NCBI GenBank assembly: GCA_963920575.1
Contig: OY986965.1
Location: 25,346,988-25,410,987, forward strand
DNA from: Narthecium ossifragum
Taxonomy: Eukaryota > Streptophyta > Magnoliopsida > Dioscoreales > Nartheciaceae
Length of the DNA stretch: 64,000 bases
Reading direction: 5' to 3'
The notes under the pieces were generated by a model that had not been told where the DNA came from, searched no databases, and was given only the letters and a program-made list of their open reading frames with translations. Positions 1 through 64,000 of this stretch are shown here, piece by piece; the first letter of the stretch is position 1; every line of letters starts with the position of its first letter. Both the position numbers and the translations under genes were made by a program.

Positions 1-175
1 CGACCCTCCACTAGGCCCCGGCCCGCAGGCTCCCGGTCCGATCAGGATCCACCCGAGGGCCCCACCCGACACAATATTGTCCCCTAGAGGTATCGTATGA
101 ATTTTTTCATCATGTCCGACTCTCTCATACATCATACCATGTGCAACGATGTTATCGCGCCATCCCACTGCCAAT

Positions 176-1426
176 TTACATGGATGGCTCTACAAGCCAT
201 TTAAATGTTAGACATAAAGAAGAATGCAATAGCAATGTCAAACATAGAAATAACATGTAAAAAGTACACACCTTCTTCCCTTTTGGTTTAGGGTTTGGAG
301 GTTGAATGCCATTACCTCTCACCCTATTTTTCATTGCAATAGGAATAATCCTTTCCGTTGCAATAGGAGTTGTTTTTTCTGTTGCAACATCAGCAATTCT
401 TTCCATTGCAAATAGATCAAAATGTGGACTCCCATGTTATCGCTCTTGTAACCAGTAACTTGCATTGTCGTTACCACTAAGCTAACTCCACTATTTTGGC
501 TAACTCGGGAATCATCGCAATCTTTTGTGTGATACCGACAACCCTTTATGATATAGCCTGAATGTTTAATCACATCAAAGCGGGGTCCTTTAGCTATCCA
601 TTGTAGCGTATTAGAGACATCATGACCTACAATTAATTCTTCTGCAACCTATGTATAATATTGAATAGTTAGTCCTATTTTTATTGATAGAAAAGCTGCA
701 AGATATAGAATTTATTCAACACCTTTCCACATAACCAATATATAAATGATTTATTATGTTCAATTTGTAGCCACTTCTGACTTTTTGATTGACGAGGATT
801 TGGTACCTTCAACCAATCCGTATGCTTCCTATAAAAAGATAAATGCGAACATTATTCATCACTTATTGGAATGAAACAAAATTGCCATCTTCTGCTAAAG
901 ATGAAATAAATGTTCTCACTTGATGTAAGGTTGGACATCACTTGTGTTTTGTAACACATAACGATGTGCTTGCTCCCATTCTTCACGGTCAATAGCAATA
1001 ACATCACCATTTGATAAAGGCCTTTCGATTTCCGTATCATCAAAATTCATGTACATGGAAATGGGAAGCCCAATAGGATCAATTCCTGATAAGTACTCTG
1101 TGCAGAACTCAACAACTTCTTCTACAATATACTTTTGGGCAATGCAACCCTCTGGAAATCTACGATTATGAACATACCCCTTTAAGATCCCCATATACCT
1201 CCCAAATTGGTACATATATCGAAATAAAATAGGTTCGCAAAGTCATACTTCTCTAACAAGATGCACTGACAAATGAACCATTATATCAAAGAATGACGGT
1301 GGAAAGTACTTTTCAAGCAAACATAACGTGACCACAAGTTCTGATTGAATTTTGTCTAATTTTGGCACGTCCACCACTTTGCTACAAAGAGCATTGAAAA
1401 AGAAACATAATCTTGTAATGGCATAT
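176..1426 (-). pseudogene. TNP2-like CACTA transposase, C-terminal (DUF4218/DUF4216-like) segment
   Basis: After the solo LTR the reading resumes with AITRLCFFFNALCSK and LLEKYFPPSFFDIMVHL (about 1420-1260), then a YMGILKGYVHNRRFPEG block (about 1190-1100). These are typical of DUF4218. Further left, at about 640-430, is HSGYIIKGCRYHTKD, which matches the DUF4216 region. The open frame at 176-406 then shows an odd run of near-repeated peptides of the form (I/V)ATE(R/K) followed by PI. The frame changes between blocks, so introns or frameshifts are present. It is the downstream part of the disrupted transposase. Confidence 0.8.
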
Positions 1427-3053
1427 TGATGTCGCTCAAATATGTCATGCACAGCGGTCGCGGTGCAGTACAACATAAGAGAGGTCGAACCCACAGAGAG
1501 ACAAGCAGAAAACATACAAAACACAAATAACTATGAATTGAAGACAAACGAGAACTTAAGAATTAACTAAATTAGATCAAAGGATTTAATTATAATGTAA
1601 GATTAACTAAAGATATCAGGATTTTGATAAGGCTAGGCATCGGGAATCACTTCACTCGGACTTAGGTTCTTCTTCTATCAACGGTTCATTCAATACTCAG
1701 TTAAGGGATTCACATCCCAATCACCTTAACCGGAAGATATGGAATTATGAATCTAAAAAAAAATATAAATGTCTATTCCTACGATTGATTCTTCTTTATT
1801 ATAGTTCTAACTTCATCCAACCCAAACCTAAGAATATATGATACCGGCTGTCACTACAGGCAACGTATAGCAAAAGTTCATCGGGACAAAGCCCTAACTC
1901 TATCTAACCATATCTCTAAGAATACACAATACCAACTCTCATAATCGGCAATGCATAGTAAAGATTTCACGAGATAAAGTAAGTAAACAATAGATAAAAC
2001 TATGGGATTATAAGATCATGAAAGAAGCATGACTGGATTGATAATATTAATCATCCACATAGAAATCTATAATCTGAAAACAATCTTTGAAGATTCAATA
2101 CATAGAAAAGAGTTTAACAATAAAGATTAAAACTATGAACCATTGTTGGAGAAGAAACCCTAGTCCTCGCTAGATCATCCGTCCGCCATGCCCGCGGATT
2201 ACTCAGCCATGGATGGAGATGTCTTCATCTTCTTCCTTTAGAAAACGTCCAGGAAAGAGCCCCCAACAACGTCCAAAAACTCCCCTTATATATAGACATG
2301 AAACCCTAGCTTTTATTTCAGCCTTTGGATTAAATCTGATGGCTCATATTCAGATCCGCCCGACAAAGAATCGATCCTCTATAGGTCAAGGATCGATCTT
2401 CCTCTTCTCTATTTCTCCGTAACCTGGGTCACCCGAGTAGGATCGATCCTTCCATAGGTGTAAAATAGATCCTTTGATATCAACATCTTCAATTTCTGGC
2501 TACGCCCCAGGAAGATCGATCCTTTGAAAGAGGCATGATCGATCCTTCTCAGTAGGATGGATAGTAGGATGGATCCTTCTATAGGTGAAATATCGATCCT
2601 TCTCCTCAATATTCTCGAGTGAAAGGAGGATCGATCCTTCTGTGATCATCCAAAAAGTGTGTGTTCTGTCAGGTCTGTCTACATAAAAGGATCGATCCTT
2701 GTAGGGAACATGATCAATCCGTCTTTCCTGGGTATTTACTGTTTTGCCATCCAGACTGTGCCATTAGTACTAAAATTGTCGTAACTTCCTCTAGGAAACT
2801 CGGAATCACGACCCGTAAAATTCTCCAGAAACTAGACTTCAAGAGCTTTCCAATCATATATGACATTTCATCTGGTTTATTCCGAGAAGGTACAGTTTTG
2901 GCGTTAAAGACCCATCTTTGCTTCAATTTCCTGCATAATACAAATAACTTTGTGAAGCAACATATACGGACGAAATCATCTATATTAATCATGAAAATTA
3001 AGCAAATAAGCTGCTCTTAGTCATGTTCAGAGTGCAATTTCATCCACTCATTA
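1427..3053 (-). mobile_element. Solo LTR (LTR1) inserted in the CACTA transposase
   Basis: A 1627-bp insertion flanked by the 5-bp duplication CATAT (1422-1426 and 3054-3058). Removing it plus one CATAT restores the KEVRY/AITRL reading of the transposase, which fixes the borders. On the minus strand it starts TAATGAGTGG and ends GACATCA, so the 3' CA is canonical but the 5' dinucleotide is TA, not TG. Its 3' part holds a GGGTTCGACCTC signature and then GCGACC, similar to LTR ends of large plant Ty3/Gypsy elements (an inference). A TATA-like box reading leftward lies at about 2283-2296. No internal coding sequence remains, so recombination between two LTRs is likely. Confidence 0.8.
2368..2720. 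repeat. GGATCGATCC palindrome cluster in LTR1
   Basis: Perfect GATCGATC cores start at about 2391, 2441, 2514, 2537, 2629 and 2690. Degenerate copies lie near 2370, 2591 and 2711. The local consensus is AGGATCGATCCTTC. The DNA between copies differs, so this is not a simple tandem repeat. The cluster lies upstream, on the minus strand, of the TATA-like box at 2283-2296, which is where U3 enhancers sit. Confidence 0.8.
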
Positions 3054-4425
3054 CATATCTCACTTCTTTATGCAACACAGATCGAATCATCAGAGGTAGT
3101 AATTGTTGCATCAACACATGACAATCATGTGACTTCAGACCATGAAGTTTCAAATCATCCATTGAGACACGACTTCTAAAGTTTGAAGAGTACCCTTCTA
3201 GGACCTTCAAATCTGATAATGTTGTGCAAACTCTTTCTTTCTTCGCCTTAGACAATGTATAACATGTTGGAGGAAAGTATATTCGTTTCTCTCCAACCTT
3301 TGGTGCCAACTCCTTTCGCAAACCCATCTCCACAATATTTAGACAATAGTTAATGTCATCCTTTATTTTCCCAGGAATATTAAGCAGCGTACCGAGGATG
3401 TTATCACATATATTTTTCTCAATGTGCATGATATCCAAGTTGTGTCTCACATGCAAGAATTTCAAATATTCAAGATCAAAGAATATCGACTTCTTCCTCC
3501 AACACTTCGTACCAGGATCTGATGTTTCTTGTTTATTTTTCTTTCCCCAAACAGTTTTAAGCTCTTCTACTTTAGCCAATTCTTGCTCTCCATCCAGTGG
3601 TGTTGGAGCCGTTCCAAACTCTTGCTCGCCATTAAAAGCCTTTTTTTTGCTTTTGATAGGGATGGTGGTATGGAAGAAATTTTCTATGGCCCATATAAAC
3701 ATTATTGTTGCCATACTTCAATCTATGAGAGCATGTTCCTTCACTACAAATTGGACATGTATAATAGCCCCTCACCTTGCAACCACTTAAATTTCCATAG
3801 GCAAGAAAATCATTAATTGTTCATAATAGTACGGCCTTCAACTTGAAATATTGTTGTTGGTAAGCATCATAAGCATCAACACCTACCTCCCATAACATTT
3901 TCAGATCATCAATCAAACGAGCAAGATAAACATCTATGTCATTACCAGGTTGTTGTGGACCATATATCAACAATGTTAACATCATAAATTTCCTCTTAAA
4001 GCACAACCATAGTGGTAGATTGTAAGCAACCATAATAACTGGCCAACAACTATGCCAGCTGCTAAGGCAGCTATAGGGGTTTATACCATCTGCAAAAATA
4101 GCAACCCGAAGATTTCTGGGTTCTGCAGCAAACTCTGGCCATTTGTGATCAACTAACTTCCATGATAGGGAGTCTGATGGGTGACGTAATTGGCCATCAG
4201 AATTGCTTTAATCAGCATACCATGTCAAGTCCTTTGCAGTTTATGCGGATTGAAACATTCTTAAAAATATTGGGATGGGTGGAAAATACAACAAAACTTT
4301 TGTTGGCACACCATTTCTAACTTTTTTAGAATTTTCCTTCAACTTCCATCTTGACATTTGACATGTAGGACATGAAGTCGCATCTTTGAACTCTTTTCTA
4401 TAGAGGATACAGTCAAAAGGACATA
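3054..4425 (-). pseudogene. TNP2-like CACTA transposase, middle segment
   Basis: Reading left from 4425, the segment continues the TNP2 protein: a CPTCQMSRW zinc-like motif, a LLYFPPIPIFLRMF block, a region around 4070-3820 with GPQQPGNDIDVYLARLIDDL, then HNLDIMHIEKNICDNILGTL and a DCHVLMQQLLP block near 3120. These are landmarks of the transposase and the start of DUF4218. Several in-frame stops are present, for example between the blocks near 4240 and 3820, so it is a pseudogene. It stops at KEVRY (about 3059), where a solo LTR interrupts it. The next residues (AITRLC) resume at about 1425. Confidence 0.85.
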
Positions 4426-6437
4426 TGTGAGGACCCGTTCCTCAAACCTGACTCGACCGCATGTGTTGAGGGTCGTTCCACACTCGTGTTGTGCACACAC
4501 GATCTTGGGATGATGTCTTTGTTTGATTAAAACCCTTAGATGTGACCTGGATCAAAAGATTTGGGTTTGGGCATGAGTGTTTGCCTGTTTTCCACTTCTC
4601 AGTATGAGAAGATCGATCTTTTAGGGATAGAAGATCGATCTCCTTGTGCCTGAAAAGTCTTCGCCTTGTCACGAAGAAGATCGATCTTCATGGATGGGGG
4701 GGTAAAGATCGATCTCTCTGGTCCTATAAGTAGGACATGTCTCTTTCCCTTTGGTTTCTTTTGGAAATCTTGGACGGAGATCAAATCCACCGGCTTGGGG
4801 AGGATCATTTCGACGATCCGAAGCTTGTTGGGCTGGATTTGGAGGCTTCCATCTGTTCTAGGTAGGGATCTCCACCCATATCTTAAGATTTGGCAATTTA
4901 GGGTTTGATTTGCTCTCTTTAGCTTAGATCTTTGTGTTTAGCTGTTGGTTTTATATTTTCTTGGTGTTTTTGGACTCCCCTAGTCCTACGCTTTCTGATC
5001 CCTGAGTTTTGTGAAGTTTGGTTTAGTATGTTGTAGGTTTTCCGATATTTTCTCCGGTGGGTTTCCAGTGAGGTATAAGAAGAAGATCGATCACTCTTGT
5101 GATCTCACGCCTAGCCCGTGAAGGATCTTTTGCTTGGCTAAGGCGGTGTTGTGCTAGCCCGAGGAAGATCAATCTTCATTGGAGGTGCAGTGAGCTGAAT
5201 TTGGCTTTGTTTTCAATGGTTTTGATTTGAAATCAACTCGGTTTTCTTATATGACTTTCCTATTGCTAGAATTAGGATATCATGAAGTTTTAATCGTGAT
5301 TTCACGGTTGCCTTCGAGTTTTTTTCGATGATTTGTATTTTGAATCGTTTTACCGACTAGTATGGATTTTAATCGGTTTTTCGATAAGCTTGTGATAACT
5401 GGAGTTGCATTTATTTATTATGTTTTATTTTAGTTGTAGTTTGTGGAAGTTAGACCTTTACTACTTTGTGATTGAACTAAGGAGGTCATGTCCCTTAGGA
5501 TGTGTAGATAATGTGAACTCTCATCTTGTTGGTGTGCCATATAGAGACGTCTAGGTTAGATGCTTGTATAGGTGTATGCATTTGATTGCATTAGGTGCAT
5601 TCTACATTAGGACATGGGCGATGGGTTGATCATCGATCCGAGGCTCTCGGGTAGCTCGGGTTTAGCTCTAGGACCATGGTTGGGTAGCCAAGTTTAGGGC
5701 GAGATTGTGGTGCTACTAGTTTATCATATCGTGACTCTTAAGGTGTAGACGTCGTGTCATTCTCCTTTGCCAAGCTTAAAGTGTGGTTGTGCTTTACTTA
5801 TCTGTTATTGAGTTAGAGATGCATTCGAGGTGCTCTGAAATCCCTGGTTACCTTGTTTACGTTTGGGGAGCGCTTAGAACCCGCGTGATCCCCGACGTGG
5901 TTGGCGATTGGAGAGTGCCCAGAGCCGGCGTGATCCCATCGTGTTTGCATACTTGTAGTTAGTTGCGCCTTATGCTTGGCAAGGAGACAGTTCAGTTGCA
6001 GTTTCCCCTTTCTTGAGTGTGACGTAGAGTAGAACCCTACTGAGCTTTGTTGCTCACTCCTACCCGATGTGCGTTTGCAAGTGCAGCCACCAGTACTTCT
6101 GTAACTCCTAGCAGATCAGCTTTTGGCGGCGCGTCAACTTCTGGAGGGCTTTGAGGTGATTGAAGATCTAATTGTACAGTTTGGCAGTTTTGTATACAAT
6201 ATCCCTCGAGTATCAATTTATATGTATAATTTCCATCTTTGAGTATTTTTCATATAAATCTGTACAACTCTGATATTAATGGATTAATATGTTTTTATGT
6301 TACAATTATACCATCAGAAGTCAAGTGTTTAAATTATTGTGATGATTGTTGTGTCGCACCAGATTGGAAGTGAACAGGTGTAGGTCCCTCCCCTCACGTC
6401 CCGGTCCAGATGGGTTTTCTTAGGCCGGGGTGTGACA
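4426..6437 (+). mobile_element. Solo LTR (LTR2), TGTGAGGACCC family, inserted in the CACTA transposase
   Basis: A 2012-bp insertion starting TGTGAGGACCCG and ending GGGGTGTGACA. The flanks are ACATA (4421-4425) and ACATG (6438-6442). This is a 5-bp duplication with one transition, and the TNP2 reading IHAC/PFDC is recovered across it. It has no internal retroviral genes. A TATA-like CTATAAGTAGG lies at about 4723-4733, directly after a cluster of AGATCGATCT palindromes. The same family occurs at 53787-54527, 59872-62384 and 62421-64000, all sharing the two termini and a GCTC(G)GGTT-like block followed by a CTAGGACC motif. Confidence 0.9.
4609..5180. repeat. AGATCGATCT palindrome cluster in LTR2
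   Basis: GATCGATC cores start at 4611, 4633, 4679 and 4707, just before the TATA-like box at 4723-4733. Another is at 5085 and a degenerate one near 5167. The first two are 22 bp apart. Flanking bases favour AGAAGATCGATCTTC, so the palindrome is longer than the core in several copies. Confidence 0.8.
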
Positions 6438-6977
6438 ACATGCATGTATTTTCTCATATCCCATCCCCAAGGCAACCATGGTCTTTTCTGCTTCATACGC
6501 AGTTAACGGTACTTCATTAATGGCTGGTAGAAAGTCAGCCACCATCTCTAACAAATCTAACAAACCCAAATCGGACAAACGATGTCTAGCTTTGAACTTA
6601 AACATTCTAATAAGGGCAGATAAGTTCGAGTGTTTATTCCAACCAGGATACAATGGTTTTTCTACATCTTCAAGTAACTTTTTAAACTCATCAGGATCAG
6701 TCGTGCAATGATTGTATGCAGCTTCAACCATTTCCACAACATCTGCTGCATCATGTACAGGGAAAGTGTCTACTTGTTCATGGAAAAAATCTCCTTCATT
6801 TACAAACTCTAATGCCCCATTGGTGATTGCTTCTCCATGCCATATCCATGTGTGATAACTCTTATCAATAACATGGAAAAATAAATGATTTCTAATCTCA
6901 TAAACTTCTTGGTTTTTCAAATCCCCACAAACCGTACATAGACATCTAATGGATTGAAGATTACTAGCATGGATCAC
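6438..6977 (-). pseudogene. TNP2-like CACTA transposase, N-terminal segment
   Basis: This 180-residue open stretch matches the N-terminal part of plant TNP2 transposases. It has a DVVEMVEAAY segment, then PLYPGW, then a LSALIRMFKFKARH segment, and ends in GYEKIHAC. The next residues of the family (a PFDC-ILYRKEF motif) appear about 2 kb away at 4425, reading left. A solo LTR with a target duplication therefore split the codons here, and removing it restores the frame. TNP2 proteins bind and mobilise CACTA ends in the nucleus. This copy is dead because of the split and later stops. The upstream exon is not clear. Confidence 0.85.
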
Positions 6978-8089
6978 AGCAAAGTTAAGAAACTACTTAA
7001 CCCCATCCTCAAAGTCTTCTGATCTCTGATCCTTGAGTATCCAAGATCTATCCATTTTAAGTAGATTTATAAATCCCTATATCAATAAAACCAATTGTGG
7101 AGATAGTAAAAATAATTTTCTTTATCCAAAATAGTGTGAAATACACAATCTCATAACCCTTTACATGTATACGCTAAAAGATGTCAAGTAAAAATTACTA
7201 AGACATAAATAGTAAATCTTACCGAGTCGCGATGTTTTTGGATTGAATGGAGCTCTTCCAACACAATCACCTTGGGAGAAATGTAAACGTCCCTTCACAC
7301 ACACACACAAAAATACATATATTAGATAAAGCACCACATAAGCTATTTTTGATGGATAGATCAAGGTATTTGTTGTTGGTATGTTTCATTTAAATACATT
7401 TCATGCCTTGTTAGTGATGATATGAAAAGTATAATACTAACTCTTGCTTTATTGTTGTAGAGCCATATCTTTGCTAGGAGTCTATAGGAAACCTTGGCCA
7501 TTCTACGATGATTCTAAGGAAATATTTACAAGAGATAGAGTGTGTGACGGGAAGGAGGGTTAGCAGCGAACAAGCTAGGGCTAGGGAGGAAGAGGTTATG
7601 AGTAGTGGAGAGAGAGATAGAGGAGGGAGGGAGAGAGAGAGAGGGGTCACCTCGGCCTGCACGGGGTCACCGCGTCTGGCTCGTCGGAGAGCCGCTGGAG
7701 TCCGCTGGTGAAGGTGGAGATGAGGGTTTCAGCGCAACCAAGCTTGGTGGCTTGAATCGACGAGGATGGCAGGAGTGGTGGCGAGGACAGTATTTGCCAG
7801 TGTGCTTTGCAGCAATGTCGATGTCGGCCGGATTTGAGGGCAGTGGAGGTGTGGGCGACGTAGAACGGCATTGGGGGAGGAGAGTACACTCGGTGGTAGC
7901 ACTCTAGCGCTTGGACGGTGGCGTAGTCGGGGATGACAAACGAGCCGGCAAGGTGGTTGGCTGTGATTGAGAACGGAGGTCGGAGGGATGGGTCGCGGCT
8001 TGGCCGTGGTGAGGGAGAGATCGGGTGAGAGGGGGAAGAAAAAGAAAGAAAACAAAGGGAAAGAATTAAGGTAAGGGGGTACGGTATTT
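6978..8089. other. CACTA 5' region without a clear gene
   Basis: Between the transposase N-terminus and the element end lie AT-rich DNA (6978-7500) and a GC-rich, GA-rich block (7550-8050) with several short overlapping frames. None resembles a known protein. The GC-rich block is probably the untranslated leader or first exon region of the CACTA transposase gene, which is transcribed leftward. This is an inference from position. Confidence 0.4.
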
Positions 8090-8363
8090 AATTATATACT
8101 AAAGTTATTTTAGATAAAAACTGAGATTTCATAGTTTCAATCACACATAAAAACTGTGTTCTAATTACAAAGCATTACATAGTTTCAATCAGAGTTAAAA
8201 ATTGTAATTAGCTTTGCATGATTCATGTCAGTTGTTAATAACTGTGATTAAAAAGAGCCAACTATGAAAATAGTTATTTACTCATTTTCTTTATGACGGT
8301 TTTTCTAAAACTGACATCTTTGTAATTTCTTTAGTGTGATCTTTATTATGTTTTCTTGTAGTG
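8090..8363 (-). repeat. CACTA subterminal repeats and terminus
   Basis: Short degenerate repeats such as ATAGTTTCAATCA (two copies near 8133 and 8178) and TAAAAACTGTG/AAAATTGTAATT variants occur in both orientations before the 13-bp terminus at 8351-8363. In En/Spm elements such subterminal repeats bind the TnpA protein. Here that role is inferred. Confidence 0.55.
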
Positions 8364-8970
8364 GCGCATTAGGATTCAAGGAGTTGGAACTCAAACATAG
8401 ATGAGAATAGAGGGAGATGGCGGGGTTCACTAGAGAGGGACGAGGGGTGAAAGGAGGGAAAGAGCACGCGTGATAATAGCATGAACCATTTGAGTTCGAA
8501 ACGGCCTAACGGTTGGGTTTGTTACAATATCATGATGCTAATTCTATGTCGTCACGCCAAGAGTTTGTTAAGCCTTTCTAAACATGTCATCATATCTTAT
8601 GAGTTTCTATATTTAACCATCATTTGTCTCAAAATTTAAATCTATTATATAATGGAAGATCTTATGACGTGACATATGAGTCATATACCATATCATAACC
8701 AAATAATAGTGACTGAATAAAGAGAAAGATAGAGGATAGTGGGGGTGGATGGCTACCCGTGTCAAGTGGCATGAGGGCCCATCTAGTTGATTATAGAGGA
8801 TCAATTTAATCATCTAAATTATATTTTAGCTTTTTGTTTTTCAAGTGGGCTTGAATGAGTCATGAGTACTAGCACAAGCGTAAATGACTTGACCATGCTT
8901 ATACCCATATTGACCAGAAATTTTGATTCGGCTCAGTCGACTAGGGTGGATGGTCAATGTCCATCTCCTT

Positions 8971-9108
8971 TTTTAAAAAAAATTATGTCTTTTACCGTGT
9001 CTTAGTGCGGGTACAATACTCATACAATCAAACATCCATGAGGATACAAACCTACAACCTTATTCAGGATAATAGAAACCTTAAACACTATACTACCACA
9101 TTGGTGGT
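8971..9108 (-). mobile_element. SINE with 17-bp target duplication
   Basis: A 138-bp insertion is bracketed by the perfect direct repeat TCAATGTCCATCTCCTT at 8954-8970 and 9109-9125. Long duplications of this kind are made by LINE-type target-primed insertion. Read on the minus strand, the start has an A-box-like TGGTAGTATAGTGTTTAAGG, and GGTTTGTATCCTC further in resembles a B box (GGTTCRANNCC). The far end is a T-rich/A-rich tail (AATTTTTTTTAAAA). It is therefore a tRNA-derived SINE, probably of the T-tailed plant type. Confidence 0.75.
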
Positions 9109-9125
9109 TCAATGTCCATCTCCTT

Positions 9126-9770
9126 AGAAAAAACAATCTTTACCAAATTTCATCACTATGGTTAAGATCTAGATCTCAAATCAAGAGATTGCATGTGCTA
9201 TGCCTATGAATGCTACACTCTCATAAATCTAGCATACCTCGCTCTCATGAAGACCACAAATGGAAAAGCTAATGGCTATATCTACTTGGGTTATTGGATG
9301 TTAAAAGTTGGGAGTTGAGTGAATTGATTAATCGAAATGTACAACGTTTTTATGGGATGTTTGGCGTTATAAACGGTAACATCGTTTTCTAGCATACCTT
9401 TCGAGGAGATTTTTACAGCGAACGGCGCATAAAAAGTTTGGCATCAGTGTAACTTTCTTGGCATTTTTTAAACTTTATGATGGATTAAATAGAAACCCAA
9501 ATGAACCATGAACTCAAGAAAACATTATATAAAATTATAGGTAAAGAAGAGAACCTGTTGAAGAAAAAAAAACATTATATATCAAATTTCTTTTATTTTA
9601 ATTTTACAATGTAAAGGCGTTTTAAATTTTCGTTACAAAACATGCCGTATTATTGTCATTGTCATGGAGGATATTATAAAATCAAAAAATAAAATAAGCT
9701 CCACAGCGTTAGTCCCGCGGAAACGGGGGTTGAAGCACCGAAGCTAAAGGGAGAAAGAGAAGCCGAGAGG
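9126..9770. other. Intergenic, no gene seen
   Basis: AT-rich sequence between the SINE and the transporter promoter. A GATGTTTGGCGTT stretch near 9356 hints at a MITE end, but no matching inverted end or target duplication was found. Confidence 0.4.
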
Positions 9771-9776
9771 ATACTG

Positions 9777-9783
9777 TATATAA
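9777..9783 (+). promoter_or_regulatory. TATA box of the nucleotide-sugar transporter gene
   Basis: TATATAA lies about 30 bp upstream of a CT-repeat leader (9792-9812) typical of plant 5' UTRs. No other TATA-like box sits closer to the coding exons in a promoter-like setting. The transcription start is inferred at about 9805-9815. Confidence 0.55.
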
Positions 9784-9807
9784 GAACCATCCCTCTCTCT
9801 CTCTCTC

Positions 9808-11856
9808 TCTCTCACTATTCTCCAGTTCCTCGGATCCGCGAGGCACCCCCATCCTCCGCCGTTTCTCCCCCCTCCTGGCTTCCGATCCCACGGCGCTGAG
9901 ATCTGACGGCGGACGCCGCCCGGCGGCATCCACCGCCGCGGCTCGCACTCAAGAGCGCGCCAGCCGTGGGGTTCGTTTCTTATACCCGATTTGCGTAAAT
10001 AAATCCCTTACCTCATTAGCTATACCGTTCTACTGCTCGATCTGGTGTTCTCCAGCTTCTTGTGGATCTATTCTATCTTATAATCTATTTTTATTTTATT
10101 TTATTTTTGCCGTAGATTCTGAATTGGATGTTAGACGTTTGGGAAATCATACAATAGAAGATGCAATGAATGGATTGTGGAAATTTGCGTAGTCTTCAGT
10201 TGTGGATGTGTTGGAGACTATGAGAGGGTAATCTCAGGGAGCGTAATATAGTAGTACATGGCTTGGAACCTGTTCGAGAACTAATTATGGCCATGAGTAT
10301 GTTTGCAGCTCTAAACTGGAAGGATCTGGTGGCTAACTGGAAGGATCTGGTGGCAGCTTTGTTGTATAGGAATGTTTCTTGATGGGTTCTTAGGATATAT
10401 TATGATATTAGTGTCAGGAAATTCAAGTTGGTTTATGATACCAGAACTAGTTTAATGTTGCTCTCACTGTTGCACATTTCAAATGGAAAAACCTGTTAGA
10501 CCACATATGAATTCAAGTTTAGATGGACTCATGATCATTCGAGTCTACGTGAGGGGTGTGTTAGACTATATTAATAGAGACTCGCCCTCACCTACTAGTT
10601 TAAGCTTTTGGGTTGTGTCATTAGAGTCAACAAAACCTAGTCTCACACATGTTTGTTTAACCAGTCCAGCTTGTGTAGCATAGATATATATGAATCTACA
10701 ATCACTGCATAATATATTTTTGTAAGCCTTAAAGCTGGATGCTTTATTGTGGAATGCATCTTTCTGGCTTATTGGAATTAAATATGGTCAATCTGTTTAA
10801 GTTGATTGCAACTTCGTTGTGCTTGCGTCTTTGCTATTAGCTTTTATTTTGCATCATTCAAATCCTATGGTTCTTGATTTTGACCTCAGTTCCTGAACTC
10901 ATTGGTTTTCTGAGCAAGTTTATATCCAGATTTCAATTATTGTTCCTCTAAAAATAGTCCGGTAGTAGATATTAAAAGTAACTATTTCAGAGAGAGTTTG
11001 TGTAAAATCATATTGTCGCGTTTGATCCTTTAGATATCTACAAAGGGGAACTAAACATTGTGAACTTGCTTAGCCGATGAACAATCATAGACTGGATTCC
11101 CTTGATCTCAACCCTCCTCTTAGCACTCACTAAAGGTCATGAGGCTTAATAATACTAACTTTGAATCTACTTTTTAACCTCCATGATAGCAGCCATTACT
11201 GTTAAAATTATGTGTAATATTGGGAACCGGAAATTTGCTTTCTAGGACATTTTTCAGGTTGTCTAGCGGTACTATAAAAGATTTCTTTCAACAAATTACA
11301 GAGCTGTCATAGTTGTGGTGCAATTTCTTTACAACCGAGACTAGAGGCATTACTCTATGATGGTGATGCCATATGGTCCTGAACCATACCGAATTAAACC
11401 AGAGAATCATTTTCTGCGTGACTTTCCTGAAAGAATATTAGAGTTGGTAAAATTTCCAGAATTTGGTTTTGGTAAATCTTCACTGCTTACAATCCCAGGA
11501 ACCAGGAACAAATTGGAGTTCCAGAGATTTGTTATGTTCACCATAAGTCTGTCATGTTCCATTGCATATTCTACAACAAATAGCTAAACATAGATTAAGG
11601 TGATGAGGATTTGCTGATCCTTCTTCCAACGGATGGCAGCAATGTTTAGCAAGGGTAGAATACTTATTGCCTTCTTATCCATGCTCCTATCCTCATCTCA
11701 GCATGTTTACAAAGATGTTGATATACGTAGTTAATGGATAATATCTGACAAGTTTCCTCTTTTAGCACTTGCAGCAGAAGCTTAAATGGATGCAATATGA
11801 AAGCTGTTCCTTGGTTATTTATACGATAAGTGGAAACTCAAGCACGCATTAATATA
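9808..11856 (+). other. 5' leader of the transporter gene, probably with a leader intron
   Basis: The GC-rich, CT-rich stretch 9790-9970 looks like a noncoding first exon. AT-rich DNA follows to about 11770, where TTTAGCACTTGCAG offers a 3' splice site shortly before the start codon. A 2-kb intron in the leader is inferred. Within it, 10540-10640 resembles a retroelement fragment: its CTCACCTA-TAGTTTAAGCTTTTGG pattern is related to the stretch near 18430. The short open frame 11357-11587 has no recognisable similarity. Confidence 0.45.
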
Positions 11857-14503
11857 ATGGCCGTATTCACAAGCAAGGGGGACAAGAAAGCAGCTTTAGA
11901 TATTGCATCATGGATGTTCAATGTCGTCACTTCTGTTGGAATCATCATGGCGAATAAAGCCTTAATGGCTACGTACGGCTTCAGCTTTGGTGATACTACA
12001 TTGACTCCTTAAAGCCCTTTGTTTTGTTTCCTTCACTTTGTTTTTGACCCATGGCTTGTGATTCATCCTATGAGGGTTAGAATAGATGTGCATAATCTCC
12101 GTACAAGGTTGTTAGCGTTCTGCTTATTGTCTTTTAGGTTATCTATGAACATGAATTCTAAGAGTTGTCATTTCATATAATTGCTTGGTCCAGAAATGTT
12201 TCATCTGAAGCATAACAGACCTTAGCATCATTAAGTTTGAATTTTGCTAATTGAATCCATACCACATATCATCTCAAAAACAAACATCGTCGATTTCTCG
12301 ATATAGAAGTTGCTTAATGCTTTGATTCAGAAACAATTTTGTAAGTCGACCTTTTTTACTACAAATGTAACTCCTTCAAGGAATATCTAGCAATTGTAAA
12401 GTTAAGCTATAGTATTTTGAAATACGCAACTCCTATGCACATCTCACAGTGGAGTCTTGGTTAAAAGGCTTGTTTGTTATTTTTACCCACAATGCAGTAA
12501 TAGCACATCATGGGAAGAAAATTGGCTACCCATGGTAAAAATACCAGCATGGGAATTTGGGTGTTTCAGAACTTATTACACCATACCATGTGTAGGGCTT
12601 CTGTCCTAGTATATTTCCTCAGCACAAGCTGCTATAAACTACTCAAGCCTAGCCGCCTTGTGTGTCAGGCTTTAACCTTCAATGGTAGCTGGCTTGAGCG
12701 CAGACTTCTTGGAATCCTTGGAGAACCTGGCACCTTAGTAACCTCTTTAGCTGACGACACCAATAACACTTTTGGCAGACTGCTTCAGAGCTTAGATAGT
12801 AGGGTTTATCTAATTCCTTATGCTAGTTGCACTTGCATCTTTACTCATTTTGTTTGTGGTTTATGGGGTTATACTTTCACTAGAAATAACCCGAAGATAT
12901 ATAGTTTGTTACTTTTGGGTGTATTCAAGTATCTCACATTGATGAATCATGACTGCAGCTACAACTTTGACTGGCCTTCATTTTGCTACTACAACCCTTA
13001 TGACTGCAGTTCTTAGGTGGCTGGGATACATTCAGGCCTCCCATTTACCACTATCTGAACTTCTGAAATTTGTCCTTTTTGCAAACTTATCGATTGTTGG
13101 AATGAATGTGAGTTTGATGTGGAACTCTGTGGGATTCTATCAGGTCAGCTAGTTCTCACCTTTTTTAAACTTACCAAATTAATTTGTAAGTGATTTACTA
13201 ATGGAGCTTTCTTTTTTATCTGTATTTTCATTTTCCAGATAGCAAAGTTATGCATGATTCCAGTGTCATGCCTTCTTGAAGTTTTGTTGGATAAAGTACG
13301 ATATTCCCGAAATACAAAGCTTAGCATCATGGTGGTTCTCTTTGGTGTTGCAGTATGCACTGTCACTGATGTCAGTGTCAATGTTAGAGGTCTATTAGCA
13401 GCAACCGTAGCAGTTTGGAGCACTGCTTTGCAGCAATATGTGAGTAATTGTTGAATCGGATGTACTTCAATTGCTCCTGTATTGTCAGATATGCATGGAT
13501 TTTCAATGCTTTTGCTTCTTTGCTTTAGGGACTTTCGGCTGCATGTCAGTTTAAGAATGTTTAAAAGTCTCTAATGTGTATAAGCCCATGCAATTAGTTA
13601 ATTTTGTGCTCTTACTATATGACTACTTAGAGATCATATGGCTTTCCTTATGCAGATGGATTATTATAATCTATTGCTAACTCTGAACTTGGCTTCACTT
13701 ACTGGCCGACACTATCCATGTTGCCTGGAACATATCTGCATTAGCAGGCTACATACTATTTCATCTTCTCCTATCTTACGTGGCCTCAGTCATGATATAG
13801 TTTCTTGACATTATGTTCTGCTGAATTGCATGAATTTCCCATTGTTGTCGATTCTTTATGCAGTATGTCCATTATCTTCAGCGGAAGTACTCGCTTGGAT
13901 CATTCAACCTCTTGGGTCATACTGCACCTGTCCAGGCAGCTACTCTGTTGGTATTGGGGCCTTTTCTGGATTTCTGGTTAACAAATAAAAGACTGGATGC
14001 ATTCAACTATAATTTTGTTTCTGTGGTAAGTAGTTCGAGCTAGTCAAACTGTGCAGTATTTCTTTAATGCTTTAATGGAAGTTCATGTTTCATTCCCCTA
14101 CAATCTTCTTCCCAAGAGCTTATCTCTCAGTGACTTAAAGTATCATTAATAGATATATTCTTTTTGTATGTAGTTCTTCATCGCCTTGTCTTGTACAATT
14201 GCTATTGGAACCAACCTTAGCCAGTTCATCTGCATCGGGAGGTTCACAGCAGTTTCTTTCCAAGTCCTTGGTCATATGAAAACCATCCTCGTTCTAGTCC
14301 TGGGATTCATCTTCTTCGGTAAAGAGGGGCTCAACCTTCATGTGGTTTTTGGCATGATCTTAGCAGTGGTAGGGATGATCTGGTATGGCAATGCATCATC
14401 AAAGCCAGGTGGTAAAGAGCGGCGAAGCTATTCTACACACAGTGAGAAACCTCAGAAGCATGGATCATCTTCGGAAGCAGGAGATGTAGATGATAAGGTC
14501 TAA
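11857..14503 (+). CDS. URGT: UDP-rhamnose/UDP-galactose transporter (NST-KT family)
   Basis: Five exons give 336 residues: 11857-11989, 12959-13143, 13239-13439, 13864-14025 and 14174-14503. All introns are GT-AG and phases agree. The protein starts [15 protein letters not shown] and carries [63 protein letters not shown] and the KT-group hallmark [21 protein letters not shown]. It ends in a hydrophilic tail after [14 protein letters not shown]. This matches the Arabidopsis URGT5/URGT6-like subgroup in order and length, as I recall those proteins. Family members are Golgi membrane antiporters with about ten helices that exchange luminal UMP for UDP-Rha or UDP-Gal for cell-wall synthesis. The ATG at 11857 is chosen over one at 11830 because relatives begin with a similar short hydrophilic stretch. 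Substrate preference cannot be read from sequence. Confidence 0.9.
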
Positions 14504-15730
14504 TGACGTGCTCTCGTTTGCATCCATCTCCTCAAGGATTCACTGAGAATTTAGTCAGATATATCCAAGGGCTTTTGATTCCCTGCTGATTTCCTTACGA
14601 GGTCAGAAACCTTCTCTTTTCCATAGTAATCTTTCTTTCTAATTCTTAAGGGAATCCTGCATAATAAGAGTGCAAGTTCCCCCACAGAAATTTCTTTGTC
14701 AAATTCACAGTCAATAGTAATTTATTATTACATCATTTGAATTCATACATAAGATTGTAGACTGCAAATCTGTCCTGTTGACAGTTCAAAAATTATATGC
14801 TATTCACTCATACAACAATTTTCAATAATGGGAAGCGCATGCGCACTTGACTAGGAAAGTATGGATGCATTTTTGTCTAATTTACTGCAGTAGTGCACAG
14901 GATAGCACGCGACTAAAAAAGTGGCATTCCTAGACTATTAAGCAGTTCTACCGGAAGTTTTGCCTGTTTAATAGGTAAACAGGCTAACAAGGTCTGTGGC
15001 TTCTCCTTGTTCTATCCAAGGATTGCATGCATGATGTCTTGCCGGTCAGTGTCTTGTCGACCCACATTTGGTGGGGATCTTGTGCTGGCTATTGCGCCAG
15101 TAATTAACTGACATGATACATGCCAGTATGTAAAAGAAATCACGATTGGATTTGGGCATGCATGGTTAAAAAGAGTTCACAAAAATACCTCTTTAACAAT
15201 GGAAGTGGAACAGCATCAAATATAGAGGTAAAGATACAAATGTATGACAAGGTACAAGGAGGAAGAAGTTACAGTTGCTAGACCTAAGCCTGAAGAAAAG
15301 CTTCTCTCAGGGAGGGATGGTCTTAAGTACATTTGAAAGTTTCACCTAGGGACACTTGATTGCTGCTTTCTGTTCTAAAGTTGAGCCAGGAACTTAGAAC
15401 AGCTTCGACTGGATGCATCGGAGGCCCAGGAGATCTAGACAGATGCAGAAGAGACTCTGTTAGACATTTATATTGGCGAGCCGCTCCATTGCCGGAGTAG
15501 GAGGCACCTGTTCCAGATGGATCTGCATTCCCAACTGGCCAATGTCTTGGGTTTGTAATTCTCTAATGGCAACCAAACAGGGGCCCATAAGATAGGTGCT
15601 ATGAGAAACCAGATGAGAGCATGAGCCTGACAGTGTCCATGCAGGAGCATTCAGTGATAGAGTTGCTACTAGAAGGCCACTCGAGCAGATAATAAATAAA
15701 ATGGAGTGGAATTTATATTGAAGTAAATAA
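14504..15730. other. Transporter 3' UTR, then intergenic DNA
   Basis: The first few hundred bases are the likely 3' UTR. The rest shows short frames on both strands (for example 15468-15650 minus) without recognisable similarity. No gene is supported. Confidence 0.4.
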
Positions 15731-15734
15731 GCAT

Positions 15735-16040
15735 GGCAGAAGAACTTAGAGGCCAGTGAATTCGAAAAATTAATTTACAAAAAATGTTTAATTGTGGAAA
15801 AAAATATAGTTCAAAGGCCAGTGAATTCGAAAAATGAAGGGGGGGAAAAAAAAAGAAACCCTGAAACATTTCAACTTCAATAGTCTCCTAACAAGAATAT
15901 CGCAAATACTGAATCTTGTCGAAAGAAAAACACAGCTCAAAGGTCCGTGTTTCGGAAAAAAAAATAAAAAATAAAAACTCCGAAACATTCTACTTTCAAT
16001 ACTTTTCCTAGCAAGAATATTGTAAATACTGAACATTTAT
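15735..16040. repeat. Degenerate tandem repeat, period near 115-125 bp
   Basis: The blocks GGCCAGTGAATTCGAAAAAT (near 15751 and 15817) and CAAGAATATYGYAAATACTG (near 15890 and 16010) recur with the same order and spacing, separated by A-rich runs. No coding potential was seen. The origin is unknown. Confidence 0.6.
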
Positions 16041-18240
16041 CAAACCTGAATCTCATATGTTGTTCAAAATGAAAGATTAAAAACTGTAAGTGATCAAAGC
16101 ATGATTTAGGGGAAAATGCTAAACAATATACGAAACAACCAAAAATTAAATTTTAAAAAAATTGAAAGAAGAGATCTTCATGAATAAGAAACGAAAAGAA
16201 AAAAAAAAAAAAAAACCTAGACGTACAATCTCACACGGAGAGTCATGTGTGAGATTATTCTCAAATAGTCTTAGTACATATCTTCTGTGTTAGATTTGTT
16301 TATCTGCTCTAGTGGCCTTCTTGTAAGTAAACTCATTCCTTTCCTGCAGATTGAACTGATGATTGGCTTGCACGTCTCACGCATAGCGGCAGTTTGGATC
16401 TAATAATTAATGATCTAAAGAATCAAGATCACAGTTAGCTTACATCAAACGATCCCTTGAACCTAATGAAGACACCTCACAAATGACAAGAAGAAACAAA
16501 TTAATCAGCTTATAGCATGCACCTTCAGTCTTCACTTCCGAGACGACAAAGTCAGTCCCAGCTCAGCTCAGCTCAGTATATATAGGAGGAGGACTCCTCT
16601 TCACCGGATACTCTAGAAATGGAGTTTCTGAATGGGGTTGGGCTGCTTTCATAGAGGAGCCATCTATCATTTGAGTAGGACTCACCGGACGGATAGAGTC
16701 TCAATTCTTTAGATTGTTTTGAGAGGATAGGGATTAATATGCTGGGATAAGTAGCGGATAAAGTTATTTCACTTGTGAACTTGTGATGTTTGGTTGAAAA
16801 GGTGAAATAAGAATAGGGATTGGTGAGGTGAAAAGTAATTTTCACTTTTGAATTTTTTATACGATATATTGGTAGTTTAATTAATAATATGATAATACAT
16901 ATAATATTCACCTTGCCTTTAATAAATTATTTAATAATATGATAATACATATAACATGATAAAACATATAATTTAATTAATAATATTTTCTCATTTTATT
17001 AATATTATGATGCATATATTCACCTTAACTTTTGAATAACATATTCGACATAATCAGCATGAATATCTTATAATAAAGTATAATATTACCACATCATCCG
17101 TCATGTTTGACGCCTCCACATGCTAATAATATTATTTTAATTTATATTATTAAAAAATATAAAATAAATAGTAGATCAATTCAAACCAATCAAATTAGAA
17201 ATTATTCATTAATTAGATTAAAATTTTATATGAAACTCAGAAAAAATAGTAGATCAATTAAAACCGATCAAATTAACTCAATAGTGAAATTGGTCACCAT
17301 CGCATCCACTCCCTCCATCTCTCTCCTCTCTCCTAGCTCCACCACCACCATCCCTAACCTCTGTCCACCCTGGCTCCACTATCAAAGTCACCATCACAAC
17401 CACCCCTTCGTCAACTATCTCCACGTTCGACGAGCTCTTCAGTTCCGGTGAACTCCATCAACACTAGCCACCCAAGCTTCACCGTCCTCAACACCCACCA
17501 TCATCCTCATCTCTCTCACCGATAGCCACCCCTCTCATTCCTCCACCTGACAGCCACCCCTCCCAAGCCAATGAACCCATCACCTCCCTCAACTCTGGCA
17601 TAAACACCATCTCCTCTCCTTCTCTATTAACCCCGGCGAGCTCACCACCAACCGCGGCCGCCTGCGGCGCCCCCTCTCCCTTCAGTCGCCATCCGGACGC
17701 CCACAACAACACCATGTACACCGCAACACCAACTCGACACCGCTGACCTCCTTGCTCGTCTGTACCTTGCGAGCTCCACCCATTTCTCTCCAAGCCGACG
17801 CCGCCACTTCTCTAACTCACCGTCTCATACCATCATCTCTAACTTGCCGTCACCTCCACAAACCCGCCTCCCACAACCACCGCCTCACTGGATCTACCTT
17901 TTTTTCGGCGAGCTCCACCTCTCCTTCTTCTCCAGCGCTGGCGATCCTCCTTCCTCCTCCCACTCCCTCTCACTCTCCCCTTCTCTCCTCGTCTCTCTCT
18001 CCCTCAGATCCAGCCGGGTGATGTGAAGATGAAGAGAGAGAGAGAGAGAGAGAGAGAGGAAACTATCAGGGAGAGAAGAAGAAGAGAGGTAAGTTGGGTT
18101 ATGCATAAAACCCCCCACAAGACCCCATTTTACACGAAAATTCCATCCAATCCCGTTGAGGAATCACATGATAAATCTTATTCTGACCCGGGATAAGGCA
18201 CTGTTTGGGTGCTATCACGGGACTGAACCAGACGAAACGG
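16041..18240. other. AT-rich DNA and a C/T-rich low-complexity block, no gene
   Basis: 16850-17270 is very AT-rich. 17280-18020 is rich in C and T on the plus strand and gives long, composition-driven frames on both strands. A (GA)n microsatellite lies at about 18031-18058. A CAGCTC repeat is at 16559-16575. The phrases TGTTTGG near 16790 and 18208 hint at transposon ends, but no inverted match or target duplication was found. Confidence 0.4.
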
Positions 18241-20008
18241 GCCCTTAATGTTGGGTTGAATCATTGCATAGTCCGATCCATTTTTAGTGGCCCAGCACAT
18301 CTACATTCATGACAAAGACTATTCTGATATGTCGACCTTGATTTTACCCTCCCTCCTGGTGGTTTTATGAGTCTGAAAAATTTCTATTCTTATGATTTCT
18401 GTGCTAGAATATATCAATATAGGACTCTCCTCACCTATTGATAAGTTTTTAGATTGAGTTGGTAAAATAATATAGTATCATAGTAGAGGTTTTGAGTTCG
18501 ATTCGAGTCCATCTATCGACGATAGCTTTTAGGCCGAGTGATTAGATTCACGGTGCAGTTAGTTTCTCTCTTTTTTTTTCTAACCATGCGACCCCACTAC
18601 AAATCAAGCCGATGCTGCTAAATAATGCGAATAATTAAGACTTGACTCGAATCACAGTCTTACACCTGTGTGCTGCAATCAAATCCGAGCGAAATCGTGC
18701 TCACAAACAGCCTATACTAACTACACAGCAAACTGGTAGGAACATGTGTTGATTGATACTTCTAAAATAAATGGCACCGGAGAAGAAGGCCAACTTGGCT
18801 TAATGTCCATGACATTGTTGGCACCATCGTCACATACATACAAGTGCAAGTTGTGACGACAGAGACTGACAGAGGTGTTCCGGCGGGCTACGTACGCACG
18901 CGGCTGATGGATGGCTACAAGCAAATCGAAACGTATGGGGGACAACCTGACCTTATAATTATTAACGAAACGAACAAGACAGCGCCTTCTCCACGCAGAC
19001 CTCGCTTGCTTCCATTTCCGACTGCTTTCTTTTTCCTGGCCAGCTCTCTATCTATACTCAAAAATGTGGCTCGTATTGGCAAGCCATCATTTCCGGAGGA
19101 AAACTCCATGCTTTGCCTTCAAAGAAGAAGGACATCACCCTCAGAGATACTTCTCTCTGTAGCTCGCCTCCAACTCAATACACATGATTGATTGATTGAT
19201 CGATCGATCGATCGATCGATCGACCGAGATATGAGAGAATCTAAAAAGGAGGTAGTGGATAGTGAAAGATGTCACACCTCCCATATATCTATGAAAGCTA
19301 TCTATGTATATAGTAGGGTATAATTGTGAATATTAAGCATGTGCATACAAGGTCATATATACTTGAAAAATGATATTTTCTGATCATTTTTATGATCAAT
19401 ATTTTATTTGTCACCAAATAAAGAAAGAAAGAAAAAAAAGAAATCGAGAAAAAAATTCAGGTAAGGTAAGATGACCGGAGGGTGAGTGGAACTGGGTGGG
19501 GTTGGGTTTAAGATAGGGTTGTGACGTGAGCCCGAGTTGGCTAAAAATGAGTGCCAAAAGTGGAAAAGATGATCCAAACAAGAAAAGACATGCATGGGAA
19601 CAAAAGACGTGGACTCCGCGAGGTATGCGGATTTGGAAAAGATGGCCGTCGCTGACGCCAATCAAATGGGCCCACCCAAGTTGGTGGGTGGGCCCATTGG
19701 CCCATGAGGTTCTCACTTCCTTTCAAAAAAAGCCATCCATGAAACTTTTTTTAGGGGGTGGGTGGGGCCCTTCTGGGTTGGTCCAATGAAAGGGCCTCAA
19801 TCTCTCTCTCCCTGGACGTGTTGGGCCATAGGCTCACATGCAGTGACGTAAGTTATGGGAGATTAAGTGGCATTTAGCTATGGATGGCCACACCAATCTC
19901 GTGCTATATATGAAGTGTTTACACCAGCAGTTAAACGCTTAAATTTATAGGGAAATATAAAGTAAGTTACATATTTATGTCTTCAACTTACGATCGAGTG
20001 GAACATGA
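18241..20008. other. Intergenic; contains a (GATT)n/(GATC)n microsatellite
   Basis: At 19186-19222 a GATT run changes into a CGAT run. Near 18415-18580 is a retroelement-like remnant with GAGTTCGATTCGAG (resembling a B box or a primer site) followed by a T run. The frame 18844-19191 resembles nothing I know. No gene is supported. Confidence 0.4.
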
Positions 20009-20018
20009 TTATTTAATT

Positions 20019-20285
20019 GACCAAATTACACTTTGATACTCTGTAGTTTCAGGGATTGGCATTTTAGTACTCTCATCTTTTAAAATCACATAAAACTATA
20101 TTATAGTTTCAAAACCTGACAATTTAGTCTAGCTTTGCAGATGCAGTTTAGCTAGGTCACGGAAAACCGGCCACGTGACATACACGTGACCGGTTTTCAC
20201 CTAATTTTGACTCGTTTAGCCTATTTTGACTGGTTTTGCCGATGTGGGGAGAGAGAGACGCGAGGGAGAGAGAGAGAGCACCCGC
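20019..20285 (+). repeat. Left long terminal inverted repeat of the Pack-MULE
   Basis: It pairs with about 21330-21562 with roughly nine of ten bases matching by eye. Shared blocks include GTTTCAGGGATTGGCATTTT, AAAATCACATAAAACTA, TTTTGACTCGTTTAG and GGGAGAGAGAGACRCGAGGG. The left copy has an extra CACGTGACATACACGTGACC palindrome near 20172-20191 that the right copy lacks. Confidence 0.9.
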
Positions 20286-20439
20286 CGGGGTCATCGGCGC
20301 CGCCACCGAGTAGGTGGAGCGAGGCGGGGCGAGGCCAATAAGGACGATAAGGAGGGGCGGTGAGGTCCTGGAACTTGGCGACAAAGAGGAGGGAGCTGCA
20401 GAAGACACGGGCGGTGAAGGAGGCATCTTGGCTGGCCCA

Positions 20440-21325
20440 GACGGTCCGTGGCCACTGCGTACCTCTTCTTCCCCTTCGCGTCTCTGTTCCCCGACCACAG
20501 CGCCTCTGCCATGGCGGCTGCCCTCGACCACAGCCGTGCGTCCAGCACTGTCTCGTCCGCCTGCTCCGACCACAACACCACCTCCCCGCCCAGCACCAGC
20601 CTCGCCTCCTCCTCACTCAGCCTGTGCGTGATGTCGTAGTCGTACACTCTCTACCACATCTTGAACGACGCGCACCACGACCCTTCGCCTTCGCAGTTGA
20701 ATGGCTTCCCCGGAGCGTCTCTTTCTTGCCGGTTGTACCGGCTGTCGTTGCCCACCCAGACGTCGTGCCCACAGTCTAGGTAGTAGAAGTCTGATGATGA
20801 CACGATCGCTCGATACCTATTTGACGAGAAAACCCAAACCCATCAGAGATAAAACTATAGTACTAGCAAAGGTGGTACTTTTACCCAGCGGCGCTGATGC
20901 GCTTGGTATTGCTGGGGCCATTGTTCTTGGTATGGAGCACGGTGGTCTCTCGGGGAAGCGAGGCGGAGGGGGCTTTAAAGATGGTGCCTAAGAGGACATC
21001 CTCCTAGTAGACGGTGGTGCGGTTGAAATCAGAGGAGATGAAGGGGTGGGTGGTGTTGATGAAGAGCTCAAGGAGCATGTCGTGGGTGCCGCCGGCAAAG
21101 AGGAAGCGGCGAACGGCGGGGTCGGATTCCCAGCACGCGGTGGAGATATCATCGGCACCGCCATGGAGGAAGGGGTCAGGGAAAAGCAACGCAACGTCTC
21201 AGAGAACGTTGTGGAAGACCTCGTAGGTCTTGGGATTGAGAGGGTTCAGCTGGCCAGTTCCCGGCTCGGAGGCGAACGATGGTCCACTAGATGGCGACCA
21301 GAACTCATTAGCGCAGGCAACGACC
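20440..21325 (-). pseudogene. Captured beta-N-acetylhexosaminidase (GH20) fragment
   Basis: Reading leftward, exon A (about 21325-20885) has [55 protein letters not shown] and VYWEDVLLG. After a 68-bp GT-AG intron (20884-20817), exon B (20816 to about 20440) has [63 protein letters not shown] and [15 protein letters not shown]. These follow plant hexosaminidase order exactly. Those enzymes remove terminal GlcNAc/GalNAc in vacuole or apoplast. The catalytic Asp-Glu pair of GH20 reads Asp-Asp here (HGGADD). Two in-frame stops (TGA after VFHNVL, TAG after SFKMW) are each one C-to-T step from Arg and Gln. The N-terminal third and the C-terminus are missing. Confidence 0.9.
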
Positions 21326-21329
21326 AGAA

Positions 21330-21562
21330 CTCGTGTCTCTCTCTCTCCCTCGTGTCTCTCTCTCCCTACGTCAGCAAAATAGACTAAACGAGTCAAAATT
21401 GGGTGAAAAGTTGGTTTTCCGTGACCCAGCCAAACGGTGTCTGCATGGCTAGACTAAATTGCCATGTTTTGAAACTATAAGGTAGTTTTATGTGATTTTA
21501 AAAAATGAGGGTACGAAAATGCCAATCCCTGAAACTACTTGGTATCAAAGTGTAATTTGACC
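21330..21562 (-). repeat. Right long terminal inverted repeat of the Pack-MULE
   Basis: This is the reverse complement of the left end. It starts after the captured exon at about 21330 and ends at 21562, next to the right TTATTTAATT duplication. Confidence 0.9.
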
Positions 21563-21694
21563 TTATTTAATTTTATAAGTACTGAACTGAACGTGTGGCA
21601 AACATATATTCAATCTTAGAAGTGGTATGTGACAAGTTCGAATATTCGATTTCATTTATAATATTATATTAGGGGTGGTTTTATATGCACCATC

Positions 21695-21880
21695 ACAATT
21701 TATAAGTGCACCCGTTTTACTAGGTGCACCACACTCAACTTTCTGAATACAACATATTACTAGATGCACCACGTACCAATTTTCATATATCTCATATTAC
21801 CCTTCACTCTCTCACTAATCCAATACCCTTCACCCTCTCACTAATCCAAACATGGTTTTACTAAGTGCACCACCCACTTT
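21695..21880 (+). repeat. Subterminal repeats of the PMD-MULE, left side
   Basis: TTTTACTARGTGCACCAC-like motifs recur near 21714, 21757 and 21854. CCCTTCACYCTCTCACTAAT occurs twice in tandem (about 21800 and 21827). They lie between the left terminus and the PMD promoter region. Confidence 0.65.
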
Positions 21881-22236
21881 AACTCCATCCTCTACGTTCT
21901 ACCCCACCGTTCAACCCTACCACCTTACTCTAACCCATGCTTCAAACGAGAAAGCTTCCTCCCGGTGAAACCCGCCGTCGCCTGAAGAAACCGCCGTTGC
22001 CGCGACTTTCGCCGAGCCGCGACCTCCACGTCTTCCCCAACGCCGTCGACCTCCGCCGAGCACGATTTCTCCGCCTCTTCCCCGTCAAAGAAAAAGAATG
22101 GAGGATATCCCACATTACAGTTAGTCCCCCCTATCATCGTAACTTAGCATTAAGATCTTGCCGACGATGTGAGGATAGACTGGCGCTAGTTCAGTTCGGT
22201 CCATATGCCTCCGTTCTTCCCCCCGTTTTCTTCATT

Positions 22237-22448
22237 ATCGGTCATGTAAATCCGATCATTCTCATTGTATTCGGTTTCCCGAAACCGAAAGTTTGTAATT
22301 TTTTCGTCTGTATATAGCCAAACTATATATTCGGAAATTCTTGACCGATTACCATCTGTATGTTCGGTTATGGAAAGCCGATTTTACATCGCTTTTTCGG
22401 TTTCATATATCTGAATATGTAGTTGAATTTCGGTTCTTTGTAACCGAA
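22237..22448. repeat. Left array of 33-bp units centred on 20-bp palindromes
   Basis: Units begin at 22237, 22270, 22303, 22330, 22363, 22396 and 22429, so steps are 33 bp except one of 27. Each has the form NTCGG-N10-CCGAN. The unit at 22270-22289 is a near-perfect inverted repeat (nine paired positions); the one at 22303 is degenerate. The spacers between palindromes are AT-rich and unlike each other. The array lies about 60 bp upstream of the PMD start codon. Confidence 0.88.
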
Positions 22449-22509
22449 CTTGTCCCAGTCACAGTTTATGGCTTAATTACGTGAATGATTTTGGTTTTAT
22501 GACAGATAC

Positions 22510-23085
22510 ATGGCAGAGAGCTCGACTCATGTTCCCCACACCGTGCGCCAACGACCCACCGCGTCGGCGAGGCAAAGGAGGGTGCGGGAACACGAGGTGA
22601 CGGAGGTTCCAGCAGATCATGTTGACCCATTGTCGGAGGCAGGATTAGGTGACGAGGCACGACCAGATGGCGATGACTTCGATACCAGTGGGCCTATTCC
22701 TGGAGGGCCTGAAAATGAATCACTTCTAACAGAGTTTAGGACTCACGTAGCATACCGGATATGACGTGGAGTGGTATAGTACTCAATAATAAATGTAATT
22801 TTTACTTAAGTATATGTTATTCACTATTGTTCTAATAGCTTTCATGTTTACTCATTGATGTAGGATCACGGGCCATTGAAATATTTGGCCCATGGGACTA
22901 TGGTAAAAGATTGGGGGAGCGTTGGGACGGTCGCATTTAGAGAGGTTGTGTGTGTGTCAGGACTGGGGAGCTTGCTAGATTGTACGTACAGTATAATCGG
23001 TAAGGTGTTAGTGTCGGCACTCGTTGAGAGGTGGCAACCGGAGACCAACACATTTCATTTGCCATGCGGTGAAGCAAGGATCTCC
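22510..23085 (+). pseudogene. Plant mobile domain (PMD) protein, truncated
   Basis: Exon 1 (22510-22773) starts MAESSTHVPHTVRQRP, is hydrophilic and acidic, and ends in ESLLTEFRTHVAYRI. A GT-AG intron (22774-22863) leads to exon 2 with DHGPLKYLAHGTMVKDWGS, LVSALVERWQPETNTFHLPC and GEA. The LVSALVERW.PET..FHLP.GE signature is diagnostic of the aminotransferase-like PMD family. A TGA at 22762-22764 replaces the Trp expected after VAYRI. After GEA the sequence switches to the antisense of the transposase, so the rest of the PMD domain is lost. Transposon PMD proteins have no settled function; host relatives are nuclear and affect transposon silencing and genome stability. Confidence 0.85.
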
Positions 23086-24640
23086 GTGTGTTGGAGCTCG
23101 AGCAGTGCATGGATCGTGGCCCAGGAGGTGTCAAAACTGCAGTTCGATGCCCCCAAATGCCTCTTCAATTTTGCATGTGCACTCTCAACCCGATTTGTAG
23201 TAACATTATCGAAGTGCATATATTTATCTGTCCAAGCACTCACAAATAATTCCTTGTATTTAAGTAGTCAGGACTCCTTGACATAATCAACCGCACTTGG
23301 GTAGCCGCAGAAAGACTTCTCCATTGACTCCATATGTTGAAAAAATTCGTTCTCAGACTCAGAACTAACAATCATCTCCCAGCTCACCAAAAAAGATTTC
23401 CACTTCTCGTTTGTCCCGAACATCTTCTTACAGTTTGTTGTTATATTCCTGTTGATATGCCACCTACATAGCATGTTCTTCGTGGTAGGAAACACAGACT
23501 GCACAGCCTTCATCAAACCCAAGTCCCTATCGGTCAAGACAACTCGGGGCAGCATGCAACCCTCTAACAATGACTTCAACTTCTCCATGGCCCACTGGTA
23601 GGTTCCCTCCCTCTCGGACTCAAGATACGCAAGCGCGCCTGCAAATGTCATGCCTGTAGAAAAAATAGTTAACCATTAAATCAATCCTGCTCGATCAAAT
23701 TATTACAAAATCATATGATAGTTACCTGTGGACGTCACTCCAACCATCTCGAGCAATGGAAGACAATACTTGTTAGTTTTGCATGAACAATCCATAATCA
23801 GCACCTCTGGAAAGGCACGCAATAGCTCTACCGACGACGGGTGTGCCCAGAATATGCTTCGGACAGACGATGTGTCATCACTGCTCGTGTGCCACTCAGT
23901 ATAACCGGCATCATTTAGATGGCCCAAGAGCAGCTGCATCTCTGACCTACCGACTTTCTCGATTACCCTATGCTTCTGTCTTGCATTATAAATATGTCTC
24001 ATAGTCGAGACATTCTGCTCATTTCTCTGCTTCAGGGTATTCAAGATCATCCTCGATTTGACTAGACTCTTGGACATGTCAACTAAAATATGTTGTTCCT
24101 CTTCTGATAATCTCCATGCATATGAATGACCCTCAAGATGAAGGGCAGATGGGTGGTTATGCACACCACATTCCACCCTGATCATCCACTCATCATCAGA
24201 TGCTAGCTTCACTCCCCGGAGTTTGAAGGGACAGCCACATTTCTTAGTGCCACAGCCTTTCTTCTTCTTGGTCAGAGCCTTGGTCTTATTATCAAATTTT
24301 CTCCATTGGGTCGAGTCCCTATACATGGCACTTCTCTCACATGCTAATGTGAGCCTTGGCTTTCTACCAGATTCACCTGCCTCTGAGTTTTTGATCACTA
24401 TGACTAACCCATGCTGCCTATCCACTTATTGAGTCCACTGAATTAGGGTCTCTAGATTATGGAATATCTGTACGCATGTGTCAGAAGACAGTCAGTTGTC
24501 TACAGAAAAAAATTCCCTCAAAGTCAAATATATGAAGAAGAAAAACACGATCATATGCATACCATGTTAGTTGTGAACTGCGACGTGTAATCCATAACAA
24601 TGGCATCTCCAACACCACTGTCAGCAGTGGAAGCATAATC
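23083..24640 (-). pseudogene. Mutator-like transposase (MULE/FAR1-type), truncated and with stops
   Basis: Three exons read leftward. A short exon with VGDAIVMDYTSQFTTNM ends near 24561. Exon 24467-23726 holds VIVIKNSEAGESGRKPRL, CGCPFKLRG, ECGVHNHPSALHL and the start of the DDE domain (VLIMDCSCKTNKYCLPLLEM). Exon 23653 leftward holds TFAGALAYLESE, VVLTDRDLGLMKAVQSVFP, LCRWHINRNI and NRVESAHAKLKRHLG. The FAR1-like DNA-binding and MULE catalytic domains are thus present, with Asp residues in MDCS and TDRD. Inactivating stops: TAA at 24426-24428 and TGA at 23268-23270 (Trp expected). The C-terminus is cut at about 23083 by the junction with the PMD gene. Confidence 0.9.
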
Positions 24641-24679
24641 ATGTCATCATAACGCAATCAATATCACAATTATGCTGAT

Positions 24680-24957
24680 TTCGGTCTTTAAAAACCGATA
24701 AATTCCGCATAGTTCGGTTTTATCAAACCGAAAGTAATACAAAATTTCGGCTATATGAAACCGAATATAAGAAAAAATTTCGGTTTTAAGTAACCGAAAT
24801 ACAATGTTCGGCTTTATTTAACCAAGCTTCGTGTAACATATCGGTTTCGAAAAGCCGATAAATATAAAGTTGCCGGTTTTTCGGGACCGATAAGTACCAA
24901 CTTGTTCGGCTACATAAAGCCGATACCTAAAACAAGGATCGGTCTGGTTTGACCGAT
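24680..24957. repeat. Right array of 33-bp units centred on 20-bp palindromes
   Basis: Units begin at 24680, 24713, 24746, 24779, 24807, 24840, 24872, 24905 and 24938, so steps are 33 bp except 28 and 32. All follow NTCGG-N10-CCGAN. The units at 24713, 24779 and 24938 have stems of seven or eight paired bases. Some stem positions change together: A/T instead of T/A at the outer pair, C/G instead of T/A at position 6 (24905), C/G at position 7 (24938). The array lies upstream of the transposase gene. Confidence 0.88.
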
Positions 24958-25522
24958 CAAGACGCGATCCTTCCGGTAAAAAAAAAGGGCAAAAAACACA
25001 TAGAAGAGAGAAACATGATACCTTTAGATGGCTCGATGTTTCGCTCGTGTGTTCTGGGGCGTGTTCTTGGGATGATTGGTCTTCTGATTCCGAATCCATC
25101 TTCAATTCAAACCCCGTCACCTCGAGTGTTGCAAAGAAGACTGAACTATATGTATACACACATGTTTGTAGCTATGGAATACGTCCTCTTGTTGCATTCG
25201 GAGTGCTGCATATGCTTCGGTTCGAGGCAGAAGACGGTTTGGTGAGGACCGCCGTAGGAGACATTGAGTGAAGTTTGAGGTTGGAGATAGGATATAGAGG
25301 ACGATGGCAATGCAGGGTGGTGTGATGCACATAGTAAAATTAATAGTGTTAATAAGTTTAGTTAATTAGCTTGAATAGGCTAGTAGGTTTAGTTAAACGA
25401 GGGTGTTAATCGAGGGTATTTTGATCAACTCACGCTAGGGGTATATTGGGTAATAAAATTAAATGTTTTATGTGATGCATTTATAAGAAGTGGTGGTGCA
25501 TATAAAACTACTCTTATATTAG

Positions 25523-26570
25523 TTCTAATCTCTCGACTTAAAAGCTTAAAATTGATAAAAATAGATCGATGGTTATATCTATATTTCAATCTAAGAATAT
25601 ACAGCTTGTTTTTTTCTACCTTAATCTTGTCTTGTTGGAAAATCAGCATGCACTAATATGTCAATGGAATAAGTCTTATCTTGCTAAAGAGATCGGCGGT
25701 CATTAACATGTCAATGGAATAATATGAATTTGGGTAAAGTATTTCATAATATCTATCCTTTTTTCCTTCTATTATCTATATGTAGTAAGTACATCAACAA
25801 CGTTAAAAAGATACACAACTATTTATATTGATTCTGACATCAGTGCATTATCCATGAAATGTAAAATTCTTAAAAACACAAAAGCGCAGCTATACTGATT
25901 CGGTATATTCTAAAAAAAAAATTGACCAATATCCATGAATATACATATATTTTTTTATAAACAAAAATCTCAGCAATATCTGTCTATATTAGACCATATG
26001 TTGCAACTTACAAGAAGCCACTTTGCTCCTTAATTTATTTTGAAGACGTGGACATGGTTGTTGAGCTAAGTCGAGTGGCTCCCTTCCTATAGATCTGTTT
26101 TAGTTGTATAAATTAGCTATTTAGATTCAAGTCAAGTGACAGAGGGATGAAACGAGGTTTGGATTTATGACGTCTACTCTGATACAAAGTTATCCTAGCT
26201 AGCTACTCAAAATCTCAACTTAAGCGATCAACAGGAGAGGGCACGTTGACATTAATAAAGAATATGCTTGAGCTTGGCTGGTGGAGACGATGTTCACAAA
26301 GGAACTTGTTTATCAGCTTTTCCAATTCACAAAAATTCGTGTCTTCATTAATTTGTTACATTTTAGCATTTGCTTGTGCGCGGAAAACAAAATCTAGATG
26401 TTAAACACATGATAATTAAATGTAAAAGATAACTCTTATTTTCTAATATTTACTTTGAGCTTCTTTTTTTTTTTTTTAAGAAGTGAAAAACTTAGTCGAA
26501 TGAAACTAGTAGAAGCTTCTAGAAAGTAAAGTTTTTAGATCTGAATTTCTTTTCTTTTTTTTAATGTTTG
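25523..26570. other. Intergenic, no gene seen
   Basis: AT-rich DNA with short frames only. A short near-duplication, CAATGGAATAAGTCTTATC-like and AACATGTCAATGGAATAATA-like, occurs near 25660-25725. Confidence 0.4.
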
Positions 26571-27884
26571 ACGGGGAACCAGACAACTAGTAATTTAAGA
26601 ACAAAAGTTTTGGAGAGAACTATAACTGTTAGAACAGAAATCTGACCGTTGACCGGGACTGTAATCAATGTCAAAATCTATTTTCACATTCGAATATCAG
26701 GAGATTGTGGTTTTTAGTTCTACTCCTTCGAATGATCGAATCAGAGGTGTTAAAGTGTACAAAGAAGGTATTTGATTGGTGATGGTGTTGATGGAAATGA
26801 AAAATGGTATGGAAAATGGAAGATGGAAGATGGGAAATGGAAGATGGAAAATATGATGGTTCTATGGTAAATCTACTCTTAGGAAATTAATTATGATAGC
26901 ACTACTCCTAGGAAAATATGGTAATTCTACTCCTATGGAAGATATTAGTGTAGCACTACTCCTAGGAAATGAATGACGTTGCAGGAATTTAAAGGAAAGA
27001 TAAGCTTCATTGCTGAATTTAGAAGGCTACATTGATAATAAATGTAAAAGACTACATGAAGATAAAAAGCTGGTTTGCTTTGATGGTCGGGGCCGTTTTT
27101 CCTTCTTCCTCTTGGCTATTTATAGAGTTTCTGATAACCACTTTTGAACTGTCAGAAACTGCCTTAAACTGTTTTGAACTGCTCTGAACTGCATAACTGG
27201 GCGATATTTTCAGCTATTTACGAAACTGCCATCAGGTAGAGCTTCTTGTCTTCTACTGCGATTTGGCCGATGATGACCTTGGATTTTGATGAAACTCTGA
27301 ACATGAAAGTTGTAGGTCTTCGAATTATCTTTCTATCGGTCTAAAAATCAACTCATTTGGACATCGTATGAGAAAGTTATCGCTAAAATGGTCGAAACAC
27401 ATCGATGTCTTATTAAAATAATCAATCAAAATATGGCCGATAGAGTTTTGGCCGATAGAGAATCTGGACAATTGGTCTTATTTATCAGTTTACCACTGAA
27501 TACTTTGACTATTAATTTGATATATCAAATGATCGAATTTGGAGATGACATCAACAACAAAGTTGTAGATCTTTTCGTCCTCTTTTCAATGGTTCAAGAA
27601 TCGACCAATTTGGACACTTGGTGTAAAAGTTATGGCCAAAATACTCTAACTGTGTCAATATTAAAATATCTTTTGGCCGATTGGCAATATTTACGAAATT
27701 GCCATTGATTTTACCAATCGCCCAAATGGCTATGTTTATATCTATCAATAACCATGCCTTTTTTGGAGATGTTTTACTCCTAAATTTAGAGATCAAGGGT
27801 CCTCAAGAGAAATGGTGCCTTTCACTTTCTACTCGATTTTTTCTTGCACCATGATGAGAGTGTGGGAGAATTTGAAGGGATATA
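26571..27884. other. Probable degenerate LTR-like DNA with short internal repeats
   Basis: AGCACTACTCCTAGGAAA occurs twice, with a related CTACTCTTAGGAAATT before them (26872-26970). GGAAGATGGRAAATGGAAG-type repeats lie at 26795-26850 and CTGAACTGC-type repeats at 27146-27200. A TATA-like CTATTTATAGAG is at about 27115-27126. Two copies of a AAAGTTGTAGRTCTT block follow at about 27307 and 27561. The region resembles a retrotransposon LTR, but I could not place its ends. Confidence 0.4.
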
Positions 27885-28308
27885 TGTTAGGATTCAAGCC
27901 TCATCACAGCAGCCAAGGCCGGTCATCATCCACACTTACCAACGGAGGAGCAAATCACACAGCACAGCTACAGCTGCCAGTGACCAGCCGATGGAGGAGC
28001 AAACCAGGACAGCTAGCAGCAATCTTGAGGGGGATTCTAGCAGAGATCTTGAGGAGAATAATCAGCCAAAATAAGAAGATTTTTATTCTTGTATTAGGAA
28101 TGAAATAAAAGCAACTGTGCTTCCTAAATTAGTTATGGAATGGTCTTTATTAGACAGAGAATGTAATGGGTTAGGAGGATGAAAAAATAATATTACATCT
28201 CTCCTATCTTGCGTATTCCTTCTTCTTCTTCCTCTTGCTTTCTCCTTCTTCCCAGTGCTTCTCCCTTAGCATCTTGGTAGGACTTGTACCAGCAGCAAGG
28301 TTCTATCA
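27885..28308 (+). repeat. 5' LTR of the Gypsy element
   Basis: A 424-bp copy of the repeat at 32854-33277. A long open frame runs through its first part in the same frame as the pol C-terminus in the 3' LTR. No convincing TATA box was identified. Confidence 0.95.
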
Positions 28309-28310
28309 AT

Positions 28311-28320
28311 TGGTATCAGA
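28311..28320 (+). promoter_or_regulatory. Primer-binding site for initiator methionine tRNA
   Basis: TGGTATCAGA lies two bases after the 5' LTR end, the usual site complementary to the 3' end of plant initiator tRNA-Met used to prime reverse transcription. Confidence 0.9.
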
Positions 28321-28339
28321 CTTCGATCCTCTTCCTTGC

Positions 28340-31300
28340 ATGCCTAAGGACTTGCGTTCCATGGACGACGCGGCTAAGCTCCGGCAACTAGAGGTTGATA
28401 TCCATGGGCTCCAGCAAGCTGTCCGTCGCCACACGGACTCCTACGAGGAACTCTCTGCCCAACTCCAGCCCTTGGGGGAGCTTAAGGGCCAAGTCGCGGC
28501 CCTCACCGATGCTATCCTTGAACTCCGACACAACCGGCGTCCGACGTCTCCGAGCAGTTCGGGCTCTCGTCCGCCCATTGATCCAGGAGGAGTGCCAAGT
28601 TCCGGCTCTCGGCCGCCAATTGATCCCGGAGGAGTGCAAGCCCGTTTTACTCGCGTCGATTTTCCACGCACATCAGGGGAGGATCCGACGGGATGGGTTT
28701 ATGCGGCGGAGCAGTTCTTCGAATTCCAAGGCACGGTAGAGACGGACAAGGTGTTGCTGGCCTCTTTCCATCTGCAGGGTGATGCTCTCCATTGGCTCCG
28801 ATGGTTCAAAGGATTTCACCCGCATCCTTCTTGGCCGGAGTTCACGACGGCTCTTTGCGCTCGCTTCGGCCCTCGGGACGAGGACGATATCCATGAGACC
28901 CTCTCTAAATTACGGCAAACTGGCTTGGTGCAGGACTTTCAAGCCCAGTTTGAGCGTCTATCTATGCGGGTACGGGATTGGTCGGAACCCCAACTCCGCG
29001 GCTGTTTCATCGGGGTTCTGCGAGAGGAGATACGGCTGGATGTCAAATTGCTTGCCCCACGGAACCTTCCGAATGCCATCAGCCTTGCTCTCCTCGTGGA
29101 GGAACGGCATCACAAGACGCGGCGCACCTTCGGCGGCGCAGGACTCCTTCCTACACCACCTCGGAAACCTCCCTTCGTGTTGCCAGCCTCCGGACAACCA
29201 CCGCCGTCGCGCACGCCGGGTGGCCCGACGACCCTGCCGGGTAATGTCAATGTCAAACGCCTCAGTTGGGAGCAAATGCGGGAGCAGCGTGAACAGGGGC
29301 TTTGCTATAACTGTGACGAGAAGTTCGTCAAGGGTCACCGATGCAAGCGATTCCAGATTTTCTTGTTGGACGCCGATGTCGACGAAGACGAAGACGAGTC
29401 CGCGGACTCCCTGGTTCTAGTTAGCATCCAGGCCGCTACTCCTGCCGCAGAGGACCCTCCAGAGATCTCCATCCATGCCTTATCCGGCTGCTCAGCCCCA
29501 CAGACCATGCGCGTCGCTGGCCGGCTACAGGGTCACCAGATCTCCATCCTCATCGACAGCAGCAGCACACACAACTTCATCCGCGGCTCTCTCGCCTCCA
29601 AATTGCACTGCGCCCTAACTCCCGCTCCGCCGTTCCATGTCATGGTGGCCGACGGGCGGCGTCTCTCTTGCCAGGACATCTGCCCGAATGTTCCCATCCA
29701 CATCCATCGGTACCGGCTCTTGATCGACATGTATCCCTTGGAGATCAGTGGCTCCGATGTGGTCCTAGGTATTCAGTGGCTGCGCAGCCTTGGGCCGGTG
29801 ATCCACGATTGGGATCAGCTCACAATGCGGTTCACCAAGGAAGGAGTCGACTTCCTGCTGCGCGGTGATGCCGCTAGTTCCCTCCGGGCCGGCTCCGTGC
29901 ACAACCTCCAGAGCATCCTGCGCCCCGGCGACTGTGGGTTCTTCCTCCTCTCGTCGCCCTTCCCATGCCGCGAACTGGAACCGCTGGAGGGCCTGGGCGA
30001 TCTCACCACCCCCCTCGCCACCCTCTTGGAGGCCTATGCTGATGTGTTCACTGAGCCCAAGGGCCTCCCCCCAGCCCGTGCCCATGATCATCATATTAGC
30101 ATCACGCCAGGAGCTGGGCCCGCAAATGTTTGTCCCTACCGCTATCCTCACGCCCAGAAATCCGAGCTTGAGCGGATTGTGAAGGAAATGTTGGACAGCG
30201 GGATCATACGACCAAGTACTAGTCCTTACTCTTCTCCGGTTCTTTTGGTAAAGAAAAAAGACGAAAGCTGAAGGTTCTGCGTCGACTATCGGGCCCTGAA
30301 TGACATCACCATCAAGGACCGCTACCCCATTCCGGTGATCGACGAGCTCCTTGATGAACTCCATGGCGCTGCATTCTTCACCAAGCTCGATCTCAAGTCG
30401 GGATACCACCAGATCCGGGTGGCCTCGGATGATGTCACCAAGACAGCATTCCGAACGCATGACGGCCACTACGAATTCCTGGTGATGCCTTTTGGCCTTA
30501 CGAATGCACCGGCAACCTTCCAGGCCCTGATGAACGACATCTTCAAGTCGGCTCTACGCAAGTTTGTGCTTGTGTTTTTTGACGATATTTTGGTGTATAG
30601 CAGGGTCAGCGAGGACCATCTCCGCCATCTCCATTGGGTCTTCCAAACCTTGCGTGACCATCAGCTCGTCGCCAATCCCAAGAAGTGTGAGTTCTCTAAG
30701 CATTAGGTGGAGTACCTGGGCCACATTATTTCCGCTCAGGGCGTCGCCGCTGACCCGGAGAAGGTGCGATCCATGCTGGAGTGGCCTCGCCCGCGCAATG
30801 TTCGGGCCTTGCGGGGATTCCTGGGCCTGACGGGATACTATCGTAAATTCGTCCGCCATTATGGACACCTGGCGGCACCACTGACCACCCTACTTCAGAA
30901 GCAAGGGTTCCATTGGACGCCAGCAGCAGAAACGGCTTTTATTGCCCTCAAGACAGCTATGACCACCACCCCTGTTTTAGCACTTCCTGATTTTGCTAAA
31001 ATGTTCGTCGTGGAGGCCGATGCATCCGGCAATGGCGTCGGGGCGGTGCTCATGCAAGATGGCTGGCCTATCGCCTTCTACAGCAAGGCCCTGTCCGAGC
31101 AAGCGAAGGCCAGGTCCACCTATGAGAAGGAGTTGATGGCGGTGGTCCACGCGGTTACCAAATGGCGATCTTACCTCGTCGGCCGGCGATTCCAGGTACG
31201 CACCGATCATCGAAGCTTAAAACATCTCCTTCAGCAGCATCTTACCACACCCGACCAGCAGAGGTGGGTTATGAAGCTTTTGGGCTTCGATTTCGACATC

Positions 31301-33043
31301 ATCTACCGGCCCGGCAAGGAGAACTCCACCGCCGATGCCCTGTCTCGCCAGTCGGAGGGGGACGCCTCCATCGCCGCCCTTACCTCCCCGCGTCCGGCTT
31401 GGTTGGCGGACTTACGCGCGGCCGCTCGGTCCAGCCCCACGCTCGACGACACTCGGAAGAGAGTCCGCGAGGGTGACCCCGCTTACACATCCTACTCCTT
31501 GCTCAACGGTGACCTTTGGCACAAAGGGCGATTGGTCCTTCCTCCGGCTTTCGACTCCAAAACAGAGCTGCTCCGTGAATACCATGACACACCGGTGGGT
31601 GGCCATTCCGGCATCCTGCGCACTTACAAACGCCTCGCGGGGGATTTTTTCTGGACCGGCATGCGCAAAGATATCAAGTCCTATGTGCAGCAGTGCGACA
31701 TCTGCCAGCGGAGCAAGTACGAGGCGATGAAGCCGGCGGGACTGCTTCAACCCCTGCCCATACCGGAGCAAATTTGGGAAGACATTGCGATGGATTTCAT
31801 CACAGGACTTCCGGTGTCCTCCGGTTACTCCGTCGTGCTCGTGGTCGTCGACAGGCTCACCAAGTATGGGCACTTCATGCCTCTGAAGCACCCTTATACG
31901 GCCAAGGTAGTGGCAGATGTCTTTCTGCGGGAGGTCGTCCGCCTACATGGGTTGCCACGCTCCATCGTCTCCGACAGGGACCCTGTTTTCCTCAGTCAAT
32001 TCTGGCAAGAATTCTTCAAGCTCCAAGGGTCCACATTGAAGACGAGCACCGCCCACCACCCACAAACGGACGGGCAATCCGAAGTCCTCAATCGCTGTTT
32101 GGAGACGTATCTCCGCTGTTTCGCCGGCCTGCGTCCTAAGTCATGGGTCCGTTGGCTGCCATGGGCGGAACTGTGGTACAACACAGCCTTTCAGTCCGCC
32201 ACACAAATGACGCCCTTCCAGGCTGTCTATGGCCGGAGCCCACCATCTATTCACCGTTATGAACCTTCTTCGGCGGCGGTGGCCTTGGTCGACCAGGAGC
32301 TTCGCTCTCGCGATGAAATCCTACGGCTACTACGGGACAATCTGGTGTTGGCACAAAATCGCATGAAGGTCCAGGTGGACAAGCATCGGCGCGAGATGGA
32401 TCTGGCTGTCGGCGACTGGGCGTACCTGAAACTTCAGCCCTATCGTCAGTCCTCCGTCCAAGCTCGTGCCAATAAGAAGCTCACCCCTCGTTTTTATGGT
32501 CCCTTTCTGATACTCGAACGCATCGGCTCGGTGGCATACCGCTTGGATTTACCTGCTCACTCTAAAATCCATCCGGTCGTGCATGTTTCCCAACTGAAGC
32601 GGCAACTCGGCAACCAAGGCCGTGCAATTCCAAAGTTACCCGACTACTCGGATGATGGAGTCATGGTCAGCGAACCCGCTCTCATTACTGATTTCCGTTG
32701 GGTCAAGCGTCATGGCCGCATCATTCAAGAGGCCTTAGTCCAATGGACGGGACTGCTACCTGAGGATGCCACTTGGGAGGTTTTGGATCAACTCAAACGA
32801 CAGTTTCCTCACTTGAACCTTGAGGACAAGGTTCGTCTTCAAGGGGTTGGGAATGTTAGGAATCAAGCCTCATCACAGCAGCCAAGGTCGGTCATCATCC
32901 ACACTTACCAACGGAGGAGCAAATCACACAGCACAGCTACAGCTGCCAGTGACCAGCCGATGGAGGAGCAAACCAGGACAGCTAGCAGCAATCTTGAGGG
33001 GGATTCTAGCAGAGATCTTGAGGAGAATAATCAGCCAGAATAA
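28340..33043 (+). pseudogene. Gag-pol polyprotein of the Gypsy element, two in-frame stops
   Basis: The frame starts MPKDLRSMDDAAKLRQLE after the primer site. In order: gag with a coiled-coil start and the zinc knuckle CYNCDEKFVKGHRC (about 29302); protease near 29550 with DSSST where DSGST is usual; RT from about 30200 with [10 protein letters not shown] (about 30570); RNase H with VEADASGNGVGAVL (about 31010); integrase HHCC zinc finger (about 31580-31710) and the DDE core (MDFITGLP, SDRDPVFLS, DGQSEVLNR); and a chromodomain-like tail with ALVQWTGLLPEDATWE (about 32735). TGA at 30269-30271 replaces Trp in the RT motif before RFCVDYR, and TAG at 30704-30706 follows FSKH. Otherwise the frame is open for about 1560 codons and runs 63 codons into the 3' LTR. 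Confidence 0.93.
32838..32853 (+). promoter_or_regulatory. Polypurine tract of the Gypsy element
   Basis: AAGGGGTTGGGAA lies directly before the 3' LTR start at 32854, the position for plus-strand priming. It is interrupted by two T residues and also encodes part of the pol tail. Confidence 0.55.
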
Positions 33044-33277
33044 GAAGATTTCTATTCTTGTATTAGGAATGAAATAAAAGCAACTGTGCTTCCTAAATTA
33101 GTTATGGAATGGTCTTTATTAGACAGAGAATGTAATGGGTTAGGAGGATGAAAAAATAATATTACATCTCTCCTATCTTGCGTATTCCTTCTTCTTCTTC
33201 CTCTTGCTTTCTCCTTCTTCCCAGTGCTTCTCCCTTAGCAGCTTGGTAGGACCTGTACCAGCAGCAAGGTTCTATCA
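32854..33277 (+). repeat. 3' LTR of the Gypsy element
   Basis: A 424-bp copy of the 5' LTR with six differences. The pol reading frame continues into it and stops at 33043. Confidence 0.95.
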
Positions 33278-33430
33278 ATATATGTGCATCCTATATATCA
33301 AACAAACATTAATAAGTTATAAGTTTCGTGCAAGAAAGATAGAAAAACCCTATTCAGCTTCAAAAGTGAAACATTTAACATCAAAATACATCACTATATA
33401 TCCAGATCTAGGATCCTTAATATATATATA

Positions 33431-34076
33431 CTAGGTGATGGGCCCGTGCCACCTGGCACGGCTAACTGCCCGCTCCCACTATCTCTATTATAACTTACGC
33501 CACATTAGCCACTATCCTTGTTTTTGTTTATTTAATTATAATTTTATTCCACGTGTATGCCATGTGTGTATAAGTTTATGACTCAGATGATGAGTCATAA
33601 AAAGTAATTACCTTGGATCTTATAAGGTAGATAAGTATGTATATTTAAAACTAATCTCCTGGCTTATGATTATAATGATGTATATTTAAAACTAATCTAG
33701 GGAAGATGATAAAAATATACAAAGTTAACTTAGGAAAATATACATGTAAATCAACCTTATAAGGAGCAAAAACGGTTACAACCGTTTACCTCCTATTAGT
33801 TTGTTTCAATATATATTTTTCTAAGTTAATTTTGTATATTTTTATCATATTCCTTAGGTTAGTTTTAAATATGCATTCTTATCAACCTTATAAGGAGCAA
33901 AAACGGTTATGCATAACCAACCTTATATAATATCCATACTAATTCATTAATCAAATTCGATTTTTATAACCGAATCACCCATTAACTTGATGGTTACCCT
34001 GCCAGGTGAAAGGGGGGCCCACCTAGTAAACTAATAGGAGGTAAATGGTTGTAACCGTTTTTACTCCTTATAAGGT

Positions 34077-34079
<3 letters not shown>
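33431..34079 (-). mobile_element. Nonautonomous Helitron (outer copy), inserted in a TA repeat
   Basis: On the minus strand the element begins TCAACCTTATAAGGAG at 34079 and ends at 33431 with the hairpin CCGTGCC-AGGT-GGCACGG, nine spacer bases and CTAG, followed by T. These are the Helitron hallmarks: 5' TC, a 3' hairpin before CTRR, insertion between A and T, and no target duplication. TA-repeat DNA lies on both sides. No Rep/helicase is encoded. A second member of the family sits inside at 33751-34026. Confidence 0.8.
33751..34026 (+). mobile_element. Nonautonomous Helitron (inner copy) nested in the outer copy
   Basis: It starts TCAACCTTATAAGGAG at 33751 after A and ends GGGCCCACCTAG at 34026 before T, in the opposite orientation to the outer copy. 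Its first 130 bases align with the outer element's 5' part read across the insertion point. The shared blocks are CGGTTACAACC, TTTACCTCCTATTAGTTT and TTTGTATATTTTTATCAT. A third 5'-end-like fragment (TCAACCTTATAAGGAGC) starts near 33882 inside it. The 3' hairpin is degenerate. Confidence 0.72.

Positions 34080-34127
<48 letters not shown>
34080..34127. repeat. (TA)n microsatellite, Helitron target
   Basis: A run of alternating T and A of almost 50 bases, continuing the TATATATATA on the other side of the Helitron (33421-33430). Confidence 0.95.
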
Positions 34128-34133
<6 letters not shown>

Positions 34134-36790
34134 TATCTTTCTCACCTTCTAAATAAATAGAAGAAAAAAGAGCAAACCAAATAAGTCCAAATAGCTAGGA
34201 ACCCAAGATAGGAATTTGTAATAATCCAGATGCCGGACTTGCTCTATCTCTTACCTCATGAAATAATGATCATAATGGATATGTTTGTTTCACATGATAC
34301 GAGAAGGTCATAAGCGAGAGGATATAATATCCCACGAGGTGTTCTCCTGCGTACAATGACACAACTCCTGCGTTTGGTAACATGCAAGATAAGGTGAAAT
34401 AAACCGACGTGGACGCTGAGAAAAGTTAAAATAAGTATATCCCACCTCCTCCATAGGATCAAGGGTTGATCAATTAATTCATCTCCCACCTCTCTCGTAG
34501 GATTAATTAATCGGCAACAAAGAGAGAATAAACATACATTCGACGGTGGGAGTTTGTTCGGTTCAGAATTCGAGGGTGGAGAATTGAAAAGCATTGACAT
34601 AACTGAAAAATGTAACTGAAAAAACATGACAACTAATAACATATTAGGTGACACGAGCCCAGGGGCGGCCTGAGTTTTTCTGGGCTCAAAGCAGGAGATA
34701 AAAACATGACCCATATTTTCTAAAATACATAATTTTTTTTCACTTCGAAAACAAACTTTAAGAGAAATGTATATTATTGAAAAAAAACATAGCCCTGTAA
34801 TTCATCAAATAGAAAAACCACTTTGTCATATAAAATATAATCTAGCAATCTCAATACAATTTAACAAAATAGTATACTAAATTCAAATGAAAATAGAAAA
34901 TTTATAAAAACCAAATATGTTGTTACTGAAAAATCACCCTCCTTGTATTCTTCGCCGTAAAAGTTTCAACCAAACTTGTATCACCCTCCTTGTATTCTTG
35001 GCCGTAAAAGTTTCAACCAAACTTGTGTACTCAAGTTTGTAAGCCAATTCCTTTTCAATCGATAAAAACAAACATAATTTTTTTTTAATTACAAGTTTGT
35101 CGTTCTCGCTTAATTTATGCTAATGATAAAGACAAAAAGAAATTGAACAAAAAAAAAAAGATGTCACGACATATGAAGTACTTCATCGCACTCCACAGTA
35201 AGAAATTCCAAAATAAATTCGAGTTGGAACTAGAACAACAAAGTGTAAAGAAATCCATATGCCAATAACTCAATTTTAAAGCATGATCAAAGATTAAGAT
35301 GAGTAAATGGAATGAGTACTTCGACGAGGGTCGCCGAGAAGCGAGGAGCGAGAGCGAGTATGCAATAGCCATGGGGCGTGGGAGATGAACGATTGTTTGT
35401 TTTGCTAGGTTATATATATATATAATATCTTAGGAAATTTTTTTCTGAGCCCCCCAGAATTGTGGGCCCAAGGCACATGCCTTCTAGGCCTTGGCTCAGG
35501 GGCGGCCTCCTTGACGAGCCCACACTAGTTTCAATATATGTGAGTGTTATTCAAAATAATCACTAACCAATTTATGATCGATACGTAAGGAAAGTATTTG
35601 TGACCGATGACTTAATGACCTATAACTTAATCATTCAACTCAAAATGGACGATCAAATGTTCAATATGCAGGGAACATACATCGGCCAAATGCAATTACG
35701 ATGCTTGCAAAGATGAGGTATTGACCTAGGACGATTGTAAGGTATGTAAAGAAACATCATCAACCAGGCACAATCGGGATGTATGCAATGAACGATCATC
35801 GATCACAAACAACCACGATGTCTTCATCGACCAAAGAATTGAACATGGGGGAGCGGTTATAGCGCAGTTACAACATGATCTCCTATAATTGTGCCACGAT
35901 CAATCCAGCGCGGAAACAATTATTAGCGCTAGTAGGATATAAATAGGCTTATTTTCACCGTGTAATCTCTCTATGACACTCTTGTAACCAGCCTACGTGT
36001 TTGGATTTCAATTACGTTCCTGTTTTATTTATGAGTTCATTTAATGAATGAAGATCTTTTATCCTATTTCATGTTCTTCTTCTATTGCATTCTTAGATTA
36101 GTTTTAATTATCGCAGTCTTGATAATCTAGTTCATTACAGTAGGTTTAATTTAGGATTACTGTAGGTTTAATCTTGCTTTCCCCCCTGATTTAATTGTTT
36201 TAGGATGATTTTTATCATTTTCTCGATTTAATTAGTTACTTTAGGTAGATTTATCGTTTCAAGTAGATTAACTTAAGATTAAGTCAGGATTAATTCACGT
36301 TTATCTTCAAATCTCTTTATAATTATCATTTTAATATATTTTAAATAGAATTTAATCGTATTTTCAATTAGTTTGACACCTATGTTCGAACTCGAGTTGA
36401 GTCTTTATATGTCCATGAATTTTAACATTTTGATAATTTTGATTTGACCGGTCAACAACAAGATTTTCATGTCAACAGTGAGATCTGAAGGGGATTAACT
36501 TTTATCTTTAAAATAAAAGTATAAGATAAGTTAAGATGAAAGAAAATCCTTATCTCGCGAGACAACGCTCGTTCACAATGTAACTTCAAGCATGCAAGCC
36601 ACCAAAATAATCCTAAATTCCCAGTCCAGTCCTCCGAATTTTCACTGTAAATAATTTTTTAGTGAATGAAAAGGGCTAATCTGAAATAATTCTCCGGATT
36701 TGGCTCTCAACTCTCAACTACGTGATAAAACAGAATCAACGTAGCCATCTGAAACAACGCCGAGCCGTCCAAATCTCCTCGGGATCCGTC
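34128..36790. other. Intergenic repeats, no gene seen
   Basis: A 48-bp direct duplication lies at about 34932-35027 (CACCCTCCTTGTATTCTT units). CAGGGGCGGCCT occurs at about 34660 and again near 35499 in the same orientation. It resembles hAT-type ends, but no inverted partner was found. 35530-36480 has a TATA-like GGATATAAATAGGC at about 35937-35950 and looks like LTR DNA without definable ends. The frame 34256-34714 (minus) is not recognisable. Confidence 0.45.
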
Positions 36791-36940
36791 CATGATGAAT
36801 CTACAAATAAATACTCGATTTCCGGAGGATTCGAAACTCGAAACAGAGAAGAAAGGGGAACAAAAAAGAAGAATAAATGGGACCCTCCTCGATGAGTGAT
36901 GGCATTGATCGAGTCCGAGAGAGCCCGAAAGCGAGGCAAG

Positions 36941-37140
36941 AAAAGAGAGAGAGAGAGAGAGAGAGAGAAGGAAGAAGGTCTCCATACTCTCTCTCCAGAG
37001 AGAGAGAGAGAGAGGGGAGAGGGGAGAGAGGAGAGAGAAGGGAGGACGATCCCCCTCTCTCTCCTCTCTCTATCTCTCTATATCTCGAGCTGGCTCCCTC
37101 TCGTAAGCCCCTCTCAACTCTCTCTCTCTCTCTCTTCTCA
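36941..37140 (+). repeat. GA and CT microsatellites in the GAMYB leader
   Basis: (GA)n runs at about 36945-36968 and 37000-37040 are followed by CT-rich runs at about 37053-37075 and 37117-37134, so the leader can fold on itself. If transcription starts before 36877, two overlapping short upstream frames (ATGs at about 36877 and 36896 onward, 103 codons each) precede the main start. GA repeats are also targets of plant GAGA-binding (BPC) factors. Confidence 0.6.
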
Positions 37141-37617
37141 TCTTTCTCGAGTTTTAAGGCCTCTGACTTGGATTCCTTTAGGAACTAGGGTTTCTGAGAA
37201 TTTTTGATAAGCAGAGACTGGTGTTGGTTTTTTAGATGGCTGGGCTTTTTGGTTCTGGAGACGAGGTTTTGGGATGACCCAAAGCCTTTTTAGGTTTGGA
37301 ACTTTAAGTATTAGTTTCCATTTTTTTTTTTTAAGTTTGGAGATTTGGGAGAATATTCTTAATAATCAGTCGTTTTCTTGTTGTTTTGACCCCGTTTGCT
37401 TTGATTGATACTTTAGTTGCAGTATATTGGTTTTAATTGTAGAAAAAAGTAGACTTTTTTTATAGTCCTATGACGAATTAAGTTCTCAAAAATTTGCTGG
37501 ACTTACTTTTCTAATTCGATTTCGAAAGCCTCCTGATTATGTTATATAGAGTCTACAATTATGTAGGGATGATGTTTAGTTTCTGAGATCTCTCGTCGTG
37601 GATTCAGGTTATAGGAG

Positions 37618-40344
37618 ATGAGTCAAACAACAAGTGACACTGAAAATATGCTGCAAAAAGATCGAGGGAAGTCGCCATCACTAGAAGAAGGTATCTCAAG
37701 TGGATCTTTGGCAGCAGGAGTGCTTTTGAAGAAGGGACCCTGGACGTCCTCAGAAGACGCTTTACTGGTGGATTATGTCAAGAAACACGGCGAGGGCAAT
37801 TGGAATGCTGTCCAGAAGCATTCGGGATTGTTTCGGTGTGGCAAAAGCTGTCGGCTCCGATGGGCTAATCATCTGAGGCCGAATCTGAAGAAGGGTGCTT
37901 TTACTGCTGAAGAGGAGAGATTGATCGTCGAACTCCATGCGAAGATGGGAAACAAATGGGCTCGAATGGCTGCTCATGTAAGTGTAGTTTATTGTTGTTT
38001 TGTTCTTTACATATGTACATACAAACAGATTTTTAGGATAAATAGATGCATAATATGTGTATCCAAGTATATATATGTGAGTATATAACGCACCGTTACT
38101 AGCTTGTTTCTTTTTGTTTGAATGTATGAGATCTCGTTATAGCATGACAGCTCAAATGAGAAATTTTGCTCTATATAAAAAATTGTAGGAAATCAGATGA
38201 TGCTTTTTTATGCGAACTTAACAGTATATAGTTGTACTAGAAAACTTTATTCCTTCTTAGCTTCTCATGAATAACCATGTAAGGAGTTTCAAGTTCTTAT
38301 TAGTTAAGATGACAGTGTAGTAAGTAGGTAACTTGTACCCCCCCTACGACTACTTTTTCTCGTGATGCTAATTATGGTGGAACTTATGCATTTTGTTACA
38401 AAAGTCTAGTCATTTTCCGTCTCTTCCAGCACATGTAACTTGAAGCTTCACCGGTATATTCGCATATAAAAGTCAGGGAGCCTGAATTGCTTTGTTACCA
38501 TCCCTTTGTAACTTAAAGCAATCTCCTCAAGCTGCTTTAGGCAACATACATGTGCAGAATGATCTCTAAGAGTCAGTGAGTTTAAAGGGTCCTTATTCTA
38601 AGTGAGATCTTGCTTCTATTTCAAATGAAATCGTGAAAATTCCAAACTTTTCAAATCTGTAACTCACTTCCGTATCACTGTCCCTCTTGTTTCTGAATCT
38701 GATGCTCTTGCTGTGAGATCTTCCTCAAGCACCTTCTTCCTATCTTATATACATTCCCTGGACCTGTGGGAAGTTTTACTCTCAATCAACTACCCTGGAC
38801 CAAGAAAATACAATATCTCATGTTCCTAATTTTCTTTCAAGTTCTTTTAAGCACTCCTGCAGGTATAGAATGCGCAAATAAGCAAAACCACTTTCCTGAC
38901 CCGTTGTATGGTACTCTTCCAGTTACCAGGACGCACAGACAACGAGATAAAGAACTATTGGAATACGCGCATCAAGAGACTTCAAAGGGCCGGTTTACCA
39001 TTGTACCCTCCTGACTTGTGTGCTCAATATTCTAGTGAAAATCAACAAAACCAGAGTGCCAGTGATTTCAGTACTGATAGCAAACAATACAATGAGCTCT
39101 TGCATGGAAATAATCATGAAATTCATCTTCCTTTATATGATAACCTAAGAACCAATCAAGGGGTTTTATCTTATGCACCATCATTTCCTGATATTTCTTT
39201 GAGTAATGTCCTGAGTCAGGGGCATGGATCACCAAATTATGGTTTCATCAATTCAACAATCCATGGTAAACGGCTTCGTGAATCTGAAAACTTGTTTACT
39301 GGCTTTCAAGGTGGCATACCTACTGGGCTTCCCTCATTCGAGGTATTTCCATATGAGCCTCCTGATAAAATTCCTCGAGCCTTCGGTTATCCTTATGATC
39401 CCAAAAACATCAGAAAGAACCTTGCACCTATTGGAGGTGCAGTCCCTGGCAGCCATGCCCTTTTAAATGGCAACTTCTCTACTTCCATGCCCCTTTTTGG
39501 GTCTGTGAAGTTGGAGCTCCCTTCACTCCAATGTGCGGACACCGAATTTAGTAGCTTGCTTGCATGTCCTCCATCTCCTCTAGATGCAGGTGATGTATAC
39601 ATTCAGTCTCCATCAACTGTACCACTGCAATCGGAAGTTGTGTCCCCGAGGAGCAGTGGTCTGTTAGAAGCAATGGTTTATCAACCACGTATGCAGAGTA
39701 ATACACATAATCAGCGATCTGAACAGAGCTCTAAATCTCCTGTAGTCAAGCCCAGAGATTTGATGGAAAGTCCAACTCTCAACTTCTTTGAAACAGATTG
39801 GGAAAGTCACAGTGATCCAGTTTCACCACTGGGCCTCACTGCTGCTTCAGTTTTTAACCAGCATACTCCTATCAGTTCCTTGGATGAGTTTCCGCCTTCC
39901 AAATCCCCCCCTGGTAAGAACTATATGGCCTTAAATTTCAAGTGCTTTTATATGCAGATGTAAAATGTTTACATATTTATTGCTGCAGATTTGGAGGTAG
40001 AGCTGGAGATCTTTGATTATGATTCAATGGCAAATGTGAGAGAAAAGGATGTCTCATCTCAGCTGCTATCACCTCGGCGACATTTATGGCCTGACACTTT
40101 ACTGGAGTTAGGTTGGCTTGAGAACACCAAGCATGCAAGAGAGCACTCGATGTTGAATGATGCTTTATCAACACTTCTGCATGAAGACTTGTGCAGTGAA
40201 TGCAAGCAAGCACCATGTGGAATGTCATCTACATGCATCCAAGTACTCAGAAGTTCATGGAATAAAATGCCCCGAGTGTGCCAAATGTCTGAACAACCTA
40301 TTTTGGCACCTAATGATGAAGATTTTTCACCATTAGCTGATTAA
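37618..40344 (+). CDS. GAMYB: GAMYB-type R2R3-MYB transcription factor
   Basis: Three coding exons (37618-37977, 38923-39913, 39989-40344; GT-AG) give 568 residues. R2 begins at about residue 40 (KKGPWTSSEDALLVDYVKKH), and R3 runs to about 142 with the exon junction inside it (MAAH|LPGRTDNEIKNYWNTR). The LPLYPPDL motif after R3, the length close to known GAMYBs (about 550) and the miR159 site mark the GAMYB (MYB33/65/101) group. These nuclear activators act downstream of gibberellin signalling, in anthers and in seed aleurone. The leader is long, CT/GA-rich and probably has an intron ending just before the ATG (GATTCAGGTTATAGGAG). The ATG is in a purine context and opens the frame into R2. 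Confidence 0.93.
39512..39532 (+). promoter_or_regulatory. miR159 target site in GAMYB exon 2
   Basis: The 21-nt stretch with core GAGCTCCCTTCACTCC matches the conserved miR159/miR319-family complementary site of plant GAMYBs and encodes ELPSLQ in the expected position downstream of the MYB domain. miR159-guided cleavage keeps GAMYB low in vegetative tissue. Confidence 0.92.
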
Positions 40345-41120
40345 GGTGGACGTGCCTGTGATTTTGTTGTTGTTGTTGGTTGTTGGTTGTTGGTTGTTGA
40401 TATTTGCTTTGTTCGCTCATGGTGAGGCCCCTCTCCTCACGATACTACATGCAACACAAAACTAGGGCTTATCAAAGTAGAATAAATTTTGACAGTTTCC
40501 ATTGAGAAAACTGTGTTTTTCATGTTGCAATTCTTGATGGGTTTCTTCAAATGGAGTTTATTGAGTTATATGTTCAATCCTGGAAAAGACATACAGGGTG
40601 ATTTGCGTAGGGTTATTATTATTTTTCCAGTTTCTCTTTATGGTCTCTGTTCATTTGGAATAGGTGATTAGTTTACCCTGGATGAAATTGATTCCTTCAC
40701 TGAATATTCACTGATGATCCCCAATCATGGTGTGCCAGTGGAAGAACATATATTATTTGGATTGCTGCTGGGCTCCTATATTTTTCCTATATTTTGTGCT
40801 GCCTGTTCGTGCCTTTTTTTTTCCTCTATGGCTTGCTTGCTGGTGCACATCATTCTAACACAAACAAGTGACCTCTACGAACGAGTTGCAGACAGTAATG
40901 CAGACCTCTAAATACATGCATATGCCTCTTTCCAGTAATCATCGAGCACAAAATATTGTACCAACTTTGCAACAGTTCTCTACTAAGTGGCAAATGCCTG
41001 CATAAAAAAGAAGAAAGAAAGCTTTACGAATTTTCAACTTGCAAACCAAATTGGTCTCAATCCGAGACCTAATTAGTTTCAATCGGTATAGTTTTAAATT
41101 TCCAATTGGTATTATTTTCC
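40345..41120. other. GAMYB 3' UTR and intergenic DNA
   Basis: A TTGTTG/TTGGTTG repeat lies at about 40365-40400, in the likely 3' UTR. No other gene is seen before the next promoter. Confidence 0.5.
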
Positions 41121-41127
41121 TATATAA
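41121..41127 (+). promoter_or_regulatory. TATA box of the Mpv17/PMP22-family gene
   Basis: TATATAA sits about 120 bp before the start codon, with a CCAAT motif at about 41102. The transcription start is inferred near 41150. Confidence 0.6.
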
Positions 41128-41242
41128 AACCTGGCATTTTGGGCTTTATTGATTTATTGTAGTATTAATTGCCCAACAAATACAGATATATATTGAAGCC
41201 CTTCCTCTAAAACCCCAGCATAAGCCCTTGCGTCTCCCAAAA

Positions 41243-44200
41243 ATGGCGCCAATCCTCAAAGTCCCTTTCGCCCTCGCCGGCGTCGCCGCAGCCTCTCTCC
41301 TAACAAAATCCTCTTCGCATCTCCATCGTCTTAGCAGGGCTTCTCCATTCTTAGGGCATAAGGCGTGCTCTAGGGCCCTTTCTCTGTTCCATTCTCAGCA
41401 ATCCTTGCACGATTCCGGCTCAAGATTTGGTCGTCTTAGCTTCCGATTTGGAAAATTGGGTATGGATTCTTCCCCAGTTCGAGCGGTTTCGGATGGTGGT
41501 TCGGGTGGTGATGGCGGGTTAGGGGGTCGGGGAGGTGGGAGTGAGGGGAATGGAGGTGGTGATGAGAGGGGTGGCAACAATTGGTCCTTCTTTTCATGGT
41601 AACCAAAACTTTGTTTTGTAGTATATTTATCATTTTGAACATCTCTAGTGATTTATTGCTTATGCTGTTTAGTTATTCGGCAACATAAGTTCGATATAAT
41701 GGCATGTGGAATTTTGACTAAAAATCTGTTGGCTTTGATGAAGTGTGCGGTGGAGTTGCAGGAAATGTTTAGAAGGGTGATCAGGTTGGTGCGAACAAGT
41801 AAGAAGTAGAGTTTTTATGGCTGTAGGAACGATGATGGCTTTTCAGGCAATAGGAAGGGACATAGCTTCCTCCTTAGTTCAGTTTCACTGCTTTCCCCTA
41901 GGATGATATGGAAGTGCTGGGGTTCTTTTGTGTCTGCATTGTTGAGTGATTTTTAGTTCTATGATGGGATCCAATCACTTGGGGTTGATCAAAAGCAGAT
42001 GCATCGATTGAATCCATGGGTTCTTATTATAGGAAACAGTGTAGCGCTAAGAATGTTAAGCACGATTATAGCTGAGTTTTTAAACCTGTAAATATAATTA
42101 AATATCATACTTTTGATAACAAGTGACAAGTTAAGGATGTTTAATCTGCGTTTACCCTTTCTAGATACAAATTGAGCAACATGATGCATTCATTGGACAC
42201 TTTCCAAGTCAATTCTCCTGCTTTGGAATTTGTTGTGTGTTTTCATTGGTGATTTGAACTGTACTGACTCTCTAGGGTGTTCCATGCAAAAGGTATTATT
42301 TGCAGATTAGGGGACATATAAGTTAAAGTATGGTGCTTCATGTTTCAAGTGGTGACAAACCCATCCATTTGTTTCTTGCTGTTCTAACTTTTTTCCCGAT
42401 TACAATAAACTTATTGCACAGTTTCCATACTTTGAAAAACTGTGTACTTATCCATTTTGGACGATTCTTTAGGTACTTGATGGCTCTTGATAAGCATCCA
42501 GTACTAATAAAAGCAATAACGTCTGGTTTCCTCAATCTTATTGGAGATTTATTTTGCCAGGTACTTTTTGTCTTCTTACTGTAGTATGATGTTATCCTCT
42601 GTGTTTACTTTGATAAATAGGGTTCTTGATGATGTCATCTAGTCATATAGAAATGTTGTCTAGCAGAGTATGAATATGATGTAAGAAACGAGCTGTACAT
42701 TAAACCATAGCTCAATTGTTATTCTAGAATTTATTTTCATCCTACTTGATAGAATAACAAAATCAGCCACCGTAATATCCATGTCTGACATTTTCAGTAA
42801 TATGTGATTTGTTTTGAAGTTATATTGCTTGTTCTCCAGTCATCAGTTCCATGCCCTGCTTCTAGATTTTTTGAATCTTTGTTCTCCAAGAATTTCTCCA
42901 TTATTTTTGAAGACCCATTTCATTCTATGTTACTCTCCTTCATCTCATCAATTAATAATCCGACCATTTCCAAGAAGTTTTCATGATATAAGTCGAGTAC
43001 ACCTTTTACTCTTCATATAAAGAATAACAGGAGTGTCTTTCAGGCCGTTCTAGTTCTTTTTGGTTGCAACTATTGTTTGTCATTTCGTTATAAAGAGAAA
43101 ACTGTTTATTATGCTTCAAAAGTAATGCAAGGAAGATATCCCTTTGAAAGAACCTGTGGACTGATTCACATATGCTAATAAGATAAGCAAGAACTCTAGA
43201 GAAGACAGGTTGAGGACACAATGGTAATCAGAGTATGTCAAAGGGCTCTGAGTGAATTCTATTTATATCTATTGTATACTTGATTGGTTAAGGGAGGGCT
43301 CCCATTTGAGTTCTCGCTCCATGTTGTTTCGACTGATGTATGATGTGTATCATCCTTCATCTGTGCTGTTGCCAGCTTTTGGTTGATCAGGAATCGACAC
43401 TGGATCTGAAACGATCTTTCATATTCACTCTGTTGGGTTTTGCTTTGGTGGGCCCCACGCTGCATTTCTGGTATGCTTCATTTGCTTGGTCCTGCTTCAG
43501 TTTAGCTTTATTTTTAGCGATGTTTTTGTCAGAGTATTAACTGCAGCCATGCTTTCGGTGTGCTTTGCTTCCCATCCATATGTAGGTTAGATGTCTCTTG
43601 ATGGTGGGTGGAAATTGGGATTTAGGCAATTGATATTTTTTGTTTTTCCTAAGTTATTTGCTAATTTTGGCTCATTTGAAGGTATCTGTCTTTGAGTAAT
43701 TTGGTGACATTGAAGGGAGCATCTGGTACATTCTTGCGCCTTTTGCTCGATCAGGTAGCTTTTTGCCTTCTGCCTATTGGATATGGCTCATTATTTTTGC
43801 TCTTAAGCAGGGATTGCTTTTGTAAAACATGGACCACTCTCTTGCAGTTTGTTTTCTCTCCGATCTTTATAGGAGTTTTCTTATCTTCGGTTATCACCTT
43901 GGAAGGAAGGCCTTCTCAAGTTGTACCAAAACTTAAGCAGGTGCTGTATTAGTCCTGCATTTATAAGACCAAGTTTTCAGGTGAAGGATGTAGTCTCTAA
44001 TTTCTCACGTGCTATGTTTTTGCAGGAATGGCTTTCATCAGTGCTGGCGGGTTGGCAGTTGTGGATACCATTCCAATTTCTTAATTTTCAGTTTGTTCCA
44101 CAGAAATTTCAGGTTTGGTTGTCGTAATCAACATCAGCACATATAGTTCTTTAATCTCTTGACCATATTTCAACCTTCTAGAGCAACTTCACAAGTCCCA

Positions 44201-44912
44201 CCTGGTTATAGAAGCATGTGCTACCGTGTACATGATGCTTTCTATGGCTGCATAGCTATGTAGGCTTTAAGGATGTAACGCGATGTTACAAAGGGATTTA
44301 ACCAAATAATTGTTTTCAACAAGATTGTTGAAACAGCAAACATCTAAGAAACTAACATAATCGGTAAGTGAATCTCACTTGTAATTGGCAAATTTGTACT
44401 TTCCTTGGGAAGGTCATCCGAAACGTTTAAGTTTCCGCCGAGACTTAAAGACTCTGGTATTTGCATTTATGGGGGAAGGTCAATACCCACTTCCGTGTCA
44501 TTCGAATAGAAGTATGCATGGTTGAACTGTTGAATGTTAAATATGCAGATCATGTTTGAAGATATGCTTTGTCTTTTAGTGAGTCTTCATAAACACTTCC
44601 AAATTTTGATGGTTTGTAGTGTTGGCATAATACATTAAAATTCGTGACCAAGGTTCAGAGGTTTGTAAAAATTACACCAATATCTTGCATATGTTTTCTT
44701 ATGATACCTAAATACATCTTGACATTAAAACTTGGATGTTGATTCATTCTTGTCCATGTAAACATGCACTAACAGTTTCTTAAGTGTACTCCCTATTGGG
44801 AATGTCTCTCATAACTTGCGCTTTCTGTCAGGTTCTTGCTGCAAACTTCGTGGCTCTTGCGTGGAACGTAATACTATCATTTAAAGCTCACAAAGAACTT
44901 GTTTTGAAATAG
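41243..44912 (+). CDS. Mpv17/PMP22-family membrane protein with N-terminal targeting region
   Basis: Seven exons (41243-41598, 42473-42560, 43376-43470, 43682-43754, 43848-43940, 44026-44112, 44832-44912; all GT-AG, phases agree) encode 290 residues. Residues 1-60 are rich in Ala, Ser, Arg and Leu and poor in acids, like a plastid or mitochondrial presequence. A Gly-rich linker follows at about 85-112. The family core then begins WYLMALDKHPVLIKAITSG and includes GDLFCQ, DLKRSFIFTLLGFALVGPTLHFWY, WLSSVLAGWQLWIPFQFLNF and LAANFVALAWNVILSF. Mpv17/PMP22 proteins are small four-helix proteins of peroxisomal, mitochondrial or plastid membranes; their transport role is not settled. Family membership is clear, the organelle is inferred. 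Confidence 0.92.
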
Positions 44913-46964
44913 GTATGCTGGAGCAAAGAGTGCTTTATAATTTGATAAAAACTGAGGTGATTTATGATTAAGCTCTCTTTTGCCTCTGTGTCTGGTATAG
45001 AGCTATGTGTAGGATACTTCATGACTTAACGATTCATTCTCATTGCTTCATAACAGGCAGAGAGTTCTGTGGCTCTTCAATGTTTATCAAACTTCTGACA
45101 ATCTCTATGTTTCTGGGTTTCTATCTAGCTTCATCATCTCTTTCATTTTCAACCTTTGCCCATAAATAATAAAGTAGAGCTTGTGTCCATTATTTCTTTT
45201 GATCTCAGATGATGCTAATTGGTAGATGAGTATATTTTGATCCTCGATTGCCCTTGGTGGATTCTTAAAAGAGTTTTACATGAGCAATATTGCAAATATA
45301 AGTTCACTATTTTCATTTGTAAACTGGGTGGCAGCCCAACTGGATCTTGAAGCATCTGTTCATCAATGGCAATTAGGTGATGTTTCTCTATGGTGGTATT
45401 ATAGAGTGGAAACTTCTTTCGGCAACAAAGTTCAGTTTTGTAGATGTGAAATCTGATCAAGCTAAACACTATCCAATCATATGTTTGCATAAGCAACCAA
45501 AAGGAATCTGCTCTCAGAAACCATGGTTCTATTTATTGCTGTCTTTAATGAAGCAAAAGTATCCTGCTTTCCTTGTTTTCATGTCGAACAAAACATTATG
45601 CTGTCAGATCTTTTAAACAGACATCAAGGCAGTTTGCAACATTTTAGCCAACAAGCCCAACTTGTCGTCGAAGAACCAACCGAACTGAATCAGGAGTTCA
45701 ATTCAGTATAAGTTAGAACATTCTTTCCATGCTGCATCCCATGTTTTGCTTGTATTTGAATCGAGTGATGTCTGTTATCTTATGCATTGTATTCTGCTAG
45801 ATTTGGATATAGGCAAGATGTCACTGTGTCTGTGTTGCCTTCATAGTCCAAGGTCAAATTTTATGACACAAGCGTGACGCAATACTGGCGTCAGTCACCT
45901 TTAGGATATTTATTGGTGGTTAGCTTTTATGAGTCTCATGGTCAACTGACACGTCAACCCACGTTGCCCCACTTCTGACCAGCAGACCTGGACAGGCAAT
46001 TGAGTCAATAGACCTTTTGATTCATATCAGCCATGCGATCTCTTTGAGTTGTAATATAGCAAAATGCAGTACCACTAGTTAGTTAGCAAACTAGTGAAGC
46101 TATCGGGTATGGCTCTTTCTAGGGGCGTTTGGTTCGGGGGTTAAGGGGATAATCTCATTTTATCTTTTTATTTTTATTTTTTCATCAAACACAACGGGTT
46201 ATTATTGTTTTATCTGCCATATCTTTTTTTATTTTTTTTTATTCTCATTCCTTAACTCTATTTTTTCTAACCCCATCTAACCCTATCCCCTCTTAATTCC
46301 ATTTTTTTTAACCCCATATTTAGGGTTTCCTAGTAAAGCCCTCTTTGTCATGGGATTTAGTGATGATCAAGACGAGTTATAGGTCTTGATGGTCTTGTTC
46401 CATAAAATTATTGGAGGATGAGGTATGACCTTGATTGGGGAACTTAATTCAATGCTAGAACTCCAATGATCTCATGCGAACGAAACTATGGTCACCATTA
46501 TTATCTTTATTTATTCTAGAAAGAGGATATCTGTCACTTTGGACAGGTTAGCGAGTACTGAGCAGCTGACAATGTGAAGCTCGTGGTGTGGTTGGCAACT
46601 GAGCAAATCAATGCTAGTACTCTTTTAATTGCAACTCGTACTGTTCGAATTGGTACAATGATCCCAATTTGGTCACAAAATAAGCACGTAAGTGTTTTGT
46701 GTTTCCCTTTGCATTGAAATGAACTAAATGCGACTTAATTAAGGAGCACCACAGACAAGATAAGCAAGAACATGGCATTACCATGTACCTAAAAACTAGG
46801 CAAAAAGAAAAGGCAATTAAAAAAAACCCCAAAACTCGACACCAGCTATTGTACACCGTATGCAACCCGCCTTGGAGGAGCACCATCCACCCGATCGGCA
46901 TCATACGTCCCAAATAAAACCCCCCAAAAAGTATTCTTCTTTTTCTTTTTTTCCTTGTTTTCCT
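44913..46964. other. 3' UTR, intergenic DNA and a possible MITE
   Basis: 45200-45720 has open frames on both strands without recognisable similarity. 46125-46335 begins GGGGCGTTTGGTTCGGGGGT and contains A/T-rich DNA and an imperfect opposite copy (TAACCCTATCCCCTC) near 46280, so it may be a MITE. No other gene is supported. Confidence 0.4.
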
Positions 46965-47597
46965 CTAGTACATCACACTCCCCGATTCCAGCGTGGGAAA
47001 GCTGGGGATCACCGGAACCGGATCGAAATCGAACCCCGGCCCGAACGAGCCATTCGGTCCGATGGGGTCCGGCTCGAGGAAATCGGTGAAATCGATTCGG
47101 TCGAGGAAAAAAGCCGACGTGTCCAGCGTCGGCAAGCAGCAGCCCTGCTGCCCGCCGACCGCTCGCCCACCGAGCCCGATCCTTTGCTGCTCCGGCTTAA
47201 AGACCGGTTCAACCCGTGAACCAAACGCGCCGAGCTGAGCCCCGGTCACTTGCTGGACCATCTGCCTGAAGTTCTCCGGGTCCGCCGTAATATACATCGT
47301 CGAGGCCCTCTTCGACGCCCGCGACTTCCGCTTCGCGATCCGCCCCGTCGGAAGCGGCGCCGCCGCCGTCGCTGCCACGCGCCGGCGCGGTTCGACCTCC
47401 GGGAGGGGGCGGGAGAGGTGGAGGAGCGCGGAGGAGGAGGAGGAGGCGGCGGAGGATGAATCGTCGGAGGAAAGGGACATCTGGAGGGCTCGGGTCAAGG
47501 CCTCCGTTTCCAGAGCGTGGGCTCCCGAGATCCAGCTCGTGTCCGGGAACGTCGGGCGGCACGCCCACTGATCGAAGCTCTCCGACGACATCCGCAT
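46965..47597 (-). CDS. VQ-motif protein
   Basis: A 210-residue, intronless, GC-rich gene. The VQ core FRQMVQQVTGA (FxxxVQxxTG) lies at about residues 110-120, after a basic KRKSRASKRAS stretch and a TADPENF lead-in. The N-terminus (MRMSSESFDQWACRP) and a Ser-rich run precede it. The C-terminus is rich in Gly, Pro and Phe (FLDRIDFTDFLEPDPIG). VQ proteins are small plant nuclear cofactors that bind WRKY factors and are often MAP-kinase substrates. Lack of introns fits the family. Met-3 (47591) is an alternative start. Which WRKY it partners cannot be told. Confidence 0.92.
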   Translation of the reverse strand: MRMSSESFDQWACRPTFPDTSWISGAHALETEALTRALQMSLSSDDSSSAASSSSSALLHLSRPLPEVEPRRRVAATAAAPLPTGRIAKRKSRASKRASTMYITADPENFRQMVQQVTGAQLGAFGSRVEPVFKPEQQRIGLGGRAVGGQQGCCLPTLDTSAFFLDRIDFTDFLEPDPIGPNGSFGPGFDFDPVPVIPSFPTLESGSVMY

Positions 47598-47714
47598 CGA
47601 TCTCGATCTATGTAAGTTTTCGATTTCGATTTCGATCCGATTAGTATACTCTCTTTTGATTCCAGTTGAGGAATGGGATGGGTGGAGTCATGGAGGGGAT
47701 GGATTAGGAATCCC

Positions 47715-47722
47715 TATTTAAA
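47715..47722 (-). promoter_or_regulatory. TATA-like box of the VQ gene
   Basis: On the minus strand TTTAAATA lies about 120 bp upstream of the ATG. G-box-like CACGTGG is present near 47748, and further CACGTGG motifs occur near 47918 and 47994, a usual setting for stress-responsive plant promoters. Confidence 0.5.
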
Positions 47723-48166
47723 GGGGGGGAAGCCGCGTAGGACACGTGGCACTCTGGAAAACCGCTGTTGGGTTGGAGACGATAGGATTAAGCGTCGGGT
47801 TGGGATTAATTAAGTTTGTATATATACTTGGGGTTGGGTTCCTGGAAAGTAGACGTGCATGGTCCAAGCCGCGTCGTCGGGGGGCCCCACGCTGGGAGGA
47901 GCTCACTTTGCTTTGCTCACGTGGGGTTTGCCTTGGGTTCAGGTCTTTTATTTATGAGTAAATTTATTAAGAGTTAGGATTGAGGTGGCACACCCACGTG
48001 GCATCGCCATGTGGGCAGCCACGTCAATTAAAGTGGGGCCGACTCATTCGATTTTTCATGAGTGAATCTGTTTGAAAAGAAAATTAGAAATTTAAATGAT
48101 AAACAGGGAGGAATTGAGCCAATTGGCTAAACAACAAAACTACTACATGTACGCGACTTATATATA

Positions 48167-48630
48167 GGGCTTGTTTGGTTGCTGAGAAGTGAGCTGAAGT
48201 AAAGTGACTTCTGGGGAGTGAAGTAGAGTGACTTCTGGGGGTTTCTGAGTTCTGGTGTTTGGTTGGTGTTTGAAGTGGGATATGGTCACCCCCAACTATT
48301 TAATATTTTAATAATTTCCCTATATTAAAATATTAAAAATAATACTATTTTAGATAACGTGGACCAATCACGAGGTGCCACGTGACATGTGGGATCCATT
48401 TATATTAATATTTTATTATAATATAATATTATTAATATTATTCCCACTTCAAATGCCATTCAAATGACTTCAGGCCAAAAAGACCCGAAGTCGAAATGGG
48501 AAGTGACAGCTTTGGCTACAGTGATTTGAAAGTGAGGCTGAAGTCATCCGAGCAACCAAACACATGAAGTGGCTCGAAAGTCACTTCAAAAAAGTGACTT
48601 TCGACCACTTCATGGGAGCCAAACAGCCCC
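48167..48630. mobile_element. MITE with inverted ends rich in GAAGTGACTT motifs
   Basis: A 464-bp element starts GGGCTTGTTTGGTTGC and ends with the inverse of GGGGCTGTTTGGCTCC. It is flanked by ATA on both sides (48164-48166 and 48631-48633). The subterminal motif AAGTGACTTC/GAAGTCACTT recurs in both orientations near both ends, and the centre is AT-rich. A 3-bp duplication suggests the Harbinger/Tourist group, but ATA is not the usual TWA. Confidence 0.65.
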
Positions 48631-48879
48631 ATAACTGATGTGGCTTGATGCATCAATTTGAAGTCATGAAGGCGACATAGAATGCAAATCAGCCGCGGGT
48701 GTGATCCTATGATTTTTTTTTTGTTTCATTTTTTGAGTTTTAAAAGGGTTGTCAGATTGGGCTTGGATTAGAAGAATTGCTGGAGTGGCACCGGCTCAGA
48801 TGAGTCTTGGATTGCGAAATATAAGGTGAAAACAAGCAGAACGTGATAATGTTGTGGTAATCTCTGTTCTTTCAATCAT

Positions 48880-49255
48880 TTGTTTTTTAAAACTATCGCA
48901 TAAATATAATTATATTTTAAAATCATTTACACGATTCATAAGATCAATGATAATTTCATAAATATTGTCATTAAATGGTCCTTATCTTTAGCTTTAACAC
49001 AACTGAAGTATTTTGATCATAACGTTTACATCAAATATCTAAATTGACCGATTCTTGAATCATTGGGAAGATGACGAAAAGATATACAACTTTCTTATTG
49101 ATGAGGTTTTCAGATTCTATCGTTTAGTGTGTCAAACTGATAGCCAAAATATATAGTGGTAAAATAGTAAATAAAGACCAAATTTCCCAATCCAATCGTT
49201 CATTGATTTCCAATGGGCCGTAACCAATCGGTCATATTTTGACTAATTATTTTAA
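48880..49255 (-). other. LTR-like fragment related to 27480-27720
   Basis: Read on the minus strand, this matches the plus strand around 27540-27650 through AAAGTTGTAKATCTTTTCGTC, CAATGRTTCAAGAATCG and the following AATTTRGAYA...GTTATG segment. No coding sequence is present. Confidence 0.5.
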
Positions 49256-49584
49256 GGGGTTTTAGTTGGTAGCACCATTATTAGAACTTTTTCTACTAAT
49301 AAAACAACAACCTTTTATTTTAACTCCTTAACACCATTTCATACATCAAAGGACGCTTATACCCACGACTCTACAACACCAGACCCTACATCCGACGGCT
49401 TTGGCGCGATTCGAAACTCCAAAATCCCGAAAAATCCGACTTAAGATATCGCTTCACAGGTGCCCTATTCGATTTGAACTCCAAAATCCCGAAACGTGTG
49501 AGGGGAATCTCGTTTCCCGTCTGCATCACTTAAGATATCGCTTCACAGGTTGTCCTTCGCCTCCTCACGACGGCGACGACGCCG

Positions 49585-50115
49585 TTGGTTAACACAACCA
49601 CCGCCGCGAATCCATTCCCAAAGATCCATCACCACCAACCATTAGAAGAATCGGAGCTTGAACTCAACCAGGAGAGCATCACCAACCGCTCGGACTGGTC
49701 CAGAAAGATCCACTCCCTCTGCTCCGACCTCGGCGATGTCGACGCCGCCCTCCACCTTCTCGACCGCCTCCGCCTACACGGGTACCGGCCCGACCCCCTC
49801 AACCTCGCCAGCGTCATCCACGCGCTCTGCGACACCTCCCCCTTCCATGAAGCCCACCACCGCCTCCTCCTCTCCCTCGCCACTGCCGACTCGCCTCCTT
49901 TCGGTTCCCGGACTTGCAACGTCCTCCTCTCACGCCTCCTCGATGCGCGGTCTCTGCTACTCTCTCTCCACGTTCTAAAGGCCCTCGTGGTCTCCAACCC
50001 CGCCTTTACCCCCTCCCCTTCTAGCTTCAACCGCCTCCTCGACCAGCTTTGCTCCCATTCCCACCCTCTTCACGCCCACCGCCTCCTGCTATCTGTGAAA
50101 TCCAAAAGCATCTCC
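49585..50115 (+). pseudogene. PPR protein gene, N-terminal fragment
   Basis: About 180 codons give a P-class pentatricopeptide start: SDWSRKIHSLCSDLGDVDAA, LHLLDRLRLHGYRPDPLNLA, SVIHALCDTSPFHEAHHRLL, a TCNVLLSRLLDARSLLLSLH repeat and SSFNRLLDQLCSH. Full PPR genes have many more repeats (usually 400 to 800 residues). Here the frame stops at SKIPNREF, where the ATTCTCT repeat array begins. No ATG opens the frame in phase. Upstream, a block ending TTAAGATATCGCTTCACAGG is duplicated (about 49440-49460 and 49529-49549). PPR proteins act on organelle RNA; this fragment cannot. Confidence 0.85.
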
Positions 50116-50129
50116 AAAATCCCGAATAG

Positions 50130-50866
50130 AGAATTCTGAAGTATTCTCTGTGTGAAAAGAGAATTCTGAAGTATTCTCTTGACGCTAATATAATACCTAT
50201 AAAAAAAGACCACAGATAATCAGCGGGCTAACATCAAACATTAGAAAGAACACATATCCAAAGATATATTCTCTGTGCGAAAAGAGAATTTTGAAATATT
50301 CTCTGTGTGAAAAGAGAATTCTGAAGCATTCTCTGTGCGAAAAGAGAAAATGGAAAAGATAATATTTCAAGAAGAGGAAAAGAGAATACAGCGATGCGAA
50401 TACTGCAGAGAGAAAATATAATATTTCATAACATATATAAGCTCTAAATGCTCTTTGATAAGCATTCTCTTTGTGAAAAGAGAATATTGAAATCTACATG
50501 AGGAAGAAGAATCCCCTGCAATGCATTCATGTATTATTAAGTAAAAAGAGAAAAGAGGAAAATGCGAAGCATTCATGTATACTACAAAGAGAAAAGAGAA
50601 TGATTCAAAAAGAGAATATTTCAAGAAGATGAAAAGGGAATACTACAATGAGAATACTGCAAAGGGAAAAGAGAATATTTCATAACATACATAATCTCTT
50701 AATGCTTTTTTATAAGCATTCTCTTTGTGAAAAGAGAATACTGAAATCTACATGAGGAAGAAGAATCCCCTGCAATGCATTCATGTATATTAATTAAAAA
50801 GAGGAAAATGCAGAGCATTCATGTATACTGCAAAGAGAAATGAGAATGATTCAAAAAGAGAAAACT
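50130..50866. repeat. ATTCTCT/AGAGAAT repeat array with a longer duplication of about 255 bp
   Basis: The start (50130-50350) holds several about 30-bp units of the form TATTCTCTGTGYGAAAAGAG followed by AATTYTGAAR. Each is a small inverted repeat (ATTCTCT paired with AGAGAAT). From about 50390 a longer unit containing CTACATGAGGAAGAAGAATC is repeated about 255 bp later (50494 and 50749). The array directly abuts the truncated PPR frame. Confidence 0.8.
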
Positions 50867-51300
50867 GTGTTAGGTGATGGTGTTGCCGTTGAGATCCAAA
50901 GCTCGGAGCATATGCACGAGATGGGTCTTGTCGTTGACCTCGAGAGGTGGATGGGAACCTCGAAACATGAGAGAAGACCCCATTTTTAGAGCACAAAGAA
51001 GGGGGCTTTTGGAGTAGGATGAAGATGGGGTTTTTTTAAGGGTTGGAGTTTTGGAATGGGAGTTGTTGGGGCTCAAGAATAGAACGTAGGGGAGACATGG
51101 GGTTGGGGAGAAGAACTCGGGCAGCGAGGGGGAGAGGGACGGGGAGGGGAAGGGAGAGGGCGATGAGGGGGAGAGTGACGGGAAGAGGAGGGGGAGAGGG
51201 ACGAGGACGATGGAGTTAATGTCGAGATCATGCTGCGAGAAGAAAAAGAAATGGCGAAGATCATGCTGCGATCAAATCAAAACCGACTTAAATGGATTAC
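50867..51300 (-). other. GC-rich block, possible second captured fragment
   Basis: On the minus strand a short open frame begins MGSSLMFRGSHPPLEVNDKT and ends at a stop near 50870. Upstream is a C/T-rich stretch like a leader (51070-51265). I do not recognise the product. It may be a second gene fragment inside the same element as the PPR piece. Confidence 0.3.
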
Positions 51301-51771
51301 ATTAAAAAATGGATATAAAACAACCCATAGCTGCCATAAATTGAATACAGCTATATATAATGCATCAAATATGCAATATATATGAAGTATGGGTAAAAGT
51401 GTCATCCAAACTACCTAACCTCCCATAACTGTATTAAAATGGTGTTTACATATTAAAACATCATACAGTGGTGTACCAGTGAACAAGTTTCCTAGATTTG
51501 GTATAAACACTAATAATCTATTATTTTAATAATGATCGTCAATATGATCCAATTATTTTAATCATAACTTTCACATAAGAATCATGTTATAATATCGATT
51601 AATTATTTTAATTATTTTATTTTTAGGACGTCTAATTAAGCATGCATGGGTGTTTTTTAAGTAGAGGATTACTGATAGATATTCCGTACACGGACTCTAT
51701 GATATGTAACTTTTGTCACAAAATTAGAGTAAGACAATAATGCAGGATGGTTTTAATGTGGATGTGCTTTT

Positions 51772-51964
51772 AGGGTATGTTTGGCGTGAATCGAAATCCA
51801 TGGAACCCACGTGATCGTATATGCAGGTATTCGCATGAGTGGATTCCACACGGGGCGTCCGCTCGAATCAACCGAATGTCGAAAACGGAATACGCCAAAT
51901 CCTCCTCTCCCCTCTCCTCCCATCCATTGGATTCGCCCCATACAATGCCATCCAAACACATCCC
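51772..51964. mobile_element. Small MITE
   Basis: About 193 bp with inverted ends: GGGTATGTTTGG on the left and GGGATGTGTTTGG (reverse complement) on the right, flanked by TA. The interior is GC-rich. Frames on both strands are accidental. Confidence 0.6.
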
Positions 51965-51980
51965 TAGAGTATGTTGTCAT

Positions 51981-52833
51981 ATTATATATTTTTTTAGTAG
52001 ATTAGTGACGTTAACATGATATTAGAGCACCTTATGGTATCAGAGCATATGATTATTTTTTCTAATTAAGTCATGTCAGATAATTTAACAAAAAGTAACG
52101 AAATTATATTTCTGGTACAAGCTTCACTCCTCAACAACGAATTTATAAATTTTAAAAGTTCCTGAAGGAGATGTGTAATTCAAGGTTTATTCATACACAA
52201 TAACAAATGATAATCAAAAAGCTATTCTCCTAATTAATAACCACTACTCAATGACATAAGTGGGATATTTTAAAATTTGGTTAAACTCGGTTTTTTTTTA
52301 ATCATGATCGGTTGGGTTACTAGAGTCTAGAACTACAGTATATTAGACACACAAACTCTTGTGGAGGATTGTACCCATCCTGAACCATCCATGTCCTTAC
52401 GATACTAAATGGACGGACTTTGATGATCACGACGCCTAATCTATTACCTATATATAGTTGGGAGTATTAGGCAGCTCTACTAGTGTGGTGGACCAAAATT
52501 TGTCCACGAATTGAACGGAGACTGCATTATATTGTACCCCCGGTCAATTAATATATCGAATTAGTACAGTTGACGCACATAATAAGTCGCGCACTGCCAG
52601 CTATGATGACGTCTTCGTGTTACCGGACCGGCCATCATGCTGACGACGTGTCCAAATCGTCTTCACTTCTTGAAGGTTGGCTCACTCCGTGTTGAGTCAC
52701 ATACATTGACACTTGATGATCAACAGAGCGGATCGACGGCTTGGATTGATCTTTGCAGTTTTTTATTCGTATTTTGCGTGTGAATGAAGTATGCATGAAT
52801 TAATTAGTTCTAGAAACGGAAAATGACCCCACC
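51981..52833. other. Intergenic, no gene seen
   Basis: AT-rich DNA with no long frame and no definable repeat. Confidence 0.4.
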
Positions 52834-53372
52834 TAGCATCTCCGATATGGAGAATGTAACAATCATAAAAAAAATGTTTTGGAGGAACTCCAATCACCGT
52901 TCTCTGTACTGTTTCTTCATTTCAATATTTCTCCAAAATACATTCTACGCCTCTCGTCATGTTTTTATTTTTTTATCCAAATGATACAAACTCAGTGTCA
53001 AATTAATTCTTAGAATGCATCTAATCATGTAAAATAATCGATCGAAAATATGGAAAATTTAGGTATAATTTAAGTTATAATATATTAAATGACTTTATAA
53101 ATTAAATTACATTAAATATTTGCTTTAAAAAAATACTCAGTATTGGTCTCATAACGAAGATATCAATGAGACTAATTTCATAAAGTTTCAACATGTATAT
53201 TTACAGTTATGATAAATATAGTCATTTTAATATAAAAGGGTATCAAGGGCTAAAATCGTCATTCAACCCATTTGGAGAACCTAGAGTGACTGTCCAAATT
53301 TAGAGAATCATTGTAGCATGGAGCGCCAACCTGTCTCTATTTTGGAGAAATAGAGACGGGTCAGAGATGCTC
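52834..53372. mobile_element. Probable Harbinger/Tourist-like MITE
   Basis: The left end reads TAGCATCTCCGA; the right end, reverse complement, reads TTAGAGCATCTCTGA. TTTCTCCAAAAT-type motifs occur near both ends in opposite orientation. The centre is AT-rich. Its right border adjoins the left end of the larger Harbinger element. Confidence 0.5.
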
Positions 53373-53786
53373 TAAAGGCCATTCGTATCAGATTCCCTAT
53401 CCATCTTCTCTAAAATACTTCTATATATATTACTTTCCTACTTTATAGTTTTCCTAAATCATTCCCTACATCATTAAAATACTCATTCCTCCATCTTTCT
53501 TTTCATATTCTATTCTTCATTTATTATTTGTCATTCATATAATTATAGAATTTGTATTATATTACATAATTAAACTTTGAAGCCATTGTTTATTAATTAA
53601 AATAATATATAGAAAAAATAATATATATAATTTTATGCCAATACTTCTATTAATTAAATGCTTAAAATTCAACTATCAATTTCTAACAGCTATATAGTCA
53701 ACGGTCATATTTTAACGAATATATTCTAACAATCGTTTTTCCAACATCTATATTTTCCATCAAATCTCCAATGGTCGTATTCCAAT

Positions 53787-54527
53787 CGTCACACCCGACC
53801 CAGAAAACCCATCCGAGTCGAGGCGTGATGGTTCCTATCACTATTCACATCCAAACTGACGCGATATAAAGCGAAAAACACATATAATTTAAACAATTTA
53901 ACTTACAGGGATAAAGCTGTAATTCAATTAATAGAAACACCATGTTGTACTGTTTAAACATCCGATACAAATTCTTATCAAACTCATCCAAGGGAAAAAT
54001 ATTATACATTTATCCAAAAAGTACAACGTCGAAGCATGTCTATAATATACATGATCTATCAAAAGTACAACTGTCGTCCTGCAGCAACCTCAAACACCTC
54101 TGGAAGTCATCGCGCCACCAAAAGCTGATCCCACCGACTCTACCAAAGAAGAACTGGCGCATGCACATGCAAACGCAGTCCGGGTAGGAGTGAGTGAGAG
54201 GGAGACAACGACAGTAGAGGAAGGAAAAAAAAGGAAAGAGAGAGAAGTCATGTATTTATAAAGATCAAGATCTGATTTCGACCGTCCGATTCGATCTTTC
54301 CCGATCGGAGGCACCCTTAAGGTCATAATCAATCACATACATCAATCCAATGCCGTGTGTGTGTTACGCGGGTGTGAAATCGACTACCAGGTGCAATTTA
54401 CCAAATTTCCCCTGGGGTCACAAAAGCAATACGATCAACCTGATCGCACCCGACGCGAAACCAAATCAAACAGAAAACGGCCCTCGACCCACGCGGTCGA
54501 GCTAGGTCAGAGGAACGGGTCCTCACA
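53787..54527 (-). mobile_element. Internally deleted solo LTR of the TGTGAGGACCC family
   Basis: A 741-bp copy flanked by the perfect 5-bp duplication CCAAT (53782-53786 and 54528-54532). On the minus strand it starts TGTGAGGACCCGTTCCTC and ends GGGTGTGACG. The last base differs from the usual CA. Its first 200 and last 350 bases follow the 2.5-kb LTR at 59872. The middle, including the GATCGATC cluster, is missing. Confidence 0.88.
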
Positions 54528-54703
54528 CCAATAGCTATATTTCTAACGGTCATTTTTTTAAAGCAGCTTTCCATTAATAATAGTTTCAACAGTCATATTT
54601 TCTCAATATAAGTAGATCCACTCATTTCCCAAACTCATCTCTGATCCACCTAACTTGTTTGTCGTTCATATCAACTTGAATTCTCTCCCATCTACTCTTC
54701 TCT

Positions 54704-55856
54704 ATGGATTTCTTTAGGAAACGTCAAAAGGAAATGTATTATGATACTTCCTCCGATGAAGAGCTGGAAGAATTGGTGGCCTTAAAATGTGTGAAGGAAA
54801 GAATGGAGCGCAGAGCAGGATCAACATTACGTGGTGGTTCCGATAAGCTGTGTGTGTATATTGATCGCAATTTACTGCAAGGACATGAACGCTTATTTGG
54901 GGATTATTTTGCAGATCCACCAGTGTACCCAGCTAAAATTTTCCATAGGAGATTCCGCATGCGTCGTGAGATATTCATTCGCATCTAAACCGCTATCAAA
55001 GCTCATGAGCCCTATTTTCAGTAGAAAAGAAATGCAGCCGGAAAGCTGGGCTTATTTTCTCTACAGAAGATAACTGCAGCACTGAGAATGCTTGCTTATG
55101 GATTGGTTGTGGATTCTATGGATGAGTATGTGAGGATTGGAGAAAGCACCACTACAAGAATTCAAAAAAAATTCGTGAAAGAGATAGTTTCCATCTTTGG
55201 TGACGAGTATTTAAGGTTACCAAATAATGATGACCTTGCTAGGTTGCTTGCACTTGGTCCTTGCACTTGGTGAACATCGTGGTTTTCCTGGAATGCTGGG
55301 GAGTATCGATTGCATGCACTGGAAATGAAAGAACTGTCCGAGTGCTTGGAAAGGTATGTTTTCTGATCATGTTCATGAACCAACCATCATTTTAGAAGTT
55401 GTTGCATCACATAATCTGTGGATTTGGCATGCATTTTTTTGGCTACATGGTTATCACAACGATATCAATGTGCTAGAATGATCTTCTGTTTTCTCTGAAA
55501 TTACTCAAGGACGAGCTCCTGCAGTGAACTATTCGGTTAATGGACATAATTACACAATGGGGTATTATTTGGCCGATGGTATTTATCTTCAGTGGGCTAC
55601 CTTCGTAAAAACAATCCATCTACCACAAAATAATAAAGTCAAGCATTTTACAATGTGTCAAGAGTCGGCAAGAAATGATATTGAGCGTGCATTTGGAGTG
55701 CTCCAAGCTCGGTTCACAATCGTATGCGGTCCTGCACTATTTTTTGAGCGAGAGACACTTAAAGATATTATGATGGCATGTATTATCATGCACAATATGA
55801 TCATAGAAGATGAACGACACATGTACCTTCATCCAGATATTACCGGCTATGAATAA
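54704..55856 (+). pseudogene. PIF/Harbinger transposase (DDE_4), decayed
   Basis: The reading starts MDFFRKRQKEMYYDTSSDEE and continues with YPAKIFHRRFRMRREIFIRI, a KLGLFSLQKITAALRMLAYG helix block, GMLGSIDCMHWK (first Asp), VVASHNLWIWHAFF, HNDINVLE (second Asp), VKTIHLPQNNKVKHF and ARNDIERAFGVLQARF (Glu). It ends near HMYLHPDITGYE. These are the catalytic landmarks of plant Harbinger transposases. Stops occur at about 54986, 55022, 55326 and 55479, and a 13-bp tandem duplication (TGCACTTGGTCCT, near 55250) shifts the frame. It cannot be active. Confidence 0.92.
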
Positions 55857-56355
55857 ATTAGTGAGAGTCAACCTATAACAATTTTGCATGACCGTACATT
55901 CGAGCTTAGGGATTTCATTCAATGACATCATGAAATTAGAAATAGAGAGGTGCATTCTCAACTTCAAAGCGATCTCGTCGAGCACTTATGGAACTTATAC
56001 AGTCGGGCGCAGTTTTAGTTTTGAGTTATGTATGTTTGTGTTATGCTTAATTTGAAGTTTGTCTTTATTATCATATTTTAATTAAGAATGTAATTGCCAG
56101 TTTGTATCGAGTCAATGTTGTAAGAAAAGAAATTGTGTCTTTCTGGAAGATCATGATGGAGCTATACATGCTACTCACAAAGTACAACCAAAAATAATGG
56201 ATGCATTCATTTTTTTCAACTGACGGTGCTGAAGACCATTCCCTATTATCATCCACAAAATAGAACAATGTTTATGCTAAGATACAAAACCATACTTGCA
56301 TTCAAAGATGCAAATCATTAAGTTTAAGACATTTTGTGGAACAAAAATTACATAG
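55857..56355. other. Spacer between the convergent Harbinger genes
   Basis: AT-rich 3' regions of the two genes. No other feature was seen. Confidence 0.5.
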
Positions 56356-57485
56356 TTACATCATCTTCGTCACGATTTCTGCCTGATGTTGTGCAATATA
56401 TTTCCTTTGCACATCAGTTAAAGTGCTTAAATTTGTCATCATGATTTGCATCTCTTTCTCCCTCCGTTGCATTTCAATCTTATCTCGTTGTATATTAATT
56501 TTGACCTTTGCAGCCTGAGCCTTTTCTATCTCCGCATGAGCCTTCTCTCTCTCCACCAAAACCTTCTGTCGTTCAATATCAATTTTTTCATTTTCAATGG
56601 CCAGGTGCTCTAGCCATTGTCTTTCAACTTGTGCCATTTTCTCTGCACGTTCTAGCTTCTTATCTTCTGCCCACTTAATAAATACCCCATCAAATTTCAA
56701 TGAATCTTGGCTTTTACCTTTTCCCTTTTTTCGTCTCTCTTTCGCGGCCTTTCGACCGAATGACCTTTCCAAGTCAACAGATGCTGATGCGAATGTGTTA
56801 TCATCATCCAAACTTATCGCATCTGCTGCAGAAAAAGAGCATGACCCGGATTGCTTTCTTTTAGAAGAGGTTTGGCCAACTTGAGCAATCCATTTTGGTT
56901 GGTGCCTTAGTTTGTTCCAACAATGCTCAAACTGAAAATGGCTACTTTGAATATTGAGATACATCTTTTTAGCCTCTTCAATCTACAAAAAACCATCGAA
57001 TATAAGATATCACCGTATCAAGATAAGAAATCTTATATCGAATTAACTTAATATAAATGAATGTTAGTTACCTTATCTTGTTCATTACAACCCGATGGCC
57101 GCGACGCCTCAATTTGTGCCAAAAAACCCATGAACTTATTCTCCGCAAGTTGAATACTTGACCAACGATTGCTTAGAGACTTTTCAGAGCGGTTTGAGTA
57201 CTTTGATGTTGTGTACTCATCATAATAACACTTAACTCTTTTCCAAAACGTCGTTCCCTTTTGATCGGTCCCATGAATAACATCCAAACTTGTATTTAAC
57301 CATGTCGAGACAAGTATAGTATCTTCTTCTATGGAGAAATTCCCACCCCGCACGACTCTCTTGCCTTTGCTTTTTTCATCCAATTGGATCAGAGAGTTCA
57401 TTCCAAACTGTGATTCTTGTCGGTTAGGTTGAGTTTCATCTTCACATAGAGCATTGTAGAAATCTTCACTTCTTTGTGAGTCCAT
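56356..57485 (-). CDS. Harbinger Myb/SANT-like DNA-binding protein
   Basis: Two exons (57485-57072 and 56982-56356, GT-AG intron of 89 bp) give an intact 346-residue frame. Residues about 50-130 form a trihelix/Myb-like domain (RGGNFSIEEDTILVSTWLN, FWKRVKCYYDEY, SLSNRWSSIQLAENKFMGFL). The C-terminal half is a charged coiled coil typical of the NAM-associated region (KKLERAEKMAQVERQWLEHL, EKIDIERQKVLVE). In Harbinger elements such a protein binds the ends and brings the transposase into the nucleus. It faces the transposase gene tail to tail. It could instead be read as a domesticated gene, but the transposon setting argues against that. Confidence 0.85.
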
Positions 57486-59179
57486 AAGCTATCAACAATA
57501 GGAACTATTTCAAATATCAAAAAGAAGCTAAAGAAAATAGAAATACAAAATAGCCAGACAATGAGAAGTGGTAATAAATATGCATACATGCTACATGATA
57601 ACCAATGAAACACTGATACAAACATTAACATATGCTAATGAGTAATAGATGGATGCACTCAAGAATCACATACAGACTATGCTTCCTCTCTCTACAAATT
57701 TCCTCATTTAACCTATACAAACTATACACTCAATAATCACATACAATTCTGCTACAATTTAGGTTAGCAAGATAGATTATCCAAAAATTATCCTCATTGA
57801 ACTTCCTCTTCAGACAGACAACAAAACCAATGCCAACGATACATCTATCAAAATTACGCTGCAATTTAGGTTCACAAGTTTACAAATTGATGATAATGGA
57901 ACTGATGCAGTTGAATTAGAAACAAAGCATTCAGAAACATCATAATTCAAAAACAATAAGGATTTGCATAACCAATTTAAAGCCTAGTTATGCAACCTAG
58001 GGTCCTGCTAGCAACCACCCTTAGAAGAACAAGAGCACACAGAGATCAAACGGCCATGCGAGAGCACCTCGAGCAATCCAATCAATCACAAACACTCCGA
58101 GCAATCCACGGCAGCAAGGGAAGAAACAGAGAAACCCGCATACTGGGGAGAAGAAGAACACCACAAGAGCCATGAACACAGAGCATCGAAACCAACAAAC
58201 CACAGATGATACGATGCACATTCTCTAGGGCTTTCGTACCGGATCTCTTGTCTGGTCTCGGCTACTCCTTAGCTAAAGTTATGGCTAGGTCGAGAGATAC
58301 CTTTAGGATTTTAGGAGAAGCACCCTAGGTATTCGACGAGGAAAGCTCAAACCGGAGGAGAGAGACGGATGAGGAAGAGGATTACCTCGTAGCTTCCTCT
58401 ATGGTTGGCAGGCTACCCTTGGGGGATCCAAGCCTTGGAGAATGTGGCAGCGGACGAAGAGGTGGCGGAGGGAAGCACAGTAGCCAAGGGGACACCGGGG
58501 ACTTGGGGTTGGATGACGGAGGCGTGGATGACAGAGGATGGTAGAGGCCGGTGGTGGAGAAAGAATCCGGCGGTAGGGAAGGGAAGAGAAGATGGCTGGT
58601 GGAGTTGGTGAAATTAGGGTTACAGCTACTCCTAAGATTATTCTACTAATAACTCTACTTTATTCATCATAATTCAGCCATGATCTAATACAAACTATAG
58701 AGGCATTGGCAGAGTTCTAATCCAACTAGGGAACTACCTTGCTTTAGTCAACAAGTAATAATTCTTTCCTACTAAGACTCAATCATAGGTCAAATTTCCT
58801 TATAGCTAGGACTCATAATAGGAACTAATAAAGCAAAACATAAACTGAACTCAAACTAGGAAACTGACTCAATCAAGATAACTATTAACTAGGAAATCAG
58901 CTAAGTAAGCAAACCAGCTAGGGAATAGGAATCCCTAAGGCTGGCTTGGCTCAACCTGCTCCAAAGGGGCGTGGTTGCAGCCAGCTCCTTGGCATGGCCC
59001 CGCCCAAGCAAGGACGTGGGTCCCTTCTTGGAATGGCTCGGTTCGACCTCGTATCAACAGAAGACAGAGCATAAGCAACAATCCCAAGTTAACAGCATCA
59101 AAATTCCTTCCTAATCCCTACCTCCTCTCCTCCGGCCGCAGTCATCGTCGTCGTCGCCAGGCTCCCCGCCTTCAAAGGG
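57486..59179. other. No gene identified; possible nested insertions
   Basis: 57486-57990 is AT-rich and probably the Myb-like gene's promoter. 57990-58620 is a GC-rich stretch with short frames on both strands, and 58620-58960 is full of AACTAGGAAA-like repeats. Together they look like part of a retrotransposon leader or LTR, but no borders were found. Confidence 0.35.
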
Positions 59180-59420
59180 ATGAACCCAGCCACCGCCGTC
59201 GTCCTCAAGCTCGTAGTCGATCGTGATCCCCTCGCCCTTGCCCCTCTCTCTCTGGTCCAGAGATGCTCCGCTCACCCCATCCAGCTCTTGCATATTTCCA
59301 ATCTCATCTCACCACCGTCGGCCTCCTCCTCTCCTCCGTCTTCCTCCACAAAACCCTCATTCGCGCCCTCGCTAGCTCCACCTCCCCCTCTACCCCCACC
59401 TCCTCTCCTCCACCCTCCTC
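59180..59420 (+). pseudogene. Possible PPR gene fragment, frameshifted
   Basis: One frame reads SLVQRCSAHPIQLLH and a second, overlapping frame continues as AYFQSHLTTVGLLLSSVFLH and KTLIRALASS. In that order they resemble the N-terminus of PLS-class PPR proteins (HPIQLLQ...LH.TLIRAF). A one-frame shift near 59285 separates them. The fragment is short and the match is from memory only. Confidence 0.45.
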
Positions 59421-60149
59421 CCCGATTGCCACACCCTACCGCCCCTCCTCAAAGCATGCTCCCTGGCCCTACCAAAGGAGGTGGACGAGGAGGATGGTCG
59501 CCAGTGATCGAGGAGGACATGCGCCGGCGATAGGATGGGGGTGAAGAGCAGATCGGGTGATGAGGGGGCTGGTGCTCTCATTCAGAGGAGAGAGGTAGAT
59601 GTAAAGGAGAGTCGGTGACATTAAGATGGTGAATTTTAACATAAAATAATCAATGGGGTGTGCTACAGTGCCCCCCACATGTAGGGGAGCACTGTAGCTC
59701 TCCCTGGGTTTAGGGTGATGGCAGGGGAACTGATGCGGTCCTATTATTTGACATTTGCTCAAATCTTTACCCTGTAATAGGGAAGGGAGGTTGTCGATGG
59801 AACTGATGCGGATGCCCTAAGCCACCGGACAAAGGTATCCCGTACCCATCGCCACTGGGCGAGGGTGGGGGTGTGAGGACCCGTCCCTCTACTCCTGGGT
59901 CGACCGGTTGGGTCGGGCCCGTGGCTCGTTGGTTTGTTTCGCGTCGAGCGCGCGATCCGGTGGATCGTATTGTTTCTTGGACCGCAAGGGCAATTTGGCA
60001 AATTGCGCCTTGTTGGTTTGTTTCACACTCGCGTGTGCACACACTGACCTTGTCTGTGTTCGTGTTTGTTAGAATGGCTAGGTGAACCCGAGATCGGAAG
60101 ATCTGAGCTTGGGCTTGTGTTTTAGCCCAAGTTGCCTTTCTGGGCGAAG

Positions 60150-60300
60150 GAGATCGATCTGGATTGCTAATGAGATCGATCTGGCCTTGCTAGCCAGATC
60201 GATCTGACATGCTTTGGAGATCGATCGCTTAGTGCAGAAGGTTTTGGGGCTGTTTGCGGCTCGGGAGCGATCGATCGCTCGTAGGAGTGATCGATAGGAC
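60150..60300. repeat. GATCGATC palindrome cluster in LTR3
   Basis: Cores start at 60152, 60173, 60197, 60219 and 60269, with a degenerate copy at 60289. Steps of 20-24 bp dominate, about two turns of the helix. Flanks vary: AGATCGATCT in the first three, CGATCGATCG at 60269. Confidence 0.85.
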
Positions 60301-61723
60301 TCGTGATCAAACAGTCGGTGGCTTTTCTTCTCTTCCGCGATGACGAAGCCGACCGTCGTTTTCCCCTGTCAAGGGAGGGAGGACTTTCCCTCCCCTCCCC
60401 CAGGCTTTCCTCCGGCTTTCCTGGCTTTCCCCCGAGCTTTCCCTTCTTCTTCTTCCCTCTCTTCTCTTCTCTTCTTCTTCTTTTCTTTCTCTTCTTCCCG
60501 CGGTGCTCTGTTTCTTCTCTTCTCCGCCGGCGACCTTGTTTTCTTCCGTTCTCCCTCCTCCGGCCACCGATTTTGGCGTTCCAAAGCTTGTTGGATTCGT
60601 GGCGACGAGAGGAACGTTGATGAGGTGGTTTGAGGTCGTGTTGGCGACTGGTTTGCGAGGGATCAACTGAGGAACGCGCAGTTGGGTAGGTTCTTCTACC
60701 TACTGATGTTCTTTAATTGGTTTCTCGTGATCTAGCCGTTGGATCTTATTGATCCTTATTTTGTTGGATTCCTTATGCCTATTAGAATAACTGATTTAAG
60801 TTTCATGTTAATCAGTTGAGATTTGAGTAGGTTTATTTCATGATTAAGCTCGGATTCTCTGTTTTTCTGCTGTTCTTGAAGAACAGCCGGTTTGCGGCAT
60901 GTTTTCCGGCCGGCACATACTTGATCTTGGCTTTTGATAAACATAAACGTTGTAGATCTCTTCGTTAGCTTTCCATTCCATCTTGTTTCGTATTTTTCCG
61001 ATTTGTTTACGATTTCTTATGAATTGTTTGCTGGAGGGCTGCGTTGCAGCAATTAATTAGAAAGTTAGTTTTGATTAGTGGTTTTCATTAGCGTTTTCCC
61101 GTTAAGCCAACCGTTGGATGATTCTGGATTTTGGATATGTTGATCCATACATGTAGCTCTACTGGTGGTTAAGTTGGATCTTGAATCCGACGTTGTTTGG
61201 ATGTCGGATCGACTAAATCAAATAGCCTCTAGTAGAGAACATTTGGTGTTTTTAAATATAATATTATATGTCGAATTATAATATTATATTTCTACTGTTC
61301 ATCAGCGGTTTTCGGGGTTGCTTCCCGTTGCAGGAGTCTGCAGTCGACGATCGTGGTACCGTCGTAATGCCGGGACCCGCTGCGGATCGGCTGGTAGCGG
61401 TCGGTAGTACCGCTGCAGCGATCCGGTTGACTTATATGATGTTTGTCATACTGTTGCATGCCTATCTCCTGTTTGTGTATGTCATAGCATGCATTGTTGA
61501 TTGTGCATTAGTTGCATTGGTTAGGGCGTGGGTGATCCTTGGGTCGCCGTCCCGAGGCTGGAAGCTCGGACTTAGCCCTAGGACCGGGGTCGGGCTGTTT
61601 GGACCCGATTTGAATTGTAGTGTCCAGTCAAATCTTATGATAGGCTTAGAGGACTGGTACACCTGATGCTTGATGATTGTAGAGGTCGTGTCGGCCTCGA
61701 GTCGGAGGCTGAGGTGTAGCCGG

Positions 61724-61877
61724 TGTCCCACTGTGCTGACCTTTGGTGTCGCCAGTGTTTGTTGAGCTTACTGAGTGCCGTCCCTGGGCCTCAGGGACAA
61801 TGTCCCACTGTGCTGACCTTTGGTGTCGCCAGTGTTTGTTGAGCTTACTGAGTGCCGTCCCTGGGCCTCTGGGACAC
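61724..61877. repeat. 77-bp tandem duplication in LTR3
   Basis: Two adjacent copies start TGTCCCACTGTGCTGACC at 61724 and 61801 and are almost identical, so the duplication is recent compared with divergence among LTR copies. Confidence 0.9.
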
Positions 61878-62420
61878 GCGGTGGGGTTATGGGACCCCTG
61901 TATACACCCAGGTCGTACTTGAGGGCGACACTGTTGCGTTTCCCTCTTCCTTCTGTGTGTCGTAGTGTAGATCCCTACTGAGCTTAGTGCTCACACCTAC
62001 CCGGGGCTGCGTTTTGCAGGTGCAGGCGTCAGTTCTTCTTCTGTGGCCCCTACCGGGCAGTTGGTCGGCGGTGTGGCGGCGCCTGGTGGACTTTGAGAGG
62101 TGGTGATCGTTTACTGCTTTTACCCTAGGTTAGTTAGTCTCCTACGGGAGAATGTTGTATTTGAATCTTCCCCTCTCCGAGAATTTGTATAATTAACACT
62201 TGAGTTTTAAATCTGTGGTTCGAGGCTTCATCATAATATTATATCTTTAATTGAGGGTGCTTTTGGTGATTTGCTAGGGAGACCAATAGGTTAGAGGGAA
62301 CCCTCGTCGTTCTTTTTCCGCGTTGGTTAGGTTCCGGTTCGCGTCGCCCGGCCCGGTTGGGCTTTCGCGGGTCGGGGCGCGACAGGGGGTGCGTCGAAGG
62401 TCATGCTCACATACACTCAT

Positions 62421-64000
62421 TGTCACGCCCTGACCCAGAAAACCCATCCGGGCCGGAACGTGAGGGTCCTAAATCTAATTCTAAAATCAAATGACGAGAG
62501 CTTCCCCTGTGTTTCTCAATTTGAACACTGTACAGTTATAATCTCCACAATAAATTAAAACGATAAATCTAACAGTTCTAAAATTCAACAATAATATGAA
62601 TCTGCAATCACAAATCTTACTATCTAGTACAGGTTCTGATACAATGCTTTCATCAACCCTCATTACAAAATTTAATACAGACTATCAAATCCTCAAAGAG
62701 GGAAATTATACATATAATATAACTGCAAATATACAAATATTAACAAAGGGAAAACTCCAGGATCGTCAAGTGCTCCTCAAAATCCAAGTCCGCGATCACC
62801 TCGAGAATAGCGCTCCAACACCCAGAAGATCACCTGAAAGGGAAAGGACTGCATCGACCTGCATCGCCGATGCAGCCCAGGTAGGAGTGAGCAACAAAGC
62901 TTACTCCTACCTAATAATCCTCGAATGATATCAAACATGATCACTGATAACAATCACGTCCTAATCCTTGACTACCCCAAACCCCGGTCCTAGGGCTAGA
63001 TCCAGGCTACCCGAGAACCCCGGATCGACGATCGAAACCATCGTCTACCACCTAGCCTAATGCTTCTAATACAGTCAAATGCATGCAATGCTCACGCGCA
63101 CAGGAATACAGGAATAGTAGCCTGCAACAATATGCCAATACAACATACACGGGCTAGGCGAAGCATCAAGCTTACCGGAGGGTAAACATGCATAAAGCAG
63201 ATAAGGGTCTAAACTACAATAATACAATATTATAACGACGCCCACGGGCCGTTAACAAACAACTACACATTCAAACGAAATTCCGGCATTACAACGGCGT
63301 CCACAGCCGTCAACCACAATTTCTACAACGGGGATACAACCCCGGCCACACAAACAATAATCCAACACATCTGCAATATACAACATGCCACAATTACTAA
63401 TTAACACAACTAAGGCACACCTTCGGCCATTTAATCAGCTAAACATCCCAAGGGGCACAACTCCCTTGGTTCAACCACAAGCTAAGTATACATGTAAATA
63501 AGCATGACATGTAATTAATTGCTAATTAAACAAGGATGGTTTATAGTTAACTAAGCATGCCGGCATCAAACAATTAATCGTGTAAAAACTACCAATTAGA
63601 ACAGGCTAGCCATCGAGATCTCTAGGAATACCAATCACATGAATCCCGAAGAATCAAATACAATAATACGTCAAAAATCCACTAACAATCTAATTTCTGG
63701 ACTTCCACATTTAACCCTAGTTAGAGGCGATGAAATCTCATCAATTCGACGTCCAAACGACGTCGAATTGGAAATTAAACTTAGGCAAATGTAGATTAGC
63801 ATACTAAGAACATGCAGCCCAAGAATTGGATTAATCTAATGACTAATCTTCCCGGAATTTACTAATCAATTCACTAATTGCGATCTCGTCGCAGATCCGA
63901 AGAATAATCACCATAAAGCGTAGAAAACTCCGAAAATTACGAAATCAGCGGCAAATGAAAGATAGATTCGATGATCTACAACTTTCGTGTTGATGATCAG
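62421..64000 (-). mobile_element. LTR (LTR4) of the TGTGAGGACCC family, runs past the window end
   Basis: At 62421 TGTCACGCCCTGACCC is the reverse complement of the family's 3' terminus. From there the sequence follows LTR2 in reverse: a CTAGGACCGGGG-like block at about 62985-62995, GATCGACGATCG near 63024, and an AAAGTTGTAGATCAT block at about 63975. Only the 3' 1580 bp are visible, so whether it is a solo LTR or belongs to a complete element is unknown. It lies 36 bp from LTR3 in the opposite orientation. Confidence 0.85.

Follow-up and report, generated by a model that had tools for sequence, protein, structure and literature searches.

Structure of the element and its two arrays

The window, a stretch of 64,000 nucleotides from Narthecium ossifragum, contains a Mutator-like element (MULE) in which a PMD gene and a transposase gene converge and in which two arrays of 20-bp gapped palindromes are found. 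The features are listed below, with positions in the window and the strand in brackets where one applies.

21664-21672: left copy of the target site duplication (TSD), a perfect 9-bp TTATATTAG present on both sides
21673-25513: Mutator-like element, 3841 bp, an internal deletion derivative recognised by its TSDs, inverted ends and relatives in its own genome
21673-21710 (+): left terminal inverted repeat (TIR), GGGTGGTTTTATATGCACCA with an inward extension
21715-21873 (+): three TIR-like subterminal repeats (at 21715, 21755 and 21856), which are candidate sites of the transposase and separate from the arrays
22169-22505 (+): candidate PMD 5' intron (GT...AG, donor picked after the fact), which would hold array 1
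22237-22448 (+): array 1, seven 20-bp gapped palindromes at steps of 33, 33, 27, 33, 33 and 33 bp
22510-23073 (+): 5' part of the PMD gene, exons at about 22510-22773 (one in-frame stop) and from 22864; 3' part deleted
23071-23073: internal deletion junction, with a 3-bp overlap
23074-25099 (-): MULE transposase gene, exons at about 25099-25022, 24617-24563, 24467-23726 and 23653-23074
24618-25021 (-): transposase intron 1 (GT...AG), which contains array 2
24680-24957 (-): array 2, nine units at steps of 33, 33, 33, 28, 33, 32, 33 and 33 bp
25322-25339 (-): fourth TIR-like subterminal repeat, pattern TTTTAYTANGTGCACCAC
25476-25513 (-): right TIR
25514-25522: right copy of the TSD, a perfect 9-bp TTATATTAG

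The inverted arms (21670-21710 and 25476-25516) were 80% complementary, and the pattern TTTTAYTANGTGCACCAC, with two mismatches at most, occurred four times in the element and not at all in the remaining 60 kb. The transposase matched PF10551 (E=5.1e-15, above the curated cut-off) and had plant MULE relatives, in which SWIM-type and OTU-like tails were read by eye. Its gene carried two in-frame stops in the window; the exon limits are splice guesses, and the frame of exons 1 and 2 fitted imperfectly in this decayed copy. The 5' part of the PMD gene matched PF10536 (E=1.8e-9) over positions 11-44 of the 347 in the profile. Relatives found by BLAST in the 379-Mb genome aligned as element positions 1-1401 and 1399-3841 with kilobases between them, which showed that the window copy arose by an internal deletion and that both of its genes lack their 3' parts. 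A full-length copy, L012, was 9.4 kb long, with a 9-bp TSD and PMD pieces spanning positions 16-347 of the PF10536 profile. The presence of PF10551 and PF10536 in one element, together with TIRs and a 9-bp TSD in the window (TSDs also in L012 and L013), identified a PMD-MULE.

A preliminary description of this DNA had placed each array upstream of one gene of a convergent transposase and PMD gene pair. Both genes and their convergence were recovered, but the pair is truncated at 23071-23073, and the placement was refined: array 2 lies in a transposase intron and array 1 probably within the 5' intron of the PMD gene. Array 1 ended 57 bp before the candidate PMD intron acceptor, and an ATG followed 5 bp past that acceptor, as it did in the full-length copy L010; a more distant subfamily, B, had TTGCAG and an ATG at the equivalent place. 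The distance from the array end to the 3' splice site was about 60 bp in both cases.

The units of array 1 started at 22237, 22270, 22303, 22330, 22363, 22396 and 22429, and those of array 2 at 24680, 24713, 24746, 24779, 24807, 24840, 24872, 24905 and 24938. All eight places of TCGG-N10-CCGA were matched in 12 of the 16 units, seven in three units and six in one (22303), and the 12 perfect matches compare with 0.55 expected by chance in the whole window. The step was exactly 33 bp in 11 of 14 cases; each array had one shortened step (27 or 28 bp), and array 2 also had one of 32 bp. Sites with the next site at 32-34 bp numbered 11, whereas none of 500 dinucleotide-shuffled versions of the element had more than one. 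The 13-bp linkers, with a mean identity of 0.285 against a null value of 0.291, were no more alike than random, whereas the half-sites were 92% identical among units and could be extended to approximately W-TCGG-YT. The 16 units of the form NTCGG-N10-CCGAN, the near-constant spacing of 33 bp and the fixed half-sites within unconserved sequence, all reported in the preliminary description, were thus confirmed. The N10 and the step were retained while the linkers were randomised, an arrangement that would suit PMD sites. A register that aligns the short steps of the two arrays was only suggestive of homology between them.

Conservation of the arrays among copies

Of the relatives found by BLAST a subset was examined for arrays. 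The left array was present in all 11 close copies examined and the right array in all 12, the window included in both counts, although L009 was without part of its right array. The right array was also present in all 10 examined copies of subfamily B (78-81% identity). Absence from other copies, named beforehand as evidence against the interpretation, was therefore not encountered in the copies examined. Steps in other copies were 31-34 bp, and the 28-bp step was retained in both the close copies and subfamily B. The right array of subfamily B had 10 units in comparison with nine in the window, and the left array of L059, the only B left array read whole, had 14 units (at least six of eight matches) in comparison with seven; another B-like left end, L060, was examined over part of its length. 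Two adjacent 33-bp units of the L059 left array were identical, and arrays in subfamily B gain units by tandem duplication. The full-length copies L010 and L012 carried a third, weaker array of six units (steps of 33, 33, 28, 33 and 33 bp) in the interval that separates the PMD end from the final transposase-like exon, and so between the two 3' ends. CGG-N10-CCG was retained in six of six units of this array in L012 and in four of six in L010; the stretch was rearranged in L017 and missing from L009.

Array 2 was aligned over the 12 close copies (A) and the 10 copies of subfamily B. The A and B consensuses differed in 3 of 72 half-site columns, 30 of 97 linker columns and 25 of 54 centre columns (p=3e-8). 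With units paired directly and L009 excluded, a second count gave 3 or 4 of 72 half-site positions against 27 or 25 of 54 centre positions (p=1e-9 or 7e-8), depending on which B unit was treated as extra. Within the A copies, changes were found at 41 of 853 half-site and 46 of 1157 linker sites, and within the B copies at 15 of 720 and 13 of 970, respectively. C>T or G>A made up 37 of the 56 within-copy changes in half-sites but 24 of the 89 in linkers and centres, and such an excess is what methylated CG in silent copies would give. In an MK-like test on distinct events, which takes sites as independent and uses consensuses, the ratio of between-lineage to within-copy changes was 3:45 in half-sites and 55:55 in linkers and centres (p=2.8e-8); with C>T and G>A removed, it was 1:15 and 37:40 (p=0.0017).

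Conservation between lineages combined with change within copies indicates that inserted copies decay freely, while lineages that were still transposing kept their half-sites. Decay at the neutral rate, which the preliminary description had named as a result that would count against it, was therefore seen within single inserted copies, where half-sites changed at least as fast as linkers, but not between the subfamilies, where they were strongly conserved. We conclude with high confidence that the array half-sites are conserved, functional cis-elements. Neutral tandem repeats without function would account for the tandem gain of units in subfamily B and for the free decay of single copies. However, this reading is extremely unlikely, since half-sites were conserved between lineages amid random linkers, the MK-like test disfavours it, and the same architecture recurs across other PMD families.

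The units might also act as hairpins in RNA or single-stranded DNA, in splicing control or as a source of small RNAs, and the preliminary description had regarded stem covariation as favouring hairpins. When the right halves of the window units were exchanged, covariation gave p=0.026-0.028 for the best position sets and 0.16 for all ten pairs. Among 500 shuffles, the observed value was reached by 16-21 on three measures and by 91 and 188 on two. Hairpin energy was not unusual (p=0.35 and 0.10), and the exchange of halves among units changed nothing beyond noise. Set against dinucleotide shuffles, both arrays showed better folding (z -5.0 and -9.7). In comparison with shuffles that kept the core half-sites, array 2 still folded better (z -3.6 and -4.1), an excess of which the shared extended half-sites could be the source, but array 1 did not (z -1.2 and 0.0). 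Between A and B, 9-10 stem pairs were broken and one was changed on both sides and kept, and no Rfam family was matched by the arrays. The covariation was thus weak in the window and was not kept between subfamilies, and hairpins are a very improbable explanation. A hairpin array was rejected as a candidate on the marginal covariation among units and on the count of broken against compensated pairs.

Motif class and step follow the PMD clade

The genome contained at least 150 PMD matches, many of them a few kilobases from a transposase match. The PMD and transposase pairs that were compared were convergent, except in one family with both genes in the same direction. At 15 loci with a PMD identity of 54-74% we examined the 0.6-1.4 kb that precede PMD, using a strict rule by which an array is a chain of at least three units at 32-36 bp, at least two of them strong. 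Arrays that satisfied this rule were found at 11 of the 15 loci, whereas none of the 84 overlapping pieces of the window used as controls passed. A further locus, L068, had an interrupted chain of four units and failed the strict rule. The other three (L065, L073 and L074) had no array in the stretch examined, which is an observation against PMD sites; the PMD of L065 groups with clade II, but no array was seen there.

The arrays fell into two classes. Class one, with the motif TTCGGYTT at 33 bp, comprised the window family, subfamily B, fam73 and fam64; class two, with (A/G)TCGGTA at 34-35 bp, comprised fam62, fam61, the same-direction family and L075. Scored outside the core against window-family units, with a looser unit cut-off for some families, class one gave means of 3.8, 2.2, 3.7 and 4.2, and class two gave -1.2, -3.4 and -1.6. 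The PMD sequences divided along the same line as the arrays, into a clade I and a clade II. The heads of PMD exon 2 were 60-85% alike within clade I, 81% alike between fam62 and fam61, and 48-60% alike across clades. The exon-1 tail of the same-direction family (about 30 residues) was 83-87% like fam62 and fam61 and 69-74% like clade I. Transposase identity to the window element was 77% in the same-direction family, 69% in fam64, 64% in fam73 and 64% in fam62, and so orders the families differently from motif class. The same-direction family, with the highest of these transposase identities, had clade II units by its PMD gene (two copies), and no unit of 7-8 matches was found in the 0.93-0.95 kb by the transposase in both copies examined. 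The sequence comparison therefore showed that motif class and step follow the PMD clade and not the transposase, on one informative mismatch, this being the only such family found, in two copies.

These data bear on two other possible binders. The arrays could be sites for the transposase, used for pairing the ends or for regulating its own gene: it has a weak FAR1/AFT-type match, that is, to a zinc-finger DNA-binding domain, array 2 lies inside its intron, and the two arrays are at nearly equal distances from the element ends (564 and 556 bp). However, the separate TIR-like repeats nearer the ends are better candidate sites, motif class does not track transposase identity, and the closest transposase outside the family showed no array in the 0.93-0.95 kb examined beside it. 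In addition, L008, a MITE of about 130 bp, and L013, a 1.2-kb derivative, carry TSDs without arrays, which indicates from these two copies that arrays are not required in cis for being moved. We regard the transposase as an unlikely binder. A host transcription factor, whose sites the element would use as an enhancer, is a decidedly unlikely one. Several host factors could read such half-sites, and the position of the arrays in the 5' introns of both genes would suit an enhancer, but motif and step vary with the PMD clade inside one genome, which is unexpected for a shared factor, and no 8-of-8 unit was found in the window outside the arrays and the element.

Putative PMD sites and known systems

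We consider that the arrays are binding sites for a dimeric protein encoded by the element, most likely the PMD protein whose gene lies next to array 1, working like VANC arrays, and give this reading a probability of roughly 0.6 on the grounds of sequence and analogy. That the units are dimer sites for an element-encoded protein is likely; PMD is favoured over the transposase as the binder because motif and spacing track the PMD clade; and an anti-silencing role is what the analogy with VANC would suggest. Of the options in the preliminary description, which were dimer sites for PMD or transposase or else hairpins, dimer-type protein sites stood, with PMD preferred, and hairpins were left unsupported. 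One unit would be one dimer site, composed of two inverted half-sites (W-TCGG-YT in the PMD clade of the window) exactly 10 bp apart around an unconserved centre. The repeat of about 33 bp corresponds to about three helical turns, so that dimers would be lined up along almost one side of the double helix, and their binding might be cooperative. PMD may coat the non-coding DNA of its element, where arrays lie in the 5' intron of each gene and, in L010 and L012, also between the 3' ends. Such coating would keep both genes transcribed, with PMD serving its own element specifically as an anti-silencer or activator, in the way that VANC serves VANDAL elements. We infer dimer binding, PMD as the binder, cooperativity and anti-silencing alike. 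In this family array 2 goes with the transposase gene, a position that a transposase autoregulator would account for as well.

The capture of PMD proteins by MULEs for anti-silencing is a speculation in the available part of PMC5418596. The arrays supply a definite DNA target that is under selection and comes in two versions, each specific to a clade; a natural PMD/transposase mismatch accompanies it, and this makes the PMD idea testable in one gel-shift or DAP-seq experiment. If the reading is true, a second large group of plant transposons joins those that escape silencing by means of arrayed self-motifs, and work on plant gene silencing gains one more sequence-specific handle.

A protein search with a PMD fragment gave a single match, the metagenomic PMD P0207, whose comparison with DUF1985 gave E=0.12. 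The AlphaFold model of P0207 was unusable (pLDDT 35). Searches found no solved structure, and no relative in viral and prokaryote contigs was confirmed. Middle pieces of PMD from the window family matched DUF1985 in six of six cases (E 3.5e-6 to 1.1e-4, below the Pfam gathering score). More tentatively, and against the odds as we see them, the PMDs of plant MULEs may form a second widespread class of self-specific anti-silencers, each clade reading its own gapped-palindrome code (half-site flank plus a step of 33 or 34-35 bp) through aligned dimers. PMD and DUF1985 would then come from one ancestral DNA-targeting fold, and host MAIN/MAIL and VANC would be relatives of one transposon-borne motif reader.

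DUF1985 is a domain of VANC, and the available parts of PMC5735166 and PMC10398659 describe VANC as a protein that binds motif arrays in its own VANDAL element, located in introns, between genes and in the non-coding termini, and that removes methylation. According to the same sources, the VANC21 and VANC6 systems of Arabidopsis VANDAL MULEs resemble the present one in an extra MULE gene with a DUF1985-like stretch (here at scores below the gathering level), in arrays of a short motif that lie in introns, upstream and between genes within the element itself, in the gain of units by tandem duplication and in a motif that differs between related families. However, VANC motifs are 8-9 bp long, non-palindromic, in one orientation and often homogenised (PMC5735166, PMC10398659), whereas here a PMD is the protein, and the units are 20-bp gapped palindromes whose linkers are randomised and whose step is fixed at 33 or 34-35 bp. 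The arrays thus share with a VANC module their place in the element's own non-coding regions and a unit number that varies by tandem duplication, but consist of inverted half-sites instead of a motif in one orientation. We did not class them as a VANC module, because the motif is palindromic and PMD is only a putative binder.

In the parts available of PMC5418596 and PMC6446971, plant PMD-MULEs have, as here, a PMD gene beside the MULE transposase gene, often antisense, with 9-bp TSDs and TIRs, and PMD, often antisense, occurs in several plant MULE groups (PMC6446971); these parts make no mention of arrays or of a DNA target of the element-encoded PMD. In the MAIN/MAIL1/PP7L system, genetic evidence ties PMD proteins to a promoter motif and to the activation of genes (PMC7156037, PMC9899485, as far as available), and the host PMD proteins MAIN and MAIL1 act in silencing as well as activation (PMC7156037, likewise). 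The motif concerned, DOWN (CATGCAGTTT), is a single short promoter motif for which direct binding was not demonstrated in the portions seen of these sources (PMC7156037, PMC9899485), and is unlike the half-site here. The half-site showed no significant resemblance to DOWN (p=0.42) or to the VANC21, TnpA or Ac motifs. In the available text of the literature searched, with bioRxiv and most subscription papers outside its scope, neither palindromic arrays in PMD-MULEs nor a DNA target for the PMD that such an element encodes had been described. A preprint reportedly describes modules of a PMD protein and a DNA motif that counter Polycomb silencing, which may narrow the novelty.

TnpA of CACTA elements and the Ac transposase each bind several short sites in both ends of their own element, and these sites are used to join the ends or to regulate the element's own gene. 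The arrays here differ in lying about 560 bp inside and in being palindromic and phased, and derivatives without arrays moved (L008, L013), so that sites needed in cis for transposition, as in the TnpA and Ac type, were not what was found. Short interrupted repeat cassettes (SIRC) are sets of 2-8 direct repeats as delimited by a repeat finder, with no linked protein or fixed phasing described in the available part of PMC10342631; like the present arrays, they are short repeats split by unlike spacers, and they are common in mobile elements.

Shortened steps in the arrays

Each array of TCGG-N10-CCGA units contained one shortened step (22303-22330 in array 1 and 24779-24807 in array 2), which lay four units from the gene-proximal end and was short by 5-6 bp, or half a helical turn. 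The 28-bp step was retained in both subfamilies, the close copies (A) and subfamily B, and the third array, between the 3' ends of both genes in the full-length copies L010 and L012, likewise had one 28-bp step.

PMD and transposase genes

A family with the transposase and PMD genes in the same direction was found in the plant's own genome (G000).

Same-direction family
G000:C2, 2339770 and 2344799 (L076, L077)
G000:C10, 15892901 and 15897749 (L078, L079)

Its PMD belonged to clade II, yet its transposase was 77% like that of the window element; PMD modules have apparently been swapped between MULEs. At PMD loci L065, L073 and L074 (54-55% identity), no array was found within the stretch read. 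A different short repeat, GTCGGCAANCAACGACCGGC, was common to L065 and L073.

An OTU-like, cysteine-protease-type stretch ended the transposases of L012 (5933-6559, minus strand) and of the related proteins P0110, P0113 and P0184, with an otubain match (E=0.0093) that was below the cut-off. The window copy of the transposase was without this tail. Elsewhere in the window, at 28235-33043 and 37618-39963, inspection by eye picked out long ORFs resembling a Ty3/gypsy-type polyprotein and an R2R3 MYB gene represented by two ORFs.

Genomic copies of the TIR core

The genome held 144 copies of the TIR core, versus 3 for the control. Among the first 100 places listed, nine pairs were spaced 95-119 bp apart, an arrangement as in MITEs with these common ends, and the one such pair that was read had a TSD.

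MITE with the TIR core
L008:1495-1626, TSD present

Four units at steps of 35, 35 and 27 were also seen in a TIR-core locus (L026:952-1068; G000:C2:28939091) that was not among the BLAST-listed relatives of the element.
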